Made by a program: the position numbers and the translations under genes | From: a virus | Virus record (IMG/VR): IMGVR_UViG_3300042879_003295 | Coordinates: 1 to 57,950 of that record | Reading direction: 5' to 3' (one strand) | DNA length: 57,950 nt | Shown here: piece after piece, positions 1 through 57,950 of the stretch | Numbering within the stretch: position 1 is the stretch's first letter | Layout: each line of letters opens with the position of its first letter | The notes under the pieces: generated by a model | The model's database searches: none | Told to the model about the DNA's origin: nothing | The model's input: the letters and a program-made list of their open reading frames with translations, nothing else

Positions 1-10
1 CGAATAGCAA

Positions 11-98
11 TACGAGTGCCTGGATTCGAACCAGGTCAAAGCCGCTAATCTGGCGGAAAGAGTTTATAAGACTCCTCTGACTACCAAGTCTCACTCGC
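11..98 (-). tRNA. tRNA with long variable arm; anticodon reads UAU by hand fold
   Basis: The minus strand folds as a tRNA: acceptor GCGAGTG (98-92) pairs with CACTCGT (18-12) followed by discriminator A (11). There is a D-loop TTGGTAG, a T-arm CCTGG-TTCGAAT-CCAGG, and an anticodon stem GGAGT/ACTCT around the loop CTTATAA (70-64). The variable region is about 23 nt with a CCGC/GCGG stem, so it looks like type II (Leu, Ser or Tyr class), yet anticodon positions 68-66 read UAU, an Ile(AUA) anticodon. The CCA end is not encoded. That this is a tRNA is fairly sure; the isotype is not. It lies just downstream of the Phd-like gene on the same strand. Confidence 0.8.
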
Positions 99-106
99 TC
101 TACGGT

Positions 107-280
107 TTATGATGCTTCGTTGTTACACTCAGTGTGTATTCGTACAAAGTCATCATCCGCAGGTATCATAACTGCTGCTCTACCATTCTCATCAATTATT
201 CCTAAACTTTCTCCGTTTTCCACTCTCTCAATCAGTTCGTCAAAACGTTCTTGAAATTCTTCCACCGTGAAAACTTCCAT
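107..280 (-). CDS. Phd/YefM-type antitoxin-like small protein (57 aa)
   Basis: An ATG (280-278) opens 57 codons ending TAA at 109-107. The protein starts MEVFTVEEFQERFDEL, continues with a glutamate-rich helix and VENGESLGI, then NGRAAVMIP, and has an acidic tail. This order (helix, conserved G-E, beta strand, N-G-R, A-V-hydrophobic-P) is the N-terminal DNA-binding half of Phd/YefM antitoxins, which repress their own operon and neutralise a toxin. The toxin-binding C-terminal part is very short, and no toxin gene sits beside it in this window. A composite promoter (296-331) lies directly upstream. An orphan antitoxin blocking a host toxin, or a small repressor, are both possible. Confidence 0.6.
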   Translation of the reverse strand: MEVFTVEEFQERFDELIERVENGESLGIIDENGRAAVMIPADDDFVRIHTECNNEAS

Positions 281-295
281 TCATTTCTTTTTCGG

Positions 296-331
296 TATTT
301 ATATTATAGCATCACTGCCCATAAACGGCAA
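296..331 (-). promoter_or_regulatory. composite sigma70-type and late promoter for the Phd-like gene
   Basis: On the minus strand TTGCCG (331-326), 17 bp, then TATAAT (308-303), preceded by TG one base upstream (extended -10). The T4-type late box TATAAATA (303-296) shares its first base with the end of the -10 box. The ATG at 280 follows 15 bp later. The site lies at the end of the 66-residue gene upstream. Confidence 0.55.
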
Positions 332-512
332 GATCAGCATACTCAATCTGCTCAGGATCAAGTTGAGCGGTGACAACTTCCAACACATTCATAAACTCCT
401 CAACAGTCTCACACTCAACCAGGCGCTCGCTGCCCTGATCGCTGAGAAGAAGGAAGGTGCGGGTGCATACATCAATCACAATGCCCTGAACGGTTTCTTG
501 TGCGGTGCTCAT
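312..512 (-). CDS. small acidic hypothetical protein (66 aa)
   Basis: A 66-codon frame begins MSTAQETVQGIVID and ends AVYGQ, with many acidic residues in the second half. I do not recognise a named family. It is first in a short unit behind the perfect sigma70-type promoter at 538-566, followed by the Phd-like gene and the tRNA, so early transcription is likely. No membrane segment or metal motif is visible. An overlapping frame on the plus strand (267-527) looks like a shadow, because the promoter and neighbours point the other way. Confidence 0.7.
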   Translation of the reverse strand: MSTAQETVQGIVIDVCTRTFLLLSDQGSERLVECETVEEFMNVLEVVTAQLDPEQIEYADLAVYGQ

Positions 513-537
513 CTGGTGTTCCGTTGATTACCCCCAT

Positions 538-566
538 ATTATAGGGCAGATGGGGGCGGGTGTCAA
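538..566 (-). promoter_or_regulatory. perfect sigma70-type early promoter
   Basis: The minus strand has TTGACA (566-561), exactly 17 bp, then TATAAT (543-538), full consensus for the bacterial housekeeping sigma. The -35 overlaps the stop codon of the fibre-assembly-like gene (565-563). A 7-bp inverted repeat CCCCCAT/ATGGGGG (531-537 and 550-556) straddles the -10 and could be an operator or a terminator remnant for the upstream gene. Confidence 0.75.
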
Positions 567-991
567 GGGGTCAATCCAAGAAGAGTTCTGAGTTCTTCTA
601 CAGTGAGACCTGATTGCGCCAACTTTTGCTCTGGAGTAAGTTCTGGTGGTGGTAATATTTCTTTGAGTTCCCAACTACCATCCCACGTTAGATAAAATCC
701 TTCTGGGACTTCAGGTGGGACTTCTTTTGTTGCATTTTCTGGTGAAATTAGAGGATCTTGATGATAGATTACATTTCCAGTATCGGTACTATAGTAAACT
801 CCACTACAATTATCAATAATACTCCAAGAAGATCCATCAAATACTGGAACCTCAGATTCATCACATTCTGGTGGTTCCAGTTCTGTTGCATACGCAGGAA
901 TTAGAAATACTCCAGGTTCTAATGGGGATTCATCTGCATCCGAAGAACCAAGATAGACTTTATAATCGGGATGATAGTGATAAATTTTCAT
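563..991 (-). CDS. tail fibre assembly-like protein (142 aa)
   Basis: It follows the collar-domain tail fibre gene by about 10 bp on the same strand, the usual place for a fibre chaperone. The N-terminus resembles small fibre-associated proteins of Tfa type (MKIYHYHPDYKVYLGSSDAD, residues 1-20). The middle is rich in Pro, Glu and Trp. The end, ELTPEQKLAQSGLTVEELRT (about residues 118-137), is a pattern seen at the C-termini of phage fibre-assembly proteins. It probably helps fold or attach the fibre upstream. The assignment rests on position and this tail motif. Confidence 0.55.
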   Translation of the reverse strand: MKIYHYHPDYKVYLGSSDADESPLEPGVFLIPAYATELEPPECDESEVPVFDGSSWSIIDNCSGVYYSTDTGNVIYHQDPLISPENATKEVPPEVPEGFYLTWDGSWELKEILPPPELTPEQKLAQSGLTVEELRTLLGLTP

Positions 992-1000
992 AATACTTTA

Positions 1001-1966
1001 TTAATATTTTATACAAGCAAGAAGAGCAATGTTACGAGAACGAGTTTCTGTACCTGTTCTAGCACTTGGTGAGTTTGCTGAATTAAAGTTCAGTAAAGAC
1101 CCAGTTGCGGAAGTATCATACTGTGGAGAACTTAAAAAAGTTGACCCATCAATTGTACTTCCAGTAAATGCTCCCGTAATATTACCCCTTACAACAGCAT
1201 ATGTTGCTGTTAAACTACCAGTAATTTGTTGCATTTGATCTGCTTGAGCAGATCCAAAAACTCTTGCACTATCAATTCCACGACCATCATCCCATCCTCT
1301 TGGGAATTCACCTCTTAAGTCTGGAACACTAAAAGAAGAACCACTTCCACCAAAAGTATATCCGATTGCAGAAAATAATGCAGAATAAGTTCCAGTACTT
1401 AATGATGCACCATTTGCTTTTAACCACCCAGATGGTGCGGTATTTCTAGCAAAAAATTGTACCGCTCCTGGAGGAATTGACAGATAACCTCCAGAATTAT
1501 CTGTAACTGAACTAACTCCAGAAATTGTATCCGTAATTCCATTAATAGTAACTGAAGAAGATCCTACAGTTAGAATACCAGTGATTCTCGCGTTTCCATT
1601 AACAATTATTGATGTAGTAGTAACAATTCCTGCAGAAAAACCTCCTGTTCCACTTCTAAGTACTATCTGTCCACCTATATTATCAGGTGTTCCACCAACA
1701 CTTGATGCAGTTAAGTATGTTGTAGTATCAACTGACCCATCTCCCTTTAAAAATTGGTTGGAAGTCCCATTTTTTCTAGCAAAAGAATTGGCAGAAAGGT
1801 TTCCACCAGTGTCTAAATTTCCACCAATAGTGGCATTTCCAAGTATTTCACAATCTCCAGAAATACTAGTATCGCCAAGTATTTCAGAATCTCCAGAAAC
1901 ACTGGAATTTCCATAAGTTTGAGTGCCGTTATTAAATACGACTTGATCGTTAAAAACGTTTGACAT
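1001..1966 (-). CDS. tail fibre with phage tail collar domain (321 aa)
   Basis: Residues 20-60 hold short repeats of the type SGDSEILGDTS and IGGNLDTGG, typical of a trimeric beta-structured shaft. Around residues 165-235 is a tail collar domain: PPGAVQFFARNTAPSGWLKA, then SALFSAIGYTFGGSG and VPDLRGEFPRGWDDGRG. The end is Ser/Thr/Gly-rich, ending NIALLACIKY. Collar-domain fibres are short tail fibre or receptor-binding proteins. Its ATG overlaps the previous stop by one base (TAATG), so it is translationally coupled to the small baseplate gene upstream. Confidence 0.85.
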   Translation of the reverse strand: MSNVFNDQVVFNNGTQTYGNSSVSGDSEILGDTSISGDCEILGNATIGGNLDTGGNLSANSFARKNGTSNQFLKGDGSVDTTTYLTASSVGGTPDNIGGQIVLRSGTGGFSAGIVTTTSIIVNGNARITGILTVGSSSVTINGITDTISGVSSVTDNSGGYLSIPPGAVQFFARNTAPSGWLKANGASLSTGTYSALFSAIGYTFGGSGSSFSVPDLRGEFPRGWDDGRGIDSARVFGSAQADQMQQITGSLTATYAVVRGNITGAFTGSTIDGSTFLSSPQYDTSATGSLLNFNSANSPSARTGTETRSRNIALLACIKY

Positions 1967-2508
1967 TAGAATGGACCACCACTAAATCCTTCTGCAACAG
2001 CATCTACATAAGTTCCTGCAAAACAAATATCACCAAAAGTAGATCCTGGAGGGGCAAGATTTCCCATCAGAGCATCACAAGATGCTTCTTGCCCCTGAAT
2101 TAAGAACCTACCACCTTGTTTAATGTTGACATCTTTACCAGCAACAATATCAACGTTTTCATCAGCATCAATCACAATATTCTTTGCACGAATTCTCACT
2201 GCTCCGTTTTTTTCTGCAGTTATACAAATGTCTCCATTCTTTCCAACAATTGTAATATCTACACCAGTTGATTTTGCTTTTTGTCCAGCAACAATCTCGA
2301 CAGATCCATCATTATAAATTTTATAAATTCCACCCTCACTTAGTCCACAAAGACTTACATCTTTATTGTCCGTTACACCATAAAGAGTATAGACTTCAGT
2401 TCCGTTTGTCCCCATTTGAGGATTGTTTAGGTCTATACGGAACTTAGGACCAAAAGAATTGATGCTTCTTTGATGCCATTTTTGATTACTCTTAGGTCTT
2501 TCTGCCAT
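1966..2508 (-). CDS. small baseplate structural protein, gp5 beta-helix-like (180 aa)
   Basis: The middle third is a run of short alternating strands (ITIVGKNGDICITAEKNGAV, then IRAKNIVIDADENVDIVAGK) like the triple beta-helix or OB-type needle at the C-terminus of T4 gp5. It lies directly after the gp5-like gene, its start abutting the gp5 stop. I infer that the needle part of gp5 is carried here as a separate chain. The C-terminus has two Cys and a Gly-rich end. No enzymatic motif is seen. Confidence 0.6.
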   Translation of the reverse strand: MAERPKSNQKWHQRSINSFGPKFRIDLNNPQMGTNGTEVYTLYGVTDNKDVSLCGLSEGGIYKIYNDGSVEIVAGQKAKSTGVDITIVGKNGDICITAEKNGAVRIRAKNIVIDADENVDIVAGKDVNIKQGGRFLIQGQEASCDALMGNLAPPGSTFGDICFAGTYVDAVAEGFSGGPF

Positions 2509-4497
2509 TTACTTTAAGATACAATCTACAACGTTAATTATTTCACCTTGGAATTCCTGCTCTTCTATGAGAATTGGTCTTAGAAGTGCTCCTGATCCAT
2601 CCGACTTAATTCTTATATCTGGATCATCATCCAATCTAACGGTATTTAGAGGCGTAACCCTAGTGACTCTACCATCTAGTGTCTTAATTCTATACCTATT
2701 TCCAAACTTGTCTAATCCTTGATCACTATCACTGTATCCATTTCCACCATCAAGAATAGAAACTCCGTCAAGAATATAATTCCTTCTTCTATCAAAGTTA
2801 TAGTTTTCACCTTCAGAAACCAGATAAATTTCTGTTACTTGTCCACTATCATTAATAATTGATCTTGCCTGAGCACCATATCCTTGACCACATTCATCAT
2901 AAATCTCAACAAATGGTGGATATTCATATCCTGATCCAGAATTAATAATTCTAACTCCGATAATACTTGCAGTCGCATCTCGACCAATGCCACTATAAGC
3001 ACCAAAAATAGGAATAGCAGAACATCCTTGTCCTCCACCACCAAATATATTGATGGTTGGTGGTTCGCAAATTACTGGTGGTCCCGTAAAACATCCACCA
3101 AGAGGAGTTCTTGTTCCTGGATTACGAGTTCCTGAATTAAAGATATCAAATCCACCTAGTACACTGTCAGAAAGAGATTTAGCAACATTTGCCTGTTGTA
3201 GTATTTGATCAAATGGTGTTCCTGGAACATTGATTGGTCCTTGTCCGATTACCCACTGAGTAACTCCACTTCCTCCTGATGGACTTTGACCACAAGCAAG
3301 TGAAGGATCTCCACCAGATAATCCATCAACTGCTCCACGTAGAGTTCCTTCGATACTAAATCCACCAAAGAACTGAAGAATTGGACCTACAGCACCAATC
3401 AAACCACTCATTGCACCAGCAATGTTTCCAATAATATCATTTACTAATGCTCCAGTAAATTGATTAGCAGCACAAGCAACAAATCTCTGAACGTTATTGA
3501 CTACTCCCTGCAGTGCTGACTTGATAATTCCACCTAATCCATTAATAATAGTATTACTTATGCAAGGAATAGCATTCTGAATTGCCTTAATTGGAGCAGC
3601 CATTGCCTTCTGTGCTGCAACTCCTGCTAAGTGAGCACAAGGAGCACACTGTGTAGCAGCAAGAACAAGTCTATAAACTAAATCATATAAAAGTTTTAAA
3701 CCCTTATTAAAAAGAGGTGCAAGAGTTTTAAATAACTTATTGACCATATTGGTTACAAGTCCACTCACAATGGACTGAACTTTACCAACGATAATATCAA
3801 TTTCTCTATTAATAGTTTGCTGAATCTGTGCTGATGTATTGGTAATGTCAGCATTTAGATTTTGTACTCTACTGACTAAGTTACCAATTTCTGTTGAGAT
3901 TTTACTTGTTACACTTCCTTTACTGGGAGATGCTAACTGAACCTTATCTCCAATTGCACTGAAATAAGAGATTTCTCCATTTCCAATACTCTTTGCTTGT
4001 GCTGGAGAAACAGTTCTTGGACTTTTTTGTGAGGCAGAATTTTGTTCATTAGATTCATTCTTCTGAACACCACCATTTGGTTCCTTGATTTGATCACTAT
4101 ATCCTGTAAAAGGTTGGAAAGGACCTTCATAATCTGTCGAAGGAACTTGAGAAGTTCTTCCAAATGTTGATAGAACAACAGGGATTTGAGCATTATCACC
4201 ATCTAGGAAAAATCCAAAAACAGTGTCTCCAGGTTGTAACTTTACATCCGTTGCAACGTTTGCAGCACCACTACCAGCAGTTGTAGGAATAAGAACTTGT
4301 GCCCAAGGCAGATCATCATTAGGTAATTCTTTTTCACTATACGGATGATACCCTAGAATTCTAACCTTAGTTCTATTTCCCCATCCAGCACCCCCTGCCT
4401 GCCCACCCTGAGCACCGATAGGAGGAATCTGACCGATCCACCAACGAAATCCGTCTCTGCCTAGAAAATTACTTTTAAGTAGTGATTCGTCGATCAT
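2509..4497 (-). CDS. 5: baseplate hub gp5-like protein (662 aa)
   Basis: The N-terminus (residues 1-110) resembles the OB-fold of T4 gp5 and phage gpV-type spike proteins: FRWWIGQIPP, KVRILGYHPYS, ELPNDDLPWAQVLIP, and LQPGDTVFGFFLDGDNAQIP. Residues 190-400 are helical and Ala-rich, with several Cys (CAPCAH). The C-terminal third is Gly-rich with repeated GSGYEYPP-like and GGNGYSD-like units. I see no lysozyme domain; cell-wall enzymes appear instead in the 618-residue neighbour. It overlaps the gp27-like gene by four bases (ATGA). Confidence 0.75.
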   Translation of the reverse strand: MIDESLLKSNFLGRDGFRWWIGQIPPIGAQGGQAGGAGWGNRTKVRILGYHPYSEKELPNDDLPWAQVLIPTTAGSGAANVATDVKLQPGDTVFGFFLDGDNAQIPVVLSTFGRTSQVPSTDYEGPFQPFTGYSDQIKEPNGGVQKNESNEQNSASQKSPRTVSPAQAKSIGNGEISYFSAIGDKVQLASPSKGSVTSKISTEIGNLVSRVQNLNADITNTSAQIQQTINREIDIIVGKVQSIVSGLVTNMVNKLFKTLAPLFNKGLKLLYDLVYRLVLAATQCAPCAHLAGVAAQKAMAAPIKAIQNAIPCISNTIINGLGGIIKSALQGVVNNVQRFVACAANQFTGALVNDIIGNIAGAMSGLIGAVGPILQFFGGFSIEGTLRGAVDGLSGGDPSLACGQSPSGGSGVTQWVIGQGPINVPGTPFDQILQQANVAKSLSDSVLGGFDIFNSGTRNPGTRTPLGGCFTGPPVICEPPTINIFGGGGQGCSAIPIFGAYSGIGRDATASIIGVRIINSGSGYEYPPFVEIYDECGQGYGAQARSIINDSGQVTEIYLVSEGENYNFDRRRNYILDGVSILDGGNGYSDSDQGLDKFGNRYRIKTLDGRVTRVTPLNTVRLDDDPDIRIKSDGSGALLRPILIEEQEFQGEIINVVDCILK

Positions 4498-5846
4498 TTC
4501 TTATTATTAGCTCCGTATCTACCAAAAGTATCTCTAATAAGTTTCATCGATGTATAAGATGATTCAGAGTCAAAGTGATGGCATAGTTCCTTAATCATAT
4601 ATAGACCGCTTTGCTCCTGATCATACTCTTCCTTATCTCCCGATGAAATTTTAGGGAAATGACAATTAATAATGTCTCCAGCCGAAAGATTTGTGTTTAG
4701 AGGGATGAGCATATCAACTGCCTGTGTAAACAAGACATTATATCTCATCAAAGATTGTGATTGATATTTAAAAGGATCTGCATTTTCATCAGTCGAAACA
4801 TCTTTCTCCATTGTACCAATGTCAAGGCATTGTGTAATAATTCTAGTTGGAGTGTCTCCTAAACTCTTTCCATCAGAACCAGATAACTTAGGAAGTTTAA
4901 GTTTATCTCCCAGATTTTTTGCCTTGCCTACATAATCTTCGAGTTTAAAGATACCTTTTTGAGGATCTGTAAACTCAAACGTAAGTGGGTTATAAAACAT
5001 ACGATAACTTGAGTATGTTCCTAATCTTAATTTCTCGATTAGATTTTGATTTTTATCAGTAGTAAAATCTAAAATATTAAAATCACTGTTTTCCTGTTTA
5101 CCTTCAGTATCATAAGTTTCTTGGGCACCTGATAGTGTATAAGTTGCTTTTGATTCTTGTCCCATTAAACCATCAATAGATCTAAACTGAAATCCATCTT
5201 TGGTTTGATAAAAAACAAATCCTGCTGTTCCATCACCAGATGTATCACCAGGAACTGCTTTTGCTGATAACCAAGTGCAAACAGTGAATGGCTTTCTCAG
5301 ATTACCAATAAATCCATATTTGTTTTGAGTCTTATCCAATTTTCCTATTTTTTTAGTCCTTAGGACATTTTCTAGAATACTTCTAATAGAAGCATCAATT
5401 GTCGAACTAGTTGGATATTTTTTTGTAACTCTTACTGTTTCGTTTGTGATCGCTTCTCTTGATGTTAAATTTAGTAAGAATGATTCTGATTGTGGATTAG
5501 ATATAACTTCAGTAATACTCGAAACGTAAAAATAATCATCCACCTTAGAAAAATCTAGTGGTTTATTCTTATCAGAATTAGCGGCAACTTTTATTGATAC
5601 TCTTTCTCCACCTCTTAAAGGTAGACCATTGTAGATAGATTGTCTAGCGCCATCTGGAGTTCCTTCTTTATCTGGCGCCTGAATACTGTTGCCATCGTTT
5701 ACAACTCTAATTTTTGCAGTAATCGTTGGTGAAAAAATGTCTTCATAATAATCAAACGCAATGATACCACCTTTGATATCAACGATTCTTTTTTGATCGT
5801 TTGATTCTATGAAAGCTTTTTCATATGTAGATTTTTTTGTTGACAT
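4494..5846 (-). CDS. 27: gp27-like baseplate hub protein (450 aa)
   Basis: Lies between the gp5-like and the cell-wall hydrolase genes with four- and one-base overlaps, which is the T4 hub order. The N-terminus (residues 5-60, AFIESNDQKRIVDIKGGIIA then FDYYEDIFSPTITAKIRV) reads like the first beta barrel of gp27/gpD-type hub proteins. The size is somewhat larger than T4 gp27 (391 aa). Residues 375-435 contain a likely second barrel (LIPLNTNLSAGDIINCHFP, YMIKELCHHFD). The name is inferred from gene order and fold-like pattern. Confidence 0.6.
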   Translation of the reverse strand: MSTKKSTYEKAFIESNDQKRIVDIKGGIIAFDYYEDIFSPTITAKIRVVNDGNSIQAPDKEGTPDGARQSIYNGLPLRGGERVSIKVAANSDKNKPLDFSKVDDYFYVSSITEVISNPQSESFLLNLTSREAITNETVRVTKKYPTSSTIDASIRSILENVLRTKKIGKLDKTQNKYGFIGNLRKPFTVCTWLSAKAVPGDTSGDGTAGFVFYQTKDGFQFRSIDGLMGQESKATYTLSGAQETYDTEGKQENSDFNILDFTTDKNQNLIEKLRLGTYSSYRMFYNPLTFEFTDPQKGIFKLEDYVGKAKNLGDKLKLPKLSGSDGKSLGDTPTRIITQCLDIGTMEKDVSTDENADPFKYQSQSLMRYNVLFTQAVDMLIPLNTNLSAGDIINCHFPKISSGDKEEYDQEQSGLYMIKELCHHFDSESSYTSMKLIRDTFGRYGANNKK

Positions 5847-7702
5847 CAGAGATATGAGAGTTCTACTAAAAGTCTATTTTTTATAAAGGTATTTAACAGT
5901 TCTGATTGACCTTTTGCAGATCCTGAAGAAATCGCAGATACTCCTGCTGAACCACCACCTCCACCATAACCTGGTGGAACTGCCGCACCAGATGCTGGAA
6001 ATTCTGCAAAAACAACTTCACCTTCTCTTGATGGAGTAATTGATCCAGAAACATTTTGTTGTTGCATAGCAGTAAACTGTCCTGGTGCAACTCCTGCTGC
6101 TCTTTGTGCATCTGGTAAAAACTTTTTATAGTTGCCATCAGTAAAACCAGACCAAGCAGTTATTCCTTGACTTTCATAAATCATCTTCGCTGCTTTTGCA
6201 TTTAATAAAGGATCATATAATTGCTGTGGGGAGGTTATTCCAATCTTTCTCAAATTAGCAGCGTGAACTGGCCAACGAATCTGCCAGAGACCATACACTT
6301 CAGTATCAGATCTCATAGATGTGGATTTTCCACGAGATTCTTGCATAGCAACTGCACCCATAAGAACATCCAAAGGACCACTATATCCTGCAACATTAAC
6401 TTGTTTAGTCATACCAACTTGTTTTGCAAGCGAAACTAATTGTGCAGTTGATAATGTTCCTCCAGAAGGTGCTGGTTGACCCATCAAAGTTTGTTGTGGA
6501 GTTGGATTTGCAATTGTTGCTGGTTGTGATGTTTGAGTAACTTTAACATTTCCACCACCTCTAACATAATTGTCAATTTGTGATGCAGGATTAACTTTAC
6601 CAGTAATAGTTCCATTCCAACCACTCCCCAACTCAAAGTGTAAGTGAGGTCCAGTTGAGACTCCAGTACTCCCAACCTTACCAATTACAGTTGCTGCGCC
6701 AGACTCATTTTTAATTCTTGTCCCTTCACTAACATTAATTTGACTCAAATGACCATATAAACTATAAGTTCCATCATCGTGTTTAATAACAACATATTTT
6801 CCCCAACCACTTCTTCCTAGATCTCTAGTTTCAACAACTGTTCCAGGTTTAATAACAGATATGGGAGTTCCTGCTTGCCAAGGTCCACCAGAAATATCAA
6901 CACCACCATGATTAGTAGAAGCGCCAGCAGTTGGTCTTGTTCTAGGACCATAACCAGAATATATGTAAGGAGAAGCTTTTGCTCCACCAGTCGCAGCCAT
7001 AGATGGTCCCATATACGATGGGGGAAGCGATGCACCACTTTGTTCTTGTGGTGTTGGTTCTGTTGTTTCTTGAGGAGTTACATCTTCAAGTTTTAAATCA
7101 TCAAAAAGACCAAATCCTTTCTCAAATTCTGCAGACATCAAACCAAATTGTTTTTCGAGTTCATTCATTCCTTTCTGAACTTCTCCTGGAAGCGCAGCAA
7201 AATTAAAATCTGCAATTTGCATCGAAACGTTTTTTATTGTATCTCCAAAAGATACAACTGCTCGATAAGCTGCTCCTACAAAATTACTCAAAGAAGTCCA
7301 CAAAGATTCCATTCTCGCATAAAATGTTTGTCCCCACTTTATCCAAGTTGGTAGATTGGATAAAATCCATCCAATTGCCAAGCTACTAATAAAATCCATG
7401 ATTCTTCCTAAGAATCCCTTTCCAGGAGCACTTAATCTAACTCTTGCTGCTCCAGGTCTTCTTATTGTGAGTCTTGCTGCTTCAAATGCCTCTTTTTGCT
7501 CCTTTCTGTTTAGAGCCTCTATTTTTCTAGTATTGACTAACTGCCTGTTTCTAAAAATTTCTGATCTAATTTTAGTACGACGCTCAAAAACTTTATTAAT
7601 TTTACTAAAAGATTTCTTTGTGGCAAAAATACTAGATTTAATTGCCGATGTTTGTTGTAGTAAATCTTCCGTTGATTTTGTGAATCCTGATACAATTGCC
7701 AT
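5846..7702 (-). CDS. baseplate hub protein with M23 peptidase and lysozyme-like domains (618 aa)
   Basis: Order: basic N-terminal helix (1-90), hydrophobic segment about 97-118 (GFLGRIMDFISSLAIGWILS), a long linker, then an M23 zinc peptidase at about 245-360 with NHGGVDIS (zinc His and Asp), YGHLS and GPHLHFELG. A transglycosylase/lysozyme-like region follows at about 420-530, with AVAMQESRGKS (possible catalytic Glu), YGLWQIRWPVH and NAKAAKMIYES. The C-terminus is Gly-rich. Together these could cut peptide and glycan bonds when the tail crosses the host wall. It sits in the hub operon between gp27-like and a 538-residue structural gene. Confidence 0.8.
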   Translation of the reverse strand: MAIVSGFTKSTEDLLQQTSAIKSSIFATKKSFSKINKVFERRTKIRSEIFRNRQLVNTRKIEALNRKEQKEAFEAARLTIRRPGAARVRLSAPGKGFLGRIMDFISSLAIGWILSNLPTWIKWGQTFYARMESLWTSLSNFVGAAYRAVVSFGDTIKNVSMQIADFNFAALPGEVQKGMNELEKQFGLMSAEFEKGFGLFDDLKLEDVTPQETTEPTPQEQSGASLPPSYMGPSMAATGGAKASPYIYSGYGPRTRPTAGASTNHGGVDISGGPWQAGTPISVIKPGTVVETRDLGRSGWGKYVVIKHDDGTYSLYGHLSQINVSEGTRIKNESGAATVIGKVGSTGVSTGPHLHFELGSGWNGTITGKVNPASQIDNYVRGGGNVKVTQTSQPATIANPTPQQTLMGQPAPSGGTLSTAQLVSLAKQVGMTKQVNVAGYSGPLDVLMGAVAMQESRGKSTSMRSDTEVYGLWQIRWPVHAANLRKIGITSPQQLYDPLLNAKAAKMIYESQGITAWSGFTDGNYKKFLPDAQRAAGVAPGQFTAMQQQNVSGSITPSREGEVVFAEFPASGAAVPPGYGGGGGSAGVSAISSGSAKGQSELLNTFIKNRLLVELSYL

Positions 7703-7703
7703 A

Positions 7704-9320
7704 TTATGTTACCACATTATAGTTAAATTGTGAATATAAAGCATAAAAATTATCAGGATTAGATGATCTAATCTTAGGAACATTTGTACTTGCTCCAGCA
7801 CCTCCCGATGGTCTTGCCATTGGTGGTGGAGATGGAACTGTTGCAACCACAGTTGTTGGTGGTTTTGATTCTGGTCCTAAACTTCCTGCTTTCACATCTG
7901 CTGGTTGAGTAGGAGCAGGTTTAACATCTGCTGGAGTTGCAGTAGATGCTGTTTGAGCAGGAACTTCTCCTGTTGGTTTTGTTCCTTGCATTCCTGCTGT
8001 TGGTGCAGGAGAACCCAATGAAAGAGACCTGGAATCAGGAGTCATTGGGGTTTGTGGAGTTACTGTGAGAGTTTGTGTAGTCTGAGAAGTTCCCTCCATT
8101 CCAGGAGGAACTGCTGCGCCAGAAGGAGGAAGTTTTATTTCTTGTGTTGGTTCTGTACTAGCCTCTGCTCCTTTCTGTCCTTTATCGTCTTTCTTTTCTC
8201 CCATCAAAGGAGTTTGTGGTTGAGCAGCAGGTTGTGTTTCTGCTGGTGAAGTTCCTGGTTGTTGCTTTGCTTTTTTTGCTTCTTCTAATTCTTTCTTTTT
8301 CTTATCAGTAAGATTGCCACCAAATGCTTCTAGAACTTCATCAATAGTAAAAATTGTACCAGCAGCTGCTCGAAGACCTTTAAATATTACTCCTTTACCA
8401 GGAATAATAGACATAGCAGCTAAGGCAGCATCAATATTTTCACCATTTAAGAAGTTCATTCCAGCACTTAATCCAGTGATTGTTTTACCAATCAAACTCA
8501 TAACGCCAAATTTACCACCTGGACCAGCAGGAGTTGGTGGAGTGCGACCTGGCGCACCTGGACTACCTGGAACGGTAGGACGAGTTCCTCTTACATTACT
8601 CCATCCATTTTTTATTGCATTAATTAATGCTTGGAATGGTTTAATGAATAATCCACTAACAACAAATCCACCAACTCTTGATGCTAGATTAATAATTAAA
8701 CCAACTACTTTACCAATACCTATTTTAATTATGGAAAGAACTCCATTACCAGCAACTAAAAATGCAAAAGTTCTGAGAATATCAAATCCAATTTGCTTGA
8801 GAGCCTCAACATCCTTATTAGCTACTGCATCAACTAATTTAACAAGTTGCTGAAGACCCCATCCCGTTAATAATATTGTTATAGCTCTTCCAACGTTGGC
8901 AAAAGTGTTATTAACTTTATTCGATATTGCTTGTACAGGAGCAGATAAAGCAGCTTGTATTTTATTCTCTAGTCTTTGCTCTCCCTCAGAACGTACCGCT
9001 CTTTCTGCTAGACGCTTTTGATATTCTGTATCAGCTCTTGCTGCCGCTTCTTCTAATTTACTTTCTTGAGAAATTTTTAAAGCAATCGAATCTATTCCAT
9101 TTCTTAAAACTCCAATTTCTTGCGAAATTGTACTTAAACTAGAAGAAATAGATGTAAGAGTGGATTGATTATTTTCTAAAAGTTCTTGACTTCTATCACT
9201 ACCAACATTACTTGATCCTATCGGACCAATTCCTCTACCTCCACCAAAAGCTGATCCAGAAACACGCTGGATTAGTCCACCCTGAAGTGAGTTAGCTAGA
9301 GGCGAGGAAATAACTGCCAT
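7704..9320 (-). CDS. hub-associated virion structural protein (538 aa)
   Basis: Residues 40-130 are coiled-coil-like (repeated Ser/Leu/Ile heptads, then a Glu/Ala/Arg helix). Residues 130-240 contain several hydrophobic stretches (AITILLTGWGLQQLVKLV, FAFLVAGNGVLSIIKIGIG, VVGLIINLASRVGGFVVSG) that may be membrane-active. The last 200 residues are Pro/Thr/Ala-rich and low complexity. The architecture suggests a tail-tube-lumen or membrane-interacting protein ejected before the DNA. I cannot match it to a specific T4 gene. It lies in the baseplate operon just after the gp26/55-codon pair. Confidence 0.65.
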   Translation of the reverse strand: MAVISSPLANSLQGGLIQRVSGSAFGGGRGIGPIGSSNVGSDRSQELLENNQSTLTSISSSLSTISQEIGVLRNGIDSIALKISQESKLEEAAARADTEYQKRLAERAVRSEGEQRLENKIQAALSAPVQAISNKVNNTFANVGRAITILLTGWGLQQLVKLVDAVANKDVEALKQIGFDILRTFAFLVAGNGVLSIIKIGIGKVVGLIINLASRVGGFVVSGLFIKPFQALINAIKNGWSNVRGTRPTVPGSPGAPGRTPPTPAGPGGKFGVMSLIGKTITGLSAGMNFLNGENIDAALAAMSIIPGKGVIFKGLRAAAGTIFTIDEVLEAFGGNLTDKKKKELEEAKKAKQQPGTSPAETQPAAQPQTPLMGEKKDDKGQKGAEASTEPTQEIKLPPSGAAVPPGMEGTSQTTQTLTVTPQTPMTPDSRSLSLGSPAPTAGMQGTKPTGEVPAQTASTATPADVKPAPTQPADVKAGSLGPESKPPTTVVATVPSPPPMARPSGGAGASTNVPKIRSSNPDNFYALYSQFNYNVVT

Positions 9321-9324
9321 TTAA

Positions 9325-9492
9325 TTACTTTTTATTTTTTAAATTTTCTTCCTCAATATATTGTTGGAGAAGAGTTACATATATTTCTCTTTCCCAAGGA
9401 ATCATATTTTCAAGCTCTGTCAAACTATATTTATGATGCTGCATCAGGGCAAAATTAGTTTTATAGTATGACTCAAGATTTTCATGAGCCAT
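9325..9492 (-). CDS. 51: small gp51-like frame downstream of gp26; likely -1 frameshift partner (55 aa)
   Basis: ATG (9492-9490) begins two bases after the gp26 stop and runs 55 codons to TAA (9327-9325): MAHENLESYYKTNFALMQHH, then LTELENMIPWEREIYV and an acidic-lysine tail. T4 needs small gp51 together with gp26 in hub assembly; the position and the MIPWEREIYV motif fit such a chaperone. The frame is open upstream through the slippery site at 9507-9501, so it can also be made as a C-terminal extension of gp26 by -1 frameshifting. The independent ATG has no strong ribosome site. Confidence 0.7.
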   Translation of the reverse strand: MAHENLESYYKTNFALMQHHKYSLTELENMIPWEREIYVTLLQQYIEEENLKNKK

Positions 9493-9507
9493 ACTCACGC
9501 GAAAAAA
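9468..9507 (-). promoter_or_regulatory. candidate -1 programmed ribosomal frameshift signal
   Basis: In the gp26 frame the codons are GCT TTT TTC GCG TGA. T-TTT-TTC (9507-9501) is a classic X-XXY-YYZ heptamer. Eight bases later (spacer 9500-9493) a hairpin begins: ATGGCTCA (9492-9485) pairs with TGAGTCAT (9475-9468), eight pairs including one G-T, around a nine-base loop. Slipping back one base reads CGC GTG AGT ATG and enters the 55-codon frame. All three textbook parts are present at usual distances. Confidence 0.7.
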
Positions 9508-10214
9508 GCCGATAGTCCCTCCAGAAGAACTTCACTCTCAACTTTAGTATTTGGATTTTTAATCTTAATGGTATGGGACAACTTAGGCATTGTGTCAAAG
9601 AACTTTTCAACGTCTTTAAATTGACTTGATGTTAGAGATTCTACAAATTCTTGCAATTCTTTTTTAGTGCAATCACTTGCCGCCCAAGATTCATCTTCAC
9701 TATAAACTTGCTCAATACAACTACAAATTAGATCGAAAGTATCATCTACAGTAATTGCAGTCTCTGATCCAAAGTTAGCTTTAATGAATTCATTTAACGA
9801 TGGATATCTCATACGAAGAGATAGATTATCATCCAACTTAATGTCTCTAGAATGATCATCAGTTACTTGTACTTTGATTTCATCAAGACTGATACTCTTA
9901 GGAACTTGAGTTGTTCCATCATCAGGGCATGTAATCAAAACATCTACAGATTCACCTACGGACTTACCTCTAATATTTAAAAAGAGATACTCAATATCAA
10001 ACGTTGCTAATTCCTCAACCTTTACACCTTTAGTTTTAATACAATTCGAGATAACCTCTTTAACCGAATTTGCTATCTGCTTTGTATCTTCAGATTCCAT
10101 TGCAAGAATCAGAATCTTTTCTTCTTTAACTAAAAATGGTCTATATTTAATTTTTTGTTTCGTAGATGGAATTTCCAACTCATATGTTGGTGTAGTAATT
10201 GTTGGTAAAGGCAT
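9495..10214 (-). CDS. 26: baseplate hub subunit gp26 (239 aa)
   Basis: The N-terminus (YELEIPSTKQKIKYRPFLVK, then EEKILILAMES at about residues 33-43) is the recognisable start of T4-type gp26 hub/assembly proteins. The remainder is acidic with many short beta segments and ends EGLSAFFA before TGA. A late box CTAAATA (10248-10242) lies 27 bp before the ATG. The last codons include a slippery heptamer, so a longer gp26 with 57-58 extra residues may be made. Gp26 acts in baseplate hub assembly; in this group it resembles tail-assembly chaperones in arrangement. Confidence 0.8.
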   Translation of the reverse strand: MPLPTITTPTYELEIPSTKQKIKYRPFLVKEEKILILAMESEDTKQIANSVKEVISNCIKTKGVKVEELATFDIEYLFLNIRGKSVGESVDVLITCPDDGTTQVPKSISLDEIKVQVTDDHSRDIKLDDNLSLRMRYPSLNEFIKANFGSETAITVDDTFDLICSCIEQVYSEDESWAASDCTKKELQEFVESLTSSQFKDVEKFFDTMPKLSHTIKIKNPNTKVESEVLLEGLSAFFA

Positions 10215-10241
10215 AATAACCTATAAAGACTTCAGTAAAAA

Positions 10242-10248
10242 TATTTAG
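10242..10248 (-). promoter_or_regulatory. T4-type late promoter CTAAATA for gp26
   Basis: Minus-strand CTAAATA lies 27 bp upstream of the gp26 ATG (10214), in the short gap after the gp54-like gene. The same box recurs at similar distance before many structural genes here and matches the cyanophage form of the T4 late box TATAAATA. Confidence 0.6.
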
Positions 10249-10255
10249 ATCTGTT

Positions 10256-11116
10256 TTATAAACTTCTAAAACTTGCTTGAGTTATTTTATTTGCATCAAA
10301 AGATTTTGGCCACTCAATATTTGATGTATTAACACCAGCATCTTTTGCAAATGTAAATTTATCGGCATCTCTATAAAGTTTCGTAATCTGATCTGTACTT
10401 AGATTAGTGATATTTCCATTCTTAAATGCCTCTGCATAAGTTTGATTTTCTTTATTATTGCTTCTATCAAGAGATTCAGCAAGACTGCTGTTTTGTCCAG
10501 CGATATATCTATCGTACATAAAACTTACACCTACTGTCATTATTTGAGAATCTTGATAAGAAACAGAAATTTCATTCATTGACATTGGAAATAATCCAAC
10601 AAAATTGTACTCTAGTTGTCTCTTATAGTCCCTCTCAAACTTAATGATTTTCGTTGCATTTGATTTATAATAGTCAGGATATTGGAATCTGGTAATATAA
10701 TTTTTTCTAGTGATTGGAATTTCTGGTTTTTGTTCTGCAGGAGTAGTCAATGATTGATTGTGCGCCCCACTAGCAATAAACTCCATCCAGTGCTCGAAAA
10801 ATTTTAAAGTCTTATATTCACTATCAACATAAACTTCCATCTGAGTTTGAGTAAACTGACGATTATGTGCTACCTTTTCAGTTATACCCAAATAATCATA
10901 AGCTTCCGCAGTTGCAAATGCAGTTGTTGGAATACTTGCATTTCTAACTAATAATCCTGCTGATTCTGAAATAAATCTTGGATCTACACCACGCTTTCTT
11001 AGATACTCAACTAATGCGACGTTTTGAGATATACCAAACTGAACCAAATAATGGGAAGTTTGAGCTAGATTGGTAAATAATGGTTTAAAATCCGATATTC
11101 TTCGAGGTGCGACCAC
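10256..11116 (-). CDS. 54: gp54-like baseplate tail-tube initiator (286 aa)
   Basis: Starts at GTG (11116-11114), the only suitable start after the late box. The protein resembles tail-tube-family proteins (gp19/gp48/gp54): HYLVQFGISQNVALVEYLRK near the N-terminus, KVAHNRQFTQTQMEVYVDSE at about 82-101, and a C-terminal strand region EISVSYQDSQIMTVGVSFMY. Its size (286) is near T4 gp54 (320). Gp54 starts tail-tube polymerisation on the baseplate dome together with gp48, which is encoded divergently at 12034. gp19-type tail tube is the alternative, but gp19 is shorter. Confidence 0.65.
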   Translation of the reverse strand: MVAPRRISDFKPLFTNLAQTSHYLVQFGISQNVALVEYLRKRGVDPRFISESAGLLVRNASIPTTAFATAEAYDYLGITEKVAHNRQFTQTQMEVYVDSEYKTLKFFEHWMEFIASGAHNQSLTTPAEQKPEIPITRKNYITRFQYPDYYKSNATKIIKFERDYKRQLEYNFVGLFPMSMNEISVSYQDSQIMTVGVSFMYDRYIAGQNSSLAESLDRSNNKENQTYAEAFKNGNITNLSTDQITKLYRDADKFTFAKDAGVNTSNIEWPKSFDANKITQASFRSL

Positions 11117-11117
11117 T

Positions 11118-11124
11118 CTAAATA
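11118..11124 (+). promoter_or_regulatory. late promoter CTAAATA for gp4 operon
   Basis: Plus-strand CTAAATA, 32 bp upstream of the gp4 ATG (11157). It is two bases from the GTG start of gp54 on the other strand and is mirrored by the minus-strand box at 11156-11150; the two share the extended core CTAAATAnCTAT. Confidence 0.65.
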
Positions 11125-11149
11125 CCTATTATGAGTGTTTTAGTATAGT

Positions 11150-11156
11150 TATTTAG
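11150..11156 (-). promoter_or_regulatory. late promoter CTAAATA for gp54
   Basis: Minus-strand CTAAATA, 33 bp before the GTG of gp54 and directly abutting the ATG of gp4 on the other strand. The two face-to-face boxes mean the two late transcripts would overlap for about 40 bp. Confidence 0.65.
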
Positions 11157-11594
11157 ATGTCATATAAGGGAAAATACCAACCATCATTTCCAAAAAAGTA
11201 CAAAGGAGATCCAACCAATATCATCTATAGATCTTTATGGGAACGTAAGTTTATGGTCTATTGTGATAAAAATGAAAACATTTTAGAGTGGGGATCTGAA
11301 GAATTAGCATTGCCTTATCGTTCTCCTTTAGATGGAAAAATTCATCGTTACTTTCCAGACTTTTATATCAAAGTTAGAGAAAGTACAGGCCATATTAAAA
11401 AGTATTTGATTGAGGTAAAACCAAAAAGACAAACGGTAGAACCACAGGTTCAGAAAAGAAAAACTAAACAATACATTTATGAAGTCACTGAATATGCCAA
11501 AAACCAAGCAAAATGGAAAGCGGCAAAAGAGTTTTGTGAAGATCGTCAATGGCAATTTAAAATAATCACAGAAGATGATCTAGGTATCAACTAA
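11157..11594 (+). CDS. 4: head completion protein gp4 (145 aa)
   Basis: Matches T4 gp4/gp50: KYKGDPTNIIYRSLWERKFM near the start, then the nuclease-like core PDFYIKVRESTGHIKKYLIE followed by VKPK (about residues 66-90), which is a PD...(E)xK pattern, and a C-terminal AKWKAAKEFCEDRQWQFKII. Gp4 acts in head completion at the portal after packaging and belongs to the restriction-endonuclease-like fold. It is first in a plus-strand late operon with gp48 and gp53; its stop overlaps the next start (TAATG). Confidence 0.85.
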   Translation: MSYKGKYQPSFPKKYKGDPTNIIYRSLWERKFMVYCDKNENILEWGSEELALPYRSPLDGKIHRYFPDFYIKVRESTGHIKKYLIEVKPKRQTVEPQVQKRKTKQYIYEVTEYAKNQAKWKAAKEFCEDRQWQFKIITEDDLGIN

Positions 11595-12025
11595 TGCCAA
11601 GAAAGACTCTAAAAGAAAGGCAAGACGCAAAAAAATCAACAGAACAAGATCTGTATCCTACAGATACTGACGATACAAAAAATCGAGTCAGATCCGTCAT
11701 AGACAATTTGACTGGAAAAGAAGATCCTGATGATATTATGTTAGAACTTTTAGAGGTTTTACAAGAAAGTGGATCTCAACCAAAGACGGGAAGATTTTAT
11801 ATTTTTGTATACAATCCAAAAACACCTAATATAAGGTATGATCAAAATCCTCTCGTAGGTGTCACTGATTTATTTCAATGGGGATTTAGAGGAATCAATT
11901 TTCATTGGGGTCAACCACGTCAATATACTTGGACTGAAGTCGCTGGATCTCTCTATGAGGTGACTCGTTCGGAACTAAAAGATTTGCAGGGTATAAATTT
12001 TGCAAATTTTAGAATAAATAATTAA
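11594..12025 (+). CDS. conserved phage protein of unknown function in head/tail operon (143 aa)
   Basis: The N-terminal 60 residues are charged (KTLKERQDAKKSTEQDLYPT). The C-terminal 85 are compact: GRFYIFVYNPKTPNIRYDQN, then VGVTDLFQWGFRGINFHWGQ and WTEVAGSLYEV. It overlaps the gp4 stop by one base and is followed eight bases on by gp48, so it is co-translated with structural proteins. I do not recognise a family; I would guess a small virion or assembly component. No catalytic motif is visible. Confidence 0.75.
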   Translation: MPRKTLKERQDAKKSTEQDLYPTDTDDTKNRVRSVIDNLTGKEDPDDIMLELLEVLQESGSQPKTGRFYIFVYNPKTPNIRYDQNPLVGVTDLFQWGFRGINFHWGQPRQYTWTEVAGSLYEVTRSELKDLQGINFANFRINN

Positions 12026-12033
12026 AAAAATAA

Positions 12034-12963
12034 ATGGCAAGGCTAAAAGGATATACAGTATTACGCTATCCTAGAGAGCGATTAGAAGAAGCTGATGACT
12101 ATTTAAAAATTGATGTTGTTAATTATAAACCACCTGGTTTTGGTGCCAGAGGTAGCGAACAGTTTCGTCTAAAATCATCAGATGATCCAAATTCAGATTT
12201 AACAGAAAGTATTAAAACACCTGTTGCATCAGTTTATTTGCCAATACCTCGTCAAATCCAAGACGGAAGAAGCGTAGAGTGGGGTGAAGATAAAATGAAT
12301 TCACTCGCTGCCGCAGCTGCAGGTGGATTGGGCGCATCAATAATGAGTCGTAATCCAGTTATGGATGCACTTGATAAAGTTCTTAAAGGTGGACAAAGTT
12401 TAATGAATGCGGCAAATGATAAGAATACTCAAGATGCCATTGCAAAAGGATTTGCAGCAAGTGCAGTAAATGCTTTAATCGGACAAGAAAACATCGATCC
12501 ATTTGCAGCAGTCAATCGTCAAACTGGTTCTGTATTGAACCAAAACCAAGAACTTCTCTTTCGTGGAGTCACTTTGAGAAGTCATTCTTTCAGTTGGGTT
12601 TTAACACCAAGATCAAAGGCAGAAGCAGATGAAATAAAAGCAATTATTATGCTTTTTAAATCATCAATGTCTGCTAAAAAAACAGGTGCTGTTGCTGACT
12701 CTGGAAAGGGTATTTTTATTCAGGCCCCTGATGTTTATAATCTAACTTATTATAGTGGAAAAAATCCTCATCCATTCCTAAATCAATTTAAAGTTTGTGC
12801 TCTAACTTCTTTAAGTGCTGATTATACTGCAACAGGAGCATATGCAACTTATGCTGATGGAACACCGATTCAGATATCATTAGGTTTAACATTCCAAGAA
12901 CTGACACCAATTTATGCAGAAGATTATCAAACGACCAGAGGACAAACTGGAGTAGGTTACTGA
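12034..12963 (+). CDS. 48: baseplate tail tube cap gp48 (309 aa)
   Basis: In T4-like phages gp48 sits with gp53 and caps the baseplate before the tail tube. Here the protein has YTVLRYPRERLEEADDYLKI at residues 7-26, an Ala/Gly helix at about 90-105, a tube-domain-like LFRGVTLRSHSFSWVLTPRS at about 173-192, and FQELTPIYAEDY near the end. Size is close to T4 gp48 (364) allowing for cyanophage shortening. It ends two bases before the gp53 start (TGATATG). Confidence 0.75.
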   Translation: MARLKGYTVLRYPRERLEEADDYLKIDVVNYKPPGFGARGSEQFRLKSSDDPNSDLTESIKTPVASVYLPIPRQIQDGRSVEWGEDKMNSLAAAAAGGLGASIMSRNPVMDALDKVLKGGQSLMNAANDKNTQDAIAKGFAASAVNALIGQENIDPFAAVNRQTGSVLNQNQELLFRGVTLRSHSFSWVLTPRSKAEADEIKAIIMLFKSSMSAKKTGAVADSGKGIFIQAPDVYNLTYYSGKNPHPFLNQFKVCALTSLSADYTATGAYATYADGTPIQISLGLTFQELTPIYAEDYQTTRGQTGVGY

Positions 12964-12964
12964 T

Positions 12965-13612
12965 ATGTCTTACTTTAGAGAACTACCCGATTTAGAATAT
13001 CAATCACCACTAACAGATAGGGTTTCATCAACTCAGTATGTTCGTGTCAAAAATATTTTTAGAAGGCTTAAAATTCGTGATGATTTAAAAGATGTTTTTG
13101 TTCTTTTTAACAAATATACTATTCCAGAAGGAGCAAGACCTGATACTGTTGCAGAAGAATTATATGATAAATCAGATCTCGATTGGGTAGTATTAACAGT
13201 TGCTGGAATTACTAATGTAAGGGACCAGTGGCCATTGAGTAGTAGAGATCTTTATAGATTTGCAGAAGAAAAATATGGTGATGACTTAAATGCTGTAAGA
13301 TTTTATGAAACGACAGAAGTCAAAGACTCAAGAAATCGTTTAATCTTACCTGCTGGAAAAGTTGTAGATGGATCATTTACAATTCTCAATCCAGACAATC
13401 AAACCGAAACACTATATCCCGTTATTGGAATTTCTAATTACGAATATGAAACTCGGTTAAATGAGTCAAAAAGAAATATTGATATTCTAAAGAGAGTTTA
13501 TCTACAACAGTTCCTAACTGATGCTCGTGATATTGCGTATTATACAGAGTCTTCTCAGTATGTTGATCGCACACTGATCAGAACAGAAAACACAAGAAAT
13601 AAAATGGTATAA
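12965..13612 (+). CDS. 53: baseplate wedge gp53 (215 aa)
   Basis: The N-terminus MSYFRELPDLEYQSPLTDRV, then YVRVKNIFRRLKIRDDL, and the LysM-like segment VLFNKYTIPEGARPDTVAEE with LYDKSDLDWVVLTVAGITNV, fits gp53, the wedge protein that links baseplate wedges to the hub and contains a LysM-like fold. The size is near T4 gp53 (196). It ends the plus-strand late operon and converges on gp32, with a hairpin at 13617-13634 between them. Confidence 0.85.
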   Translation: MSYFRELPDLEYQSPLTDRVSSTQYVRVKNIFRRLKIRDDLKDVFVLFNKYTIPEGARPDTVAEELYDKSDLDWVVLTVAGITNVRDQWPLSSRDLYRFAEEKYGDDLNAVRFYETTEVKDSRNRLILPAGKVVDGSFTILNPDNQTETLYPVIGISNYEYETRLNESKRNIDILKRVYLQQFLTDARDIAYYTESSQYVDRTLIRTENTRNKMV

Positions 13613-13634
13613 AAAAGGGGGGCAGTTGCCCCCC
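13611..13634 (-). terminator. rho-independent terminator of gp32, between convergent genes
   Basis: GGGGGG (13617-13622), a six-base loop and CCCCCC (13629-13634). Read on the minus strand it is followed by TTTTTT (13616-13611), so it terminates gp32 transcription; on the plus strand there is no T tract, so any stop for gp53 would be weak. Confidence 0.8.
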
Positions 13635-13640
13635 ACTCTA

Positions 13641-14564
13641 TCACTCTTCAGCGAGTCGCTGGAAGTAACTCAGAGTATCATCATCTTCATCTTCATCCAC
13701 TGCAGCAGCACGACGGGTGGGTTGCAGATTGTTGAGTTCAGTACGAAGATCATCATCGAGATCCTTCACAGGACCACGAGAATAGGTCTCTTCTTCTGCA
13801 ACTTCTTCGTCCACACGACGAGAACCTTTAGAACCCAGCACATAGTCAAGACGCTTCTTCAGTTCATCATAGGTTTTAAACTGATCGGCAGCAACGAGTT
13901 CAGAAAGCGAATATTGCTTCTTCCAGATTGCTTCCATTGCATCATCATCGTCCAGCAGAGGACCAGCAGCAGCAAACTCACTGGAATCATAGTTACGATA
14001 ACCAGCAACATTCTTTGCCTTCAGTTTGAAGTTAGCACCTTGCCAGAAGTCAAACGGATCGATTGCTTCTTCATCTTCAAACTCAGGTTGCATTGCAGCA
14101 GTCAGTTTGTCAAAGATCTTCTTACCAAACTTGTACAGGAAGACCTTACCTTCGTTGGCAGGATTAGCAGGATCCTTAACAACGTAGATGTTAGAAATAT
14201 AAGTCAGTTTACGCTTCTGCTTACGTGCCAGTTCCTTACCAGCATCAGTGCCGTTGTTCCACAGTTCGGAGTTCAGTTCCGACACAGGATCCTTCTGACC
14301 CAGAGTAGTCAGGGAGTTCTCAATATACCAACCACCAGAACCTTGGAATGCGTGACTGTAGAGTTTCACGAACGGAAGGTCCTCACCGTTCGGAGCAGGG
14401 AGGAAACGGATTACGGCATAACCATTGCCGCTCTTATCTACATCCAGTTTCCACAGACGGTCATCACTAGAACCGCTGCTTGTATTCATTTTTTCAACTT
14501 CTTTAACCAGTTTGGCAGTAAGATTGCCAAGTTTAGATTGCTTCTTAAGGTCAGCAAAAGACAT
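13641..14564 (-). CDS. 32: single-stranded DNA-binding protein gp32 (307 aa)
   Basis: Clear T4 gp32: basic N-terminal B domain (FADLKKQSKLGNLTAKLVKE), OB-fold core with DKSGNGYAVIRFLPAPNGED, PFVKLYSHAFQGSGGWYIEN, ISNIYVVKDPANPANEGKVF and LYKFGKKIFDKL, and an acidic C-terminal tail (DEDEDDD). The T4 zinc ligands are not kept: the segment after WYIEN reads SLTTLGQKDPVSELNS, with Ser or other residues where T4 has Cys. It coats ssDNA in replication and recombination. It has its own sigma70-type promoter (14608-14636) and terminator. Confidence 0.95.
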   Translation of the reverse strand: MSFADLKKQSKLGNLTAKLVKEVEKMNTSSGSSDDRLWKLDVDKSGNGYAVIRFLPAPNGEDLPFVKLYSHAFQGSGGWYIENSLTTLGQKDPVSELNSELWNNGTDAGKELARKQKRKLTYISNIYVVKDPANPANEGKVFLYKFGKKIFDKLTAAMQPEFEDEEAIDPFDFWQGANFKLKAKNVAGYRNYDSSEFAAAGPLLDDDDAMEAIWKKQYSLSELVAADQFKTYDELKKRLDYVLGSKGSRRVDEEVAEEETYSRGPVKDLDDDLRTELNNLQPTRRAAAVDEDEDDDTLSYFQRLAEE

Positions 14565-14607
14565 TTGGATTACCTCGGATTAATTGGATTCGGGGGATTA
14601 CTTGGAT

Positions 14608-14636
14608 ATTATAGCAGGGATGACCTCAACGGTCAA
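14608..14636 (-). promoter_or_regulatory. sigma70-type promoter of gp32
   Basis: Minus-strand TTGACC (14636-14631), 17 bp, TATAAT (14613-14608). The -35 lies within the last codons of the DUF1825 gene (stop at 14626), so gp32 can be made apart from its upstream operon, in agreement with its high demand. Confidence 0.75.
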
Positions 14637-14958
14637 CGTACTGCTTTAAGGATTCGATTGTTTTGTCCATACTCTTAAACAAAATACCCATATCAGTCTC
14701 TGGTGGGAATCCCATCAGGGCAACTGACTTACGAAGATTCTCTTTCATCTCAACCGCTTGTGGATCGTCAGAAAGAGACAGACGTGTATACATTACACGT
14801 TGCTTTTCAAGAAGTATTTGTAATTTTTCAATGTGCTCCAATTTATCTTCACGGTCCATTTTACCAAAGGTGAGAATACTTCCGTAAATCTCCTCTTGTA
14901 ACTTATTGATTTCTTTCAGTTCTTCCTGAATAATATCAGAGTCGAAAAAGTTACTCAT
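14626..14958 (-). CDS. DUF1825-like protein, host-type (110 aa)
   Basis: Begins MSNFFDSDIIQEELKEINKL and continues with FGKMDREDKLEHIEKLQILL, then a C-terminal MGFPPETDMGILFKSMDKTI. This follows the layout of the cyanobacterial DUF1825 family (FFDSEIVQEE..., GKFDREGK..., a final helix), a small helical protein of unknown function found across cyanobacteria. It overlaps the gp59 stop by eight bases and precedes gp32, so it is transcribed with replication genes. Origin from a host gene is likely. Confidence 0.65.
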   Translation of the reverse strand: MSNFFDSDIIQEELKEINKLQEEIYGSILTFGKMDREDKLEHIEKLQILLEKQRVMYTRLSLSDDPQAVEMKENLRKSVALMGFPPETDMGILFKSMDKTIESLKQYVDR

Positions 14959-15541
14959 TTATAATTTCCCGTAAAATTTTTTTAAACTGGAATACGTCAA
15001 TATTTAGAAACGGATTATACTTCTTAATTTTTAAACTGACGGTTTCCCACACTGGGTCCAAAAGTTTCTTGTCAAACTTCTTCCCGAACAGGAAAATTTT
15101 ATCATAAATGCATAGTGTTTCAATACAAATCTTCCCGCTCAGGAAACTTTTGAGAACGGGTGGATGACCTTTGGAACAAGTCAAAACATCTTCTAATTTT
15201 ATCTGAGAGAACAATTCGTTGCTTTGTTCTTTGAACAAGTAAGTTAAACTCTGCTGTCTCCGCATCCAATCTGCGTATGTTCTTTCTCCAGAATTGATAA
15301 TTTCTCCAATCCATAGGTTTTGTGGGTTGTCTGTGGATACAAAGTTTGCAAGTAAAAAATCTACAATTTCTTTATCAGAATACTTACGACTGGTCTTCTC
15401 AAACCAGTATTTGTCCTTTCGTTTATTAAATGAAGTGACTGTTGCTCTGGATTTACCTCCATACTTAAAAAAGTCATATTTACTGTTAGTAAAATGACTT
15501 TTCATAGAAAGATAAGTTTGATATGTCTCAAAAGGACTCAT
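14951..15541 (-). CDS. 59: helicase loader gp59 (196 aa)
   Basis: The start SPFETYQTYLSMKSHFTNSK then YDFFKYGGKSRAT is the hallmark of gp59 (T4: F...YL..K.HF...YD.FKY). The C-terminal half is helical and basic (FGKKFDKKLLDPVWE). Gp59 binds fork DNA and gp32 and loads helicase gp41. It lies between gp33 and DUF1825/gp32, close to the T4 order 33-59-32, and its ATG overlaps the gp33 stop (ATGA). Confidence 0.9.
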   Translation of the reverse strand: MSPFETYQTYLSMKSHFTNSKYDFFKYGGKSRATVTSFNKRKDKYWFEKTSRKYSDKEIVDFLLANFVSTDNPQNLWIGEIINSGERTYADWMRRQQSLTYLFKEQSNELFSQIKLEDVLTCSKGHPPVLKSFLSGKICIETLCIYDKIFLFGKKFDKKLLDPVWETVSLKIKKYNPFLNIDVFQFKKILREIINE

Positions 15542-15798
15542 AACGGAAGTTTTGCTTTAGATGTTTTTTTCATAAAGTTAAGACGAATAGCGTCCCACTT
15601 TAATCGTTCTTTTAAGGGTTTTGAAATAAGTTTAGTAACTGATTCTACCTCAAGACTGTTGATTTCACAATAGTGAACAATTGCATCGATGTAATTAAAA
15701 TTTTCTTCTGATACGATTTTTTCAATCTCAAGAGAAAATTTTGATGGGGTTAAAAACTTATTCTCAATCGCCTCTTCTAGTTCTCTATTCGGTTCCAT
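15538..15798 (-). CDS. 33: late transcription accessory protein gp33 (86 aa)
   Basis: I choose the ATG at 15798-15796, giving MEPNRELEEAIENKFLTPSK; the frame is open further upstream but that would overlap the nuclease gene by more than 100 bases. The core FSLEIEKIVSEENFNYIDAI, then VHYCEINSLEVESVTKLISK and KERLKWDAI is gp33-like. Gp33 bridges RNA polymerase and the sliding clamp at late promoters, in keeping with the many late boxes in this window. It overlaps the nuclease stop by 14 bases. Confidence 0.8.
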   Translation of the reverse strand: MEPNRELEEAIENKFLTPSKFSLEIEKIVSEENFNYIDAIVHYCEINSLEVESVTKLISKPLKERLKWDAIRLNFMKKTSKAKLPL

Positions 15799-16465
15799 AG
15801 GCGTTAAGTTTATCTCTAACAAATTCTCTAATATATTTGCTGAGGAGTTTGATGTATTTTGATTTGTCATATTCTTCATAGACGACGCATTCTCCATTTT
15901 CACAAGCCATAATGATTACAAGTTTTTTGACTGAAATACCAGTCAGTTCGTAGAGCATACATCCGTATGCCATACATTGAACAAAATAATGTTCGATCCA
16001 CTCACGTGGTTTTGGTTTTTTAGAAGTCTTAAAGTCGATTATTGATAACTCGCCGTTATATTCAGCAATACAATCAACTGTCCCAGCAATGCCCAGTTGC
16101 TTACTATATAGGGACCCTTCGAGGGCGTAAATATTATTTATACGATTGAGTTCCGTTTTAGCAATCTTAAAAAGAAAATCCGCCATCGGCGCAACAGGCG
16201 GCAAGTCTTTATTGTCAAGATAATTTTCCACAAGAGAATGCATGTCCGTGCCGCGAGAAGTCGCCGCCTTAGTAATCCTCTGCGCCTCATCCTCACCAAC
16301 CTTTTTGCGCCAGTTAATGAAGATTTCACGATTAATATGACTCGTAACAGAAGTGATTGAAACTAGTTTAAGAAGTTCTTCATCGTCTGGAACTTTATAA
16401 TATCGAACACCATCAATAGTCTCCCTCTCAAGTTGAGGGAGATCCAACTCAATATGTTTAAACAT
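15785..16465 (-). CDS. PD-(D/E)XK exonuclease, RecB/MGME1-like (226 aa)
   Basis: The catalytic core is GIAGTVDCIAEYNGELSIID followed by FKTSKK (about residues 125-150): a D, then D-F-K, the usual D...(D/E)xK metal site of RecB-family nucleases. Upstream SRGTDMHSLVENYL holds the conserved H, and HYFVQCMAYGCMLYELTGI gives the QxxxY motif IV. Probably an ssDNA exonuclease in phage replication or recombination. It abuts phoH (16465 shared) and overlaps gp33. Confidence 0.8.
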   Translation of the reverse strand: MFKHIELDLPQLERETIDGVRYYKVPDDEELLKLVSITSVTSHINREIFINWRKKVGEDEAQRITKAATSRGTDMHSLVENYLDNKDLPPVAPMADFLFKIAKTELNRINNIYALEGSLYSKQLGIAGTVDCIAEYNGELSIIDFKTSKKPKPREWIEHYFVQCMAYGCMLYELTGISVKKLVIIMACENGECVVYEEYDKSKYIKLLSKYIREFVRDKLNAYGTE

Positions 16466-17220
16466 TAAAAACCTGATTCCATTTTTGCAATAATGTATTC
16501 TTTGACAAATCCAGAACGAACAATGTCTTCGACCCCAAATTCGATGATGTCAATAGATGGCATTGCTCTTAGAATTTTCATAAAATCTATGATGCCATTC
16601 TTTTCATTTGTTTTTTGTAAATCTGATTGGGTTGCATCTCCACAAAAACAAATTTTAGTATTTTCACCAACACGTGTAATTATACTATCTAATTCATGAA
16701 AATTCAAGTTCTGAAATTCATCCACGATAACAATTGAGTTATCAAGCGTAGTTCCACGAAGGAAAGAAGTGCTCCAGAATTTAATCGTTTCTTGTGCCTT
16801 GAGATTTCCGTAGAGCATCTCAAAGTCAGCATCAGAAGGCATCTGGAACATATACTTCACCATATTCTTGTAAGGAATCTGGTAAATGTCTGCCTTATCA
16901 TCATGACTTCCAGGAAGAAATCCAATCTCTCTAGTTGCAACTAGAGAACGAACAATATAAACTTTTTCATATGGAGTTCTTTCATCAAGAACATCACATA
17001 ATGCATTATAAAGTGTGATGAATGTTTTACCAGTTCCTGCACACCCATAAGCTACTAGATGTTTTCCATTTTCATAAGAATCAAACAGTCGTTTTTGATT
17101 GTCTGTTAAAGGTTCGATATCAACGAGAAAGTCATTATTAATTGGTTTTTTTCTTCTCAACTGCTTAGCAGTCATACCAATACCAATTGGTGAATCGTTC
17201 TTTCTTTTTCTAGTTGCCAT
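16465..17220 (-). CDS. phoH: PhoH-like ATPase (251 aa)
   Basis: Walker A at about residues 58-67 (YGCAGTGKT), Walker B IVIVDEFQNL at about 158-167, and sensor CFCGDATQSDL. RSLVATREIGFLPG is the PhoH signature region. PhoH-family P-loop ATPases are very common in marine T4-like phages, and their role is unsettled; RNA helicase activity has been suggested for some relatives. Length is typical of the phage form. One-base overlaps on both sides place it in the replication operon. Confidence 0.9.
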   Translation of the reverse strand: MATRKRKNDSPIGIGMTAKQLRRKKPINNDFLVDIEPLTDNQKRLFDSYENGKHLVAYGCAGTGKTFITLYNALCDVLDERTPYEKVYIVRSLVATREIGFLPGSHDDKADIYQIPYKNMVKYMFQMPSDADFEMLYGNLKAQETIKFWSTSFLRGTTLDNSIVIVDEFQNLNFHELDSIITRVGENTKICFCGDATQSDLQKTNEKNGIIDFMKILRAMPSIDIIEFGVEDIVRSGFVKEYIIAKMESGF

Positions 17221-17462
17221 TAGATTTTCTTTACAGTAGAACCAGGTGCTTTAGAAGCTTTATGTAACACATCATTCCATCCAGGATTACGGCTGATGAG
17301 TTTATCTTTCCACTCACCAACCTCTCCTGGAGTTGCACAACCCTCAGACCAATCCCTTTTCCATTCAGGATTGTCTTTATACCATTGAGTAATATCATGA
17401 ACACTCATTTCTACTACTCTTTTCTCTCCTGTATCAACATGAATAATGGGATAGATTGCCAT
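17220..17462 (-). CDS. small hypothetical protein upstream of phoH (80 aa)
   Basis: MAIYPIIHVDTGEKRVVEMS followed by VHDITQWYKDNPEWKRDWSE and PGWNDVLHKASKAPGSTVKK. The spacing of aromatic and Gly/Pro residues resembles small phage FmdB-like regulatory proteins that have lost their Cys pairs, but I cannot name it with confidence. It has its own late box (17492-17486) and shares one base with phoH. Confidence 0.7.
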   Translation of the reverse strand: MAIYPIIHVDTGEKRVVEMSVHDITQWYKDNPEWKRDWSEGCATPGEVGEWKDKLISRNPGWNDVLHKASKAPGSTVKKI

Positions 17463-17485
17463 AAAGTTATCAAATCAAGATATTT

Positions 17486-17492
17486 TATTTAG
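17486..17492 (-). promoter_or_regulatory. late promoter CTAAATA before the 80-aa/phoH genes
   Basis: Minus-strand CTAAATA, 23 bp before the ATG at 17462, overlapping the last codon of thyX. It would give late expression of the phoH-nuclease-gp33-gp59 group. Confidence 0.55.
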
Positions 17493-18121
17493 ACCCACTC
17501 AAGGGCTTCTGAAACTGAAGGAAATTGTTCGGTAAATACCTGCTTACAAGCATTCGCAATATCCATATGCTCTTTTTGAGTTCCGTGAGCAGAACGGAGA
17601 TTGATATAATGTATCCACGACCTGCAAGAGCCAGTCATATAAATCCGTGTGGGAGTTGCCAGAGGCAATACAAACCTAGCACACTCTTTTGCAATTCCAT
17701 CATCAAGCATCTTTTGATAGAGATCCATTGCATGTTTAAAGTGATCCTGCATCAAAATCTGATACTTCTGAATGATATAAGGATCAACGTCATCGATAGA
17801 ATTCTGACGATTCTTTGTATCTTGCCTGCGAAGATCTGGCAGAGGAATATCGCCTAAAAGAGAACTATCGGCATATCGTTGTGAAAACTCTTGAAATGTG
17901 AAGGACCTATGGCGAAGCACTTGAGCGGCGATACCACGAGTTGTCTCAATCTCAAGAGTCATAGAAGACTGCTCAAACACAGACCAATGATTATGCTTAA
18001 TGCAATAAGCAAGCAACTTGGCATAGTTTTGGTTGTCTTGATTCGCAGGATTAGAAACTCGCGCAATATACGCCATTGTTTGTTCTGCATCGGGAGTTAC
18101 CGAAATAAGTTTAACTGTCAT
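17489..18121 (-). CDS. thyX: flavin-dependent thymidylate synthase ThyX (210 aa)
   Basis: The ThyX motif is at about residues 69-85: RHRSFTFQEFSQRY. Other marks are ARVSNPANQ near the start, FVLPLATPTRIYMTGSCRSW and INLRSAHGTQKEH. ThyX converts dUMP to dTMP with FAD and methylene-tetrahydrofolate, feeding phage DNA synthesis. Length is usual. Its ATG overlaps the stop of the 54-residue gene (ATGA). Confidence 0.95.
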   Translation of the reverse strand: MTVKLISVTPDAEQTMAYIARVSNPANQDNQNYAKLLAYCIKHNHWSVFEQSSMTLEIETTRGIAAQVLRHRSFTFQEFSQRYADSSLLGDIPLPDLRRQDTKNRQNSIDDVDPYIIQKYQILMQDHFKHAMDLYQKMLDDGIAKECARFVLPLATPTRIYMTGSCRSWIHYINLRSAHGTQKEHMDIANACKQVFTEQFPSVSEALEWV

Positions 18122-18282
18122 TTCTTTCCAAATCCTTTTGATGTATATGATTCAATTTCTCTCAACTGTTCTTTTAACTCACGAAGTTGAGACTTTAGTT
18201 CTTTAATTTCTTCACCAGAATACAGGTGATCTTGCTTGATTAGTCTCTCAAGCAATTTAATTAGTTCTTTTCCTCTAGACAT
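18118..18282 (-). CDS. small coiled-coil hypothetical protein (54 aa)
   Basis: ATG at 18282-18280 to TGA at 18120-18118. MSRGKELIKLLERLIKQDHL is followed by a Glu/Lys/Leu helix (ELKSQLRELKEQLREIESY) with clear heptads, and a basic end. Function unknown; small helical dimer or partner protein is likely. The stop overlaps the thyX start by four bases, which supports translation. Confidence 0.65.
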   Translation of the reverse strand: MSRGKELIKLLERLIKQDHLYSGEEIKELKSQLRELKEQLREIESYTSKGFGKK

Positions 18283-18284
18283 TA

Positions 18285-18464
18285 TCAATCAGCGTATCCA
18301 TCGTCATCATCATACAATTCATCATAATCTGCGATGGGGGGAATATTTTTCTTAGGGGGAGTGTAAGCAGAAACATCAGAGTATATTTCTGCTTTAAGAG
18401 AGTCTACAAGTAATTCTAAGTTTCTTACAATCAGTTTCAGTTTATCCTTGTCCATTGGATTCAT
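18285..18464 (-). CDS. small acidic hypothetical protein (59 aa)
   Basis: ATG 18464-18462 to TGA 18287-18285. MNPMDKDKLKLIVRNLELLV is an amphipathic helix, then a Pro-rich link (YTPPKKNIPP) and a strongly acidic tail (DYDELYDDDDGYAD). It lies two bases before the next gene and overlaps the previous one by 23 bases. Unknown function; DNA-mimic or protein-binding tail is only a guess. Confidence 0.6.
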   Translation of the reverse strand: MNPMDKDKLKLIVRNLELLVDSLKAEIYSDVSAYTPPKKNIPPIADYDELYDDDDGYAD

Positions 18465-18624
18465 TGTAAAAATCAGTTAACCACTCTTTCATTATTTCTT
18501 TCATACCCTCAACTTCATTCGAGGGGAAATACATTTCTCTACCCTCAATTAAGAACTGAGAGAGTTTTAGTTTGATCCCCTCAAAAAATATGTCTGCATA
18601 CTTATCTAAAAGTTCTGGAGTCAT
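18442..18624 (-). CDS. small hypothetical protein (60 aa)
   Basis: MTPELLDKYADIFFEGIKLK followed by FPSNEVEGMKEIMKEWLTDF. All-helical, acidic, no motif recognised. GAGG lies just before the ATG. It is the first gene of a small-gene/thyX unit starting at the sigma70-type promoter 18648-18676. Confidence 0.65.
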   Translation of the reverse strand: MTPELLDKYADIFFEGIKLKLSQFLIEGREMYFPSNEVEGMKEIMKEWLTDFYNESNGQG

Positions 18625-18647
18625 TTTTTCCTCTATTAAGTAGTCTA

Positions 18648-18676
18648 ATTCTACACAAAAAAAGAAGGGGAGTCAA
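18648..18676 (-). promoter_or_regulatory. sigma70-type promoter with -35 in a terminator loop
   Basis: Minus-strand TTGACT (18676-18671), 17 bp, TAGAAT (18653-18648). The -35 is exactly the six-base loop of the terminator hairpin 18661-18686, and the hairpin T tract is its spacer. Drives the small-gene/thyX unit at 18624 and below. Confidence 0.65.
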
Positions 18677-18686
18677 CCCCTTCTTT
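18661..18686 (-). terminator. terminator of the 18693-19114 small-gene unit
   Basis: Ten-pair stem AAAGAAGGGG/CCCCTTCTTT around a six-base loop, followed on the minus strand by further Ts, giving seven or more. Follows the stop at 18693 by seven bases. Confidence 0.8.
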
Positions 18687-18692
18687 ATTTAA

Positions 18693-18794
18693 TCAAGCAA
18701 CTTGTGGTTGCTTTGCCATATTCAGTTGTGCGTTATGAAGAAGTTGTTCCTTCTTTGCTTTTCTTTTTAGATAACGAACGAAGTAAGTATTCAT
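18693..18794 (-). CDS. tiny basic hypothetical protein (33 aa)
   Basis: ATG 18794-18792 to TGA 18695-18693: MNTYFVRYLKRKAKKEQLLH then NAQLNMAKQPQVA. A strong AGGAGGGG ribosome site lies six bases upstream, inside the end of the DUF4278-like gene, and the two genes overlap as ATGA. This coupling makes it a likely real gene despite its size. Function unknown. Confidence 0.6.
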   Translation of the reverse strand: MNTYFVRYLKRKAKKEQLLHNAQLNMAKQPQVA

Positions 18795-18922
18795 TTTTGC
18801 CCCTCCTTTACAAACTTAACACCACGATAGGTTTCATTGTATTGTTGGGGTTGTTGTGCCTGCTGTTGCTGGCGACGAATTACGGTATCATATTCGACAC
18901 CGCGATATACGACTTTAGACAT
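18791..18922 (-). CDS. DUF4278-like small protein (43 aa)
   Basis: ATG 18922-18920 to TGA 18793-18791. MSKVVYRGVEYDTVIRR, a Gln-rich link, then ETYRGVKFVKEG. Two YRGVxY-like units are the mark of DUF4278, a short cyanobacterial family of unknown role. AAGGAG precedes the ATG. Host origin is likely; it is coupled to the 33-residue gene. Confidence 0.65.
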   Translation of the reverse strand: MSKVVYRGVEYDTVIRRQQQQAQQPQQYNETYRGVKFVKEGQK

Positions 18923-18961
18923 TAGGTTTTCTCCTTAATTTTGAGGCTAAAGAGCGTTCCT

Positions 18962-19114
18962 TCAGTCGGCTTTTGCGTCTATGGGGCAATTCTTTGGAGA
19001 AATCTGTTTGATTTCCCAAATTAAGTCATTCTTTGCTTGTTTGGGAATGTCCTGTTTATGAACTCTCCCAGCAATCAACTGTGCTTGTAGGCAAGTGAGG
19101 ATGAGTGTTTCCAT
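18962..19114 (-). CDS. small hypothetical protein (50 aa)
   Basis: ATG 19114-19112 to TGA 18964-18962. METLILTCLQAQLIAGRVHK starts with a hydrophobic helix; then LIWEIKQISPKNCPIDA. The N-terminal segment might be a weak signal or membrane helix. First gene after the sigma70-type promoter at 19177-19205, so early expression is probable. I recognise it only as a type of tiny gene found in this phage group. Confidence 0.6.
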   Translation of the reverse strand: METLILTCLQAQLIAGRVHKQDIPKQAKNDLIWEIKQISPKNCPIDAKAD

Positions 19115-19176
19115 AGATGAACGATCCGTTCCGAGTCGGCTTACTTCCGTCCCATAGGGATGAACGTTAGGGAATT
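19115..19176 (-). other. leader with four-codon upstream frame and repeated CGTTCATC
   Basis: Between promoter and the 50-aa gene the transcript carries ATG GGA CGG AAG TAA (19155-19141). CGTTCATC occurs just before this ATG and again before the ATG at 19114. The segment GCCGACTCGGAACG here is echoed as GCCGACTGAAGGAACG at 18970-18955 before the next gene. Such repeated leaders hint at translational control; no known riboswitch is recognised. Confidence 0.35.
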
Positions 19177-19205
19177 ATTATACCCTATTTAAATTATATA
19201 TGCAA
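19177..19205 (-). promoter_or_regulatory. sigma70-type promoter of the tiny-gene unit
   Basis: Minus-strand TTGCAT (19205-19200), 17 bp, TATAAT (19182-19177). Lies in the gap after the internal-protein-like gene. Confidence 0.7.
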
Positions 19206-19232
19206 GTAATTTTGTAATGTTTGATACAAAAA

Positions 19233-20261
19233 TTAACCAGCGGGCTTCATTTTAACACCAAGTTTTTGTTGGCGCTTAACATCAGATTGTCTTGCTTTCG
19301 CAAGTGCTTTCTGTTTTTGTGCTTCATCTTGCTTCTTATAAGCACCTGCAAATAATGATCTACCAATTCTCTCAAATGGATTGGAAGAAGTTCTGGCAAG
19401 AGTGCTTGGATCTGCTGCTCTCTTATAAACTGCCTTGCCACCCTTAAATGCAAGGTGTCCTACTGCTTCTTTTCCTTTAGCGTCTCTTACAACAGAAGTC
19501 TTATCTAGTTGTACCGTTTTTCTTTGCTTACCAACACCAGTGGACATAAAGGCAGTTCCACCCTTACCTTTACTAAAGGTAGTCTTACCACCAATACCTG
19601 ACAATCCACCCCCTGCTTGCGATTTACGCTGCCTTTGCGCCATCGCTGCCTTCTCCTTACCAGTTGCACCTGCAACGACCTCAGATGCCTTTCCAGCGAG
19701 TCCTGAACCTGCCATGTATCCACCAATGCCACCAACGACACCACCAACTGCAGTGCCTACAGGACCACCCAGTGCGGTGCCAATAGCAGCACCACCTGCA
19801 GCACCAGCCTTCATACCTGCTAGGCCACCTGCTGCTTTAGTTGCACCCATTGCAAGAGAGGATCCAGTCTTACGCCCTCTTTGTTTTTGTGCCGCTGCCT
19901 CCAATCCAGTATCAAGAGCTACTTGTACTGGAGTTGCTGCTTTACCAATAAATCCCTTTATCTTTCCAAATCTTCCAGCGTCTTTTAATGCTGCAGATCC
20001 AAGTTCAGCAGCAGTTTTAACATTCTGTGCTCCTTTAAGAGCTTTTGTTACATTAGCAGCTGCTGATGGTTTAGCAGTTGTACCTCTGACAGTCGATCCA
20101 GGAACTTTAGTTCTTCTTGCCTTTAATTTTGCCTTCTGAGCAGGAGTTAAATCTTTTCTAGCGTCAATTTCATCAACACTCATCCCACCCCCAGAAGCGG
20201 GAGTACCAGATGCGTCAGACCATTTATCTGCTTCTGTGATAAACTCTCTAAAGGACTTCAT
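19233..20261 (-). CDS. likely internal head protein with capsid-targeting N-terminus (342 aa)
   Basis: The N-terminus MKSFREFITEADK closely resembles the capsid-targeting sequence of T4 internal proteins (IPI begins MKTYQEFIAEA), with I-T-E before A as a gp21-protease-type (I/L)xE site. The rest is very rich in Lys, Arg, Ala and Gly (for example a glycine-zipper run at about 155-190, GAAGGAAIGTALGGPVGTAV) with few acids. T4 internal proteins are packed in the head and injected with DNA. An exact late box TATAAATA precedes it. The glycine-zipper stretch could insert into membranes. Confidence 0.6.
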   Translation of the reverse strand: MKSFREFITEADKWSDASGTPASGGGMSVDEIDARKDLTPAQKAKLKARRTKVPGSTVRGTTAKPSAAANVTKALKGAQNVKTAAELGSAALKDAGRFGKIKGFIGKAATPVQVALDTGLEAAAQKQRGRKTGSSLAMGATKAAGGLAGMKAGAAGGAAIGTALGGPVGTAVGGVVGGIGGYMAGSGLAGKASEVVAGATGKEKAAMAQRQRKSQAGGGLSGIGGKTTFSKGKGGTAFMSTGVGKQRKTVQLDKTSVVRDAKGKEAVGHLAFKGGKAVYKRAADPSTLARTSSNPFERIGRSLFAGAYKKQDEAQKQKALAKARQSDVKRQQKLGVKMKPAG

Positions 20262-20283
20262 TATTCTTTGACACTTTTTTAGA

Positions 20284-20291
20284 TATTTATA
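20284..20291 (-). promoter_or_regulatory. late promoter TATAAATA
   Basis: Exact T4 late consensus on the minus strand, 22 bp before the ATG at 20261 and just after the terminator 20307-20341. Confidence 0.7.
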
Positions 20292-20306
20292 AAAAACCCC
20301 ACAGAC

Positions 20307-20341
20307 AAAAAAATACCTGGAAAAATTTTTCCAGGTATTTT
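20307..20341 (-). terminator. perfect palindromic terminator
   Basis: Positions 20310-20341 form a perfect 32-base palindrome (AAAATACCTGG arm, A5T5 centre). On the minus strand it is followed by more Ts, and it starts five bases after the stop of the 117-aa gene (20346). Confidence 0.75.
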
Positions 20342-20345
20342 GAAA

Positions 20346-20699
20346 TCACTTCCGCTTTTTGGTTTTGGGTGCTTGATAACCCCAAGTCTTAGGGTTATAT
20401 CTTCCATATCCAAAACCAATACTCTTTAAGTTTTCACGAAACTTATCCCAGTACATATCAAATAAGCGAATTTTTGTACCCCTCGTAAGATCAAAACATA
20501 ACTCATTATCTACAAAGTACTTTACAATATAAGCATCGCTTGGTGCTTCTTTAGTACACACTTCAGCATACGAACCATTTTCAACTAAAATATCACAACC
20601 GTAGCGTGACTTACAATTTTCTTTTTCCGCTGATGTCCAATGGTCCATATGCTTTTCGTTAGGAGTCGTTTCAGATACCTCAGTAATATTTGCTTCCAT
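20346..20699 (-). CDS. hypothetical protein (117 aa)
   Basis: I place the start at ATG 20699 (MEANITEVSETTPNEK), eight bases after GGAG; an in-frame GTG nine bases upstream is less likely. The body has YGCDILVENGSYAEVCTKEA, then DAYIVKYFVDNELCFDLTRG and a basic C-terminus (PKTKKRK). Three or four Cys do not form an obvious metal site. Function unknown. It stands between a DUF-type gene and a strong terminator. Confidence 0.65.
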   Translation of the reverse strand: MEANITEVSETTPNEKHMDHWTSAEKENCKSRYGCDILVENGSYAEVCTKEAPSDAYIVKYFVDNELCFDLTRGTKIRLFDMYWDKFRENLKSIGFGYGRYNPKTWGYQAPKTKKRK

Positions 20700-20723
20700 T
20701 ATATACACTCCAAGTATAGTTGT

Positions 20724-21335
20724 TCAGGAACGATTACCCCATTTGATATCAGGATAAGCTTCTGCAACAATTTCTTTCGTAAGTTTATACTTAGATTGCA
20801 AGTTCTTATCTTTCACCAAAATAAGAATTTGTGCTTCGAGTGGATGTAGACCATTGAGGATATTGATAAACATCGTTTCTCTACGAAGAGAACTTAGACT
20901 ATCATTACCACCTCTCACAAAGTTATAAAACTTTTGGTATTCTTTTCTAATTGTAGATTTTCCTTGATCGGATGCGCCAAGAGAATTAGATCCCAATTCC
21001 CCCATTTTATAAACTGCATCCTCAATTCTACTACTCAAAGTTCCACTGCTGGTGTTTTGTTCATCCAAACCACCATAAGGAACTTCACCTGGAGGGAGCA
21101 CAGAAATAATGCTCTCATCAAAGTTCCAGATTAAAACTGATACCAATGAGGGATCTCTATACTTTTGTAGTGCTTCTACTTTGCGGGCATTAGTCCTTTG
21201 CTTATCAACAATCTGTAAAACCTCAAAAGCAAAAGGATTTGCTGGAAGTTGAGGAATTGGTGCAGGAGTTGTTGCTTTCTTAGTTGTCTTTGGAGTAGTT
21301 GTTTTACTCGTCGTCTTCGGTTTCGTCGTAGTCAT
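20724..21335 (-). CDS. conserved cyanophage protein of unknown function (203 aa)
   Basis: Start taken at MTTTKPKTTSKTTTPK, a Thr/Lys-rich N-terminus of about 28 residues, then a well-structured core: NPFAFEVLQIVDKQRTNARK, LVSVLIWNFDESIISVLPPG and LGASDQGKSTIRKEYQKFYN, then LHPLEAQILILVKDKNL. I think this is a recurring T4-like cyanophage family (DUF6433-like, not verified). It overlaps the small membrane protein gene by 32 bases. No catalytic motif stands out. Confidence 0.65.
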   Translation of the reverse strand: MTTTKPKTTSKTTTPKTTKKATTPAPIPQLPANPFAFEVLQIVDKQRTNARKVEALQKYRDPSLVSVLIWNFDESIISVLPPGEVPYGGLDEQNTSSGTLSSRIEDAVYKMGELGSNSLGASDQGKSTIRKEYQKFYNFVRGGNDSLSSLRRETMFINILNGLHPLEAQILILVKDKNLQSKYKLTKEIVAEAYPDIKWGNRS

Positions 21336-21531
21336 AATCGGTATTTTCAAATCTAAATGCAATCACTTCATCTGGGATCAAGTTTCCTTGAGAATCGAAC
21401 ATTTCGGGATGAGGTCTAGGAATTTCTCGATAGTTCATCATATACTCTCGCGCAACCCATCCAGTTACAAGCCCCACTAGAAGAAACAAAATAGTCAGAA
21501 AGGATCCAAAAACTAAACTTACTGCTAACAT
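21304..21531 (-). CDS. small membrane protein (75 aa)
   Basis: Start at ATG 21531 with a strong AAGGAGG seven bases upstream. MLAVSLVFGSFLTILFLLVG followed by LVTGWVAREYMMNY is one transmembrane helix; then RPHPEMFDSQGNLIPDEVIA and an acidic end. Type-II-like small inner membrane protein of unknown role, probably N-in with the acidic domain on one face. Coupled to the gene downstream by overlap. Confidence 0.7.
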   Translation of the reverse strand: MLAVSLVFGSFLTILFLLVGLVTGWVAREYMMNYREIPRPHPEMFDSQGNLIPDEVIAFRFENTDYDYDETEDDE

Positions 21532-21553
21532 TTTTCTGCCCTCCTTAGGGTTC

Positions 21554-21760
21554 TTATTTTTTAATTCCCAAAGATACTTCGAAATAAAAGTGAATTTCTC
21601 TTCGGAAAAAATTAAATATTCTTCCAAACTTTATTGCGCGAGTTGTGAATTTCCTTGCTTTGCCTCCAGATAAAATGTAGTCTACACCTCTGTTCGAGAT
21701 ATTGTTATTTATGGGTGCATCAGACAACTTTGTGTTCTTTAAGGAATTTGATCGTCTCAA
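21554..21760 (-). CDS. doubtful small basic frame (68 aa, TTG start)
   Basis: The stretch VDYILSGGKARKFTTRAIKF then GRIFNFFRREIHF looks protein-like, and TTG at 21760 has AGGAGG five bases upstream, but that lies inside the glutaredoxin gene. A late-type box CATAAATA (21713-21706) occurs within it. It fills the gap between glutaredoxin and the membrane protein. Real gene or chance is undecided. Confidence 0.3.
   Translation of the reverse strand: MRRSNSLKNTKLSDAPINNNISNRGVDYILSGGKARKFTTRAIKFGRIFNFFRREIHFYFEVSLGIKK
21706..21712 (-). promoter_or_regulatory. late-type box ATAAATA after glutaredoxin
   Basis: Minus-strand CATAAATA overlapping the end of glutaredoxin; could drive the membrane protein gene (ATG 21531) with a long leader or the doubtful frame. 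Confidence 0.35.
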
Positions 21761-21956
21761 CAGATCCTCCTAGTTTTTTATCGTCACAAATTACTTGTGG
21801 AAAAGTAGATCCTTTACCAAACTCAGAATAAAACTCGTCTTTAGTAAAGTGCTCTCCCAAAGTATACACTACAAAGTTACTTCCTGTCAACTCCAACACT
21901 TGTTTAACCTTGTAGCAATATGGGCAATCCTCTTTTGAATATACAGTAAAGTTCAT
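21720..21956 (-). CDS. grx: glutaredoxin (78 aa)
   Basis: MNFTVYSKEDCPYCYKVKQV has the CPYC dithiol site at residues 11-14, and FPQVI (cis-Pro) plus GGSVET complete the glutathione-binding groove. Phage glutaredoxins reduce ribonucleotide reductase or other disulfides. Length is typical. A single gene here; no reductase gene is in the window. Confidence 0.92.
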   Translation of the reverse strand: MNFTVYSKEDCPYCYKVKQVLELTGSNFVVYTLGEHFTKDEFYSEFGKGSTFPQVICDDKKLGGSVETIKFLKEHKVV

Positions 21957-21981
21957 AGTTTTTATAAAGTATACTAGATTT

Positions 21982-22767
21982 TTAATATAATGTCAAACTA
22001 GTAGTTCCAACTCCAGAAACAGTAAAAGTTAATTGATTACCAACAGTTTGAATTGAAACCCCAGATAAAGAACCAGCAGTAGAAGCATATGATACGGTAC
22101 TAATTCCCACTGGTGTTGAGAAAGAAGAAAATACAATGTTAGGGGTAGATGATCTTACTACAATACTTTGATTTGCAGAGAGAACAACATTAGAAATAGT
22201 AAAAGATTCATTTTCTTCTATTGATTTACCAAAAATTAAATAATCATTTGAGGTAAAGCTCTCAATTCCTGATGAAGAAATTCCAATTGAAAAAGCAGAA
22301 GATCTAAAACTTTTATTATTGACACTTATAGTTATATTAGCATCTTCTTCTGCGGTTAGCAACAATAAATTAGTATTGACAGGATTAGTTGTCAAATTAG
22401 TCTTTAATGAATTTTCTTTACCAAAAGTTGGTGCTGCTCCAATATAATCAAAAACAGAAAAAGCAATAAAAGATATATCTGATTTTGAAGCTCTACAGTA
22501 AAGAGTATTTCCCGAACTAATTCCTATATTTGGTAGTGACACATACTCTCTTGGTTTGAGAGTCTGACCCAAAACAATATAATCAGAATCTGTTATTCCA
22601 CTCAATCCTGAACTACTTAAACCTACTGTAAACTTTGCACTCTCAATTCCTTGATTAGTGACATGAACAGTTATATTTGAGGAATTATGAGACGAAGTAT
22701 ACAACTCCAGGTTCGTATTAATTCCTGTAACTACAGTCTTGAGAGAATTAAGTCTGCCTAATGCCAC
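21982..22767 (-). CDS. two-repeat virion structural protein (261 aa)
   Basis: Start taken at GTG 22767 (MALGRLNSLKTVVTGINTNL), 23 bp after the late box; longer frames run into the promoter. Two homologous units of about 110 residues: first NSLKTVVTGINTNLELYTSS...VGLSSSGLSGITDSDYIVLG, second NSLKTNLTTNPVNTNLLLLT...IGISSSGIESFTSNDYLIFG. Both are Ser/Thr/Ile-rich beta sandwiches. The C-terminus has GISTVSYASTAGSLSG as in phage fibre proteins. Probably a head decoration or fibre-associated protein. Confidence 0.65.
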   Translation of the reverse strand: MALGRLNSLKTVVTGINTNLELYTSSHNSSNITVHVTNQGIESAKFTVGLSSSGLSGITDSDYIVLGQTLKPREYVSLPNIGISSGNTLYCRASKSDISFIAFSVFDYIGAAPTFGKENSLKTNLTTNPVNTNLLLLTAEEDANITISVNNKSFRSSAFSIGISSSGIESFTSNDYLIFGKSIEENESFTISNVVLSANQSIVVRSSTPNIVFSSFSTPVGISTVSYASTAGSLSGVSIQTVGNQLTFTVSGVGTTSLTLY

Positions 22768-22790
22768 GTATCTACACAGATCTTTTTTAA

Positions 22791-22797
22791 TATTTAT
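22791..22797 (-). promoter_or_regulatory. late promoter (C)ATAAATA
   Basis: Minus-strand ATAAATA 23 bp before the GTG of the two-repeat protein. On the plus strand nearby, TGATAGAAT (22799-22807) is a possible extended -10 for the HldD-like gene. Confidence 0.55.
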
Positions 22798-22831
22798 GTG
22801 ATAGAATACATAGTATAGCATAGGGGTGGTT

Positions 22832-23626
22832 ATGATCCTTCTGACTGGATATAAAGGTTTTATTGGGCAACATTTTGTCAAAGATGCATTGTGGTGCCAA
22901 CAAGTGTATCGAGTTGAGATGAGTCATTGCTTTAAATTCCTGGAAGAATTTGCGGATTGGGAAAGAGTTCACCTAATAGTTCATCAAGGAGCAATCTCTA
23001 GTACGGTAGAAAAAGATATAAACAAAATCCACACATACAATGTTGACTTCTCAATCAAGTTATTTGAGAAAGCAATCGAGTATAATATTCCAGTCAAATA
23101 TGCATCATCAGCATCTGTTTATGGAAACAAAACTGATGGTAGTGTAAATCCACTTAACTACTATGCAATCTCAAAATTGCAAGTAGACTACTGGGTACAA
23201 GACAACATAGACAAGTTTAAAAGTATTCAGGGATTCAGATACTTTAATGTTTATGGTGATGGGGAAGAACACAAAAAAGATCAGGCAAGTCCTGTCAGTA
23301 AGTTTACCTGGCAAATCAGAGAGAAGGGATATCTGAATCTATTTGAGGGTTCTGATCAACTCTATCGTGACTTTGTTTGTGTAAAAGATTTGACTAGGTT
23401 AGTTCTATACAATAATAAACCAAGTGGTATCTATGATATTGGAACAGGTAAACCAGTATCGTTCCAGCACGTTGCAGAATGTGTAGCAAAAAAAGAGGGA
23501 GGAGACATTCGTTACATCCCCTTCCCTGAGCATCTAGTTGGTAAATATCAAAACTATACTTGTGCAGATATGTCCTGGATTCAGGATTATCCTTTCGTCA
23601 CTGTTGAAGAATATCTCCAGGTATAA
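22832..23626 (+). CDS. hldD: ADP-glyceromanno-heptose 6-epimerase-like (HldD) (264 aa)
   Basis: Short-chain dehydrogenase-type epimerase: GYKGFIGQHF (NAD loop), IVHQGAISSTVEKD (HldD-like H.GA.SST.E), YASSASVYGN, and catalytic YYAISK. Then FRYFNVYGDGEEHKKDQASP is the HldD hallmark, and DFVCVKDL follows. HldD converts ADP-D-glycero- to ADP-L-glycero-manno-heptose. The start is ATG 22832 (AGGGG upstream). At 264 residues it is shorter than bacterial HldD (about 310). It is the only plus-strand gene in this region and overlaps the cupin 3' end by 29 bases. Confidence 0.75.
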   Translation: MILLTGYKGFIGQHFVKDALWCQQVYRVEMSHCFKFLEEFADWERVHLIVHQGAISSTVEKDINKIHTYNVDFSIKLFEKAIEYNIPVKYASSASVYGNKTDGSVNPLNYYAISKLQVDYWVQDNIDKFKSIQGFRYFNVYGDGEEHKKDQASPVSKFTWQIREKGYLNLFEGSDQLYRDFVCVKDLTRLVLYNNKPSGIYDIGTGKPVSFQHVAECVAKKEGGDIRYIPFPEHLVGKYQNYTCADMSWIQDYPFVTVEEYLQV

Positions 23627-23963
23627 TTCTATAACTATCTTCATCAAAGTGTTGGGTTGAGAACTCAAACACTTCAGCATCTTCTAATGCAACCATCTGA
23701 TGCCGAACTCCACGAGGAACGTGAAACTTATCACCTTTAACTAGAACTATGTGATTAGCATTATCGTAATCATCATTTACCCCATAGTAAAGACGAATAG
23801 CACCCGACTGAACGTAGAAGGTTTCATCTTTGAGTTTATGATAATGATAGGAGCAGCTTCTATCTTTTAAAATAAACAGTAGTTTACCACAATACTCTTC
23901 ACTGTTAGCAATCCATTTTTCATATCCCCAACCTTTGGGAACGTATTTAATTGAAGAATTCAT
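23598..23963 (-). CDS. cupin-fold protein, sugar-isomerase-like (121 aa)
   Basis: GWGYEKWIANSEEYCGKLLF, then the cupin metal motif YHYHKLKDETFYVQSGAIRL (H-x-H...E), GDKFHVPRGVRHQM (second motif with H). This pattern is that of the type II phosphomannose isomerase/cupin_2 group and of sugar-isomerase cupins. It lies at the end of the carbohydrate operon, overlapping the HAD gene by 17 bases. Substrate unknown; a sugar-phosphate isomerase or epimerase is the natural guess. Confidence 0.7.
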   Translation of the reverse strand: MNSSIKYVPKGWGYEKWIANSEEYCGKLLFILKDRSCSYHYHKLKDETFYVQSGAIRLYYGVNDDYDNANHIVLVKGDKFHVPRGVRHQMVALEDAEVFEFSTQHFDEDSYRIIPGDILQQ

Positions 23964-24279
23964 TGTCGCTCATTCCTTTATCATCTATGTAGTAATCGGC
24001 GGAAGGTTTCCCCATATGCAGTTCATGGAATTTACATCCCCAAGATTTTAATTGTCTATAAGTTAGATCATAAAATTCTTTATGCGCCATCATACGAGAA
24101 TTTTTAAATCTACCCATTCCCCTTGCAGTTAAGTAAATGATATAATTTCCTTCATCATATAACTGATTTATTTTTGCAATTCTTTCTGGTTTTGCAACAC
24201 TTGTTTCATAATTGCAATCCGATCTACAAACTGGTTTATCGCAGATTGTACCATCAATATCTATACAATAGGTTTTCAT
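23947..24279 (-). CDS. small HAD-family phosphatase (110 aa)
   Basis: YCIDIDGTICDKP is HAD motif I (DxDGT, residues 6-10); YLTARG is motif II; KPSADYYIDDKGMSD provides motif III/IV (K and DD). Small capless HADs of this kind act on sugar phosphates. In the heptose pathway a HAD enzyme, GmhB, removes the 7-phosphate; this one is shorter (GmhB is about 190) so equivalence is inference from context. Overlaps the truncated carbamoyltransferase (ATGA). Confidence 0.75.
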   Translation of the reverse strand: MKTYCIDIDGTICDKPVCRSDCNYETSVAKPERIAKINQLYDEGNYIIYLTARGMGRFKNSRMMAHKEFYDLTYRQLKSWGCKFHELHMGKPSADYYIDDKGMSDNEFFN

Positions 24280-25394
24280 CGTTCTGGACCCAAATACAAT
24301 GTTTTTAGTGGATGTTTAGTTGTAGATTTAGTAGCAGCATAATAATCTAACTTCGCAAGACCAATAGCAGTTCCAGCATCTGTTGAGATTGGTTCCACAT
24401 ACAATTTCACACCTTTTGGTAAATGCTCAAGGTATTTGTAATTAGCAACACAATTTAAAGCACATCCCCCAGTCAAAACAATATTATTTTCTTCAGTAAT
24501 CTCTAAAGTTTTTTTAATAAGATTGATCATATAAGTCTCAAAATCTTCTTGGAGTCTATATGCAAGATTGCAAAAAATTTGTGCTTCTTTTGATTTTTGA
24601 TCTAGTGAGTTAAACTTTTTGATAGATTCAGGATACTTAATATAATCATATGGAATCAATCGTATTCCATATCTGGTTCTATAAAACAAAGATGTATCTA
24701 AAGTCCCATCAGAATTTAAAAATGGTTTAATTTTTTTATCTAGTTTTCCATAGGCAGATAAACCCATTAATTTTCCAGATCCAAAGTCACCAAATCCAAA
24801 GTAGTTAGATAATGCATTATAAACCATTCCTATCCCAAAAGTCAAATCATACTTTTGCATTCCAGTGAGATAGGTTGGAGTATAATTTTGAGCGTGTAGA
24901 TAAAATAAATTTGGATAAGAGCAACTATAAATGGACTCGACCTCGTGAAGATCTTTATACTCATCTAAATCATTTACTGGGTTACCTATACCATCAACAA
25001 CTAAAACAGCAGATCTAGTAAATCCAGAATTGTAAAATCCACAAGCTGCGTGAAAAACATGGTGTTGAGGAAATGATTCATACTCAATTTCATTTACAAA
25101 GTCTTTATTTTGATACTTATTGTGAAGATTTTTCTTTACTAGTATCGTAGCAGTTTTATAAAATAATTCTGTTTCTTTAGTATCGTGAGGTTCACATAAA
25201 GAAGACATCTGAATTTTTCTAATATTTTCAGAAATATTAGATTGTGTAAGACTCATATAAGGAAATTCATCATGCTTGGTTCTAGTTAATCTTTCTTCCT
25301 CAATAAACCAATCAATTTTACCATCAGTCAATTGACAAACTGAAGCATCGTGAGAAACGTGAACTCCTAATGAAGATTTATTTTTTCTCATCAT
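24276..25394 (-). CDS. carbamoyltransferase, N-terminal domain only (372 aa)
   Basis: NodU/CmcH/TobZ family Kae1-like domain: VHVSHDASVCQL, WFIEEERLTRTKHDEFP, metal-binding QHHVFHAACGFYNSGF, LVVDGIG, VLTGGCALNCVANYKYL and EPISTDAGTAIG. It stops at TLYLGPER, the point where the full-length relative at 28527 continues with its C-terminal YrdC-like domain. Without that domain it should not make carbamoyladenylate alone. Natural ending is supported by the ATGA overlap with the HAD gene. It may work with the other copy. Confidence 0.85.
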   Translation of the reverse strand: MMRKNKSSLGVHVSHDASVCQLTDGKIDWFIEEERLTRTKHDEFPYMSLTQSNISENIRKIQMSSLCEPHDTKETELFYKTATILVKKNLHNKYQNKDFVNEIEYESFPQHHVFHAACGFYNSGFTRSAVLVVDGIGNPVNDLDEYKDLHEVESIYSCSYPNLFYLHAQNYTPTYLTGMQKYDLTFGIGMVYNALSNYFGFGDFGSGKLMGLSAYGKLDKKIKPFLNSDGTLDTSLFYRTRYGIRLIPYDYIKYPESIKKFNSLDQKSKEAQIFCNLAYRLQEDFETYMINLIKKTLEITEENNIVLTGGCALNCVANYKYLEHLPKGVKLYVEPISTDAGTAIGLAKLDYYAATKSTTKHPLKTLYLGPER

Positions 25395-26161
25395 AACAAA
25401 CTCCCAATATCATCAGAAGTTAATGAATAAGTTCCTGGTTGCTGCACAACAATAGAAGCAACTTTATTTGCTAATGATATTGCAGACCCCATATCATTAA
25501 ACATTAAATATCCATAAACTAGTCCAGAAAGAAAAGCATCTCCAGCACCAACAACATCATACACATTTACTGATTGTGATGGATAAATGTTATTATCATA
25601 CATTGCACCTTGTGACCCAAGTGTAACAATCAGTTGAGAATCATCTGGTTTATTCTTTAAACCATCAAACTCTTTCTGGTTAATTTTAAAATAAGTATTT
25701 GATTCAGTATATAAATCTTTCTTTTTAGTATCAATAAAAACGGGACCATTAAAGTTTTGTGATATCAATTTAAGATCATCAATTGATAAAAACCCTTTAT
25801 TATAATCAGAAATGACTATAGCATCATATTTGTAGTGTAAAAACGCCGCACGAACTTCAGCATTTTTAATTGGACTAACTTTAATGTCGTGATCAATTCT
25901 GAGTAGTTGATGATTTGATTCTTGATCAACTACTCTTACTTTTTTTATCTCTTCTTTATTTGTAATTAAATTGACAAAACATCCAAATGCTTGCAAATTT
26001 TTCTTAACATTTGATGCCATTCCAGAAAAAGATTCTTCATGGCAATACTCAACTACAGGAACAGGTGCTTCTGGACTAATTCGATTTACTTGACCATATA
26101 AGTAAATGTCTTCACAGGTTTCCCCCATCAATAATATTTTGAATGGTTCTTGTCGTTGCAT
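25391..26161 (-). CDS. rfaE1: heptose-7-phosphate kinase-like, HldE domain I (256 aa)
   Basis: PfkB/ribokinase fold: MGETCEDIYLYGQVNRISPE followed by APVPVV, the RfaE signature; FSGMASNVKKNLQAFG (substrate loop), AIVISDYNKGFLS, and VVGAGDAFLSG with the catalytic Asp. HldE domain I phosphorylates heptose-7-phosphate at C1. At 256 residues it is shorter than bacterial domain I (about 310-320). ATG 26161 chosen; it lies 50 bases inside the end of the nucleotidyltransferase gene, a tight coupling of two halves that are one protein in many bacteria. Confidence 0.8.
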   Translation of the reverse strand: MQRQEPFKILLMGETCEDIYLYGQVNRISPEAPVPVVEYCHEESFSGMASNVKKNLQAFGCFVNLITNKEEIKKVRVVDQESNHQLLRIDHDIKVSPIKNAEVRAAFLHYKYDAIVISDYNKGFLSIDDLKLISQNFNGPVFIDTKKKDLYTESNTYFKINQKEFDGLKNKPDDSQLIVTLGSQGAMYDNNIYPSQSVNVYDVVGAGDAFLSGLVYGYLMFNDMGSAISLANKVASIVVQQPGTYSLTSDDIGSLL

Positions 26162-26531
26162 AGTCACTTATTCTATTAAAAAATATTAATTCAGAAGCAT
26201 ACATTGATCCTATAACAGATTTATCTTTCCAATCGGATCCAACTATCATTATATCAGGTTTGATATTATTGATCAACTGCTCTAGTTGCTCATCAGAATC
26301 AAAAAGATAAACTTCGTCAACCGATTTTAAATTCTCAAGAAAAAATTTTCTCTCTTCTTGATTATATATTGGTCTTGTAATTCCTTTCTTTTCTTTTACT
26401 CTTCTATCAGTATCAATACCAACATATAAAATGTCACCCAGAGACTTTGCATAATTTAATAACTCTAAGTGTCCACGATGTAAAAGATCAAAGGTTCCGT
26501 TTACAAAAATTTTTTTAATTACTTTCCCCAT
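26112..26531 (-). CDS. rfaE2: heptose-1-phosphate adenylyltransferase-like, HldE domain II (139 aa)
   Basis: KKIFVNGTFDLLHRGHLELL carries the HxGH nucleotidyltransferase site; then GDILYVGIDTDRRVKEKKG, RPIYNQEERKFFLENL, and IMIVGSDWKDKSVIG, SDYATTRTI. This is the standard RfaE domain II layout at its usual length. It would join AMP to heptose-1-phosphate to give ADP-heptose; glycerol-3-phosphate cytidylyltransferase is the closest alternative but the kinase neighbour favours heptose. Overlaps the halogenase stop by 13 bases. Confidence 0.8.
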   Translation of the reverse strand: MGKVIKKIFVNGTFDLLHRGHLELLNYAKSLGDILYVGIDTDRRVKEKKGITRPIYNQEERKFFLENLKSVDEVYLFDSDEQLEQLINNIKPDIMIVGSDWKDKSVIGSMYASELIFFNRISDYATTRTIQNIIDGGNL

Positions 26532-28000
26532 CCACCCAACATATTAGAAAACTGCTCAAGAAACTTAGAATGATGAATTAAAGTTTTTCTTTTTTCTGCT
26601 TCATTTTTATTAAAATCAATAAGCATTTGTTCAGATTGTTCGTCACCAAGTCCATCATTCTTTCTACAAATCTCAAATCCTAATTGACACAACCAGGTTG
26701 ACCAATTTTCTCCCGAAAAGATTTTACCTTGTCCTTGAGTTGGTAAAGTATATGGATTAGTTTTTAAATGATCAACATAAGATTCCAATCTTTCAGTTGT
26801 CTTATAAGTTTCTTTAACCCAATTCCAAAATCTACCAGATCTTTGAGTATTCCAATAATGCATATTAACAAAATCAATACTATCCTCAAAGAATGCTTTC
26901 ATTTGCGAATTAAATATTGAGCAATCAATCTCATTAAAAAATCCTGTTTTTACTGAGTCACCAAGTTTCCAGATACCAGCACAAATCAATGCAACTCCTG
27001 TGCTTTCCAGTGGTTCAATAAACCCTGCAGATAATCCAATTGATGCAACATTACCTTTCCACATATGCTCATGATAATATGGAGTCCAGTCAATCAGTTT
27101 AAGAGATTCTCTTTCTAAACGATTATCCCAATGACTAATAAAATAATCTTTAGCTTCTTCAGGATCTGTAACTGATCTATTAAAAACTAATCCCGATCCA
27201 ATACGATTACGAACAGGTATATTCCAAATCCAACCGTGTTCTACAGCCTCACAAGTCACATATGGTTTTCTTTCATCATCAATATTGTTGTAGGGGATGT
27301 GACCAGCAACTGCAGTGTCACAAAAAAGTCTATCTCTTAAATTATAAGGTTCTGATTTAGGACTAATAATTCTTTTAAACCCTGTGCAATCAATAAAAAG
27401 ACTTGAGGATACTATCGTTCCATCAGCAAGAACAACATTTTTTAATTGATCACCATCAAAATTTACATCAACAACTTCACTTTTTATTAAACTGACTTTA
27501 GATCCAGAAATCAATCTTTCCTGTAAGAATTTAACTAATTTACCACAATCAATATGAAAAGCGTAGACTCCTAAATTATTTGGATCCACTGTATTAGCAA
27601 ATACACCAGGATATAGTGCTGTTACATAATTTTTAAAATCAAGATGCTGATGCTTTGTCCACTGATTCATCAACGTTGTCTCAAACATATCGAAGTATGG
27701 AAAGCAAAATGGATGCCAAATATCCTCACCTTCTTTGTGCCAGTTAGTGAATAAGATTCCTGATTTAAAAGTTGCATCAACTACATCAAACCATTCATTA
27801 ATTCCGATCCCACAATCATCCATAAAATTTTTAAAACTAAGAATGGTTGCCTCACCAACTCCAATCGGAGATCCATTTTCTTTATCAATAATAACTATCT
27901 CTGTTCCAGGAGGAGCATTATGATTAAAATATGCTGCGGTTAACCAAGCAGAAGTTCCACCACCAACGATGGTTATCTTGTTAATTTTAGTAATAGTCAT
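26519..28000 (-). CDS. flavin-dependent halogenase, tryptophan halogenase family (493 aa)
   Basis: FAD site VGGGTSAW (residues 12-19), GVGEATILSF, catalytic-type Lys in DATFKSGI (about 79), GWIWNIP (the WxWxIP motif, about 252-258) and GFIEPLESTGVAL (Glu of the halogenase site). Length fits PrnA/RebH-type enzymes. The cyanophage Syn10 enzyme VirX1, a published viral halogenase that prefers iodide, belongs to this type. A flavin reductase is not seen nearby. Substrate unknown; Trp-containing product or phage glycan/protein are options. Start overlaps the oxygenase stop (ATGA). Confidence 0.9.
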   Translation of the reverse strand: MTITKINKITIVGGGTSAWLTAAYFNHNAPPGTEIVIIDKENGSPIGVGEATILSFKNFMDDCGIGINEWFDVVDATFKSGILFTNWHKEGEDIWHPFCFPYFDMFETTLMNQWTKHQHLDFKNYVTALYPGVFANTVDPNNLGVYAFHIDCGKLVKFLQERLISGSKVSLIKSEVVDVNFDGDQLKNVVLADGTIVSSSLFIDCTGFKRIISPKSEPYNLRDRLFCDTAVAGHIPYNNIDDERKPYVTCEAVEHGWIWNIPVRNRIGSGLVFNRSVTDPEEAKDYFISHWDNRLERESLKLIDWTPYYHEHMWKGNVASIGLSAGFIEPLESTGVALICAGIWKLGDSVKTGFFNEIDCSIFNSQMKAFFEDSIDFVNMHYWNTQRSGRFWNWVKETYKTTERLESYVDHLKTNPYTLPTQGQGKIFSGENWSTWLCQLGFEICRKNDGLGDEQSEQMLIDFNKNEAEKRKTLIHHSKFLEQFSNMLGGWGK

Positions 28001-28530
28001 TTACGGAAAATTGGGTAATCTAATTTAATGTTTCCAGCGATTGTAGACCCCTCATTACCGTGAAGAGCCATATGTAAAAGAAAGGAAGGGAATATAATTA
28101 TATCTCCCTTTGTTAAATTGGGTTTATAGTCACAGGGAAATCCTGGTACAGACATTCCCATATGATTTTGTATTTCTTTCATTGCTGGATGAAAAAATAC
28201 AGTTTTTGAGACAGGAACTGTCTCATAAATTATAAAACTCCACTGGCAATGTGGGTGAATGTGGGGTTCTTGATAATCGGTTTTTTTATATACATTCCTC
28301 CAAATATCAAAAACTTTGGCATTAGTATAATTACATTCAATTGTATTAATATTTCTTGTAATAACTTCTATCAAGTGCCCCCAAGTTTCATCAGTTATTT
28401 TATGTTGAGCAGCATATGTTGTTGGAGTTTCGCTATCCCAAGTCAATTGAGTTGGTTCATCACTGATATTAATCTTGGAAAGATCAACTTTATCCTCAAA
28501 TATTGGAATAGCAAATATATCTTTTCTCAT
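27997..28530 (-). CDS. 2-oxoglutarate/Fe(II) oxygenase-like protein (177 aa)
   Basis: Metal motif YQEPHIHPHCQWSFIIYE (H-x-H type, about 92-109) and a distal His in GDIIIFPSFLLHMALHGNEG with a following Gly-Asn strand. This is the pattern of the phage 2OG oxygenase-like family in which the motif is H-x-H/D...H. It sits between halogenase and carbamoyltransferase with four-base overlaps both sides, so it belongs to the same modification pathway. Substrate unknown. Confidence 0.65.
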   Translation of the reverse strand: MRKDIFAIPIFEDKVDLSKINISDEPTQLTWDSETPTTYAAQHKITDETWGHLIEVITRNINTIECNYTNAKVFDIWRNVYKKTDYQEPHIHPHCQWSFIIYETVPVSKTVFFHPAMKEIQNHMGMSVPGFPCDYKPNLTKGDIIIFPSFLLHMALHGNEGSTIAGNIKLDYPIFRK

Positions 28531-30320
28531 TCATTAGTAACCTCAACAAGCAACCCATATTCTGGAAGATAAAGATACTCAATTAAACTGTTTGCAAGAG
28601 TACGAAGAGCATCATCTAGTGTCTCAACCAATGGTTCTCCACCAAGATTAAAGGAGGTATTAAAAATAATTGGACAACCAGTTTGTTTATGGAACTCGGA
28701 GATAAGATCATAATAATGTTTATTTTGCTCCTCTGTTACTGTCTGTATTCTACAAGTACCATCAACGTGAATAATTGCTGGAATTTTTTCCTCAATCCCT
28801 TCCTTGCAGTTTACTGCATACATCATAAAAGGAGAATCTTCCATTCCTCTTAGATCAAACCAGTCGTGAACGTGCTCTTGCAAAATAGATCCTGCAAAAG
28901 GTCTAAAGTATTCTCTTCTTTTAATTCTATTCACATGATCCTTACCATCTGGATCTCTAGGATCATAAAGAATAGAACGATTACCAAGAGCACGAGGACC
29001 AGCCTCCGATCTTCCCTGGAACAATGCAACGATATTTTTTTCAGTAATTAATTTAATAACATCACTATGAGTTGCTTCAACTACTTTAGTTGCATTATAT
29101 TTTTTACAAGTTTCTAAAATTTGATCAGTCGTGTACATATATTCAGGTCCAGTATAAAGATTAGTAATTTGAGTTCTTACTTTAGAATCATTCACAACCT
29201 TATGATAATACATTAGTGCTGCGCCAATTGCAGTGCCAGCGTCATTACTTACAGGTTCTACAAACAAATTAATACCTTCATCTTTTAGTTGATCAAGATA
29301 CCAATAATTTGCAACACAATTTAATCCATATCCACCAGATAATACAACATTATTATTTCCACTCATTTTAACTGCTTTACGAATAAGATCCACAACCATT
29401 TGTTGAGATTCTGTTTGAATAGCATATGCCATGTCTCTTCTACTCTGAAGAAGAGTTAAATCCTCAAAAGATTTAGGAGTCTGAAGAAATTCATATCTAC
29501 CTTCATTTACCAAAGCACCGTTTGGATAGGTAGGAATGATTACATTTCTATCACTGGTTTTCCAAATACCACCATTACCATCAGTAAAGATAGGTGGTAT
29601 TTTAGAGTTCTTCTTTCCATATGGGAACAACCCCATAGTTTTACCAGCCTCAATAGAAGGCCAACCACAATACTGCGTTACTGCCTCGTATGCTTTCGTA
29701 ATACCAGCACTGTCATCCAAAACTAATTCATGAGTTCCCTCTTCACCTTCTCTCTCACTATCCATCTCAGGAACCCAAGCTCCTCTCCAGGGACCTCTTC
29801 CACCTTGATGCTTATAAAGAGTTTTAAAATCTGATGGATACTCACAACTGAAAATCGATTCCAACTCCCAAGTCATTTCTTGATTTTGACCTAGTTGCAT
29901 TGGAATAAAACTTCCAGCACCATCAACAACCAAAGAGACTGCACTCTCAAAACCAGAACGATAGAATGCACAAGCAGCGTGTAACTTATGATGTATACTA
30001 CTTAAATCAATAACTTGAGGGTGATCGTAACTTTTAACATTTCTCTCGATCAATCCAAGTTTTCTTGCCAACCCAGTGTACATATCATCACCAGAAAAAT
30101 CAATTTTCCCAGCATCACTTAATGGTTGAGTATGTGCAATAATTAAGTAGTCTAACTTATCAGTATAATCAAGTATTTTAACCATTGATGCCAATGGTCC
30201 ACCATCATATTTTGCTCTGGATAAACGTTCTTCCTCAACAGCAAGAACTATTTCACCATCTTTAAGTAGACAAACACCAGCATTATGCCCTCTTGTAATC
30301 GCAGCTATCCATTGAGTCAT
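28527..30320 (-). CDS. full-length carbamoyltransferase, NodU/CmcH family (597 aa)
   Basis: N-terminal Kae1-like domain with GHNAGVCLL, EERLSRAKYDGGP, HHKLHAACAFYRSGF, VVDGAG, and GGYGLNCVANYWYL; C-terminal YrdC-like domain with LFQGRSEAGPRALGNRSILY, DPRDP, NRIKRREYFRPFAG, and GCPIIFNTSFNLGGEPLVET. Full family length. These enzymes transfer carbamoyl phosphate onto a hydroxyl of sugars or natural products. It overlaps the oxygenase by four bases and follows the GT9-like gene by five. Confidence 0.92.
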   Translation of the reverse strand: MTQWIAAITRGHNAGVCLLKDGEIVLAVEEERLSRAKYDGGPLASMVKILDYTDKLDYLIIAHTQPLSDAGKIDFSGDDMYTGLARKLGLIERNVKSYDHPQVIDLSSIHHKLHAACAFYRSGFESAVSLVVDGAGSFIPMQLGQNQEMTWELESIFSCEYPSDFKTLYKHQGGRGPWRGAWVPEMDSEREGEEGTHELVLDDSAGITKAYEAVTQYCGWPSIEAGKTMGLFPYGKKNSKIPPIFTDGNGGIWKTSDRNVIIPTYPNGALVNEGRYEFLQTPKSFEDLTLLQSRRDMAYAIQTESQQMVVDLIRKAVKMSGNNNVVLSGGYGLNCVANYWYLDQLKDEGINLFVEPVSNDAGTAIGAALMYYHKVVNDSKVRTQITNLYTGPEYMYTTDQILETCKKYNATKVVEATHSDVIKLITEKNIVALFQGRSEAGPRALGNRSILYDPRDPDGKDHVNRIKRREYFRPFAGSILQEHVHDWFDLRGMEDSPFMMYAVNCKEGIEEKIPAIIHVDGTCRIQTVTEEQNKHYYDLISEFHKQTGCPIIFNTSFNLGGEPLVETLDDALRTLANSLIEYLYLPEYGLLVEVTNE

Positions 30321-30325
30321 AATTA

Positions 30326-31489
30326 TTACTTAGTTTTTTCTAAAAGATTTTTAATTTCTTGATCCAAATTTAAACCAGATCCAAATCCTTTACTGTTACT
30401 TGATTTTTTAGTCGATGTTGCACTCTTTGGCAACATAATTGGAGATGTGGTTTGTTCACTTTGCTTTAATACTGATTGATTACTTGATGTTCCACAAGGA
30501 GCACAATTTGATTTCTGTTCTTGTGGTACAAAATTTCCAGTATAGGCAACAGATTTGCCCATTCTCTTACGGACGGAAGAAATTACTTGAGCGATTTGTT
30601 CTTTATTCATCTCCATTGCTTCATCATTATATCTGTCGATTTCATCATCTATTGAGATGCGAATAGGACTGTATCTCCTCTTATCTTTAGCTACATCAAT
30701 AATATCAAAGTCTTTACATTCAGGATATGAAATATTTTCTGGATATGTAGAGCCCAAAACAACTGTTGCAGTCTTATCAAATGCACGAGCAATATGCTGC
30801 CCCATACTATCACATCCTAAGAAATGATCTGAAGCGTTGATGATAGAAGTCCAAAGACGCATATCAGCAATCTGAGGACGGGCAACTTTATATTTTCCTT
30901 TATCTTCATCCTTTTCCAAAGGAAAATGGATTTCACTCATAATAATAACACCATAGTCACGCTTTAATTCATTAATAATATCAACAATACTTGATAATGA
31001 AAAACTACGAGAAGATGGATCTGCAATAAAATCATTTCCAATTTGCTCAACACTTCTTCCAAAAGGTTGAACAACTAAGATTTTATCCTTTCCAGTTACT
31101 GCTTTTACCTCTTCTACAGCATTAAAACCAGAAAGAAGTTCAGTTTTATTCAGAACAATAGTTGGTTTAGGAAGGTTTCTTGGATTTTCTACACCATTAA
31201 TCAGAATATCAAATGCTTGAGAAAGACTACATTTTTGATTGTAATATTCCCACAAACGATATGGTTCTAGCGAAACACAATCTCTGTGCTTAATTTCTGT
31301 TTCAAATAATCCTTTATGCCAAGTATCAAAAACTTTATTGTGAAGAACAGGATGTCCCTTGTAAAAATCTGTTCCTCCTTCACAAACAATAATAAAGTCG
31401 TCGTGTGTTTCTGCGTATTTTTCGAATGCTGGAATGGAACAAATAACACGCCCAGCTCCACCATTCATAAAGAATGCTTTTGATCTCAT
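30326..31489 (-). CDS. GT9/heptosyltransferase-like glycosyltransferase (387 aa)
   Basis: N-terminus AFFMNGGAGRVICSIPAFEK resembles the GT9 opening (GD/GGAG...P...). The donor half has KILVVQPFGRSVEQ, then HFLGCDSMGQHIARAFDKTA followed by VVLGST, matching the GT9 D-S-x-x-x-H-x-A...P/V.LFG.T motif. GT9 includes ADP-heptose:LPS heptosyltransferases, and ADP-heptose enzymes lie just downstream. The last 80 residues are Ser/Lys-rich and unstructured, unusual for GT9. Promoters at 31512-31538 precede it, making it the first gene of the operon. Confidence 0.65.
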   Translation of the reverse strand: MRSKAFFMNGGAGRVICSIPAFEKYAETHDDFIIVCEGGTDFYKGHPVLHNKVFDTWHKGLFETEIKHRDCVSLEPYRLWEYYNQKCSLSQAFDILINGVENPRNLPKPTIVLNKTELLSGFNAVEEVKAVTGKDKILVVQPFGRSVEQIGNDFIADPSSRSFSLSSIVDIINELKRDYGVIIMSEIHFPLEKDEDKGKYKVARPQIADMRLWTSIINASDHFLGCDSMGQHIARAFDKTATVVLGSTYPENISYPECKDFDIIDVAKDKRRYSPIRISIDDEIDRYNDEAMEMNKEQIAQVISSVRKRMGKSVAYTGNFVPQEQKSNCAPCGTSSNQSVLKQSEQTTSPIMLPKSATSTKKSSNSKGFGSGLNLDQEIKNLLEKTK

Positions 31490-31511
31490 TGAATCAACCT
31501 CAGATATTTAA

Positions 31512-31538
31512 ATTATAGCATAATCTATCAATATTTAG
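31512..31538 (-). promoter_or_regulatory. late box plus extended -10 before the glycan operon
   Basis: Minus-strand CTAAATA (31538-31532) and, 14 bp on, TGCTATAAT with -10 at 31517-31512 and no clear -35. They lie in the 54-bp gap upstream of ATG 31489. Confidence 0.5.
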
Positions 31539-31543
31539 ACCTA

Positions 31544-32194
31544 TTACATAAACATAACCTGGACTAGTCTATCGCAATTTTGAAACATTCCTGGTTCTAA
31601 AACTGCCCCGTGAACTTGATTTGCATCATATAATAAACAACGATTATAAACCATTTCACAACGATGTTCTTTTTTAGGTCTATTCTCTGTGCCATCATCG
31701 TTTGGTGAAACAACAGAATAAAAATCTGTTCCACCCTCACATTCTTCAGGAGTATTCAGATACACAAGAGCGCCCCATTTGTTATAAGGACCGTCCACGT
31801 GACAAGCAGTGTCTGTAGTTCTTCCCGATTTAATAATCTCATCATTGTTAGTTACATTAACAACGAATCTCATGTAACTCCATTTATTATAATGATGTTG
31901 CTTATCAAACTTAATATGCCAATCGGGATGAGTGCATAATTGCTCAAACACATATGCCATTTTATTTCCCATTTCTTCGATTATTTCTTGCTCTTCTTCC
32001 CAAACTCTTCTACCAATTGCTCCAGCGAGTCTCTCTTTATCTGTATATAATTGAGATTTTTTAGCAAATTCTCTTACTTCATCTGGATTTTGATAAAAAT
32101 TATCAATTACAAAAACCATTTTATCAATTCCAGACCAGGCACGATCGGGAACTTTTTCTATTTTAACTTTTAGATCAGGATTAATTTCAAACAT
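31544..32194 (-). CDS. DUF6445-like oxygenase-fold protein (216 aa)
   Basis: MVFVIDNFYQNPDEVREFAK is the opening of the DUF6445 group; TACHVDGPYNKWGALVYLNT contributes H-x-D (about 130-132), EECEGGTDFY follows, and DANQVHGAVLEPGMF supplies the distal His. The core pattern is that of 2OG/Fe(II) dioxygenases such as prolyl hydroxylases. A second member is at 48792. It is tightly linked with another oxygenase-like gene (32194). Confidence 0.65.
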   Translation of the reverse strand: MFEINPDLKVKIEKVPDRAWSGIDKMVFVIDNFYQNPDEVREFAKKSQLYTDKERLAGAIGRRVWEEEQEIIEEMGNKMAYVFEQLCTHPDWHIKFDKQHHYNKWSYMRFVVNVTNNDEIIKSGRTTDTACHVDGPYNKWGALVYLNTPEECEGGTDFYSVVSPNDDGTENRPKKEHRCEMVYNRCLLYDANQVHGAVLEPGMFQNCDRLVQVMFM

Positions 32195-32727
32195 TACAAT
32201 AAAGGAATTGCACCAAAATTTTCAGTAGGTAAGACCATACCAGTATAATCACTATCCAAAATTATATCATATCCTATGGTAATTCGTTTACCAGTATAAT
32301 TGGATTTATTAACTACCCTATGTAAATGTTTTCCTGGACCAAAATAGATATTGCCACATTCATTCTCAATTTCCCAATCCTCAAATTCAGTTACAGTATC
32401 TTGTGGTTCGATACAAATATAACCGTGCCAACTAGAACTATGATTATGCCAATCTAAAACCTCATCATAGTCTTGATAATTTAACCAAGACTGAATCCAA
32501 ATCATTTCATTTGGAATTTTTTCTCTAACAATATCTCTGATTTTTTTAAAGATCACATACATATGCTTCGAAGGAGAAGATACTCCAAAAATATTATAAT
32601 AAATGTATGCTTTTGTTGGATCAAAAACTCCAAATGATTTTAAATTATTTTGAGATATTTTTAACTCTTGTATAATCTCTTTTTGATTTTCTTTTATATA
32701 ATCAAAATTTAATAATGTATAATTCAT
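32194..32727 (-). CDS. 2OG oxygenase-like protein (177 aa)
   Basis: Metal motif VLDWHNHSSSWHGYICIEPQ (about 92-111) with H-x-H, then ECGNIYFGPGKHLHRVVNKS with a distal His and TGKRITIGYDI holding the Arg expected to bind 2-oxoglutarate. Shares one base with the following gene. The residues fit the double-stranded beta-helix oxygenase fold; substrate not evident. Possible tail-fibre or glycan modification given its place between fibres and the sugar cassette. Confidence 0.6.
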   Translation of the reverse strand: MNYTLLNFDYIKENQKEIIQELKISQNNLKSFGVFDPTKAYIYYNIFGVSSPSKHMYVIFKKIRDIVREKIPNEMIWIQSWLNYQDYDEVLDWHNHSSSWHGYICIEPQDTVTEFEDWEIENECGNIYFGPGKHLHRVVNKSNYTGKRITIGYDIILDSDYTGMVLPTENFGAIPLL

Positions 32728-32737
32728 TTACTAAAGT

Positions 32738-33433
32738 TTAGTCAGGATCTTTGTAATCGGGAACGTTAGGAAACATAAAATAAGCAATAGTAGGTGGAAC
32801 TCCAGCAGCTTCCAAAGTACTTGGGAGATCTCTTAAGATTTGTCTATATGCCATCCACTTTTGTTTTAGTTCTTCTGGCATATCTTCAGCAATTTCAGTA
32901 TCACTTGTTTTTAGAATTCTATCTCTATGCTTTCTAACATCATTCCAAGTAAGTGGTTCTTCCCTATCAAGAAGTTTTTTATATACACTGTATGCTGGAA
33001 CAGTAGGAACACCATCAACTACTGTTAGATCCCACTTATCAAAAACGTCCGCTGGCATCAAAGGAGTTGAATAACTATATCTATCATATCCCTCTATTTC
33101 TGGTGAATCTGGATGATACTGAGATCCAGTAGGATCTTCCTGTAACTCGTTGATTATACCAGCTCTTAACTGACAAATTAATGGATATTCATTACAATCA
33201 ACCTCAAACCATTCTACCACATCAGCAGGCATTGGTCTACCATCAGCAATATCAGATGCCTCTAATGGACCATATTTTTCTCTACCATTCTCATCAATTT
33301 GGAGCCAAATTTTATCTGGTCCGTGATATGTGTACTTTCTACTTTTTCCTTCAGAAAAAGAATGATCCACCAAAAATTCATTTGGTAATGGCAGATCAAA
33401 TTCTACAGAGATAATATTTCTATCGATAGTCAT
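32738..33433 (-). CDS. tail assembly chaperone-like protein (231 aa)
   Basis: C-terminal motif KQKWMAYRQILRDLPSTLEA (about 189-208) is typical of the phage tail assembly chaperone family at the end of fibre operons (W..YR..LRDLP). The N-terminal half has KIWLQIDENGREKYGPLEAS. It follows three Cys-rich fibre-like genes and carries a late box of its own (33478-33471), overlapping the stop of the third paralogue. Probably helps mount or fold these fibres. Confidence 0.65.
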   Translation of the reverse strand: MTIDRNIISVEFDLPLPNEFLVDHSFSEGKSRKYTYHGPDKIWLQIDENGREKYGPLEASDIADGRPMPADVVEWFEVDCNEYPLICQLRAGIINELQEDPTGSQYHPDSPEIEGYDRYSYSTPLMPADVFDKWDLTVVDGVPTVPAYSVYKKLLDREEPLTWNDVRKHRDRILKTSDTEIAEDMPEELKQKWMAYRQILRDLPSTLEAAGVPPTIAYFMFPNVPDYKDPD

Positions 33434-33470
33434 AATTCTCAGAAATAACTGAACTTAATGTTTCTATGTA

Positions 33471-33478
33471 TATTTATA
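33471..33478 (-). promoter_or_regulatory. late promoter TATAAATA overlapping a stop codon
   Basis: Minus-strand exact TATAAATA; its TAAA contains the stop (33476-33474) of the Cys-rich gene. 37 bp before ATG 33433. Confidence 0.6.
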
Positions 33479-34259
33479 GGAAACTAATCTTAACTAAACC
33501 AGGTCCACCCATACCACCTTGTCCACAACAACCACCACCACCACAGTAAGTAGTCATTGCGTTTTGTCCACCATGTCCATATGGAACTGTCCAGCAACCA
33601 CAGCGCATCCAACATTCATGAATATTTTGATCTACTTGACTTCCTATAAATGGAGCAGGAGTTGGAGATGCGCCAAAACAATGACAATGACATTGAGATC
33701 TATGAATAAAGAATGTTCCTCTATGATTACCCATACCAAAATCACCACCATTAGAATTAGGACCTAAGCAACAAGAAAAGAATGAAGCGCAAGCTTCGTT
33801 CCAGTTAAGATTCGCACAACCACCTTCACCACCAATAGCACAAAAATTACTTAATCCACATCCAGTTACATAAGATGAACATCCATAACAACCCAAACAC
33901 TCGATTCTACAGCAATTACTATTTCCAGCAGCACAAACTGTATAAGTCCAACCAGGACACACTGTTAACATTTTAGAATTATAATATCCACCACCTGCAC
34001 CAGAGTAATGTTGACATCTTCCAACACTGCAAGCTCCAGCACCAGACCCACCTGAACCCCACATCTCAATGAATGCTTTTCTTACTCCAGTTGGAACTGT
34101 CCAAAGGCAGCAACATCCCTGAGAACATGCATTTTGAGATCCATAAAACCATTTAACACACCAAGTAGCAAGAGAATTTTGAGAAACTGAAACCTCAGGA
34201 ATAGTTCCATCTAAAATGGATGCTCCATTTATTTTTTTATAACTTGTATATGATGCCAT
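33474..34259 (-). CDS. Cys/Gly-rich fibre-tip protein, copy 3 (261 aa)
   Basis: Begins MASYTSYKKINGASILDGT, then CSQGCCCLWTVPTGVRKAFI, EMWGSGGSGAGACS, a Cys-studded middle, and CWTVPYGHGGQNAMTTYCGG, ending GGMGGPGLVKISFL. I count about 29 Cys, over 10 percent. The frame WTVPxGV...WGxGGxG...GGPGxVxI is that of phage glycine-rich tail-fibre/adhesin domains, here with Cys inserted in the loops. GGAGAAACTC precedes the ATG as ribosome site. Likely host-contact protein. Disulfides or metal clusters would lock the loops; which is unknown. Confidence 0.65.
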   Translation of the reverse strand: MASYTSYKKINGASILDGTIPEVSVSQNSLATWCVKWFYGSQNACSQGCCCLWTVPTGVRKAFIEMWGSGGSGAGACSVGRCQHYSGAGGGYYNSKMLTVCPGWTYTVCAAGNSNCCRIECLGCYGCSSYVTGCGLSNFCAIGGEGGCANLNWNEACASFFSCCLGPNSNGGDFGMGNHRGTFFIHRSQCHCHCFGASPTPAPFIGSQVDQNIHECWMRCGCWTVPYGHGGQNAMTTYCGGGGCCGQGGMGGPGLVKISFL

Positions 34260-34271
34260 ATGAGTTTCTCC

Positions 34272-35069
34272 TTAGAAAAAAGTAATTCGAACTAAACCAG
34301 GTCCACCCATACCACCTTGTCCACAACAACCAGTCCCACAATAAGATGACATAGCACCCATACCACCGTGTCCATATGGAACTGTCCAGCAACCACAACG
34401 CATCCAACAGAAGTTAATAGATTGTTGAACTGTTGTTCCGATACGAGGTGCTGAAGTTGGTTGAGTCATTTGGTGATGGCAATGACAGAATCCAACCGCG
34501 AACCACCACTCTACAGCACCAAAGGTTCCAGGATGGTTTTGATATCCAAGATCCCCACCATTGTTTGCGCCTTGTAAGCAGCATTCCCAAGCAGAGTTAC
34601 AAGCAGTTGTCCAGTCTGCGTTTGCACATCCAGCGGCACCGCCAGTAGCGCAAAAATTACTTAAATTAAATCCTGTTACATAAGAAGTACATCCCAAGCA
34701 TCCAGTACATTCAAACCTACAACAATTACCATTGCCTGCAGCACAAACTGTATATTGACAACCAGGAGCAGTGGTTATCATTTTAGAGTTATATGATCCC
34801 CCACCAGCACCTCTATAATGTTGACATCTGCCACAAGAACAAGCACCGTGTCCAGATCCACCAGCACCCCACAACTCAAGAAAAAGTTTTGTTACTCCAG
34901 TTGGAACTGTCCAAAGGCAGCAGCATCCCTGAGAACATTGTTCTGGTGGACCATAAAACCATCTGACGCCGAAATTCTTACGAGCATCTATTTCTAACTG
35001 AGTATCAGTTAAAGTTCTATTGATAAATGAAGTTCCATCAACTTTTTTGTAACTTGAGTATGATGCCAT
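34272..35069 (-). CDS. Cys/Gly-rich fibre-tip protein, copy 2 (265 aa)
   Basis: Same plan as its neighbours: MASYSSYKKVDGTSFINRTL, CSQGCCCLWTVPTGVTKLFL, ELWGAGGSGHGACSCGRCQH, CWTVPYGHGGMGAMSSYCGT, GGMGGPGLVRITFF. The ends are nearly identical between copies; the variable part is the centre (about 150-215), with TTACNSAWECCLQGANNGGD here. That is the pattern expected of adhesins whose tips diversify. Ten bases separate it from the first copy. Confidence 0.65.
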   Translation of the reverse strand: MASYSSYKKVDGTSFINRTLTDTQLEIDARKNFGVRWFYGPPEQCSQGCCCLWTVPTGVTKLFLELWGAGGSGHGACSCGRCQHYRGAGGGSYNSKMITTAPGCQYTVCAAGNGNCCRFECTGCLGCTSYVTGFNLSNFCATGGAAGCANADWTTACNSAWECCLQGANNGGDLGYQNHPGTFGAVEWWFAVGFCHCHHQMTQPTSAPRIGTTVQQSINFCWMRCGCWTVPYGHGGMGAMSSYCGTGCCGQGGMGGPGLVRITFF

Positions 35070-35079
35070 TTATTTTTCC

Positions 35080-35868
35080 TCAGAAATACGTGACTCTAAC
35101 GATACCAGGTCCACCTGTTCCACCTTGTCCACAACAACCAGTCCCACAATATGTAGTCATAGCATTTTGTCCCCCTGAAGCATAAGGTACTGTCCAACAA
35201 CCACATCTCATCCAACATTCGGTTAGTTCTTGTACTACACCACCACTACCTAAGAAAGGAGCTCCTGTACTGCAAGAAACGTATCTATAGCAGTGACAAG
35301 CAAAGGAACCAGCATATGCTCCCCTATGGTTGCCCATACCAAAATCACCATCAGCTCCTCCTGGAGAGAAGCAACATTTTCCCCAATCGGAGAAACACAT
35401 TGTATTCCAGGCACCATCAGCACATCCACAAGATCCACCTAAGGCGCAGAATCCACTCAGGTTGCATCCAGTGACGTAAGATGCACATCCATCACAAGCA
35501 TTACATTCAATACTATTGCAAGGATAAACTCCACCAGCACAAATCGTATATTGCCAAGTAGGACAAACACTAATTGTTTTGCTATTATAATATCCACCTT
35601 GAGCCCCCGCATAGTGCTGACACCTGCCACAAGAGCAAGCTCCAGAACCATTACCACCAGCACCCCAGAGCTCAAAGGTTACTCTTCTCACTCCAGTTGG
35701 AACTGTCCAAAGGCAGCAACAACCAGTACTACAATTTGTAATACTACCATACACCCACAAAACACAATAATTTCTTAAAGCACCAGAGTTAAATTTTGCA
35801 TCTGTAACTGTCCCAGATAAAATCTGGGATCCAGCATCAACTTTTTTGTAACTTGTGTAACTTGCCAT
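35080..35868 (-). CDS. Cys/Gly-rich fibre-tip protein, copy 1 (262 aa)
   Basis: First of the tandem triplet after the 1366-residue fibre. MASYTSYKKVDAGSQILSGT, CSTGCCCLWTVPTGVRRVTF, ELWGAGGNGSGACSCGRCQH, CWTVPYASGGQNAMTTYCGT, GGTGGPGIVRVTYF. No signal peptide or membrane segment. Differences to the other copies are concentrated in the middle. Probably a virion protein attached to or alternating with the large fibre upstream. Confidence 0.65.
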   Translation of the reverse strand: MASYTSYKKVDAGSQILSGTVTDAKFNSGALRNYCVLWVYGSITNCSTGCCCLWTVPTGVRRVTFELWGAGGNGSGACSCGRCQHYAGAQGGYYNSKTISVCPTWQYTICAGGVYPCNSIECNACDGCASYVTGCNLSGFCALGGSCGCADGAWNTMCFSDWGKCCFSPGGADGDFGMGNHRGAYAGSFACHCYRYVSCSTGAPFLGSGGVVQELTECWMRCGCWTVPYASGGQNAMTTYCGTGCCGQGGTGGPGIVRVTYF

Positions 35869-35884
35869 AGTGGTATATTACCTA

Positions 35885-38800
35885 TTATACGGTGAAGAGT
35901 CTCCAACCAAAGGTTGTGTTTCCAGAGTAAACCAACTCAAATGCAGCACCCTCAATGTTAACAGTTAGGTTATCGGCATCACCCTGAATTCTTTGTCCAT
36001 TACGAGCAACAGTGAGTGCATTACTATCAAAAGTATTTGCAGCATCAAAGAATCTAACTGTATCTCCTATATTTGGAGAAGCAGGAAGTGTTAGAGTAAC
36101 TGCACCACCAGAAGTATTAACCCACACTTGTTGGAATGCTTCTACGTTGGTATTGCTAGAAACACTAACATTATAAAACTGCCCAACAGGGACCCAAGAA
36201 GTTCCATTATAATTTTCTAGATAAGATCTGGTGGTGTTATATCTTACAGCACCAGTGTTAGGAGTAAGAGGTCTCTGACCATCAGTTCCTAGTGGAGGAA
36301 CCATTGCGTCGTTGCCCATCTTAGCTCTCTTCAGATAACCAACAACTGCAAATTCTGTTGGAACTGCTGAGTTTGAGTTACCACTCATCGTCTCATCAGC
36401 TGAGAATTCGTTAATTGCCTCACCAATTTGACCACCAAGAGAACCAAGTCTCAGTTCTGTCAGACCAGAAAGGTTAAACGCTGAAGCATCAAGAGTTGCA
36501 GAACCAGTTAACTGGTTAACTGCGAATAGGTCTCCAACTCGGAAGTTACCACCTTGGTCAGTGGATACATAGAAAACTTTACCAGGACCAAAGGTATTTG
36601 TTTCATTACCCTGAGCAACGTTTGCTTCGTTAACATTTGGATAATTTGTCTCTACTTTATTCCCAGTACCAATCGATAAGAAGTCGTGACCTGTTAAACG
36701 AGCATTGGAGAAATTTTCTCTGATCTCAATATAAGATCCATAAGTACTTCCAATCGCAGTGTTACCAGTATTTGTTCCCGCAACAAGTCCTCTTGTATCA
36801 ACTGTTGCAATTGCCTTTTCAGGAGCAATACGAATGGTTGCCCTATTACGATAAGTAACAATACCAGCAGAAGTTTTAACTTCGAAAGAAGTAGTGAATC
36901 CACTTATAGAAGTAATAATATAATAATTAGAGTCTGTTCCAATTCCAGCGACTCCTGATCCTGCCAACGTTGTCGTAAATCCAACAGCAGTTCCGACTAA
37001 TGGCTCTTCAGATAAATTATCAACCTCAAGAATAACACCCTTTTGACCACTTATAGATCCAACAGTTGGTGAAATTCTAAATGCACCAGTATATCCAGCT
37101 CCAATTACATCAACCCACTCACCAGTAATAAATGTTGTGGTTCCAATACCAACACCAACATATGGGCTTCCATAACCATCTTCATATAAGAAATAATATC
37201 TATCAGAAGATGATTGGTCATTTAGGATATTACCACGAGCACCAGATGCAGTTCCTCTGATACTATCACCAATTGCAACAGTTCCTTTAATAGATCCAGT
37301 GACAATCTCTAAACGATCTCCAAGAAGTCTTCCAAAAATTGGAGTTTCTGCAGTTGAGAATCCAGAAGAAATAACTCCATAATCACCATAAGAATTATTA
37401 CCACCAACGGAACGAATTCTTGATCCACCACCAGAGTAATAACCCCATTTTGCATAATAAGTGAAGCAAGAAACAATCTCAGCTCTTGCATCTCGATCAA
37501 GAACAAATCCAGCACCATCACTTAGAACATTAGTGTAAGCATCAAACACCATCGATTTAGCACCATATGGGTGTACACCACCATCGATGAATACACCAAC
37601 ACCAGCGCCACCACCATAACCATCTGTAGCTGGATCACCGAATGAAGTACAATCCTTAACATAAGGTGATTTATTTGAGATTGGAGAATCTGGATTAAAT
37701 GCAAAGTATATACCACAAGCAGTATTTCCAGATCCCGTTCTAACAGTTGTTGCTGACAATTCATATGGGCGAGTTGGTTCATAATTAAATCCAACAAGAC
37801 CAGATACGTTCAGACCCTGAATCGTAGTTGCATCAGACAACTTAAACATTGTCTGTCTATTATTTGGTGTTATATTATCAGAAGATAATCCATCAGCAGG
37901 ACGGATCTTAGAAGCCCTAAGTGTATTACCAACAATACTTGTGAATGGAGGTACTGTAATTGGAAGTTGTTCAGCAAACTCCGAAGCAGACAAACGAATA
38001 ACCGCAGGAGAAAGGTTTGTAACAGTACCACCTGCAACATAAGTATGAGTAATTGTTGAAGTTCCCACATTAACTGTAAATGTATTATTATCAATAACAT
38101 CAACAACATTAAAGTAAGATCCAACTTCAGTATCTGGGAAAACAGTAGTTGTAACACCAACAAATACTAGACCACCACTAACATAAATGTGTGGAATTGT
38201 GGAAACTCCAACGTTAACCTCAAATTGAGTTGGAGAATTAACTTGAGTTACAGTGAAATTATAACCTTGAGTTCCATCTGGGAATATTGTTGTGGTGATT
38301 CCAGATCCACCAGGACAAGTAAACTCAATATTTCTTAAACGAACAATATCACCATTCTGAACAAAGTTTGTTGCAGTAGTTGTAACAGTAGTGATACCTG
38401 TAGAATTAGCGTATATTACATTCTGAATATTATAACTATTACCTCCACTCAAGCACTCAAATTCGATATCATCCAATTTAATAGTAATATTTGGATAAAG
38501 AATGCCATGAGCAGGAGCTGTAATAGTTGATATACCAGATTCTTTGGAATATACAAAGTTTGTAATATTTGTTACAGCACTTGCAGTTTCGCAAGCATAC
38601 TTTAAAGTTCTAAATGCTAAATCTGGGGTGCTTCCATTAAATGTATCGTGCCCTTGCTCTGGGTCTGCATAATAAACTCTAGTTGCATTACCAATCGTTG
38701 TCCAAATTGGAACACCAGTTGTAGAAACACCCAATGCCTGATAAGTTGATCCAATTGCCAAACGAGTAGGTGCTGATGCATCTCTAATCAGAACATCACC

Positions 38801-39985
38801 TTTCGTTGTAAGAACAGCGTTAGAATCTCCAATTGCAAGAGCACCCCACTTAGTTGGGTCTGTTCCTGGGATAACACCGTTAATCGCAGAGTTTCCAATA
38901 GCAACGTATGCAGAAGAAGAATACTCAACTACGCTATTCTTATAGTAGGTTGTAGTAGTGCTCCAAGTTCCTACAAAATTAAGTCCAGTATTAAACAGTT
39001 CCCAAGTATCACTTGCAGAAGCAGCACCACCACCAGCGATAAATGAAGTTGTTGTACCAACCGTAACTGTTAGATTATTAGAAGGAGTTGTTCCTCCAAT
39101 CGATGATCCAAAAACAGTTAATTGCTCAGTTGCAGAATATCCAACACCAGGTTGATTAACACCTACAGTATTTACATTTCCAGAACCATCTCTAGAAATT
39201 GTAAATGATGCACCACTACCAGAACCACCAAAACCAGGAACTGAGAAATATTGACTGTTTGCGGCACCAACAATCGTTCCACCACCAGTATATGTAATGG
39301 TCTGAATAACACCACTAATTAATGAAGTTTGACCAATTCCAAGTTGATTGAGAACTGGGTTAATTCCAGTAGAAACACCAACTTTTAATCGATAAGTATC
39401 TCCACCAATCTGAACAAGATCACCTTGATTATAGGTTTCCGTATTATTATATGTACCGATACCTAGTGGGTTTGTTCCTGGAGTTAAAACCTGCCACTTA
39501 GTTCCAATATTTAAATTGGGAAAATCATCAATACCAGTAGTTGTAATGGCAACATAAGAGTTACCATTATAAAGTACAACGTCACCAGCTTGATATTCAG
39601 TGAAAGAATTATAATTACCCTCCCCATTAAACCCAGAGATATACTCTACAAAATTTGTTGATGCTGCACCAACTGTTGTAAAGAAATTTGTAGAAAACCC
39701 TGTGGTTACTCTATATTGCCTATTACCATACTTAAAGATGTCATTGACAGCATAATAAGTATTCGTTACAAAATCTCCTCTATTTCTTATACCATCAGTA
39801 TTAAGAGACCATTTTGAGATATCAGTGGCATACCAACCTGATGTAGAACCAACCGAAGTATGATTGGTGGTACAAACATAGGTATTCGCACCAAATTTTA
39901 CAATGTCGTCAATAACGTATGCAGTACTGGGAACCCAATCGCCCTTCCAGTTAAATTTCAGTCTACCAAGTCTAAATTCTGCCAT
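35885..39985 (-). CDS. large tail fibre/spike protein with CBM-like repeats and beta-helix (1366 aa)
   Basis: Residues 1-200 contain four repeats of the form W..(S/T).Y...D.V.Y.G..Y (GDWVPSTAYVIDDIVKFGAN first), like CBM5/12 carbohydrate-binding modules. Around residue 450, YYADPEQGHDTFNGSTPDLA followed by FRTLKYA is the usual opening of a right-handed beta-helix. The C-terminal 200 residues (GAVRYNTTRSYLENYNGTSW, VSVSSNTNVEAFQQVWV) form a fibre end seen in cyanophage structural proteins. A long adhesive fibre that binds surface sugars is the natural reading. Confidence 0.75.
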   Translation of the reverse strand: MAEFRLGRLKFNWKGDWVPSTAYVIDDIVKFGANTYVCTTNHTSVGSTSGWYATDISKWSLNTDGIRNRGDFVTNTYYAVNDIFKYGNRQYRVTTGFSTNFFTTVGAASTNFVEYISGFNGEGNYNSFTEYQAGDVVLYNGNSYVAITTTGIDDFPNLNIGTKWQVLTPGTNPLGIGTYNNTETYNQGDLVQIGGDTYRLKVGVSTGINPVLNQLGIGQTSLISGVIQTITYTGGGTIVGAANSQYFSVPGFGGSGSGASFTISRDGSGNVNTVGVNQPGVGYSATEQLTVFGSSIGGTTPSNNLTVTVGTTTSFIAGGGAASASDTWELFNTGLNFVGTWSTTTTYYKNSVVEYSSSAYVAIGNSAINGVIPGTDPTKWGALAIGDSNAVLTTKGDVLIRDASAPTRLAIGSTYQALGVSTTGVPIWTTIGNATRVYYADPEQGHDTFNGSTPDLAFRTLKYACETASAVTNITNFVYSKESGISTITAPAHGILYPNITIKLDDIEFECLSGGNSYNIQNVIYANSTGITTVTTTATNFVQNGDIVRLRNIEFTCPGGSGITTTIFPDGTQGYNFTVTQVNSPTQFEVNVGVSTIPHIYVSGGLVFVGVTTTVFPDTEVGSYFNVVDVIDNNTFTVNVGTSTITHTYVAGGTVTNLSPAVIRLSASEFAEQLPITVPPFTSIVGNTLRASKIRPADGLSSDNITPNNRQTMFKLSDATTIQGLNVSGLVGFNYEPTRPYELSATTVRTGSGNTACGIYFAFNPDSPISNKSPYVKDCTSFGDPATDGYGGGAGVGVFIDGGVHPYGAKSMVFDAYTNVLSDGAGFVLDRDARAEIVSCFTYYAKWGYYSGGGSRIRSVGGNNSYGDYGVISSGFSTAETPIFGRLLGDRLEIVTGSIKGTVAIGDSIRGTASGARGNILNDQSSSDRYYFLYEDGYGSPYVGVGIGTTTFITGEWVDVIGAGYTGAFRISPTVGSISGQKGVILEVDNLSEEPLVGTAVGFTTTLAGSGVAGIGTDSNYYIITSISGFTTSFEVKTSAGIVTYRNRATIRIAPEKAIATVDTRGLVAGTNTGNTAIGSTYGSYIEIRENFSNARLTGHDFLSIGTGNKVETNYPNVNEANVAQGNETNTFGPGKVFYVSTDQGGNFRVGDLFAVNQLTGSATLDASAFNLSGLTELRLGSLGGQIGEAINEFSADETMSGNSNSAVPTEFAVVGYLKRAKMGNDAMVPPLGTDGQRPLTPNTGAVRYNTTRSYLENYNGTSWVPVGQFYNVSVSSNTNVEAFQQVWVNTSGGAVTLTLPASPNIGDTVRFFDAANTFDSNALTVARNGQRIQGDADNLTVNIEGAAFELVYSGNTTFGWRLFTV

Positions 39986-39997
39986 TTTTTGTTTCCT

Positions 39998-40363
39998 TTA
40001 TTTTGGTCCTATGGTGGTGTAATCGTAGGTGCCATTCACCTGGATAACAAAGTAACCATCATTATCAATAAAATAATTCAAATTTCTTCGGTCAAATCTT
40101 ATCTGTTGGTATTTATCTTGCGGATGATTTGTTAAAGTTTTTTCTTCAGTAGTCTCTTCAACATAATCCTGATAATCAGAAACTTCTATAACTTGAGACC
40201 CATCTTTTCTATAATTAATATCTATAGAAGTTTCAGTTGTAGACGCTGCGCTTACTTTTGTAAGCCATAGCATATCGTCCTCATCTCTTCTCAAAGCATA
40301 AACATAATAACCATTGGAATCGGAAAAAGAATTGGAGTTGGCTCCACTGAGTGTTAATGCCAT
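39998..40363 (-). CDS. small virion-associated hypothetical protein (121 aa)
   Basis: Start MALTLSGANSNSFSDSNGYY at ATG 40363, sharing a base with the upstream stop (TAATG). Middle: TETSIDINYRKDGSQVIEVS; end QIRFDRRNLNYFIDNDGYFV then IQVNG. Beta-rich, acidic. Lies between two fibre genes, so a connector or fibre base is plausible. Not recognised. Confidence 0.65.
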   Translation of the reverse strand: MALTLSGANSNSFSDSNGYYVYALRRDEDDMLWLTKVSAASTTETSIDINYRKDGSQVIEVSDYQDYVEETTEEKTLTNHPQDKYQQIRFDRRNLNYFIDNDGYFVIQVNGTYDYTTIGPK

Positions 40364-40869
40364 TATTGTAATAAGCTCCAAACAGTACCAGTCCATAAAA
40401 ATGAAATACGACCCCCAGCAACATCTAAGAGCATGGGTTCATTTTCCAAATTACCAATTTGATCCTGAATTTGAGCAATCCCTAAAGTATTAATTTGTAC
40501 GGGATTAGTTGACCAGCATAACAGTGGATCAGCTACTTCAACGCTATCACCAACAGCTAAAGAACTTGTTGGTAAATTTAGTTGTATAGTACCACCTCTC
40601 GTGTCTACCAAATACCTTTTTTGTACTGCTAGTCCGATGCTTACTCCATCAGCAGAAAGTTCTGATGAAGACAGAGATGATTGATCTAGATAAGTCCACT
40701 GAGCTGTCAGTCCTGTAGGTGCTTGTGCAATAACTTTAATATTGGCACCATCACGAATATAAATTCGCTGATCAGGGATATTTACGGCTATTTCACCATC
40801 GGCAAGTTGAGAAATTGTGGGAACAATACCCAAATTTCGACTTCTTTTTGGTTTAATAATCGTCGCCAT
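40363..40869 (-). CDS. fibre-like structural protein (168 aa)
   Basis: PTISQLADGEIAVNIPDQRI followed by YIRDG (about 17-41) is the frequent N-terminal motif of phage tail fibre and head-fibre proteins (LxxGE.AVN..D..IYI.DG). The remainder includes TRGGTIQLNLPTSSLAVGDS, a beta pattern shared with the C-terminus of the 1366-residue fibre (VTLTLPASPNIGDT). Late box TATAAATA is 25 bp upstream. First gene of the fibre operon 40869-32738. Confidence 0.7.
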   Translation of the reverse strand: MATIIKPKRSRNLGIVPTISQLADGEIAVNIPDQRIYIRDGANIKVIAQAPTGLTAQWTYLDQSSLSSSELSADGVSIGLAVQKRYLVDTRGGTIQLNLPTSSLAVGDSVEVADPLLCWSTNPVQINTLGIAQIQDQIGNLENEPMLLDVAGGRISFLWTGTVWSLLQ

Positions 40870-40894
40870 TAATTCAGGATAAAAAGATTTTAAT

Positions 40895-40902
40895 TATTTA
40901 TA
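40895..40902 (-). promoter_or_regulatory. late promoter TATAAATA of the fibre operon
   Basis: Minus-strand exact T4 late box, 25 bp before ATG 40869. Confidence 0.7.
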
Positions 40903-40916
40903 TCCTTATAAAATCA

Positions 40917-41531
40917 CTAATGGAGAAATAGATTAAAGCTCAACGTTCTCCTCTCTTTTTTATTAATATGTTTACCAACCCAATGCATTAAATTACTTGG
41001 AAACAAAAATGTTTTACCAATTTCTTGATATGGTCTATAATGTTCATTATCCCAAAAAAACTCAAGATTAGTTTTTTCCATTTCTGTGGCATCATCAGGA
41101 AGATCTAAAATAATAATTCCAGATACATTTCCTCTGTGATCATGTGGTGGAGTATAATCTAATTGTTCATAACGATTAATCCACACGTCCAAAAGTTCTT
41201 CGGAAAAAGTTGACTTTGGCAAAATTATTTGCTTATCATATACACCACTTTGTCGGTTATAAGCCTGACAAATTTGCAAAAGAAAAAAAGATAATCCCGT
41301 TTCAAAAGAAGATTTTGGAGTTAAATAAATCACCTCAAAATCTCTAGAAAGTAAATTAGGAAAATCTTTATTATCAGTAAATTTTGACGAGCATATTTTC
41401 TTTTGCTCTTCATTCATTTCATCAACATAAAGATTTAACTTTGTAATAATATCTTCTGGACATTGGCATTCTAAAATCATAGGTCCAAAAGGTTTACAAA
41501 ATCCTATATTATATTCATTCTCCATGTTCAT
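40917..41531 (-). CDS. 2OG oxygenase-like protein (204 aa)
   Basis: Metal motif DYTPPHDHRGNVSGIIILDL (H-x-H, about 132-134), then GKTFLFPSNLMHWVGKHINK with distal His and RRTLSFNLFL with the Arg. These match the phage 2OG/Fe(II) oxygenase-like family. MENEY two codons in is an alternative start. Overlaps the prolyl-hydroxylase-like gene by 17 bases. Substrate unknown; fibre hydroxylation is an idea from context. Confidence 0.65.
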   Translation of the reverse strand: MNMENEYNIGFCKPFGPMILECQCPEDIITKLNLYVDEMNEEQKKICSSKFTDNKDFPNLLSRDFEVIYLTPKSSFETGLSFFLLQICQAYNRQSGVYDKQIILPKSTFSEELLDVWINRYEQLDYTPPHDHRGNVSGIIILDLPDDATEMEKTNLEFFWDNEHYRPYQEIGKTFLFPSNLMHWVGKHINKKERRTLSFNLFLH

Positions 41532-42129
41532 TTAAGATATCAGTGTAATTTATAAAGCAGGTCATGATATACTTATCCCCAGAAACAGGAACTGTTCCCT
41601 CGTGCTCAAAAAGATAATTGCAGGGAAACATAACAACCTTTCCCTTTTCTGGTTTTATATAAACTTCAAGTTGTCCAAAATTTGTTCCACCACCCTCATC
41701 AACATCATTTAAGTATCCTATAAATCCAAAGACCCTGTGAACATTTGCTCCTGCAGTTTGATCACAATGTTTTTTAAAATAACCATCTCCTTTATGATAT
41801 ACCCTTACTGAGTAATCCCTAGCGGACATTGGTTGTGCAATTGGAGTTGGGTGAAGTTTGGAATATTCATCATAAACATTAAATATAATTTTTGTCATCA
41901 AGTCAGATATTGGATCATCTTTATCTGGATATGCCTGCATTGTCTTCTTTTTATCCAAAACAATGTTGTTGGCAAAATCTTTACCGCTCGCATGACCACC
42001 ATACACTTGTCCCTGTTGATGCAAATCTTCATTACAGTGAAACCATTTAATTAGCATATCACAATACTCATCAGGAATAATTTTTGGGAATTCCTGAATG
42101 AGTTCGCTAAGTTTAGTGTTATTGTTCAT
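41515..42129 (-). CDS. prolyl 4-hydroxylase-like 2OG dioxygenase (204 aa)
   Basis: Start MNNNTKLSELIQEF at ATG 42129. Typical P4H core: YFKKHCDQTAG (HxD), RVFGFIGYLNDVDEGGGTNF, GKVVMFPCNYLFEHEGTVPV with the distal His, and SGDKYIMTCFINY with the 2OG-binding Lys. Full length for phage P4Hs. Iron and 2-oxoglutarate dependent hydroxylation of a protein side chain is expected. Overlaps the Zn-binding small gene by 11 bases. Confidence 0.85.
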   Translation of the reverse strand: MNNNTKLSELIQEFPKIIPDEYCDMLIKWFHCNEDLHQQGQVYGGHASGKDFANNIVLDKKKTMQAYPDKDDPISDLMTKIIFNVYDEYSKLHPTPIAQPMSARDYSVRVYHKGDGYFKKHCDQTAGANVHRVFGFIGYLNDVDEGGGTNFGQLEVYIKPEKGKVVMFPCNYLFEHEGTVPVSGDKYIMTCFINYTDILNEHGE

Positions 42130-42310
42130 TTTTCTTTTTACAAGCGTCTCTTGCCCAAGCACGACTTAGACTATTTACATTAGAACAAGACTTTCCAGAT
42201 TCCCCACAGTAAGGACATTTTGCATCTGGGGGATCTTTTAAGTATCCTTCAGGTGTGTACATCCTTTTCTTTTTGTTATTCTCTGCTTGTTTATATTTAC
42301 GATGGTTCAT
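42119..42310 (-). CDS. small basic CxxC protein (63 aa)
   Basis: MNHRKYKQAENNKKKRMYTP, then DAKCPYCGESGKSCSNVN with CPYC and a third Cys, and a fourth near the end (DACKKK). This may be a small zinc-binding fold. Basic N-terminus suggests nucleic-acid contact. Coupled by overlap on both sides. Function unknown. Confidence 0.65.
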   Translation of the reverse strand: MNHRKYKQAENNKKKRMYTPEGYLKDPPDAKCPYCGESGKSCSNVNSLSRAWARDACKKKNEQ

Positions 42311-42558
42311 ACAACCACTGGATCTCCTTGACCTTGTGAAAGGTATGAGTCTTGTGCAGCGGGTAGTCCAATCTGTCCTGGTAGTTGCTTATCAGTTGTA
42401 GAAGTCACATCGATAATCTGATCTAGAATAAAACGATAGCGACTATAAGAACGATTATTTGGGTCTAATCCAACCATCATTAATGCGTCATTAATATCGC
42501 CACAATGTGCGATGACTCTCCCTGTCCTTGTTTCAGTTACAATCCAGTATTCATTCAT
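42307..42558 (-). CDS. hypothetical protein (83 aa)
   Basis: MNEYWIVTETRTGRVIAHCG then DINDALMMVGLDPNNRSYSR and a Gly/Gln-rich tail. Compact N-terminal alpha/beta fold, not recognised. Four-base overlap with the CxxC gene, eight-base overlap with the gene upstream; expressed from promoter 42824-42852. Confidence 0.65.
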   Translation of the reverse strand: MNEYWIVTETRTGRVIAHCGDINDALMMVGLDPNNRSYSRYRFILDQIIDVTSTTDKQLPGQIGLPAAQDSYLSQGQGDPVVV

Positions 42559-42802
42559 TTTCGGGTGCCTTTGATGATACTACAGGATTGCGACTCACAT
42601 TTTTAATCACAATAAAAGCATCATTTTGATATGTTACGCTTCCAAATGGTTTTGCCCACTTTGGATTTGCATCTGGATGTGTTGCGGTTCCCGTGACTGC
42701 AACTCCACCAATGTTTACTTCCAGTTTGTCATTTCTATCCCATCCAAGTTTTTCAAGAGCAATCGCAAGTTGCCCCAACATTCCACCTGTTGATTCGATC
42801 AT
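42551..42802 (-). CDS. hypothetical protein (83 aa)
   Basis: MIESTGGMLGQLAIALEKLG, then KLEVNIGGVAVTGTATHPDA and FGSVTYQNDAFIVIKNVSRN. Beta-rich, no known motif. First gene after a near-consensus sigma70-type promoter, so it and the next small genes are probably early, while the oxygenases follow in the same direction. Confidence 0.65.
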   Translation of the reverse strand: MIESTGGMLGQLAIALEKLGWDRNDKLEVNIGGVAVTGTATHPDANPKWAKPFGSVTYQNDAFIVIKNVSRNPVVSSKAPENE

Positions 42803-42823
42803 TTTATTTTAAGTCTTTTGATT

Positions 42824-42852
42824 ATTATAAATTATTTTTTAAATGAAGTCAA
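42824..42852 (-). promoter_or_regulatory. sigma70-type promoter
   Basis: Minus-strand TTGACT (42852-42847), 17 bp, TATAAT (42829-42824), 21 bp before ATG 42802. Divergent with 42859. Confidence 0.75.
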
Positions 42853-42858
42853 ATGTGA

Positions 42859-42864
42859 TATAAT
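42859..42864 (+). promoter_or_regulatory. extended -10 for the sulfotransferase gene
   Basis: Plus-strand TGATATAAT with TATAAT at 42859-42864; no good -35. A weaker late-like TTAAATA follows at about 42868. Confidence 0.45.
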
Positions 42865-42887
42865 TAAATTAAATATTAAATTTTAGA

Positions 42888-43502
42888 ATGGCACTCTTTA
42901 CAAAGAACAATAAAAAAATATTTCATATTCACATTCCAAGAGCTGGTGGGAGATATATCAAAGAAGTGCTATTGCAAAATGATTATCAGATTGATCATGA
43001 TGATTATGACCAATCGATTTATGGAATTAGTGTGATGCATTTACACTATCCATTGTATGAAATGCTAGAGGATGTAGCAGCATCTAGACATTTCGCTATA
43101 GTTAGAAATCCATTTACACGATTCGCTTCTGCAGCACATTGCATGATAAAGGAATGGTACTCTGATATGGAAAATGATATTTACTCCACTTTAGAAACTA
43201 AAGAAGGGTTATCACAATTTATAGAGTACCATGCCATTACAAAAAGATATAACGCAAATTGGATGAGATCTCAACATGAGTTTATTTCACCAAAAACAGT
43301 TATCTATAAGTATGAAGATAAATTAGGTAAAGATTTTATTGATTGGTTTAATAAAACTTTTGACGGTGATTTGGAACACAAAGAATATTCATATTACGGA
43401 GACCCAAAAGAATTATTGGAAAATGAAATCAAATCCAATAAAAAAATAGAATCTTTAGTAAAAGACTACTACAAAAAAGATTTTGAGTTTTTTGGATATT
43501 GA
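42888..43502 (+). CDS. sulfotransferase family protein (204 aa)
   Basis: KIFHIHIPRAGGRYIKEVLL has the PAPS 5'-phosphosulfate loop (IP+(A/T)GG), and HFAIVRNPFTRFASAAHCMI the 3'-phosphate site (RNPxxRxxS). The remainder fits the sulfotransferase-2/heparan-type family. It would move sulfate from PAPS to a sugar or other acceptor. A single plus-strand gene between minus-strand operons, so it could be a later gain. Acceptor unknown. Confidence 0.8.
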   Translation: MALFTKNNKKIFHIHIPRAGGRYIKEVLLQNDYQIDHDDYDQSIYGISVMHLHYPLYEMLEDVAASRHFAIVRNPFTRFASAAHCMIKEWYSDMENDIYSTLETKEGLSQFIEYHAITKRYNANWMRSQHEFISPKTVIYKYEDKLGKDFIDWFNKTFDGDLEHKEYSYYGDPKELLENEIKSNKKIESLVKDYYKKDFEFFGY

Positions 43503-43508
43503 TTGATC

Positions 43509-44669
43509 CTATGGATTAAAAATCCATTTAAAAATCTTGTCTAACCAAGTTTCTTTAACTGGATCTGTAGTCACAATTACACTAGAATCAGGTTTTTTAT
43601 ACATGCAATTTGCAGCATCAAGACCCCAATTATAGTAGAAGTCATTACGATCTACAAATCCATTTTCATTCACATCATCAAACATCCATCTCGCAACGTT
43701 GTCGTCAAAGTCTTTCCAGTCATTAAAGAAATCATCTCTTCCCCAAACCATACAATATTCGTTAATGAATGCTCCATTAGGATATTTGGTCTTATAATCA
43801 TCCTCATAATAATTTGCAAATCTAACATTTGATGCTGAGATTGGCTCAATCACATAAAATCTTGAGGGTTGATTCTGATAAAGAAGTTTTACATAATCAT
43901 TAATGTTATCTGCAATCTTATGACCTTCAGCATCAAAAGTAGGTTGATTCATATCTTCATATAAACCTCTTTCATCAACATATCCATTGCATCCCCAATT
44001 ACATTGTTTGCAGGGATTTGTCATTGGATTTTCACCGAACCAGAATCCAATCTTCCACTTCCAATATGGGAAACACTTTCTAAGTGCCTGAGACTTACAT
44101 TCTTTAGTGACTGCTGTAAGAGCAAGATTGTAAGGAGATGATGCATAAACAAAATCAAATGTTCCAAAGTCTGATACTTTGATAGTCTTATCCTTATAAG
44201 TGTAAGTATCATTCAGATGTGCATCTGGATTATCTACAACTGGAGAAATCTTAGTGTCCTTGAGAGTTGTGATAGTTGTAGACATTCTTTCATAAAGACC
44301 TGAAATCGATTCATTCAAATCTGGATAATGATCTAGGTGATCATGAATATCCTGGACAACTGCACTTAGAAACCAAGCAATAATTTCTTTACCTTCCAGC
44401 GTTTCAATCGTACTAATCAGATCAAAAGCACTCCAAAAAAGATTTGAAAGAAAACTTTGTCCAACGTCTTTATCGTCGGATTCCTGAAGTTTAAGATAAA
44501 TGTCAGGAATTGCAGAGTTCATATTGCTCTGTAATTCAGTTAGAAAAAGATTTAATGTTTGAAAATTTACTTTAATTGTTTCACTTGTTGTTTTCATTGG
44601 TCTATAAAGTTGCGGCCACGTATCTCTATATATTTCTGCTAGTTTATACGGTGTTTCTGATGTGATCAC
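43509..44669 (-). CDS. hypothetical protein with an EF-hand-like loop (386 aa)
   Basis: Residues 1-165 are helical (AEIYRDTWPQLYRPMKTTSE, FLSNLFWSAFDLISTIETLE). A Cys-rich spot follows (NPCKQCNWGCNGY). Near residue 340, DDVNENGFVDRNDFYYN matches the 12-residue Ca-binding loop DxNxNGxVDxxD, as in EF-hands and dockerins. Ends LDKIFKWIFNP. I cannot name it. Overlaps the aldolase stop by four bases, and converges on the sulfotransferase gene. Confidence 0.65.
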   Translation of the reverse strand: MITSETPYKLAEIYRDTWPQLYRPMKTTSETIKVNFQTLNLFLTELQSNMNSAIPDIYLKLQESDDKDVGQSFLSNLFWSAFDLISTIETLEGKEIIAWFLSAVVQDIHDHLDHYPDLNESISGLYERMSTTITTLKDTKISPVVDNPDAHLNDTYTYKDKTIKVSDFGTFDFVYASSPYNLALTAVTKECKSQALRKCFPYWKWKIGFWFGENPMTNPCKQCNWGCNGYVDERGLYEDMNQPTFDAEGHKIADNINDYVKLLYQNQPSRFYVIEPISASNVRFANYYEDDYKTKYPNGAFINEYCMVWGRDDFFNDWKDFDDNVARWMFDDVNENGFVDRNDFYYNWGLDAANCMYKKPDSSVIVTTDPVKETWLDKIFKWIFNP

Positions 44670-45331
44670 TTTACAAAATACATATGACGACGATATTGTT
44701 CACCTGGACAATTTTCTAAATGCTCAATTTCTTCATCAGGAAGAAAGTTAACTCCACCAAGAAGTTTTGCACCAATAAAGATTTCCGCAGACTTTTCACA
44801 CATCAATGTGGAAGCGGCACAATCTTTTTGGTAAGGTGATGCGGTGATAATACCATGATTCTCCAATAAAATCAACTTTGGAAAATATCCAAAATACTCA
44901 ACAAACTCTCCAACATATTTCTCTACATTTTGAAGGAGTCTTTGTCCAGGAGGGGCATAGGGAACCAGGCAAGAAATAACACCATTTCTTACAATTTGAT
45001 CTGGAAACCAACGCTGATATGCGAAGTCATTTACTGAAGGTGAGCAAAGTATTTGTGTGGTCTTTGATGGATGTGTATGAGCAATATAATTAATCTCTTG
45101 AAAATTTTTCATTATCCAAGCATGAAACAAAGTCTCAATACTTGGTTTTTTCTGTTCTGGATTGATTTGTTGGGCATCTGTATTAACTAAAACTAAGTCT
45201 TCCTCTGAAAGTGTATGAAGACTTGTACCGCTTGCCTTAATTAAAAAAGTATCTTTATCTACTCTTTCGGATACATTACCTTCACCACAAATCGTATAAT
45301 CTGCAATCGTATGTGCCAGATCTAATAGCAT
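44666..45331 (-). CDS. class II aldolase/adducin family protein (221 aa)
   Basis: GEGNVSERVDKDTFLIKASG (phosphate-binding loop), zinc motif YIAHTHPSKTTQ (HxH), and LILLENHGIITAS (third His region ENHG). This is the family of fuculose- and rhamnulose-phosphate aldolases, ribulose-5-P 4-epimerase and methylthioribulose-1-P dehydratase. The size is usual. A sugar-phosphate role fits the wider context; which reaction cannot be read. Late box 45365-45359 precedes it. Confidence 0.8.
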   Translation of the reverse strand: MLLDLAHTIADYTICGEGNVSERVDKDTFLIKASGTSLHTLSEEDLVLVNTDAQQINPEQKKPSIETLFHAWIMKNFQEINYIAHTHPSKTTQILCSPSVNDFAYQRWFPDQIVRNGVISCLVPYAPPGQRLLQNVEKYVGEFVEYFGYFPKLILLENHGIITASPYQKDCAASTLMCEKSAEIFIGAKLLGGVNFLPDEEIEHLENCPGEQYRRHMYFVK

Positions 45332-45358
45332 AGTTTATAGAATAAAACCTTGAGATTT

Positions 45359-45365
45359 TATTTAT
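45359..45365 (-). promoter_or_regulatory. late box ATAAATA before aldolase
   Basis: Minus-strand TAAAATAAATA, with ATAAATA at 45365-45359, 27 bp before ATG 45331. Confidence 0.5.
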
Positions 45366-45418
45366 TTTAACACATATTGATGATTGTATTAAGTTGTTTG
45401 TGAATCAATACAAAAGTA

Positions 45419-45424
45419 ATTATA
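45419..45424 (-). promoter_or_regulatory. extended -10 directly after the psbD terminator
   Basis: Minus-strand T tract of the terminator continues as TATGGTATAAT (TATAAT 45424-45419, TGG extension). Could start aldolase transcription without readthrough from psbD. Confidence 0.45.
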
Positions 45425-45431
45425 CCATAAA

Positions 45432-45464
45432 AAAGACCCCGAAGGGTCTTTACGTTTCCGTAGA
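45432..45464 (-). terminator. psbD terminator with a second tetraloop hairpin
   Basis: AAAGACCC/GGGTCTTT (45432-45451), loop TTCG on the minus strand, followed by a T tract. Just before it, TACG-GAAA-CGTA (45463-45452) is a second small hairpin with a GNRA loop. They lie 15-48 bases after the psbD stop. Confidence 0.85.
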
Positions 45465-45478
45465 ATATTATGTTTTTA

Positions 45479-46540
45479 TCACAAGGCATTGCCCCTTGGA
45501 AGTACCTCTTCTGGGAACACAAAGTTCTCGTGAGGTTGATCTACTGGTGCCATCCAAGCACGAAGTCCTTCATTGAGTAGAATGTTCTTCGTATAGAATG
45601 TCTCAAACTCAGGATCCTCTGCCGCACGAATCTCCTGACTTACAAAGTCGTAAGCACGAAGGTTAAGAGCAAGGCCAATAATACCAATAGAGGATGTCCA
45701 TAGACCCATAACAGGTACAAATAACATAAAGAAATGAAGCCAACGCTTATTAGAAAAAGCAATGCCAAAGATCTGAGACCAAAAACGATTTGCTGTAACC
45801 ATCGAATAGGTCTCTTCCTCTTGGGTTGGTTCAAATGCTTTAAATGTATTCGACTGTTCACTGTCTTCATAAAGTGTATTCTCTACGGTTGCTCCGTGAA
45901 TCGCACAGAGCAGTGCTCCTCCCAGTATACCAGCAACTCCCATCATGTGGAAGGGGTTCAGCGTCCAGTTGTGGAAGCCCTGCAGGAACAGCAGGAAGCG
46001 GAAGATCGCCGCCACACCGAAGGAAGGGGCGAAGAACCAACTGGATTGTCCCAGTGGGTACATAAGGAATACAGAAACAAAGACTGCAATGGGACCAGAG
46101 AATGCGATTGCATTATAAGGACGGATACCGACCAGACGAGCAATCTCAAACTGACGAAGCATAAACCCTATAAGAGCGAAGGCTCCGTGGAGCGCCACAA
46201 AAGGCCAGAGTCCCCCAAGTTGGACCCAGCGGACGAAATCCCCTTGAGACTCAGGACCCCAAAGTAGAAGAAGAGAATGACCCATAGCGTCAGCAGGAGT
46301 TGACACTGCTGCTGTAAGAAAATTGCAACCCTCAAGGTAAGAAGACGCAATCCCGTGGGTGTACCAACTTGTAGCAAACGTTGTGCCAGTAAGCCAGCCA
46401 CCAAGCGCAAGATAAGCAGTGGGAAAAAGAAGTAGTCCAGACCAACCCACAAAGACAAAGCGATCTCGTTTAAGCCAGTCATCCAGGACATCAAACCATC
46501 CTCTCTGCGAAGTTTGTTGCGAAAGTGTAGATGAAACCAT
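45479..46540 (-). CDS. psbD: photosystem II D2 protein (353 aa)
   Basis: Full-length D2: [20 protein letters not shown] at residues 12-31, [17 protein letters not shown], the transmembrane helices with the chlorophyll/iron His ([14 protein letters not shown]), [20 protein letters not shown], and the end [15 protein letters not shown]. Cyanophages carry psbD with psbA to keep photosystem II repaired during infection. AGGAGG precedes the ATG. Codon use is richer in G+C than the flanks, in keeping with transfer from the host. Confidence 0.98.
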
Positions 46541-46561
46541 AGCCTCCTATGTTATTTCTCA

Positions 46562-46595
46562 TATTTATCTTAACATAAGTTAACAAACGGGTCAA
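46562..46595 (-). promoter_or_regulatory. composite sigma70-type/late promoter of psbD
   Basis: Minus-strand TTGACC (46595-46590), 17 bp, TAAGAT (46572-46567) which runs into late box GATAAATA (46569-46562). Same design as psbA. 21 bp before ATG 46540. Confidence 0.65.
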
Positions 46596-46604
46596 TGAGT
46601 GTTT

Positions 46605-47411
46605 CTACTCAAAAAAATTATCAAGCGGGGAAAAAGAAGAAATTCTATTTTGTGCCATATCAATATATTCTTGATGAATTTCTACTCCAAGATATTGACG
46701 TTTAAGATCAACACATGAAATAGCAGTTGTCCCACTTCCCATAAAAGGATCCAAAACAATGTCACCAATGTATGAATAATACTTTACTATCTTATCACTG
46801 AGTTCTTTTGGATAAGGTGCAAGATGTTTAGACGCAGTTTCTGGATTAATCTTCCAAACATTCGAACGCTCATAGTCTTCTTTGACTAGAGACTGCTCAA
46901 GAACATCTCCACCATAAGATCTTACAACTTTATCAATCAAAAAGTTTGCTGGTTTCTGAAAGATAAAGATAGTTTCACTTACAATATTTGGTTTATAAGC
47001 AACTGGTTTACGATGCTGATAAAAACCACCATTACGATTAATAGCAGCACCTTCTGGTTTTACCCAAACAATATCATCAATATACTTCCATCCCATCTTC
47101 TCCATCAAAGAAAAGAAATGAAATGGAATGGCAAGTCTCTTACTTTCATGTGCTCTCGATTCTCTTGCCTCAATTACAGGGGAAAGATTTACGGCACACA
47201 TTCTTCCTGGTTTGGTGACTCTTAGAACCTCAACAAATACATTATCAAGAAATTGCAAATACTCTTCATAAGTTGGCCAAATAGAATATGCCCGAGCATT
47301 ATAATACGGTGGAGAAGTACAAGTAAGGTGAACAGTATCATCACCAATTGTCTTTAGAACTTCTTGACAGTCACCAAGAATAATTTGATTCATCCGTTTT
47401 GCGGTTTGCAT
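46605..47411 (-). CDS. DNA methyltransferase, N4-cytosine/N6-adenine type (268 aa)
   Basis: Catalytic motif LTCTSPPYYNARAYS (SPPY, motif IV) comes first, and the AdoMet motif I DPFMGSGTTAI is near residue 220, so this is a beta-class enzyme. IVWVKPEGAAINRNGG is another family segment. SPPY is common in N4-cytosine enzymes, but N6-adenine cannot be excluded. MNQIILGDC (ATG 47393) is an alternative start, favoured if transcription begins near 47411. No partner nuclease is seen, so it is likely an orphan that protects phage DNA or alters expression. Inserted between psbD and psbA. Confidence 0.85.
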   Translation of the reverse strand: MQTAKRMNQIILGDCQEVLKTIGDDTVHLTCTSPPYYNARAYSIWPTYEEYLQFLDNVFVEVLRVTKPGRMCAVNLSPVIEARESRAHESKRLAIPFHFFSLMEKMGWKYIDDIVWVKPEGAAINRNGGFYQHRKPVAYKPNIVSETIFIFQKPANFLIDKVVRSYGGDVLEQSLVKEDYERSNVWKINPETASKHLAPYPKELSDKIVKYYSYIGDIVLDPFMGSGTTAISCVDLKRQYLGVEIHQEYIDMAQNRISSFSPLDNFFE

Positions 47412-47417
47412 AAGGTC

Positions 47418-47423
47418 ATTATA
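47418..47423 (-). promoter_or_regulatory. extended -10 directly after the psbA terminator
   Basis: Minus-strand TATGCTATAAT (TATAAT 47423-47418), starting one base after the terminator T tract, the same join as after psbD. It would give a very short or absent leader for the methyltransferase. Confidence 0.45.
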
Positions 47424-47432
47424 GCATAAAAA

Positions 47433-47452
47433 AGAGACCCTTTCGGGTCTCT
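47433..47452 (-). terminator. psbA terminator
   Basis: AGAGACCC/GGGTCTCT with a four-base GAAA loop on the minus strand, then TTTTTT. A second AAAAACT/AGTTTTT hairpin (about 47454-47471) lies between it and the psbA stop. Confidence 0.85.
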
Positions 47453-47472
47453 CAAAAACTATTGAGTTTTTA

Positions 47473-48552
47473 TCAACCGATTGCGGGAGCAGTCAGAGCA
47501 ACAGGAGTTGCTTCGGCAGCGGCAAGGTCAAGAGGGAAGTTGTGAGCATTGCGCTCGTGCATCACTTCCATGCCCAGACCAGCGCGGTTCAGAACATCAG
47601 CCCAAGTATTGAGCACATGACCCTGATTATCCATAATGGACTGGTTGAAGTTGAAACCGTTGAGGTTAAATGCCATCGTGGAAACACCAAGAGCGGTGAA
47701 CCAGATGCCTACAACGGGCCAAGCGGCAAGGAAGAAGTGCAGCGAACGGGAGTTATTAAAGGAAGCATATTGGAAAATAAGGCGTCCAAAATAACCGTGA
47801 GCAGCAACGATGTTATAAGTCTCTTCTTCTTGACCGAACTTGTAACCATAGTTCTGGGACTCATTCTCGGTGGTCTCACGAACCAGCGAGGAAGTAACCA
47901 GAGAACCGTGCATAGCACTGAACAGAGAACCACCAAACACACCAGCAACACCAAGCATATGGAAGGGGTGCATCAGGATGTTGTGCTCTGCCTGGAACAC
48001 AAGCATGTAGTTAAAAGTACCAGAGATACCAAGAGGCATCGCATCAGAGAAAGAACCTTGACCGAAAGGATAGACCAGGAACACTGCACTCGCAGCAGCG
48101 ACAGGTGCGCTGTAAGCAACACAGATCCAAGGACGCATACCCAGACGATAGGAGAGTTCCCACTCACGACCCATGTAGGCGTAGATACCAATCAGGAAGT
48201 GGAACACAACCAGTTGGAAAGGGCCACCGTTGTAGAGCCACTCATCTAGGGAAGCAGCTTCCCAGATGGGGTAAAAGTGCAGTCCAATTGCGTTGGACGA
48301 AGGAACTACAGCACCAGAGATGATGTTGTTTCCGTACATGAGTGAACCAGCAACGGGTTCACGGATACCATCAATGTCCACAGGAGGAGCACCGATGAAT
48401 GCGATGATGAAACAAGTCGTAGCAGCAAGCAGGGTAGGAATCATCAGGACTCCGAACCAACCGACATAAAGACGATTATCGGTTGAAGTAACCCAGTTGC
48501 AGAACTGTTCCCAAGTATTCGATTGTTGTTGACGTGAAATTGTAGCAGTCAT
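47473..48552 (-). CDS. psbA: photosystem II D1 protein (359 aa)
   Basis: Complete D1: [40 protein letters not shown], the iron/quinone region [20 protein letters not shown], and a C-terminal extension after the DLA processing site ([15 protein letters not shown]). Position 130 (GREWELSYR) is Glu, the high-light D1:2 form. No intron. It replaces photodamaged host D1 during infection. Long 5' leader of about 165 bases with hairpins, promoter at 48718-48751, own terminator. G+C is clearly above its neighbours. Confidence 0.98.
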
Positions 48553-48717
48553 TTGTAATAAACAGGTAGTAAGACCATCAGGGAAATGGTGGTGATACTA
48601 TGCTCCCCGCACCCTCAGCGGGGATATGAGAGACGTAATTTATACACCCTAGAGGTCTCGGTTTACGGGGTGTTAGCAATGTTAAGAATTATGAGGAATT
48701 CGTAACATTTGTTTACC
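48553..48717 (-). promoter_or_regulatory. structured psbA 5' leader
   Basis: If transcription starts near 48715, the leader is about 160 bases. It contains CCCCGC/GCGGGG with a seven-base loop (48605-48623) and ACACCC/GGGTGT (48644-48649 and 48668-48673). No open frame. There is no T tract after the GC hairpin, so regulation of RNA stability or translation is more likely than termination. Confidence 0.45.
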
Positions 48718-48751
48718 TATTTATCATACTACGATCTGGTTCTGGTGTCAA
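48718..48751 (-). promoter_or_regulatory. composite sigma70-type/late promoter of psbA
   Basis: Minus-strand TTGACA (48751-48746), 17 bp, TATGAT (48728-48723) running into late box GATAAATA (48725-48718). Would allow both host-type early and phage late transcription of psbA. Confidence 0.7.
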
Positions 48752-48760
48752 GACCCAAAG

Positions 48761-48768
48761 GATAAATA
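48761..48768 (+). promoter_or_regulatory. late promoter GATAAATA
   Basis: Plus strand, 23 bp before ATG 48792; divergent from the psbA promoter. Confidence 0.6.
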
Positions 48769-48791
48769 TTTTTAATGGTAATAATTTGTAT

Positions 48792-49307
48792 ATGGATTTA
48801 AATATTATGGTCATTGATAATTTTTTGGACCATCCTGACAAAGTAAGAGAGTCTGTTTTAAAAATTGATTTTCCAACAACTGGAAGTTTTCCAGGTAAAA
48901 GAAGTTTTAGAGCGGATTCAGATTACCAGAGAATGGTAAAAAATAAATTAGAGTCCATCTTTAACAAAGAATTATTTTTTCCAGTAAAGTTTGATTCTTT
49001 CTGCTTTCAGATATGTTTAGAAGATGCTGAGAGTTGGGTACACACCGATGAAGCAGAATGGGCAGGAGTTCTTTATTTAACACCTGATGCACCTACTGGA
49101 TCTGGTACGGGAATCTATACAAAAGATGGGAAAGAAGCATATCTAAATACAATGCTTGGCAATGTTTATAACCGTTTAGTCTTATACAAAGGTAATAAAC
49201 TACCGCACAGAAGTATGATTAGTGGGTTTGGTGATAGTTTAGAAAACGGTAGGTTGACACAAGTTTTATTCTTCAATACCTTTGATAACGGTGAAGAACA
49301 TTTATAA
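48792..49307 (+). CDS. DUF6445-like oxygenase-fold protein (171 aa)
   Basis: IMVIDNFLDHPDKVRESVLK opens as in the 31544 protein. ESWVHTDEAEWAGVLYLTPD has HxD, then APTGSGTGIY, and KLPHRSMISGFG with the distal His, GRLTQVLFF with Arg. Likely 2OG/Fe(II)-type fold. Start ATG 48792 (an in-frame TTG six bases upstream has no support). Stands alone next to psbA on the plus strand under a late box. Confidence 0.65.
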   Translation: MDLNIMVIDNFLDHPDKVRESVLKIDFPTTGSFPGKRSFRADSDYQRMVKNKLESIFNKELFFPVKFDSFCFQICLEDAESWVHTDEAEWAGVLYLTPDAPTGSGTGIYTKDGKEAYLNTMLGNVYNRLVLYKGNKLPHRSMISGFGDSLENGRLTQVLFFNTFDNGEEHL

Positions 49308-49312
49308 AGCAA

Positions 49313-49319
49313 CTAAATA
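49313..49319 (+). promoter_or_regulatory. late promoter CTAAATA
   Basis: Plus-strand box 22 bp before ATG 49342. Confidence 0.6.
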
Positions 49320-49341
49320 AAAATAAAAGTAAGTTGGAACA

Positions 49342-49533
49342 ATGCTAAACGAGGGTACTCATAGAAGACTTATTAAAATTTGCACAAAACTTTCTAAAAG
49401 TGAGTCTGTTCCCGAGTATGATTTACTTTGGGCACAGAAGAACGCTATCTACTCAGAAGAAGCAGAAGCACTTCTTAGAAAAGTAAATCTTTTTATTGAA
49501 GCAAAAGATCAAGAAGATACTACAGAAGTCTAA
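49342..49533 (+). CDS. small hypothetical protein (63 aa)
   Basis: MLNEGTHRRLIKICTKLSKS, then EYDLLWAQKNAIYSEEAEAL and an acidic tail. Helical and small, unknown function. Late box upstream. It ends against the minus-strand 51-aa gene with a four-base overlap of the 3' ends. Confidence 0.65.
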   Translation: MLNEGTHRRLIKICTKLSKSESVPEYDLLWAQKNAIYSEEAEALLRKVNLFIEAKDQEDTTEV

Positions 49534-49685
49534 CGAGAATATTCTTCTATCTTATCTAAAAGTCTATTAAGATACTTATGCGCCAATCCCTTTGGATCTG
49601 AGGTCCAACCTTCAGAATCCAATTGGGATTTTATTTTCAAGATTTCACATTTAATAATATCTTTAGTCAATTGTCCGCGTGGCAT
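49530..49685 (-). CDS. small hypothetical protein (51 aa)
   Basis: ATG 49685-49683 to TAG 49532-49530: MPRGQLTKDIIKCEILKIKS, then DPKGLAHKYLNRLLDKIEEY. Helical, mixed charge; a type of short protein I associate with T4-like cyanophages. Its late box (49714-49708) lies in the loop of the terminator of the operon upstream. Confidence 0.65.
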   Translation of the reverse strand: MPRGQLTKDIIKCEILKIKSQLDSEGWTSDPKGLAHKYLNRLLDKIEEYSR

Positions 49686-49695
49686 AATACTAAAA

Positions 49696-49724
49696 AACTC
49701 TGCTGCTTATTTAGCAACAGAGTT
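49696..49724 (-). terminator. terminator of the peroxiredoxin/ferredoxin operon
   Basis: AACTCTG/CAGAGTT plus TGCT/AGCA, one mismatch between, around a five-base centre; minus-strand T tract follows. It begins about 20 bases after the peroxiredoxin stop. Confidence 0.75.
49708..49714 (-). promoter_or_regulatory. late promoter CTAAATA inside the terminator hairpin
   Basis: Minus-strand CTAAATA at the hairpin tip, 22 bp before ATG 49685 of the 51-aa gene. Confidence 0.6.
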
Positions 49725-49744
49725 GAGTAGTATTAAGTGTTATA

Positions 49745-50272
49745 TCAAACAGTCGTACCGACTTTCACATTTGCCGAAACATATTCTAGAACATTTTCGG
49801 GTGTTGATACTTCGTAAGGGTCGGTGTCTGCATTGTCACGCTTACCGTTTTCCACGAATAATTTCTCGATGATTCCGTTATCCACGACCGCAGCATAACG
49901 CCAAGAGCGATCCCCGAAACCAAGGTTAGACTTGTTGACAAGCATTCCCATAGAACGTGTGAAGTAAGCATTGCCATCTGGAATGAGTTTGACTTTCTCA
50001 ATGTTCTGGTCTTGTGCCCAAGCATTCATCACAAACCCATCATTAACAGAGATGCAGTAAATATCGTCGATGCCAAGACCAATAAAGTCGTCGTATTTCT
50101 CTTCGAATCCAGGAAGCTGATAGGCACTGCAAGTAGGAGTGAAAGCACCAGGCAGACTAAAAATGACCACACGCTTCCCATCGAAAAGTTCTGCAGTTGT
50201 TTTATTTACAAAGTCCCCAGATTCACGAAAAGTGAATTGTACTTGAGGAACTTGATAACCTTCGCTACGCAT
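49745..50272 (-). CDS. peroxiredoxin, Prx5-like (175 aa)
   Basis: ATG 50272 is chosen since GGAGG lies five bases upstream. FSLPGAFTPTCSAYQLPGFE contains the peroxidatic Cys in PGAFTPTC; YCISVNDGFVMNAWAQDQ and PDGNAYFTRSMGML are Prx5-group segments. It reduces peroxides using glutathione/glutaredoxin or thioredoxin. Next to HLIPs and ferredoxin, it fits an oxidative-stress and photosynthesis operon. A glutaredoxin is encoded at 21720. Confidence 0.92.
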   Translation of the reverse strand: MRSEGYQVPQVQFTFRESGDFVNKTTAELFDGKRVVIFSLPGAFTPTCSAYQLPGFEEKYDDFIGLGIDDIYCISVNDGFVMNAWAQDQNIEKVKLIPDGNAYFTRSMGMLVNKSNLGFGDRSWRYAAVVDNGIIEKLFVENGKRDNADTDPYEVSTPENVLEYVSANVKVGTTV

Positions 50273-50283
50273 ATTAACCTCCA

Positions 50284-50403
50284 TCACCAAATACCAGGAA
50301 TGAGTTGACCAGTAGTAAGGTAAGAAGCAACACCAGCAACAAAACCGATCATTGCTAGTCGGGCATTGAGAATCTCAGCCTCAGGGGTAAATCCAAATTT
50401 CAT
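50284..50403 (-). CDS. hli: high-light-inducible protein, 39 aa
   Basis: ATG 50403-50401 to TGA 50286-50284: MKFGFTPEAEILNARLAMIG, then FVAGVASYLTTGQLIPGIW. The chlorophyll-binding E..NaR.AMiGf motif and one transmembrane helix are complete although the protein is very short. AGGAGAACTAAA precedes the ATG. HLIPs protect photosystems under excess light. Confidence 0.88.
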   Translation of the reverse strand: MKFGFTPEAEILNARLAMIGFVAGVASYLTTGQLIPGIW

Positions 50404-50418
50404 TTTAGTTCTCCTAAA

Positions 50419-50709
50419 TTAAAGGTTTTCTTCTTGTTCTGTAAGAATTACACAATCAGACTTGGGATAAGCAACACAGAGAAGTGCAAATCCTTCTGCC
50501 ATTTGGTCATCATCAAGGAACGATTGTTCTTCATTATCAATCTCTCCCGAGATTACTTTACCAGCACAAGAGGAGCAAGCACCTGCTTTACAAGAGTAAG
50601 GAAGGTCAATACCTGCTTCTTCTGCTGCTTCAAGAATATATTGATCTTCTGGACATTGAATGACATTTTCAGTTCCATCAGCGGAACGAAGAGTAATACT
50701 ATAAGTCAT
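50419..50709 (-). CDS. petF: [2Fe-2S] ferredoxin (96 aa)
   Basis: [15 protein letters not shown] (CxxxxCxxC) and [11 protein letters not shown] supply the four cluster ligands; [13 protein letters not shown] is the usual lead-in. Plant-type ferredoxin of normal length. It may feed phage or host reductases with photosynthetic electrons. Its start is joined to the tiny membrane gene as TAATG. Confidence 0.95.
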
Positions 50710-50795
50710 TAGTAAGTTTTAGAAAGTTGATTTACAGACGCTGCCAATAAGACGAAAAAGGCAACAGATGTAATTGTAAACGTAATTTCTACCAT
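50709..50795 (-). CDS. 28-aa single-helix membrane peptide
   Basis: ATG 50795-50793 to TAA 50711-50709: [20 protein letters not shown] then VNQLSKTY. One transmembrane helix. The stop overlaps the ferredoxin ATG, and it lies 13 bases after an HLIP gene, which argues for a real gene. Size and I-T...FFVLL pattern resemble PSII low-mass subunits such as PsbI, but similarity this short is not proof. Confidence 0.5.
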
Positions 50796-50808
50796 TGTCA
50801 ATCAATTA

Positions 50809-51003
50809 TCAGAAGATTCCGAAGAAGAGTTTGCCAGTGATAGCATAAGAAAGAGCGCCAGCAACAATGCCGACCATTGCCCAGCGTCCATTATACTTCT
50901 CCTTTACTTGATTGGGAGTATCCATCCCATAGTTTTCATAATACATTGTGGGTTCTTTAGCAAACATATTTTGCTGCCCACGTTCATTAGTTGTTACGGT
51001 CAT
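50809..51003 (-). CDS. hli: high-light-inducible protein (64 aa)
   Basis: C-terminal half EKYNGRWAMVGIVAGALSYA with ITGKLFFGIF is the classic HLIP helix with the N-G-R-W-A-M chlorophyll motif. N-terminus hydrophilic (TVTTNERGQQNMFAKEP). First gene of the HLIP, small peptide, ferredoxin, HLIP, peroxiredoxin operon behind promoter 51030-51058. Confidence 0.93.
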   Translation of the reverse strand: MTVTTNERGQQNMFAKEPTMYYENYGMDTPNQVKEKYNGRWAMVGIVAGALSYAITGKLFFGIF

Positions 51004-51029
51004 TTCGTTTTATTACGAATTGTTACAAC

Positions 51030-51058
51030 ATTATATAGCAAAAATAAAGAGGGGTCAA
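51030..51058 (-). promoter_or_regulatory. sigma70-type promoter with -35 in a terminator
   Basis: Minus-strand TTGACC (51058-51053), 17 bp, TATAAT (51035-51030). The -35 covers the loop and first stem bases of terminator 51048-51066. Confidence 0.7.
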
Positions 51059-51066
51059 GCCCCTCT
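51048..51066 (-). terminator. terminator of the glycan cluster
   Basis: AGAGGGG/CCCCTCT with a five-base loop, followed on the minus strand by TTTATTTTTG. Sits 35 bases after the stop at 51101. Confidence 0.75.
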
Positions 51067-51100
51067 CGTTACGGTTTTCACACACACTGAGTATAAATTA

Positions 51101-51919
51101 CTACTGTTGCTCTGGTGGTGGTTGATTTTCTTGATATTGGAGAGATGGTGGTAGAGTTCCAAAATATGGATCGTAATTAAAAATTTCATTCCAATCTGGA
51201 ATTTGCAAGGCACTGTTTTTCCAGAAACTCCAAAGTCCTTCATAAGAACTTTTATGGAAAGTCTCAATATGCTCATGATGAATTGATGATCCCAATTCCA
51301 ACTTATAAAGGAAAAGAGGAATTGCAAAAGTATTACCAGAATTGTAAATCAAATCATCCGCCACAGCGCGAGGTTTAGATCCATTATCCAACTTATACTT
51401 GTCATCCCTAAGATGAAGTCTTAAAAGTTTTTCTGCATGATGACGAGTAATCATATAACAAGCAGTAGAAAAATCATTCACAAAACGTTTGTGAATTCTC
51501 AAATGAACTTGTGCTGGATTAATGATCGCCAACTGAATGACATCATAATGATATGGGACTTGAGAAAAGAAATCTTTCCAAGTAAAAGGCCAATATCTTA
51601 CAGTTTCCAAATCACAATCATCTTCCATAATCAAGGCACATGGATGATCGGTTTCTTCAACAAAATAACGTAGTGCTTTAAGATGAGAAGTCACACACCC
51701 AACTTCTCCAGATGACATCATATCTGGATATCTACCCTTAATAATATCACTCAGATCATCTTCACGACCATCATGGGCAGAAATACGAGTATAATCTTCG
51801 ATTTCCCAATATTTTAATTGATCAACCATAAACTTATCACGTTCTGGTTGACCATCAAGATTGAGATAAATGATGGGTGGCAATCCCTTTAGTTTGTATG
51901 CTGATTTGTTTTTGTCCAT
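51101..51919 (-). CDS. GT25-type glycosyltransferase (272 aa)
   Basis: PPIIYLNLDGQPERDKFMVD (GT25 opening Y.NLd...R...), SGEVGCVTSHLKALRYFVEE (GC..SH motif) and CALIMEDDCDL (the ED-D motif) are characteristic. The C-terminus is Pro/Gln-rich. GT25 enzymes move galactose or similar sugars in lipopolysaccharide. Last gene of the cluster; overlaps FkbM gene by one base. Confidence 0.8.
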   Translation of the reverse strand: MDKNKSAYKLKGLPPIIYLNLDGQPERDKFMVDQLKYWEIEDYTRISAHDGREDDLSDIIKGRYPDMMSSGEVGCVTSHLKALRYFVEETDHPCALIMEDDCDLETVRYWPFTWKDFFSQVPYHYDVIQLAIINPAQVHLRIHKRFVNDFSTACYMITRHHAEKLLRLHLRDDKYKLDNGSKPRAVADDLIYNSGNTFAIPLFLYKLELGSSIHHEHIETFHKSSYEGLWSFWKNSALQIPDWNEIFNYDPYFGTLPPSLQYQENQPPPEQQ

Positions 51920-52533
51920 TATGCTTTTCTAATGTAAAGTGCGTCTCCCCAAATTTGTCCTTCCCAAGAAGTTTCTACTCTTTCCATATTATATTGGGAA
52001 AGGAATTCATCAAGTTCCTCAACGTAAGCGTTGCCTTCATAAACTTCATCACGATTGACCTCGCAATAAACATAGTCAACGTTTTCTAAAGTTTTTTTAG
52101 CACCCTTTAGGACTTCCAGTTCATATCCCTGAACGTCCATATTAATGAAATTATACTTGTTATAATTAAAATCGTCAAGAACTTTAACCTCAACTTCCTC
52201 AGTTTCTGGAAACTTTACATGGGGGTGATGAGTAATATGAACTTTAGGTTTCAATAAAGAACTACTTTGCTTTTCATTATCACTCACATACATAGTTGCT
52301 ACAGTTTCTTCTGGTCCCAAAGCAACTTGATGTGCAATAATATTAGCATTTAAATCTTTAATATTCTCACAAAGAACATCAAAAGAATCGCTCAATGGTT
52401 CGAAGATAACAATCTCTTGGATACCATTTCGAACGTATTCATCAATCTCTTCACCATAATGTCCACCAATATGGATGATACCTTTTACATCCATATTGTA
52501 TTTCTTTCTAAGTCCAGTAAAACTCAATAACAT
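51919..52533 (-). CDS. FkbM family methyltransferase (204 aa)
   Basis: GIIHIGGHYGEEIDEYVRNG (AdoMet loop), EIVIFEPLSDSF, ANIIAHQVALGPEE, and KYNFINMDVQGYELEVLKGA followed by YVYCEVNRDEVYEG match FkbM. These methylate hydroxyls of sugars or polyketides. In this cluster a sugar O-methyl group on the glycan is likely. Two bases after the GT-A gene. Confidence 0.85.
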   Translation of the reverse strand: MLLSFTGLRKKYNMDVKGIIHIGGHYGEEIDEYVRNGIQEIVIFEPLSDSFDVLCENIKDLNANIIAHQVALGPEETVATMYVSDNEKQSSSLLKPKVHITHHPHVKFPETEEVEVKVLDDFNYNKYNFINMDVQGYELEVLKGAKKTLENVDYVYCEVNRDEVYEGNAYVEELDEFLSQYNMERVETSWEGQIWGDALYIRKA

Positions 52534-52534
52534 T

Positions 52535-53281
52535 TTAAACCTCTATAAAATCTCCAAGAATAGTATGTAGAACTGAAGTCTTATGACTATCTACAACTTG
52601 TAATCCATTATGCCAATTACAGGCATTTCTGAAATGAAGAAACTTACCATCAAGATGGAGTTCCATTTCATATCCACCATTAGAAACTGATGGGTCCTTA
52701 AGATTTATATCCCGATAATTATCAGGATATTCTACATCAGTTGGAGTAAATCTGATGTTAGAACTACGAATGAGTTTATAAGTTCCTCCACAAGAATCTA
52801 GAAGTTGCCCCTCAACGTGCTGTGGATAGAAATCAAAATCTTCTTTCTCAAGAGCACTCTTTCTAAAGAAGATCAATCCTTGCCAAACATACTCAACACT
52901 GCCACGAGTTTGTACACATCCAGCAAGATCACAATTCTCCATAAACTCATTCACACTGAATGATTCGATAAGGAAGTTATCATGGTCTAGAATTGCCACA
53001 AAACAATCCTCAGAATCTTGCAGAATCACATTATTATAAGTCCACTGAATCGCATCAGAGTTATAAAAACTTGGAGTGTTTCCTGGTTGAGAAATATGAT
53101 GATGTAGAGAAATATTATTCCTGTCACATATTTTTTTAAATTGTTCCAAAAACTCATTATCACGAGTGTCGTAAACAACGTGAAACTCAAAATCATCTTT
53201 TAGATAATTTTTAAAACAATCAATCTGATACTGAAGAATATCAGGACGATTAAAAACAAAAGTAAAAACTTTAACTTTCAT
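52535..53281 (-). CDS. GT-A type glycosyltransferase-like protein (248 aa)
   Basis: FTFVFNRPDILQYQIDCFKN resembles nucleotide-sugar folds; CFVAILDHDNFLI contains a D-H-D metal-type motif; later GRLIFF-like strands (YVWQGLIFFRKSAL) and GGYEMELHLDGKFLHFRNAC. Family not certain. It shares ten or so bases with the GT-B gene, in a run of glycan genes. Confidence 0.6.
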   Translation of the reverse strand: MKVKVFTFVFNRPDILQYQIDCFKNYLKDDFEFHVVYDTRDNEFLEQFKKICDRNNISLHHHISQPGNTPSFYNSDAIQWTYNNVILQDSEDCFVAILDHDNFLIESFSVNEFMENCDLAGCVQTRGSVEYVWQGLIFFRKSALEKEDFDFYPQHVEGQLLDSCGGTYKLIRSSNIRFTPTDVEYPDNYRDINLKDPSVSNGGYEMELHLDGKFLHFRNACNWHNGLQVVDSHKTSVLHTILGDFIEV

Positions 53282-54113
53282 AGTGATCTAGCAAAATTTG
53301 CACGGTCTTTTGTGGGGATAATTCTCTCTGAATATAGTCTTGTGGAGAATAATTAGAAAGATTAGAATAAAAGTAATCAAATCCAGATTCTAGTTCATCA
53401 ATGGAACTAATTTTATAACCACACTCATCTGACCAATAAGGAACTGAAGTGGCAGGAACAGAATATTCAGACCCCATATGATCCCATACAATCTGATCCC
53501 ATACAAAAATTGGTTTATTAACTGCCATCATTTCTTGAGTGGCAATTCCCTGACTCTCAGTATTATCAATTATAACACAGAATTTGACTTCCCCAATAGA
53601 TTCTAAAAACTCTTCTTGAGAGTAATTACCATATTCCAAACCTGTATAAGTGAGTCCTCTTTTTTCGAGAAGACTTAAAACAGATTGCAAATGCTCAACT
53701 GGTCTATTTTTATAGTAGACTAAACAATCAACTGTTGGATTATTGTTTATCTGTGGCGCATAAATTGCAACTGGCCAATTAATAGTTCCTCTTACATTAA
53801 AGAACTTAGTATATAAATCGGCAACCCATTGGGATGGAGTAATAATTTTTCCATACTCAGTAAGTTGAGAAAACTCAGGTGCGAAAGGCCACACCTGAGG
53901 TCCTACCAATAAAGTTTCTTTGTTCTTTATTTCTGCATAGTTATTGACTTGATATGGATCCCAATGCAAAAACAAATTATTTTTATATTTTTCTTCATTC
54001 TCAGCATATGGAATTCCCATATCATTTAAAGAATGAAATAAGTTTTGTATGACCTTCTTTGGTCCAGACATTCTACCCTGTAGATGACTGTCTCTATAAA
54101 AAACATTAAGCAT
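53271..54113 (-). CDS. GT-B type glycosyltransferase-like protein (280 aa)
   Basis: SGPKKVIQNLFHSLNDMGIP at about 16-35 recalls GT4 openings; TPSQWVADLYTKFF (about 90-103), and C-terminal NTESQGIATQEMMAVNKPIF, the E..G....E.M....P region of the donor site. Shorter than most GT4 enzymes (about 350+), so a compact phage form. Acceptor unknown. Overlaps the epimerase by eight bases. Confidence 0.65.
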   Translation of the reverse strand: MLNVFYRDSHLQGRMSGPKKVIQNLFHSLNDMGIPYAENEEKYKNNLFLHWDPYQVNNYAEIKNKETLLVGPQVWPFAPEFSQLTEYGKIITPSQWVADLYTKFFNVRGTINWPVAIYAPQINNNPTVDCLVYYKNRPVEHLQSVLSLLEKRGLTYTGLEYGNYSQEEFLESIGEVKFCVIIDNTESQGIATQEMMAVNKPIFVWDQIVWDHMGSEYSVPATSVPYWSDECGYKISSIDELESGFDYFYSNLSNYSPQDYIQRELSPQKTVQILLDHYES

Positions 54114-55005
54114 TTGCAGAAATCCAATCCTCTAATTTCATAGTTGGTTCCCAACCAAAAGTTTTTTTAATTTTCTGATTATTAGCAAGACTAAATCTAA
54201 CTTCACCTGGACGTGGAGTGAGATTAGTTGTTTCTCCACCAATCATCCTTGCAATTTGATTTACAGACACATTGGTTCCTGTTCCAACATTATAAACTTG
54301 ACCATATGCTTCATAATCAACATCAGATAACGCAGCAGTTATATTTGCATTACATATATCTCCAACATAAACAAAATCTCTACGTTGATTGCCATCACCA
54401 ACGATTGTCAAAGTTTTTCCCTCAGATTTTTGCCTCATAAAAATAGCAACAACAGGAGCATATTGCCCCCTATAAGGTTGCCTCTCTCCATATACATTAA
54501 AATACCTGAAAATAATTGTTGGCAATCCATACAACTCTGTGTACATTTTACAGAGTTTTTCTCCATTTACTTTGGAAACAGAATATGGGTTTAAACAATC
54601 ATCAGGTTGAGTCTCAACATTAGGAGATTCATTTTTACCATAAGCAGATGCAGTTGATGAATACATCACTCTTTTAACACCTGCTTCACGAGCACACTGA
54701 AGAACTGTACAGGTTCCAACAGAATTAACTGTCACAGCATGAATTGGATTCTCAATCGCTGGTTGTATATGAGATTCTGCTGCAAGATGAAACACATAAT
54801 CTACACCGTCAAAAAGTGGTCGAATTTCTTTATAGTTACAAATATCAAGAACACAATTCAAAGCACTGGGATTCCAATAAAATTGTTCATTAGTTGCTGA
54901 TGATTCATTATCAATCACAACAACTTCGTGTCCCAGATTTATAAGACGATCAACAAGATTTGATCCGATAAATCCTGCACCACCTGTCACTAAACATTTC
55001 ATCAA
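54106..55005 (-). CDS. NAD-dependent sugar epimerase, UDP-hexose 4-epimerase-like (299 aa)
   Basis: KCLVTGGAGFIGSNLVDRLI (NAD loop), HLAAESHIQPAIENP, YSSTASAYGKN, catalytic NPYSVSK (YxxxK), FRYFNVYGERQPYRGQYAPV and GDGNQRRDFVYVGD. Standard extended SDR of GalE/WbpP type and usual length. Supplies a nucleotide sugar for the transferases around it. UDP-glucuronate or GDP sugars are alternatives. Confidence 0.85.
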   Translation of the reverse strand: MMKCLVTGGAGFIGSNLVDRLINLGHEVVVIDNESSATNEQFYWNPSALNCVLDICNYKEIRPLFDGVDYVFHLAAESHIQPAIENPIHAVTVNSVGTCTVLQCAREAGVKRVMYSSTASAYGKNESPNVETQPDDCLNPYSVSKVNGEKLCKMYTELYGLPTIIFRYFNVYGERQPYRGQYAPVVAIFMRQKSEGKTLTIVGDGNQRRDFVYVGDICNANITAALSDVDYEAYGQVYNVGTGTNVSVNQIARMIGGETTNLTPRPGEVRFSLANNQKIKKTFGWEPTMKLEDWISANA

Positions 55006-55640
55006 TATACCCTCAATGGTTTCCAGAAATTTTTATGTGGTTGAAACAATTCGTGTGTAGGATAAGAGGTTAAAGGTTGATCAGTTCCATTCGAGCTGGT
55101 CTGATAGAACATAGGATCATCAAAAGCATATACATTATAATACTTTTGCACTTCAGCAAATCCAATATCCTGATGATCTGAAATCTCATATCCGTGATAT
55201 GCAATTTTCTTACAAAGAGAAGCATACTCTGGATTAATATAAAGAATTGCATGAGCACCCAACATATTGTAAACCCTAAGTAATTCAGAATCAACCTTTT
55301 GATACTGAACGAAAGGTCCAGAATGAGCATTCATTCTTCCCCAAGAAGAAATGCCAAGATAGAGTGCATCAGCATCGTCGGGGATCTCAATCTCAGGTCT
55401 AAAGTTCTTAACTACACAATCATCCTCAAAAACAATAAAGGGAGGATCGATCTCGTCAAGTGCAGTAAAATGAGATAAAGAACATCCTGCCAAATGTGCA
55501 TCAGGAAAAACGAAACCCTCCACACGAATGATCGTCTCAAATCCAAGATCGGATAGCATTTTCTGCATCCGATCATTCTTCTCAGTGTCCCTAGCAAGAT
55601 TAATGTAAACTGCGGGGATCTTTTTGACCTCTAAGCGCAT
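55002..55640 (-). CDS. GT25-like glycosyltransferase (212 aa)
   Basis: IPAVYINLARDTEKNDRMQK (opening), HLAGCSLSHFTALDEIDPPF (GCSLSH) and IVFEDDCVVKN (EDD) are GT25 marks, and LGAHAILYINPEYASL is the later helix. A second GT25 besides 51101, with low similarity, so probably a different linkage. Overlaps neighbours on both sides. Confidence 0.75.
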   Translation of the reverse strand: MRLEVKKIPAVYINLARDTEKNDRMQKMLSDLGFETIIRVEGFVFPDAHLAGCSLSHFTALDEIDPPFIVFEDDCVVKNFRPEIEIPDDADALYLGISSWGRMNAHSGPFVQYQKVDSELLRVYNMLGAHAILYINPEYASLCKKIAYHGYEISDHQDIGFAEVQKYYNVYAFDDPMFYQTSSNGTDQPLTSYPTHELFQPHKNFWKPLRVY

Positions 55641-56319
55641 TGTGATTCTTCTTTAGTGCAACAATTTTAGGATTATAAGGATACTCAACATTTTGCATAA
55701 ACTCCTCCGCATAACAGTATGAAGGAGTCAAACTCAACGTAGGAGGATTATCAATTAAATAACGATTCATTTGTGATTCATCGTGCCACAAAGCAATGAC
55801 ATCGTTCTCAAGATCTTTGGTAACTCGATCAGCAAGAACTTCTGCCATCTCCATAAATCGCTTAGTAGATCCACCGTTAAATCCACCTGCATAATAATTC
55901 TCTGGTTCTTCACCAACAGGAACATAGGCAAGACATTTTGGATTCCTATCGTAAGATCGCTGTTCTTTTGGATAGAATGATTGGTATGGGTGCATCGTTG
56001 CGACAAGATCACTAAGAATCTCATCACCAACTTTAGCAACAATTGCCATATCTACATCAAGATAGAAGCAATAGTCGTGCTCTAAAATCCAATCTTTTTC
56101 TTTTACAAAATAATTAAACCTCTTTAGAGTTGGCATCGGCCAGGGTTCGTGATCGATCTGACAAACCCTAATATTCTCAGAGGTTTCTACATCATGATTA
56201 GTAAAAAGAAGGCAATTAATTTCATGCCCGTTAAGAAAGTTTTCCTCAACATTTTCTAGAAGTCTCTCAACAAAATCAATGTACTTGTTTGTTGCGATAG
56301 TTAAAATACAAATTTTCAT
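55600..56319 (-). CDS. GT6 family glycosyltransferase, ABO-like (239 aa)
   Basis: ILTIATNKYIDFVERLLENV (start), FYLDVDMAIVAKVGDE (DVD metal motif), YYAGGFNGGSTKRFMEMAEV and DVIALWHDESQMNRYLIDNP (acceptor/catalytic WHDES). These are the signature of GT6, the family of blood-group A/B and alpha-1,3-Gal transferases. A GT6 member in cyanophage P-SSM2 has been noted before. Compact: no stem or membrane anchor. Pairs with a GT11 fucosyltransferase next door. Confidence 0.88.
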   Translation of the reverse strand: MKICILTIATNKYIDFVERLLENVEENFLNGHEINCLLFTNHDVETSENIRVCQIDHEPWPMPTLKRFNYFVKEKDWILEHDYCFYLDVDMAIVAKVGDEILSDLVATMHPYQSFYPKEQRSYDRNPKCLAYVPVGEEPENYYAGGFNGGSTKRFMEMAEVLADRVTKDLENDVIALWHDESQMNRYLIDNPPTLSLTPSYCYAEEFMQNVEYPYNPKIVALKKNHNALRGQKDPRSLH

Positions 56320-57119
56320 AGGAACTCAAAGTTGTCAAAAACAACATCATCGATACTCTTATTTACACAGTCACCACCAAACCAATTTTTAGGTCCGATA
56401 GCTTTTTTACTTTTTCCTAACCAAGCACCCCACCAACTAAAAGAACTATTAGCAATTATATGATAATTTGCCAAAGTCATCAAGCAAAGATCAACTTCCG
56501 TTCCATTATTTTCAGAAATAAAGAAGCGGTCTGGAGCGAAAAACTCATGATTTTTGCACCAATCAGTATCATCGGAAAATACCATAACTGGCAAATCCTT
56601 TGGTAGTTTTTCTAGTGCTTTCTGATAATACTCAATAGTTTGAACTGGATGATTAGAATTGCTTACATAATCACCTCTCCGAATATGAAGAGATATAATC
56701 TCGGTATTAGAAAAATTATCAATAAAACACTTACGGCAATCTCTCATTACAGATGCACTAAAAGTGAAATCTTTTCTGATCTCATCTTCGATATGCTTAA
56801 AGTATTTTTCAGTTTGATAATATCCAAATAAATCAACATTATCAGGGCAGTTAATAAAAAGTTCATTATCAAAGGTATGAACTCTTTCCTGAAGAACAGG
56901 ATTTTGGACTAACTGAACATTATTAGTTTTATCTACAGCAAAAACATCGTAAAGAATAACATCAGAATTCTTTACGTTACCATCATTTTGACCAAATACT
57001 TCACGAGGAGGAATCGAAAAATCATATCCTCGATGACTAGCAATACCTTTTAGTGAGGCATACTGAAACATTTGATTGGCAAGTCTACCAAGATTTCCAA
57101 TATTATTAAACGATAGCAT
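56316..57119 (-). CDS. GT11 alpha-1,2-fucosyltransferase (267 aa)
   Basis: Start MLSFNNIGNLGRLANQMFQY at ATG 57119. GRLANQMFQYA (motif), YYQTEKYF, ISLHIRRGDYVSN (GDP-fucose HxRRxDY) and IANSSFSWWGAWLG are diagnostic of GT11. GDP-fucose is made by the enzyme immediately upstream. A four-base overlap with GT6 implies linked use. Product: Fuc-alpha-1,2-linked glycan, then a possible GT6 step as in ABO antigens. Confidence 0.92.
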   Translation of the reverse strand: MLSFNNIGNLGRLANQMFQYASLKGIASHRGYDFSIPPREVFGQNDGNVKNSDVILYDVFAVDKTNNVQLVQNPVLQERVHTFDNELFINCPDNVDLFGYYQTEKYFKHIEDEIRKDFTFSASVMRDCRKCFIDNFSNTEIISLHIRRGDYVSNSNHPVQTIEYYQKALEKLPKDLPVMVFSDDTDWCKNHEFFAPDRFFISENNGTEVDLCLMTLANYHIIANSSFSWWGAWLGKSKKAIGPKNWFGGDCVNKSIDDVVFDNFEFL

Positions 57120-57950
57120 TTTCTTTATACCACTGATAAGTTGTCTCAATACCTTCGTGGAGACCAATTTTTGGTTCCCATCCAAGTGCTTTGATTTTAT
57201 CTACATTCAGAACTTTACGTGGAGTACCATTGGGTTTTGTAGTATCCCAATTAATGTCACGATTATATCCAACAACATCAGCAACAGTTTCAGCAAGTTC
57301 CTTAATTGTCACATCCTCACCTGTACCAACGTTGATATGTTCTGCTTCATTATAGACCTGCATACAAGTATAACACGCTTCTGCAAGATCATCAACGTGC
57401 AGAAACTCTCTCATCGCAGAACCATCACCCCAGAGTTTAACTTCCCAATACTTACTATGGTCAAGAGCAGCGTGAAACTTAGCAATCATCGCTGGAAGAA
57501 CGTGAGATGTCTCCAAATTAAAGTTATCATTGGGACCATAGAGGTTCGTAGGCATCAGGGAGATGGCATTAAACCCGTGCTGCTGGCGATATGCCTGACA
57601 CATCATAATGCCAGCAATCTTTGCAATCGCATAGGCATCGTTCGTAGGTTCCAGAGCACCAGTCATCAACTGGTCTTCGGTGATAGGTTGAGTTGCAAAC
57701 TTAGGATAGATGCAAGATGATCCAAGAAACAACAGTTTCTTTACACCAAAATTATAAGACTGCTGAATAAGATTAGTTTGGATTTGGAGATTCTCAGTCA
57801 GAAAATCTGCCTTGTAGTTATTGTTTGCCATAATACCACCAACTTTGGCAGCGGCAACGAAAACATACTCAGGTTCTTCTGAGCAAAAATACCTTTCGGT
57901 TTCGTCTTGATTCGTAAAATCTACATCATCACGAGTTCCTTTGATGATGT
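57106..57950 (-). CDS. fcl: GDP-L-fucose synthase, 5' end beyond the window
   Basis: The frame stays open to the window edge, so the start is missing. VAAAKVGGIMANN, LFLGSSCIYPKFATQPITED, NDAYAIAKIAG (catalytic YxxxK), MPTNLYGPNDNF, GSAMREFLHVDDLAE and GWEPKIGLHEGI are typical of GMER/WcaG. It reduces and epimerises GDP-4-keto-6-deoxymannose to GDP-L-fucose for the GT11 enzyme. GDP-mannose 4,6-dehydratase would be expected just outside the window. Confidence 0.92.
   Translation of the reverse strand, partial: IIKGTRDDVDFTNQDETERYFCSEEPEYVFVAAAKVGGIMANNNYKADFLTENLQIQTNLIQQSYNFGVKKLLFLGSSCIYPKFATQPITEDQLMTGALEPTNDAYAIAKIAGIMMCQAYRQQHGFNAISLMPTNLYGPNDNFNLETSHVLPAMIAKFHAALDHSKYWEVKLWGDGSAMREFLHVDDLAEACYTCMQVYNEAEHINVGTGEDVTIKELAETVADVVGYNRDINWDTTKPNGTPRKVLNVDKIKALGWEPKIGLHEGIETTYQWYKENAIV

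Follow-up and report, generated by a model that had tools for sequence, protein, structure and literature searches.

Gene 26 of a T4-like cyanophage, and of nearly all relatives compared, carries a probable frameshift signal that would make gp51 an extension of gp26

The window, by which is meant the whole 57,950-base virus fragment that was analysed, contains a single match to gp26 and a single match to gp51, and no second copy of either was found within it. Gene 26 lies on the minus strand (Table 1) and ends with the codons CTG GAG GGA CTA TCG GCT TTT TTC GCG TGA; the frame which gives gp51 in cyanophage records is the -1 frame relative to it. An earlier note on this DNA, made from the sequence alone, had claimed that a T_TTT_TTC heptamer stands in the correct phase within the final codons of gp26, that the -1 frame is already open 5' of this slip site, and that it continues into a 55-codon gp51 frame. 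All three claims hold, with the heptamer read from 9507 to 9501, the -1 frame open for 8 codons upstream, and that frame terminating at 9325. A shift on the heptamer would give a 296-amino-acid fusion (the long form, 'TAC-NC') with the joint Phe-Phe-Arg-Val-Ser. The ATG from which gp51 would otherwise begin, at 9492, lies 2 nt past the gp26 stop, and there is also a GTG, at 9498, which overlaps that stop.

Table 1. Features of the gene 26 locus, in coordinates of the window
Feature	Position	Strand	Basis or remark
gp26, zero-frame product, short form 'TAC-N', 239 aa	9495..10214	(-)	ORF; Pfam T4_baseplate 1.7e-73; phrog_150 3.3e-79
Internal Shine-Dalgarno-like GGAGG	9518..9522	(-)	10 nt 5' of slip site
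Slippery heptamer T_TTT_TTC	9501..9507	(-)	Phase and conservation
gp26 stop TGA, one codon past the heptamer	9495..9497	(-)	Equal spacing in 80/80 gp51-side loci
Downstream hairpin, 5' arm, 11 nt	9485..9495	(-)	Folding and covariation
Downstream hairpin, 3' arm, 11 nt	9465..9475	(-)	Folding and covariation
-1 frame extension, R-V-S, 55 gp51 codons and stop	9325..9501	(-)	phrog_634 4.5e-28; phrog_150 positions 238-278
gp51 with ATG start, as annotated in relatives; probably no separate gene	9325..9492	(-)	Relatives' records; start absent in 74/164 representatives

Within the window TTTTTTC is not enriched (27 copies against 36 expected), and judging the heptamer by the window alone was dropped, since this count is not significant. 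What raises the heptamer above chance is its conservation across loci. The set used for this purpose held 342 sequences, made up of IMG/VR loci picked by gp26, reference phages and the window itself, of which 337 have a gp26 stop; clustering at 90% gp26 identity gave 164 representatives. An in-phase (X_XXY_YYZ) T_TTT_TT[C/T/G] stands near the end of gp26 in 335 of the 337 loci, its last base being C in 266, T in 64 and G in 5, T6 and Vibrio phage D533 being the only ones to lack it. Sampling from the gp51 side finds TTTTTTC at an equal distance in 80 of 80 loci, each preceded by an ORF in the gp26 frame that is at least 200 codons long. Carriers include the Kyanoviridae, the Pootjesviridae, Otagovirus and Menderavirus, and, within the Straboviridae, phages such as Aeh1, 65, PX29, S13 and VH7D. 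Absence of the heptamer from close relatives, which the earlier note had named among the observations that would count against it, is not what is found.

Conservation of this kind has to be set against the constraint on the protein, as the Phe-Phe pair near the C-terminus of gp26 is itself conserved and the heptamer is not over-represented in the window, both of which would suit an accident of such a C-terminus in AT-rich DNA. The codon choice at the slip site, however, departs sharply from that in the gene body and from that at a second Phe-Phe pair in gp26. At the slip site the pair is written TTT TTC or TTT TTT, with a T before it, in 161 of 161 representatives, and the residues which precede it (for example Asp, Asn, Ala and Ser) have alternative codons that do not end in T; the other Phe-Phe, serving as a control, is TTC TTT in 88 of 135 representatives and has mixed bases before it. 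Moreover, the second Phe of the slip site is encoded by TTC in 84% of representatives, against 31% in the gene body. On this comparison of codons the conservation of the heptamer exceeds the protein constraint, and with a long homologous -1 frame open in all testable representatives (see below) an accidental origin is scarcely credible.

The signal was described in the earlier note as a heptamer and a hairpin; both parts stand, but the GGAGG which resembles a Shine-Dalgarno sequence had been overlooked. In the window, as in 46 of the 164 representatives, GGAGG stands at a distance of exactly 10 nt from the heptamer, on its 5' side, and GAGG occurs in the stretch 5' of the heptamer in 87 of 164, compared with 5.4 expected, such that the element is well above expectation without being universal. 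The predicted pairing with the tail of 16S rRNA, averaged over the representatives, has its minimum at -15, and the Glu codon at the element is GAG in 77% of cases against 28% in the gene body. The dnaX signal of E. coli likewise consists of a Shine-Dalgarno-like sequence 10 nt upstream, a heptamer and a downstream hairpin. An anatomy of the dnaX type, in which a Shine-Dalgarno-like element lies some 10 nt 5' of the heptamer and a hairpin 5-9 nt 3' of it, is therefore present here as judged by position alone. The two differ in that dnaX has the heptamer A_AAA_AAG and yields a shortened protein, whereas here the heptamer is T_TTT_TTC and the product would be an extension.

The hairpin 3' of the heptamer had been given as 8 pairs after an 8-base spacer. 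The hairpin is real in terms of predicted folding, but the stem is longer, with 11 pairs, one of them G-U, and the spacer is accordingly 5 nt, the value of 8 nt applying only if 8 pairs are counted. Its folding energy is -15.7 kcal/mol (z -4.1), and none of 200 shuffles was equally stable. Mean folding energy reaches its minimum just past the heptamer, at -10.4 kcal/mol, the gene body upstream having -6.5 +/- 0.7, and the mean folding z between +11 and +61 is -1.96, against -0.16 at random control positions. The stem covaries among close relatives of the window, where a U-A pair has become G-C in 16 of 50 and a C-G pair has become U-A in 2. In a sister clade at about 60-69% gp26 identity this stem is mostly gone and a different, 5-pair hairpin is found instead, each of its pairs showing changes on both sides, while in a few relatives the window-type stem is broken (locus L018, 4/11 pairs; locus L229, 5/11 pairs). 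The idea of one universal hairpin is accordingly rejected.

These flanking parts bear on the nature of the slippage. A fusion mRNA might arise by transcriptional slippage at the T6-T7 run rather than by slippage of the ribosome, and the poly-T run is indeed present in all but two loci, with T7 in 64 of 337. A polymerase, however, would have no need of a Shine-Dalgarno-like element at 10 nt or of a hairpin, both of which would be stimulators of the ribosome, and for polymerase to slip efficiently a run of 6 is short; this explanation is very improbable.

In 159 representatives the -1 frame could be traced from the slip site as far as a stop codon, and in every one of them it is open over 58-70 codons, compared with a median of 8 codons for the +1 frame. 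A start codon for this frame is far less regular. ATG lies within 8 codons of the slip in 84 of the 164 representatives and GTG or TTG in 6 more, leaving 74 with none of the three; where a start at the junction is absent, the next one often lies within the conserved core. In these 74 a fusion is about the only form in which gp51 could be made, and on this ground gp51 as an independent gene is rejected, the 'gp51 gene' being probably no separate gene at all. Loci L018, L030 and L031 each have the heptamer and lack a gp51 start codon at the junction. As regards annotation, gp51 is absent from the records of S-CAM4, S13, Aeh1 and DSL-LC03, and those of S-CAM22, ACG-2014a, phage 65 and Astolliot hold only a shortened piece which starts farther downstream. 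In Aeh1 (L342, NC_005260.1), from which gp51 is listed in the literature as missing, the -1 frame after gp26 does encode it, unannotated, at 1465-1644.

The reading implied by those records that annotate gp51 separately is one without any frameshift, in which gp26 and gp51 are distinct proteins and gp51 is made by termination and reinitiation at TGA-gt-ATG or at the overlapping GTG. The position of the window's ATG, so close behind the gp26 stop, agrees with it, as do the ATG, GTG and TTG codons near the junction in the representatives that have them, but the 74 without a start do not. Nor is there a Shine-Dalgarno sequence at start-codon distance, the GGAGG ending about 25 nt before the ATG, and the reading leaves unexplained the heptamer, its codon bias and the covarying hairpins, as well as the T4-type gp51, which has a gp26 part in one chain. 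It is, overall, unlikely, although some extra free gp51 could be made by reinitiation at the ATG of the window. Vibrio phage D533 (L086), one of the two exceptions to the heptamer, has at 2060-2330 a -1 frame resembling gp51 that follows gp26 immediately and overlaps it at TAATG, and in this phage reinitiation may take the place of frameshifting.

The interpretation that best accommodates these features is programmed -1 ribosomal frameshifting in gene 26, which very probably gives both gp26 and a gp26-gp51 fusion, as chaperones of the G/G-T type. The earlier note had proposed such a device, and conservation, the internal codon control, loss of start codons and hairpin covariation, all of them sequence evidence, argue for it. 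The mRNA of gene 26 would carry a three-part signal, in which a GGAGG within the coding sequence is followed 10 nt on by T_TTT_TTC and 5 nt further by the hairpin. Most ribosomes would continue to the TGA and produce gp26, and a minority, with tRNA-Phe occupying both sites, would slip back by a single base to produce the fusion; the Shine-Dalgarno-like element and the hairpin would presumably stimulate this slippage. The two products would then be the short and the long tail assembly chaperones, which during construction of the tail would hold its tape measure and hub proteins, as may be the case in this phage; in T4 the counterparts would be two paralogous genes, 26 for the short form and 51 for the long.

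A chaperone role is consistent with the predicted fold. In the AlphaFold model of gp26 (pLDDT 88), the N-domain (residues 1-86) matches the HK97 tail assembly chaperone 2ob9 with Z 7.8 and rmsd 4.0 over 84 of 107 residues aligned, and YqbN 3klu with Z 7.2, the first clearly unrelated row being at 2.9; the strength of the match is moderate, with Z below 8 and weak Foldseek E-values (1.2-2.4). A sequence search of gp26 against solved structures gave chance matches only, and an NCBIfam search returned nothing relevant. The next ORF past gp51 (7704-9320, minus strand, 538 aa) has no PHROG match, and its position suggests a tape-measure-like role. Beyond it on the same strand, at 5846-7702, a 618-aa ORF with a peptidase domain matches endolysin, peptidase and tape-measure families.

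Comparable arrangements are known. The E and E+E' proteins of P2 are a chaperone frameshift pair of this sort, and G/G-T of lambda slips on another heptamer; gp26 here has 239 aa, of which only the N-domain resembles the HK97 chaperone. As here, lambda makes a short protein and a low-level -1 extension from the 3' end of one gene, and the two are chaperones of the tape measure protein (PMC5009743). In the chaperones of the Vandenendeviridae and Andersonviridae the downstream frame has likewise been misannotated as a separate hypothetical gene, the motif being GTTTTT as against TTTTTTC here, and the available portion of that account mentions neither a Shine-Dalgarno-like element nor a hairpin (PMC12846349). 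As far as is known, the chaperones of these two families and those of P2 lie outside the T4_baseplate family.

The frameshift chaperone device is thus already known in kind. According to the available text of PMC10885494, which cites Vladimirov et al. 2022, there are T4-like phages in which a short chaperone gene is accompanied by a longer gene for the fusion; that paper (Vladimirov, Gautam and Davidson 2022, Virology 566:9-15) named the T4-like chaperone genes, as far as can be taken from the parts of PMC10885494 and PMC12846349 that refer to it, and the polyT signal is credited to it in a passage of a later paper. From its title, the papers that cite it and the homology found here, it concerns genes 26 and 51. 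What is added here is the anatomy of the signal, its near-universality in the sample, the loss of start codons and the replacement of one hairpin by another.

The earlier note had also stated that T4 uses separate gp26 and gp51. There are indeed two genes, but the arrangement is not simply a different one. With T6 proteins standing in for those of T4, gp51 of T6 (249 aa) aligns with the profile of the gp26-gp51 fusion across the junction, covering both halves; phrog_150 spans nearly the whole of it, and Pfam T4_baseplate matches both T6 gp26 (2.9e-63) and T6 gp51 (3.1e-55). T4 gp26 and gp51 therefore belong to the same protein family as gp26 and the fusion here, with the difference that T4-type phages have a duplicated gene of its own for the long form, whereas here the long form would arise from one gene by frameshifting. 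As T6 gp51 is homologous to the entire fusion, genes 26 and 51 of the T4 type appear to have arisen by duplication, as a short and a long form, and in T4, on these alignments, frameshifting seems to have been replaced by gene duplication.

The broader picture, which we consider likely, is that, the T4- and RB49-type groups apart, most T4-like phages never make gp51 as a free protein but produce it as an extension of gp26 via a conserved signal of Shine-Dalgarno-like element, heptamer and hairpin, in which the hairpins are exchangeable, and that the essential gp51 of T4 is a duplicated, frameshift-free descendant of the long form. It has been reported that cyanophage gp51 has only about 20% of the length of T4 gp51, and that gp51 is missing in Aeh1, the relevant part of that report giving no frameshift explanation (PMC3037559). 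Both observations would be accounted for if the missing part is gp26 itself, the -1 frame of Aeh1 having remained unannotated. T4 gp51, described in 2010 as essential and of unknown function, is needed for assembly and is absent from the particle (PMC3004832), and a testable role is now offered for it. The gp51 'gene' would accordingly call for re-annotation in many records of cyanophages and T4-like phages. Among these phages one lineage would have kept a recoding device, and another seems to have swapped it for gene duplication.
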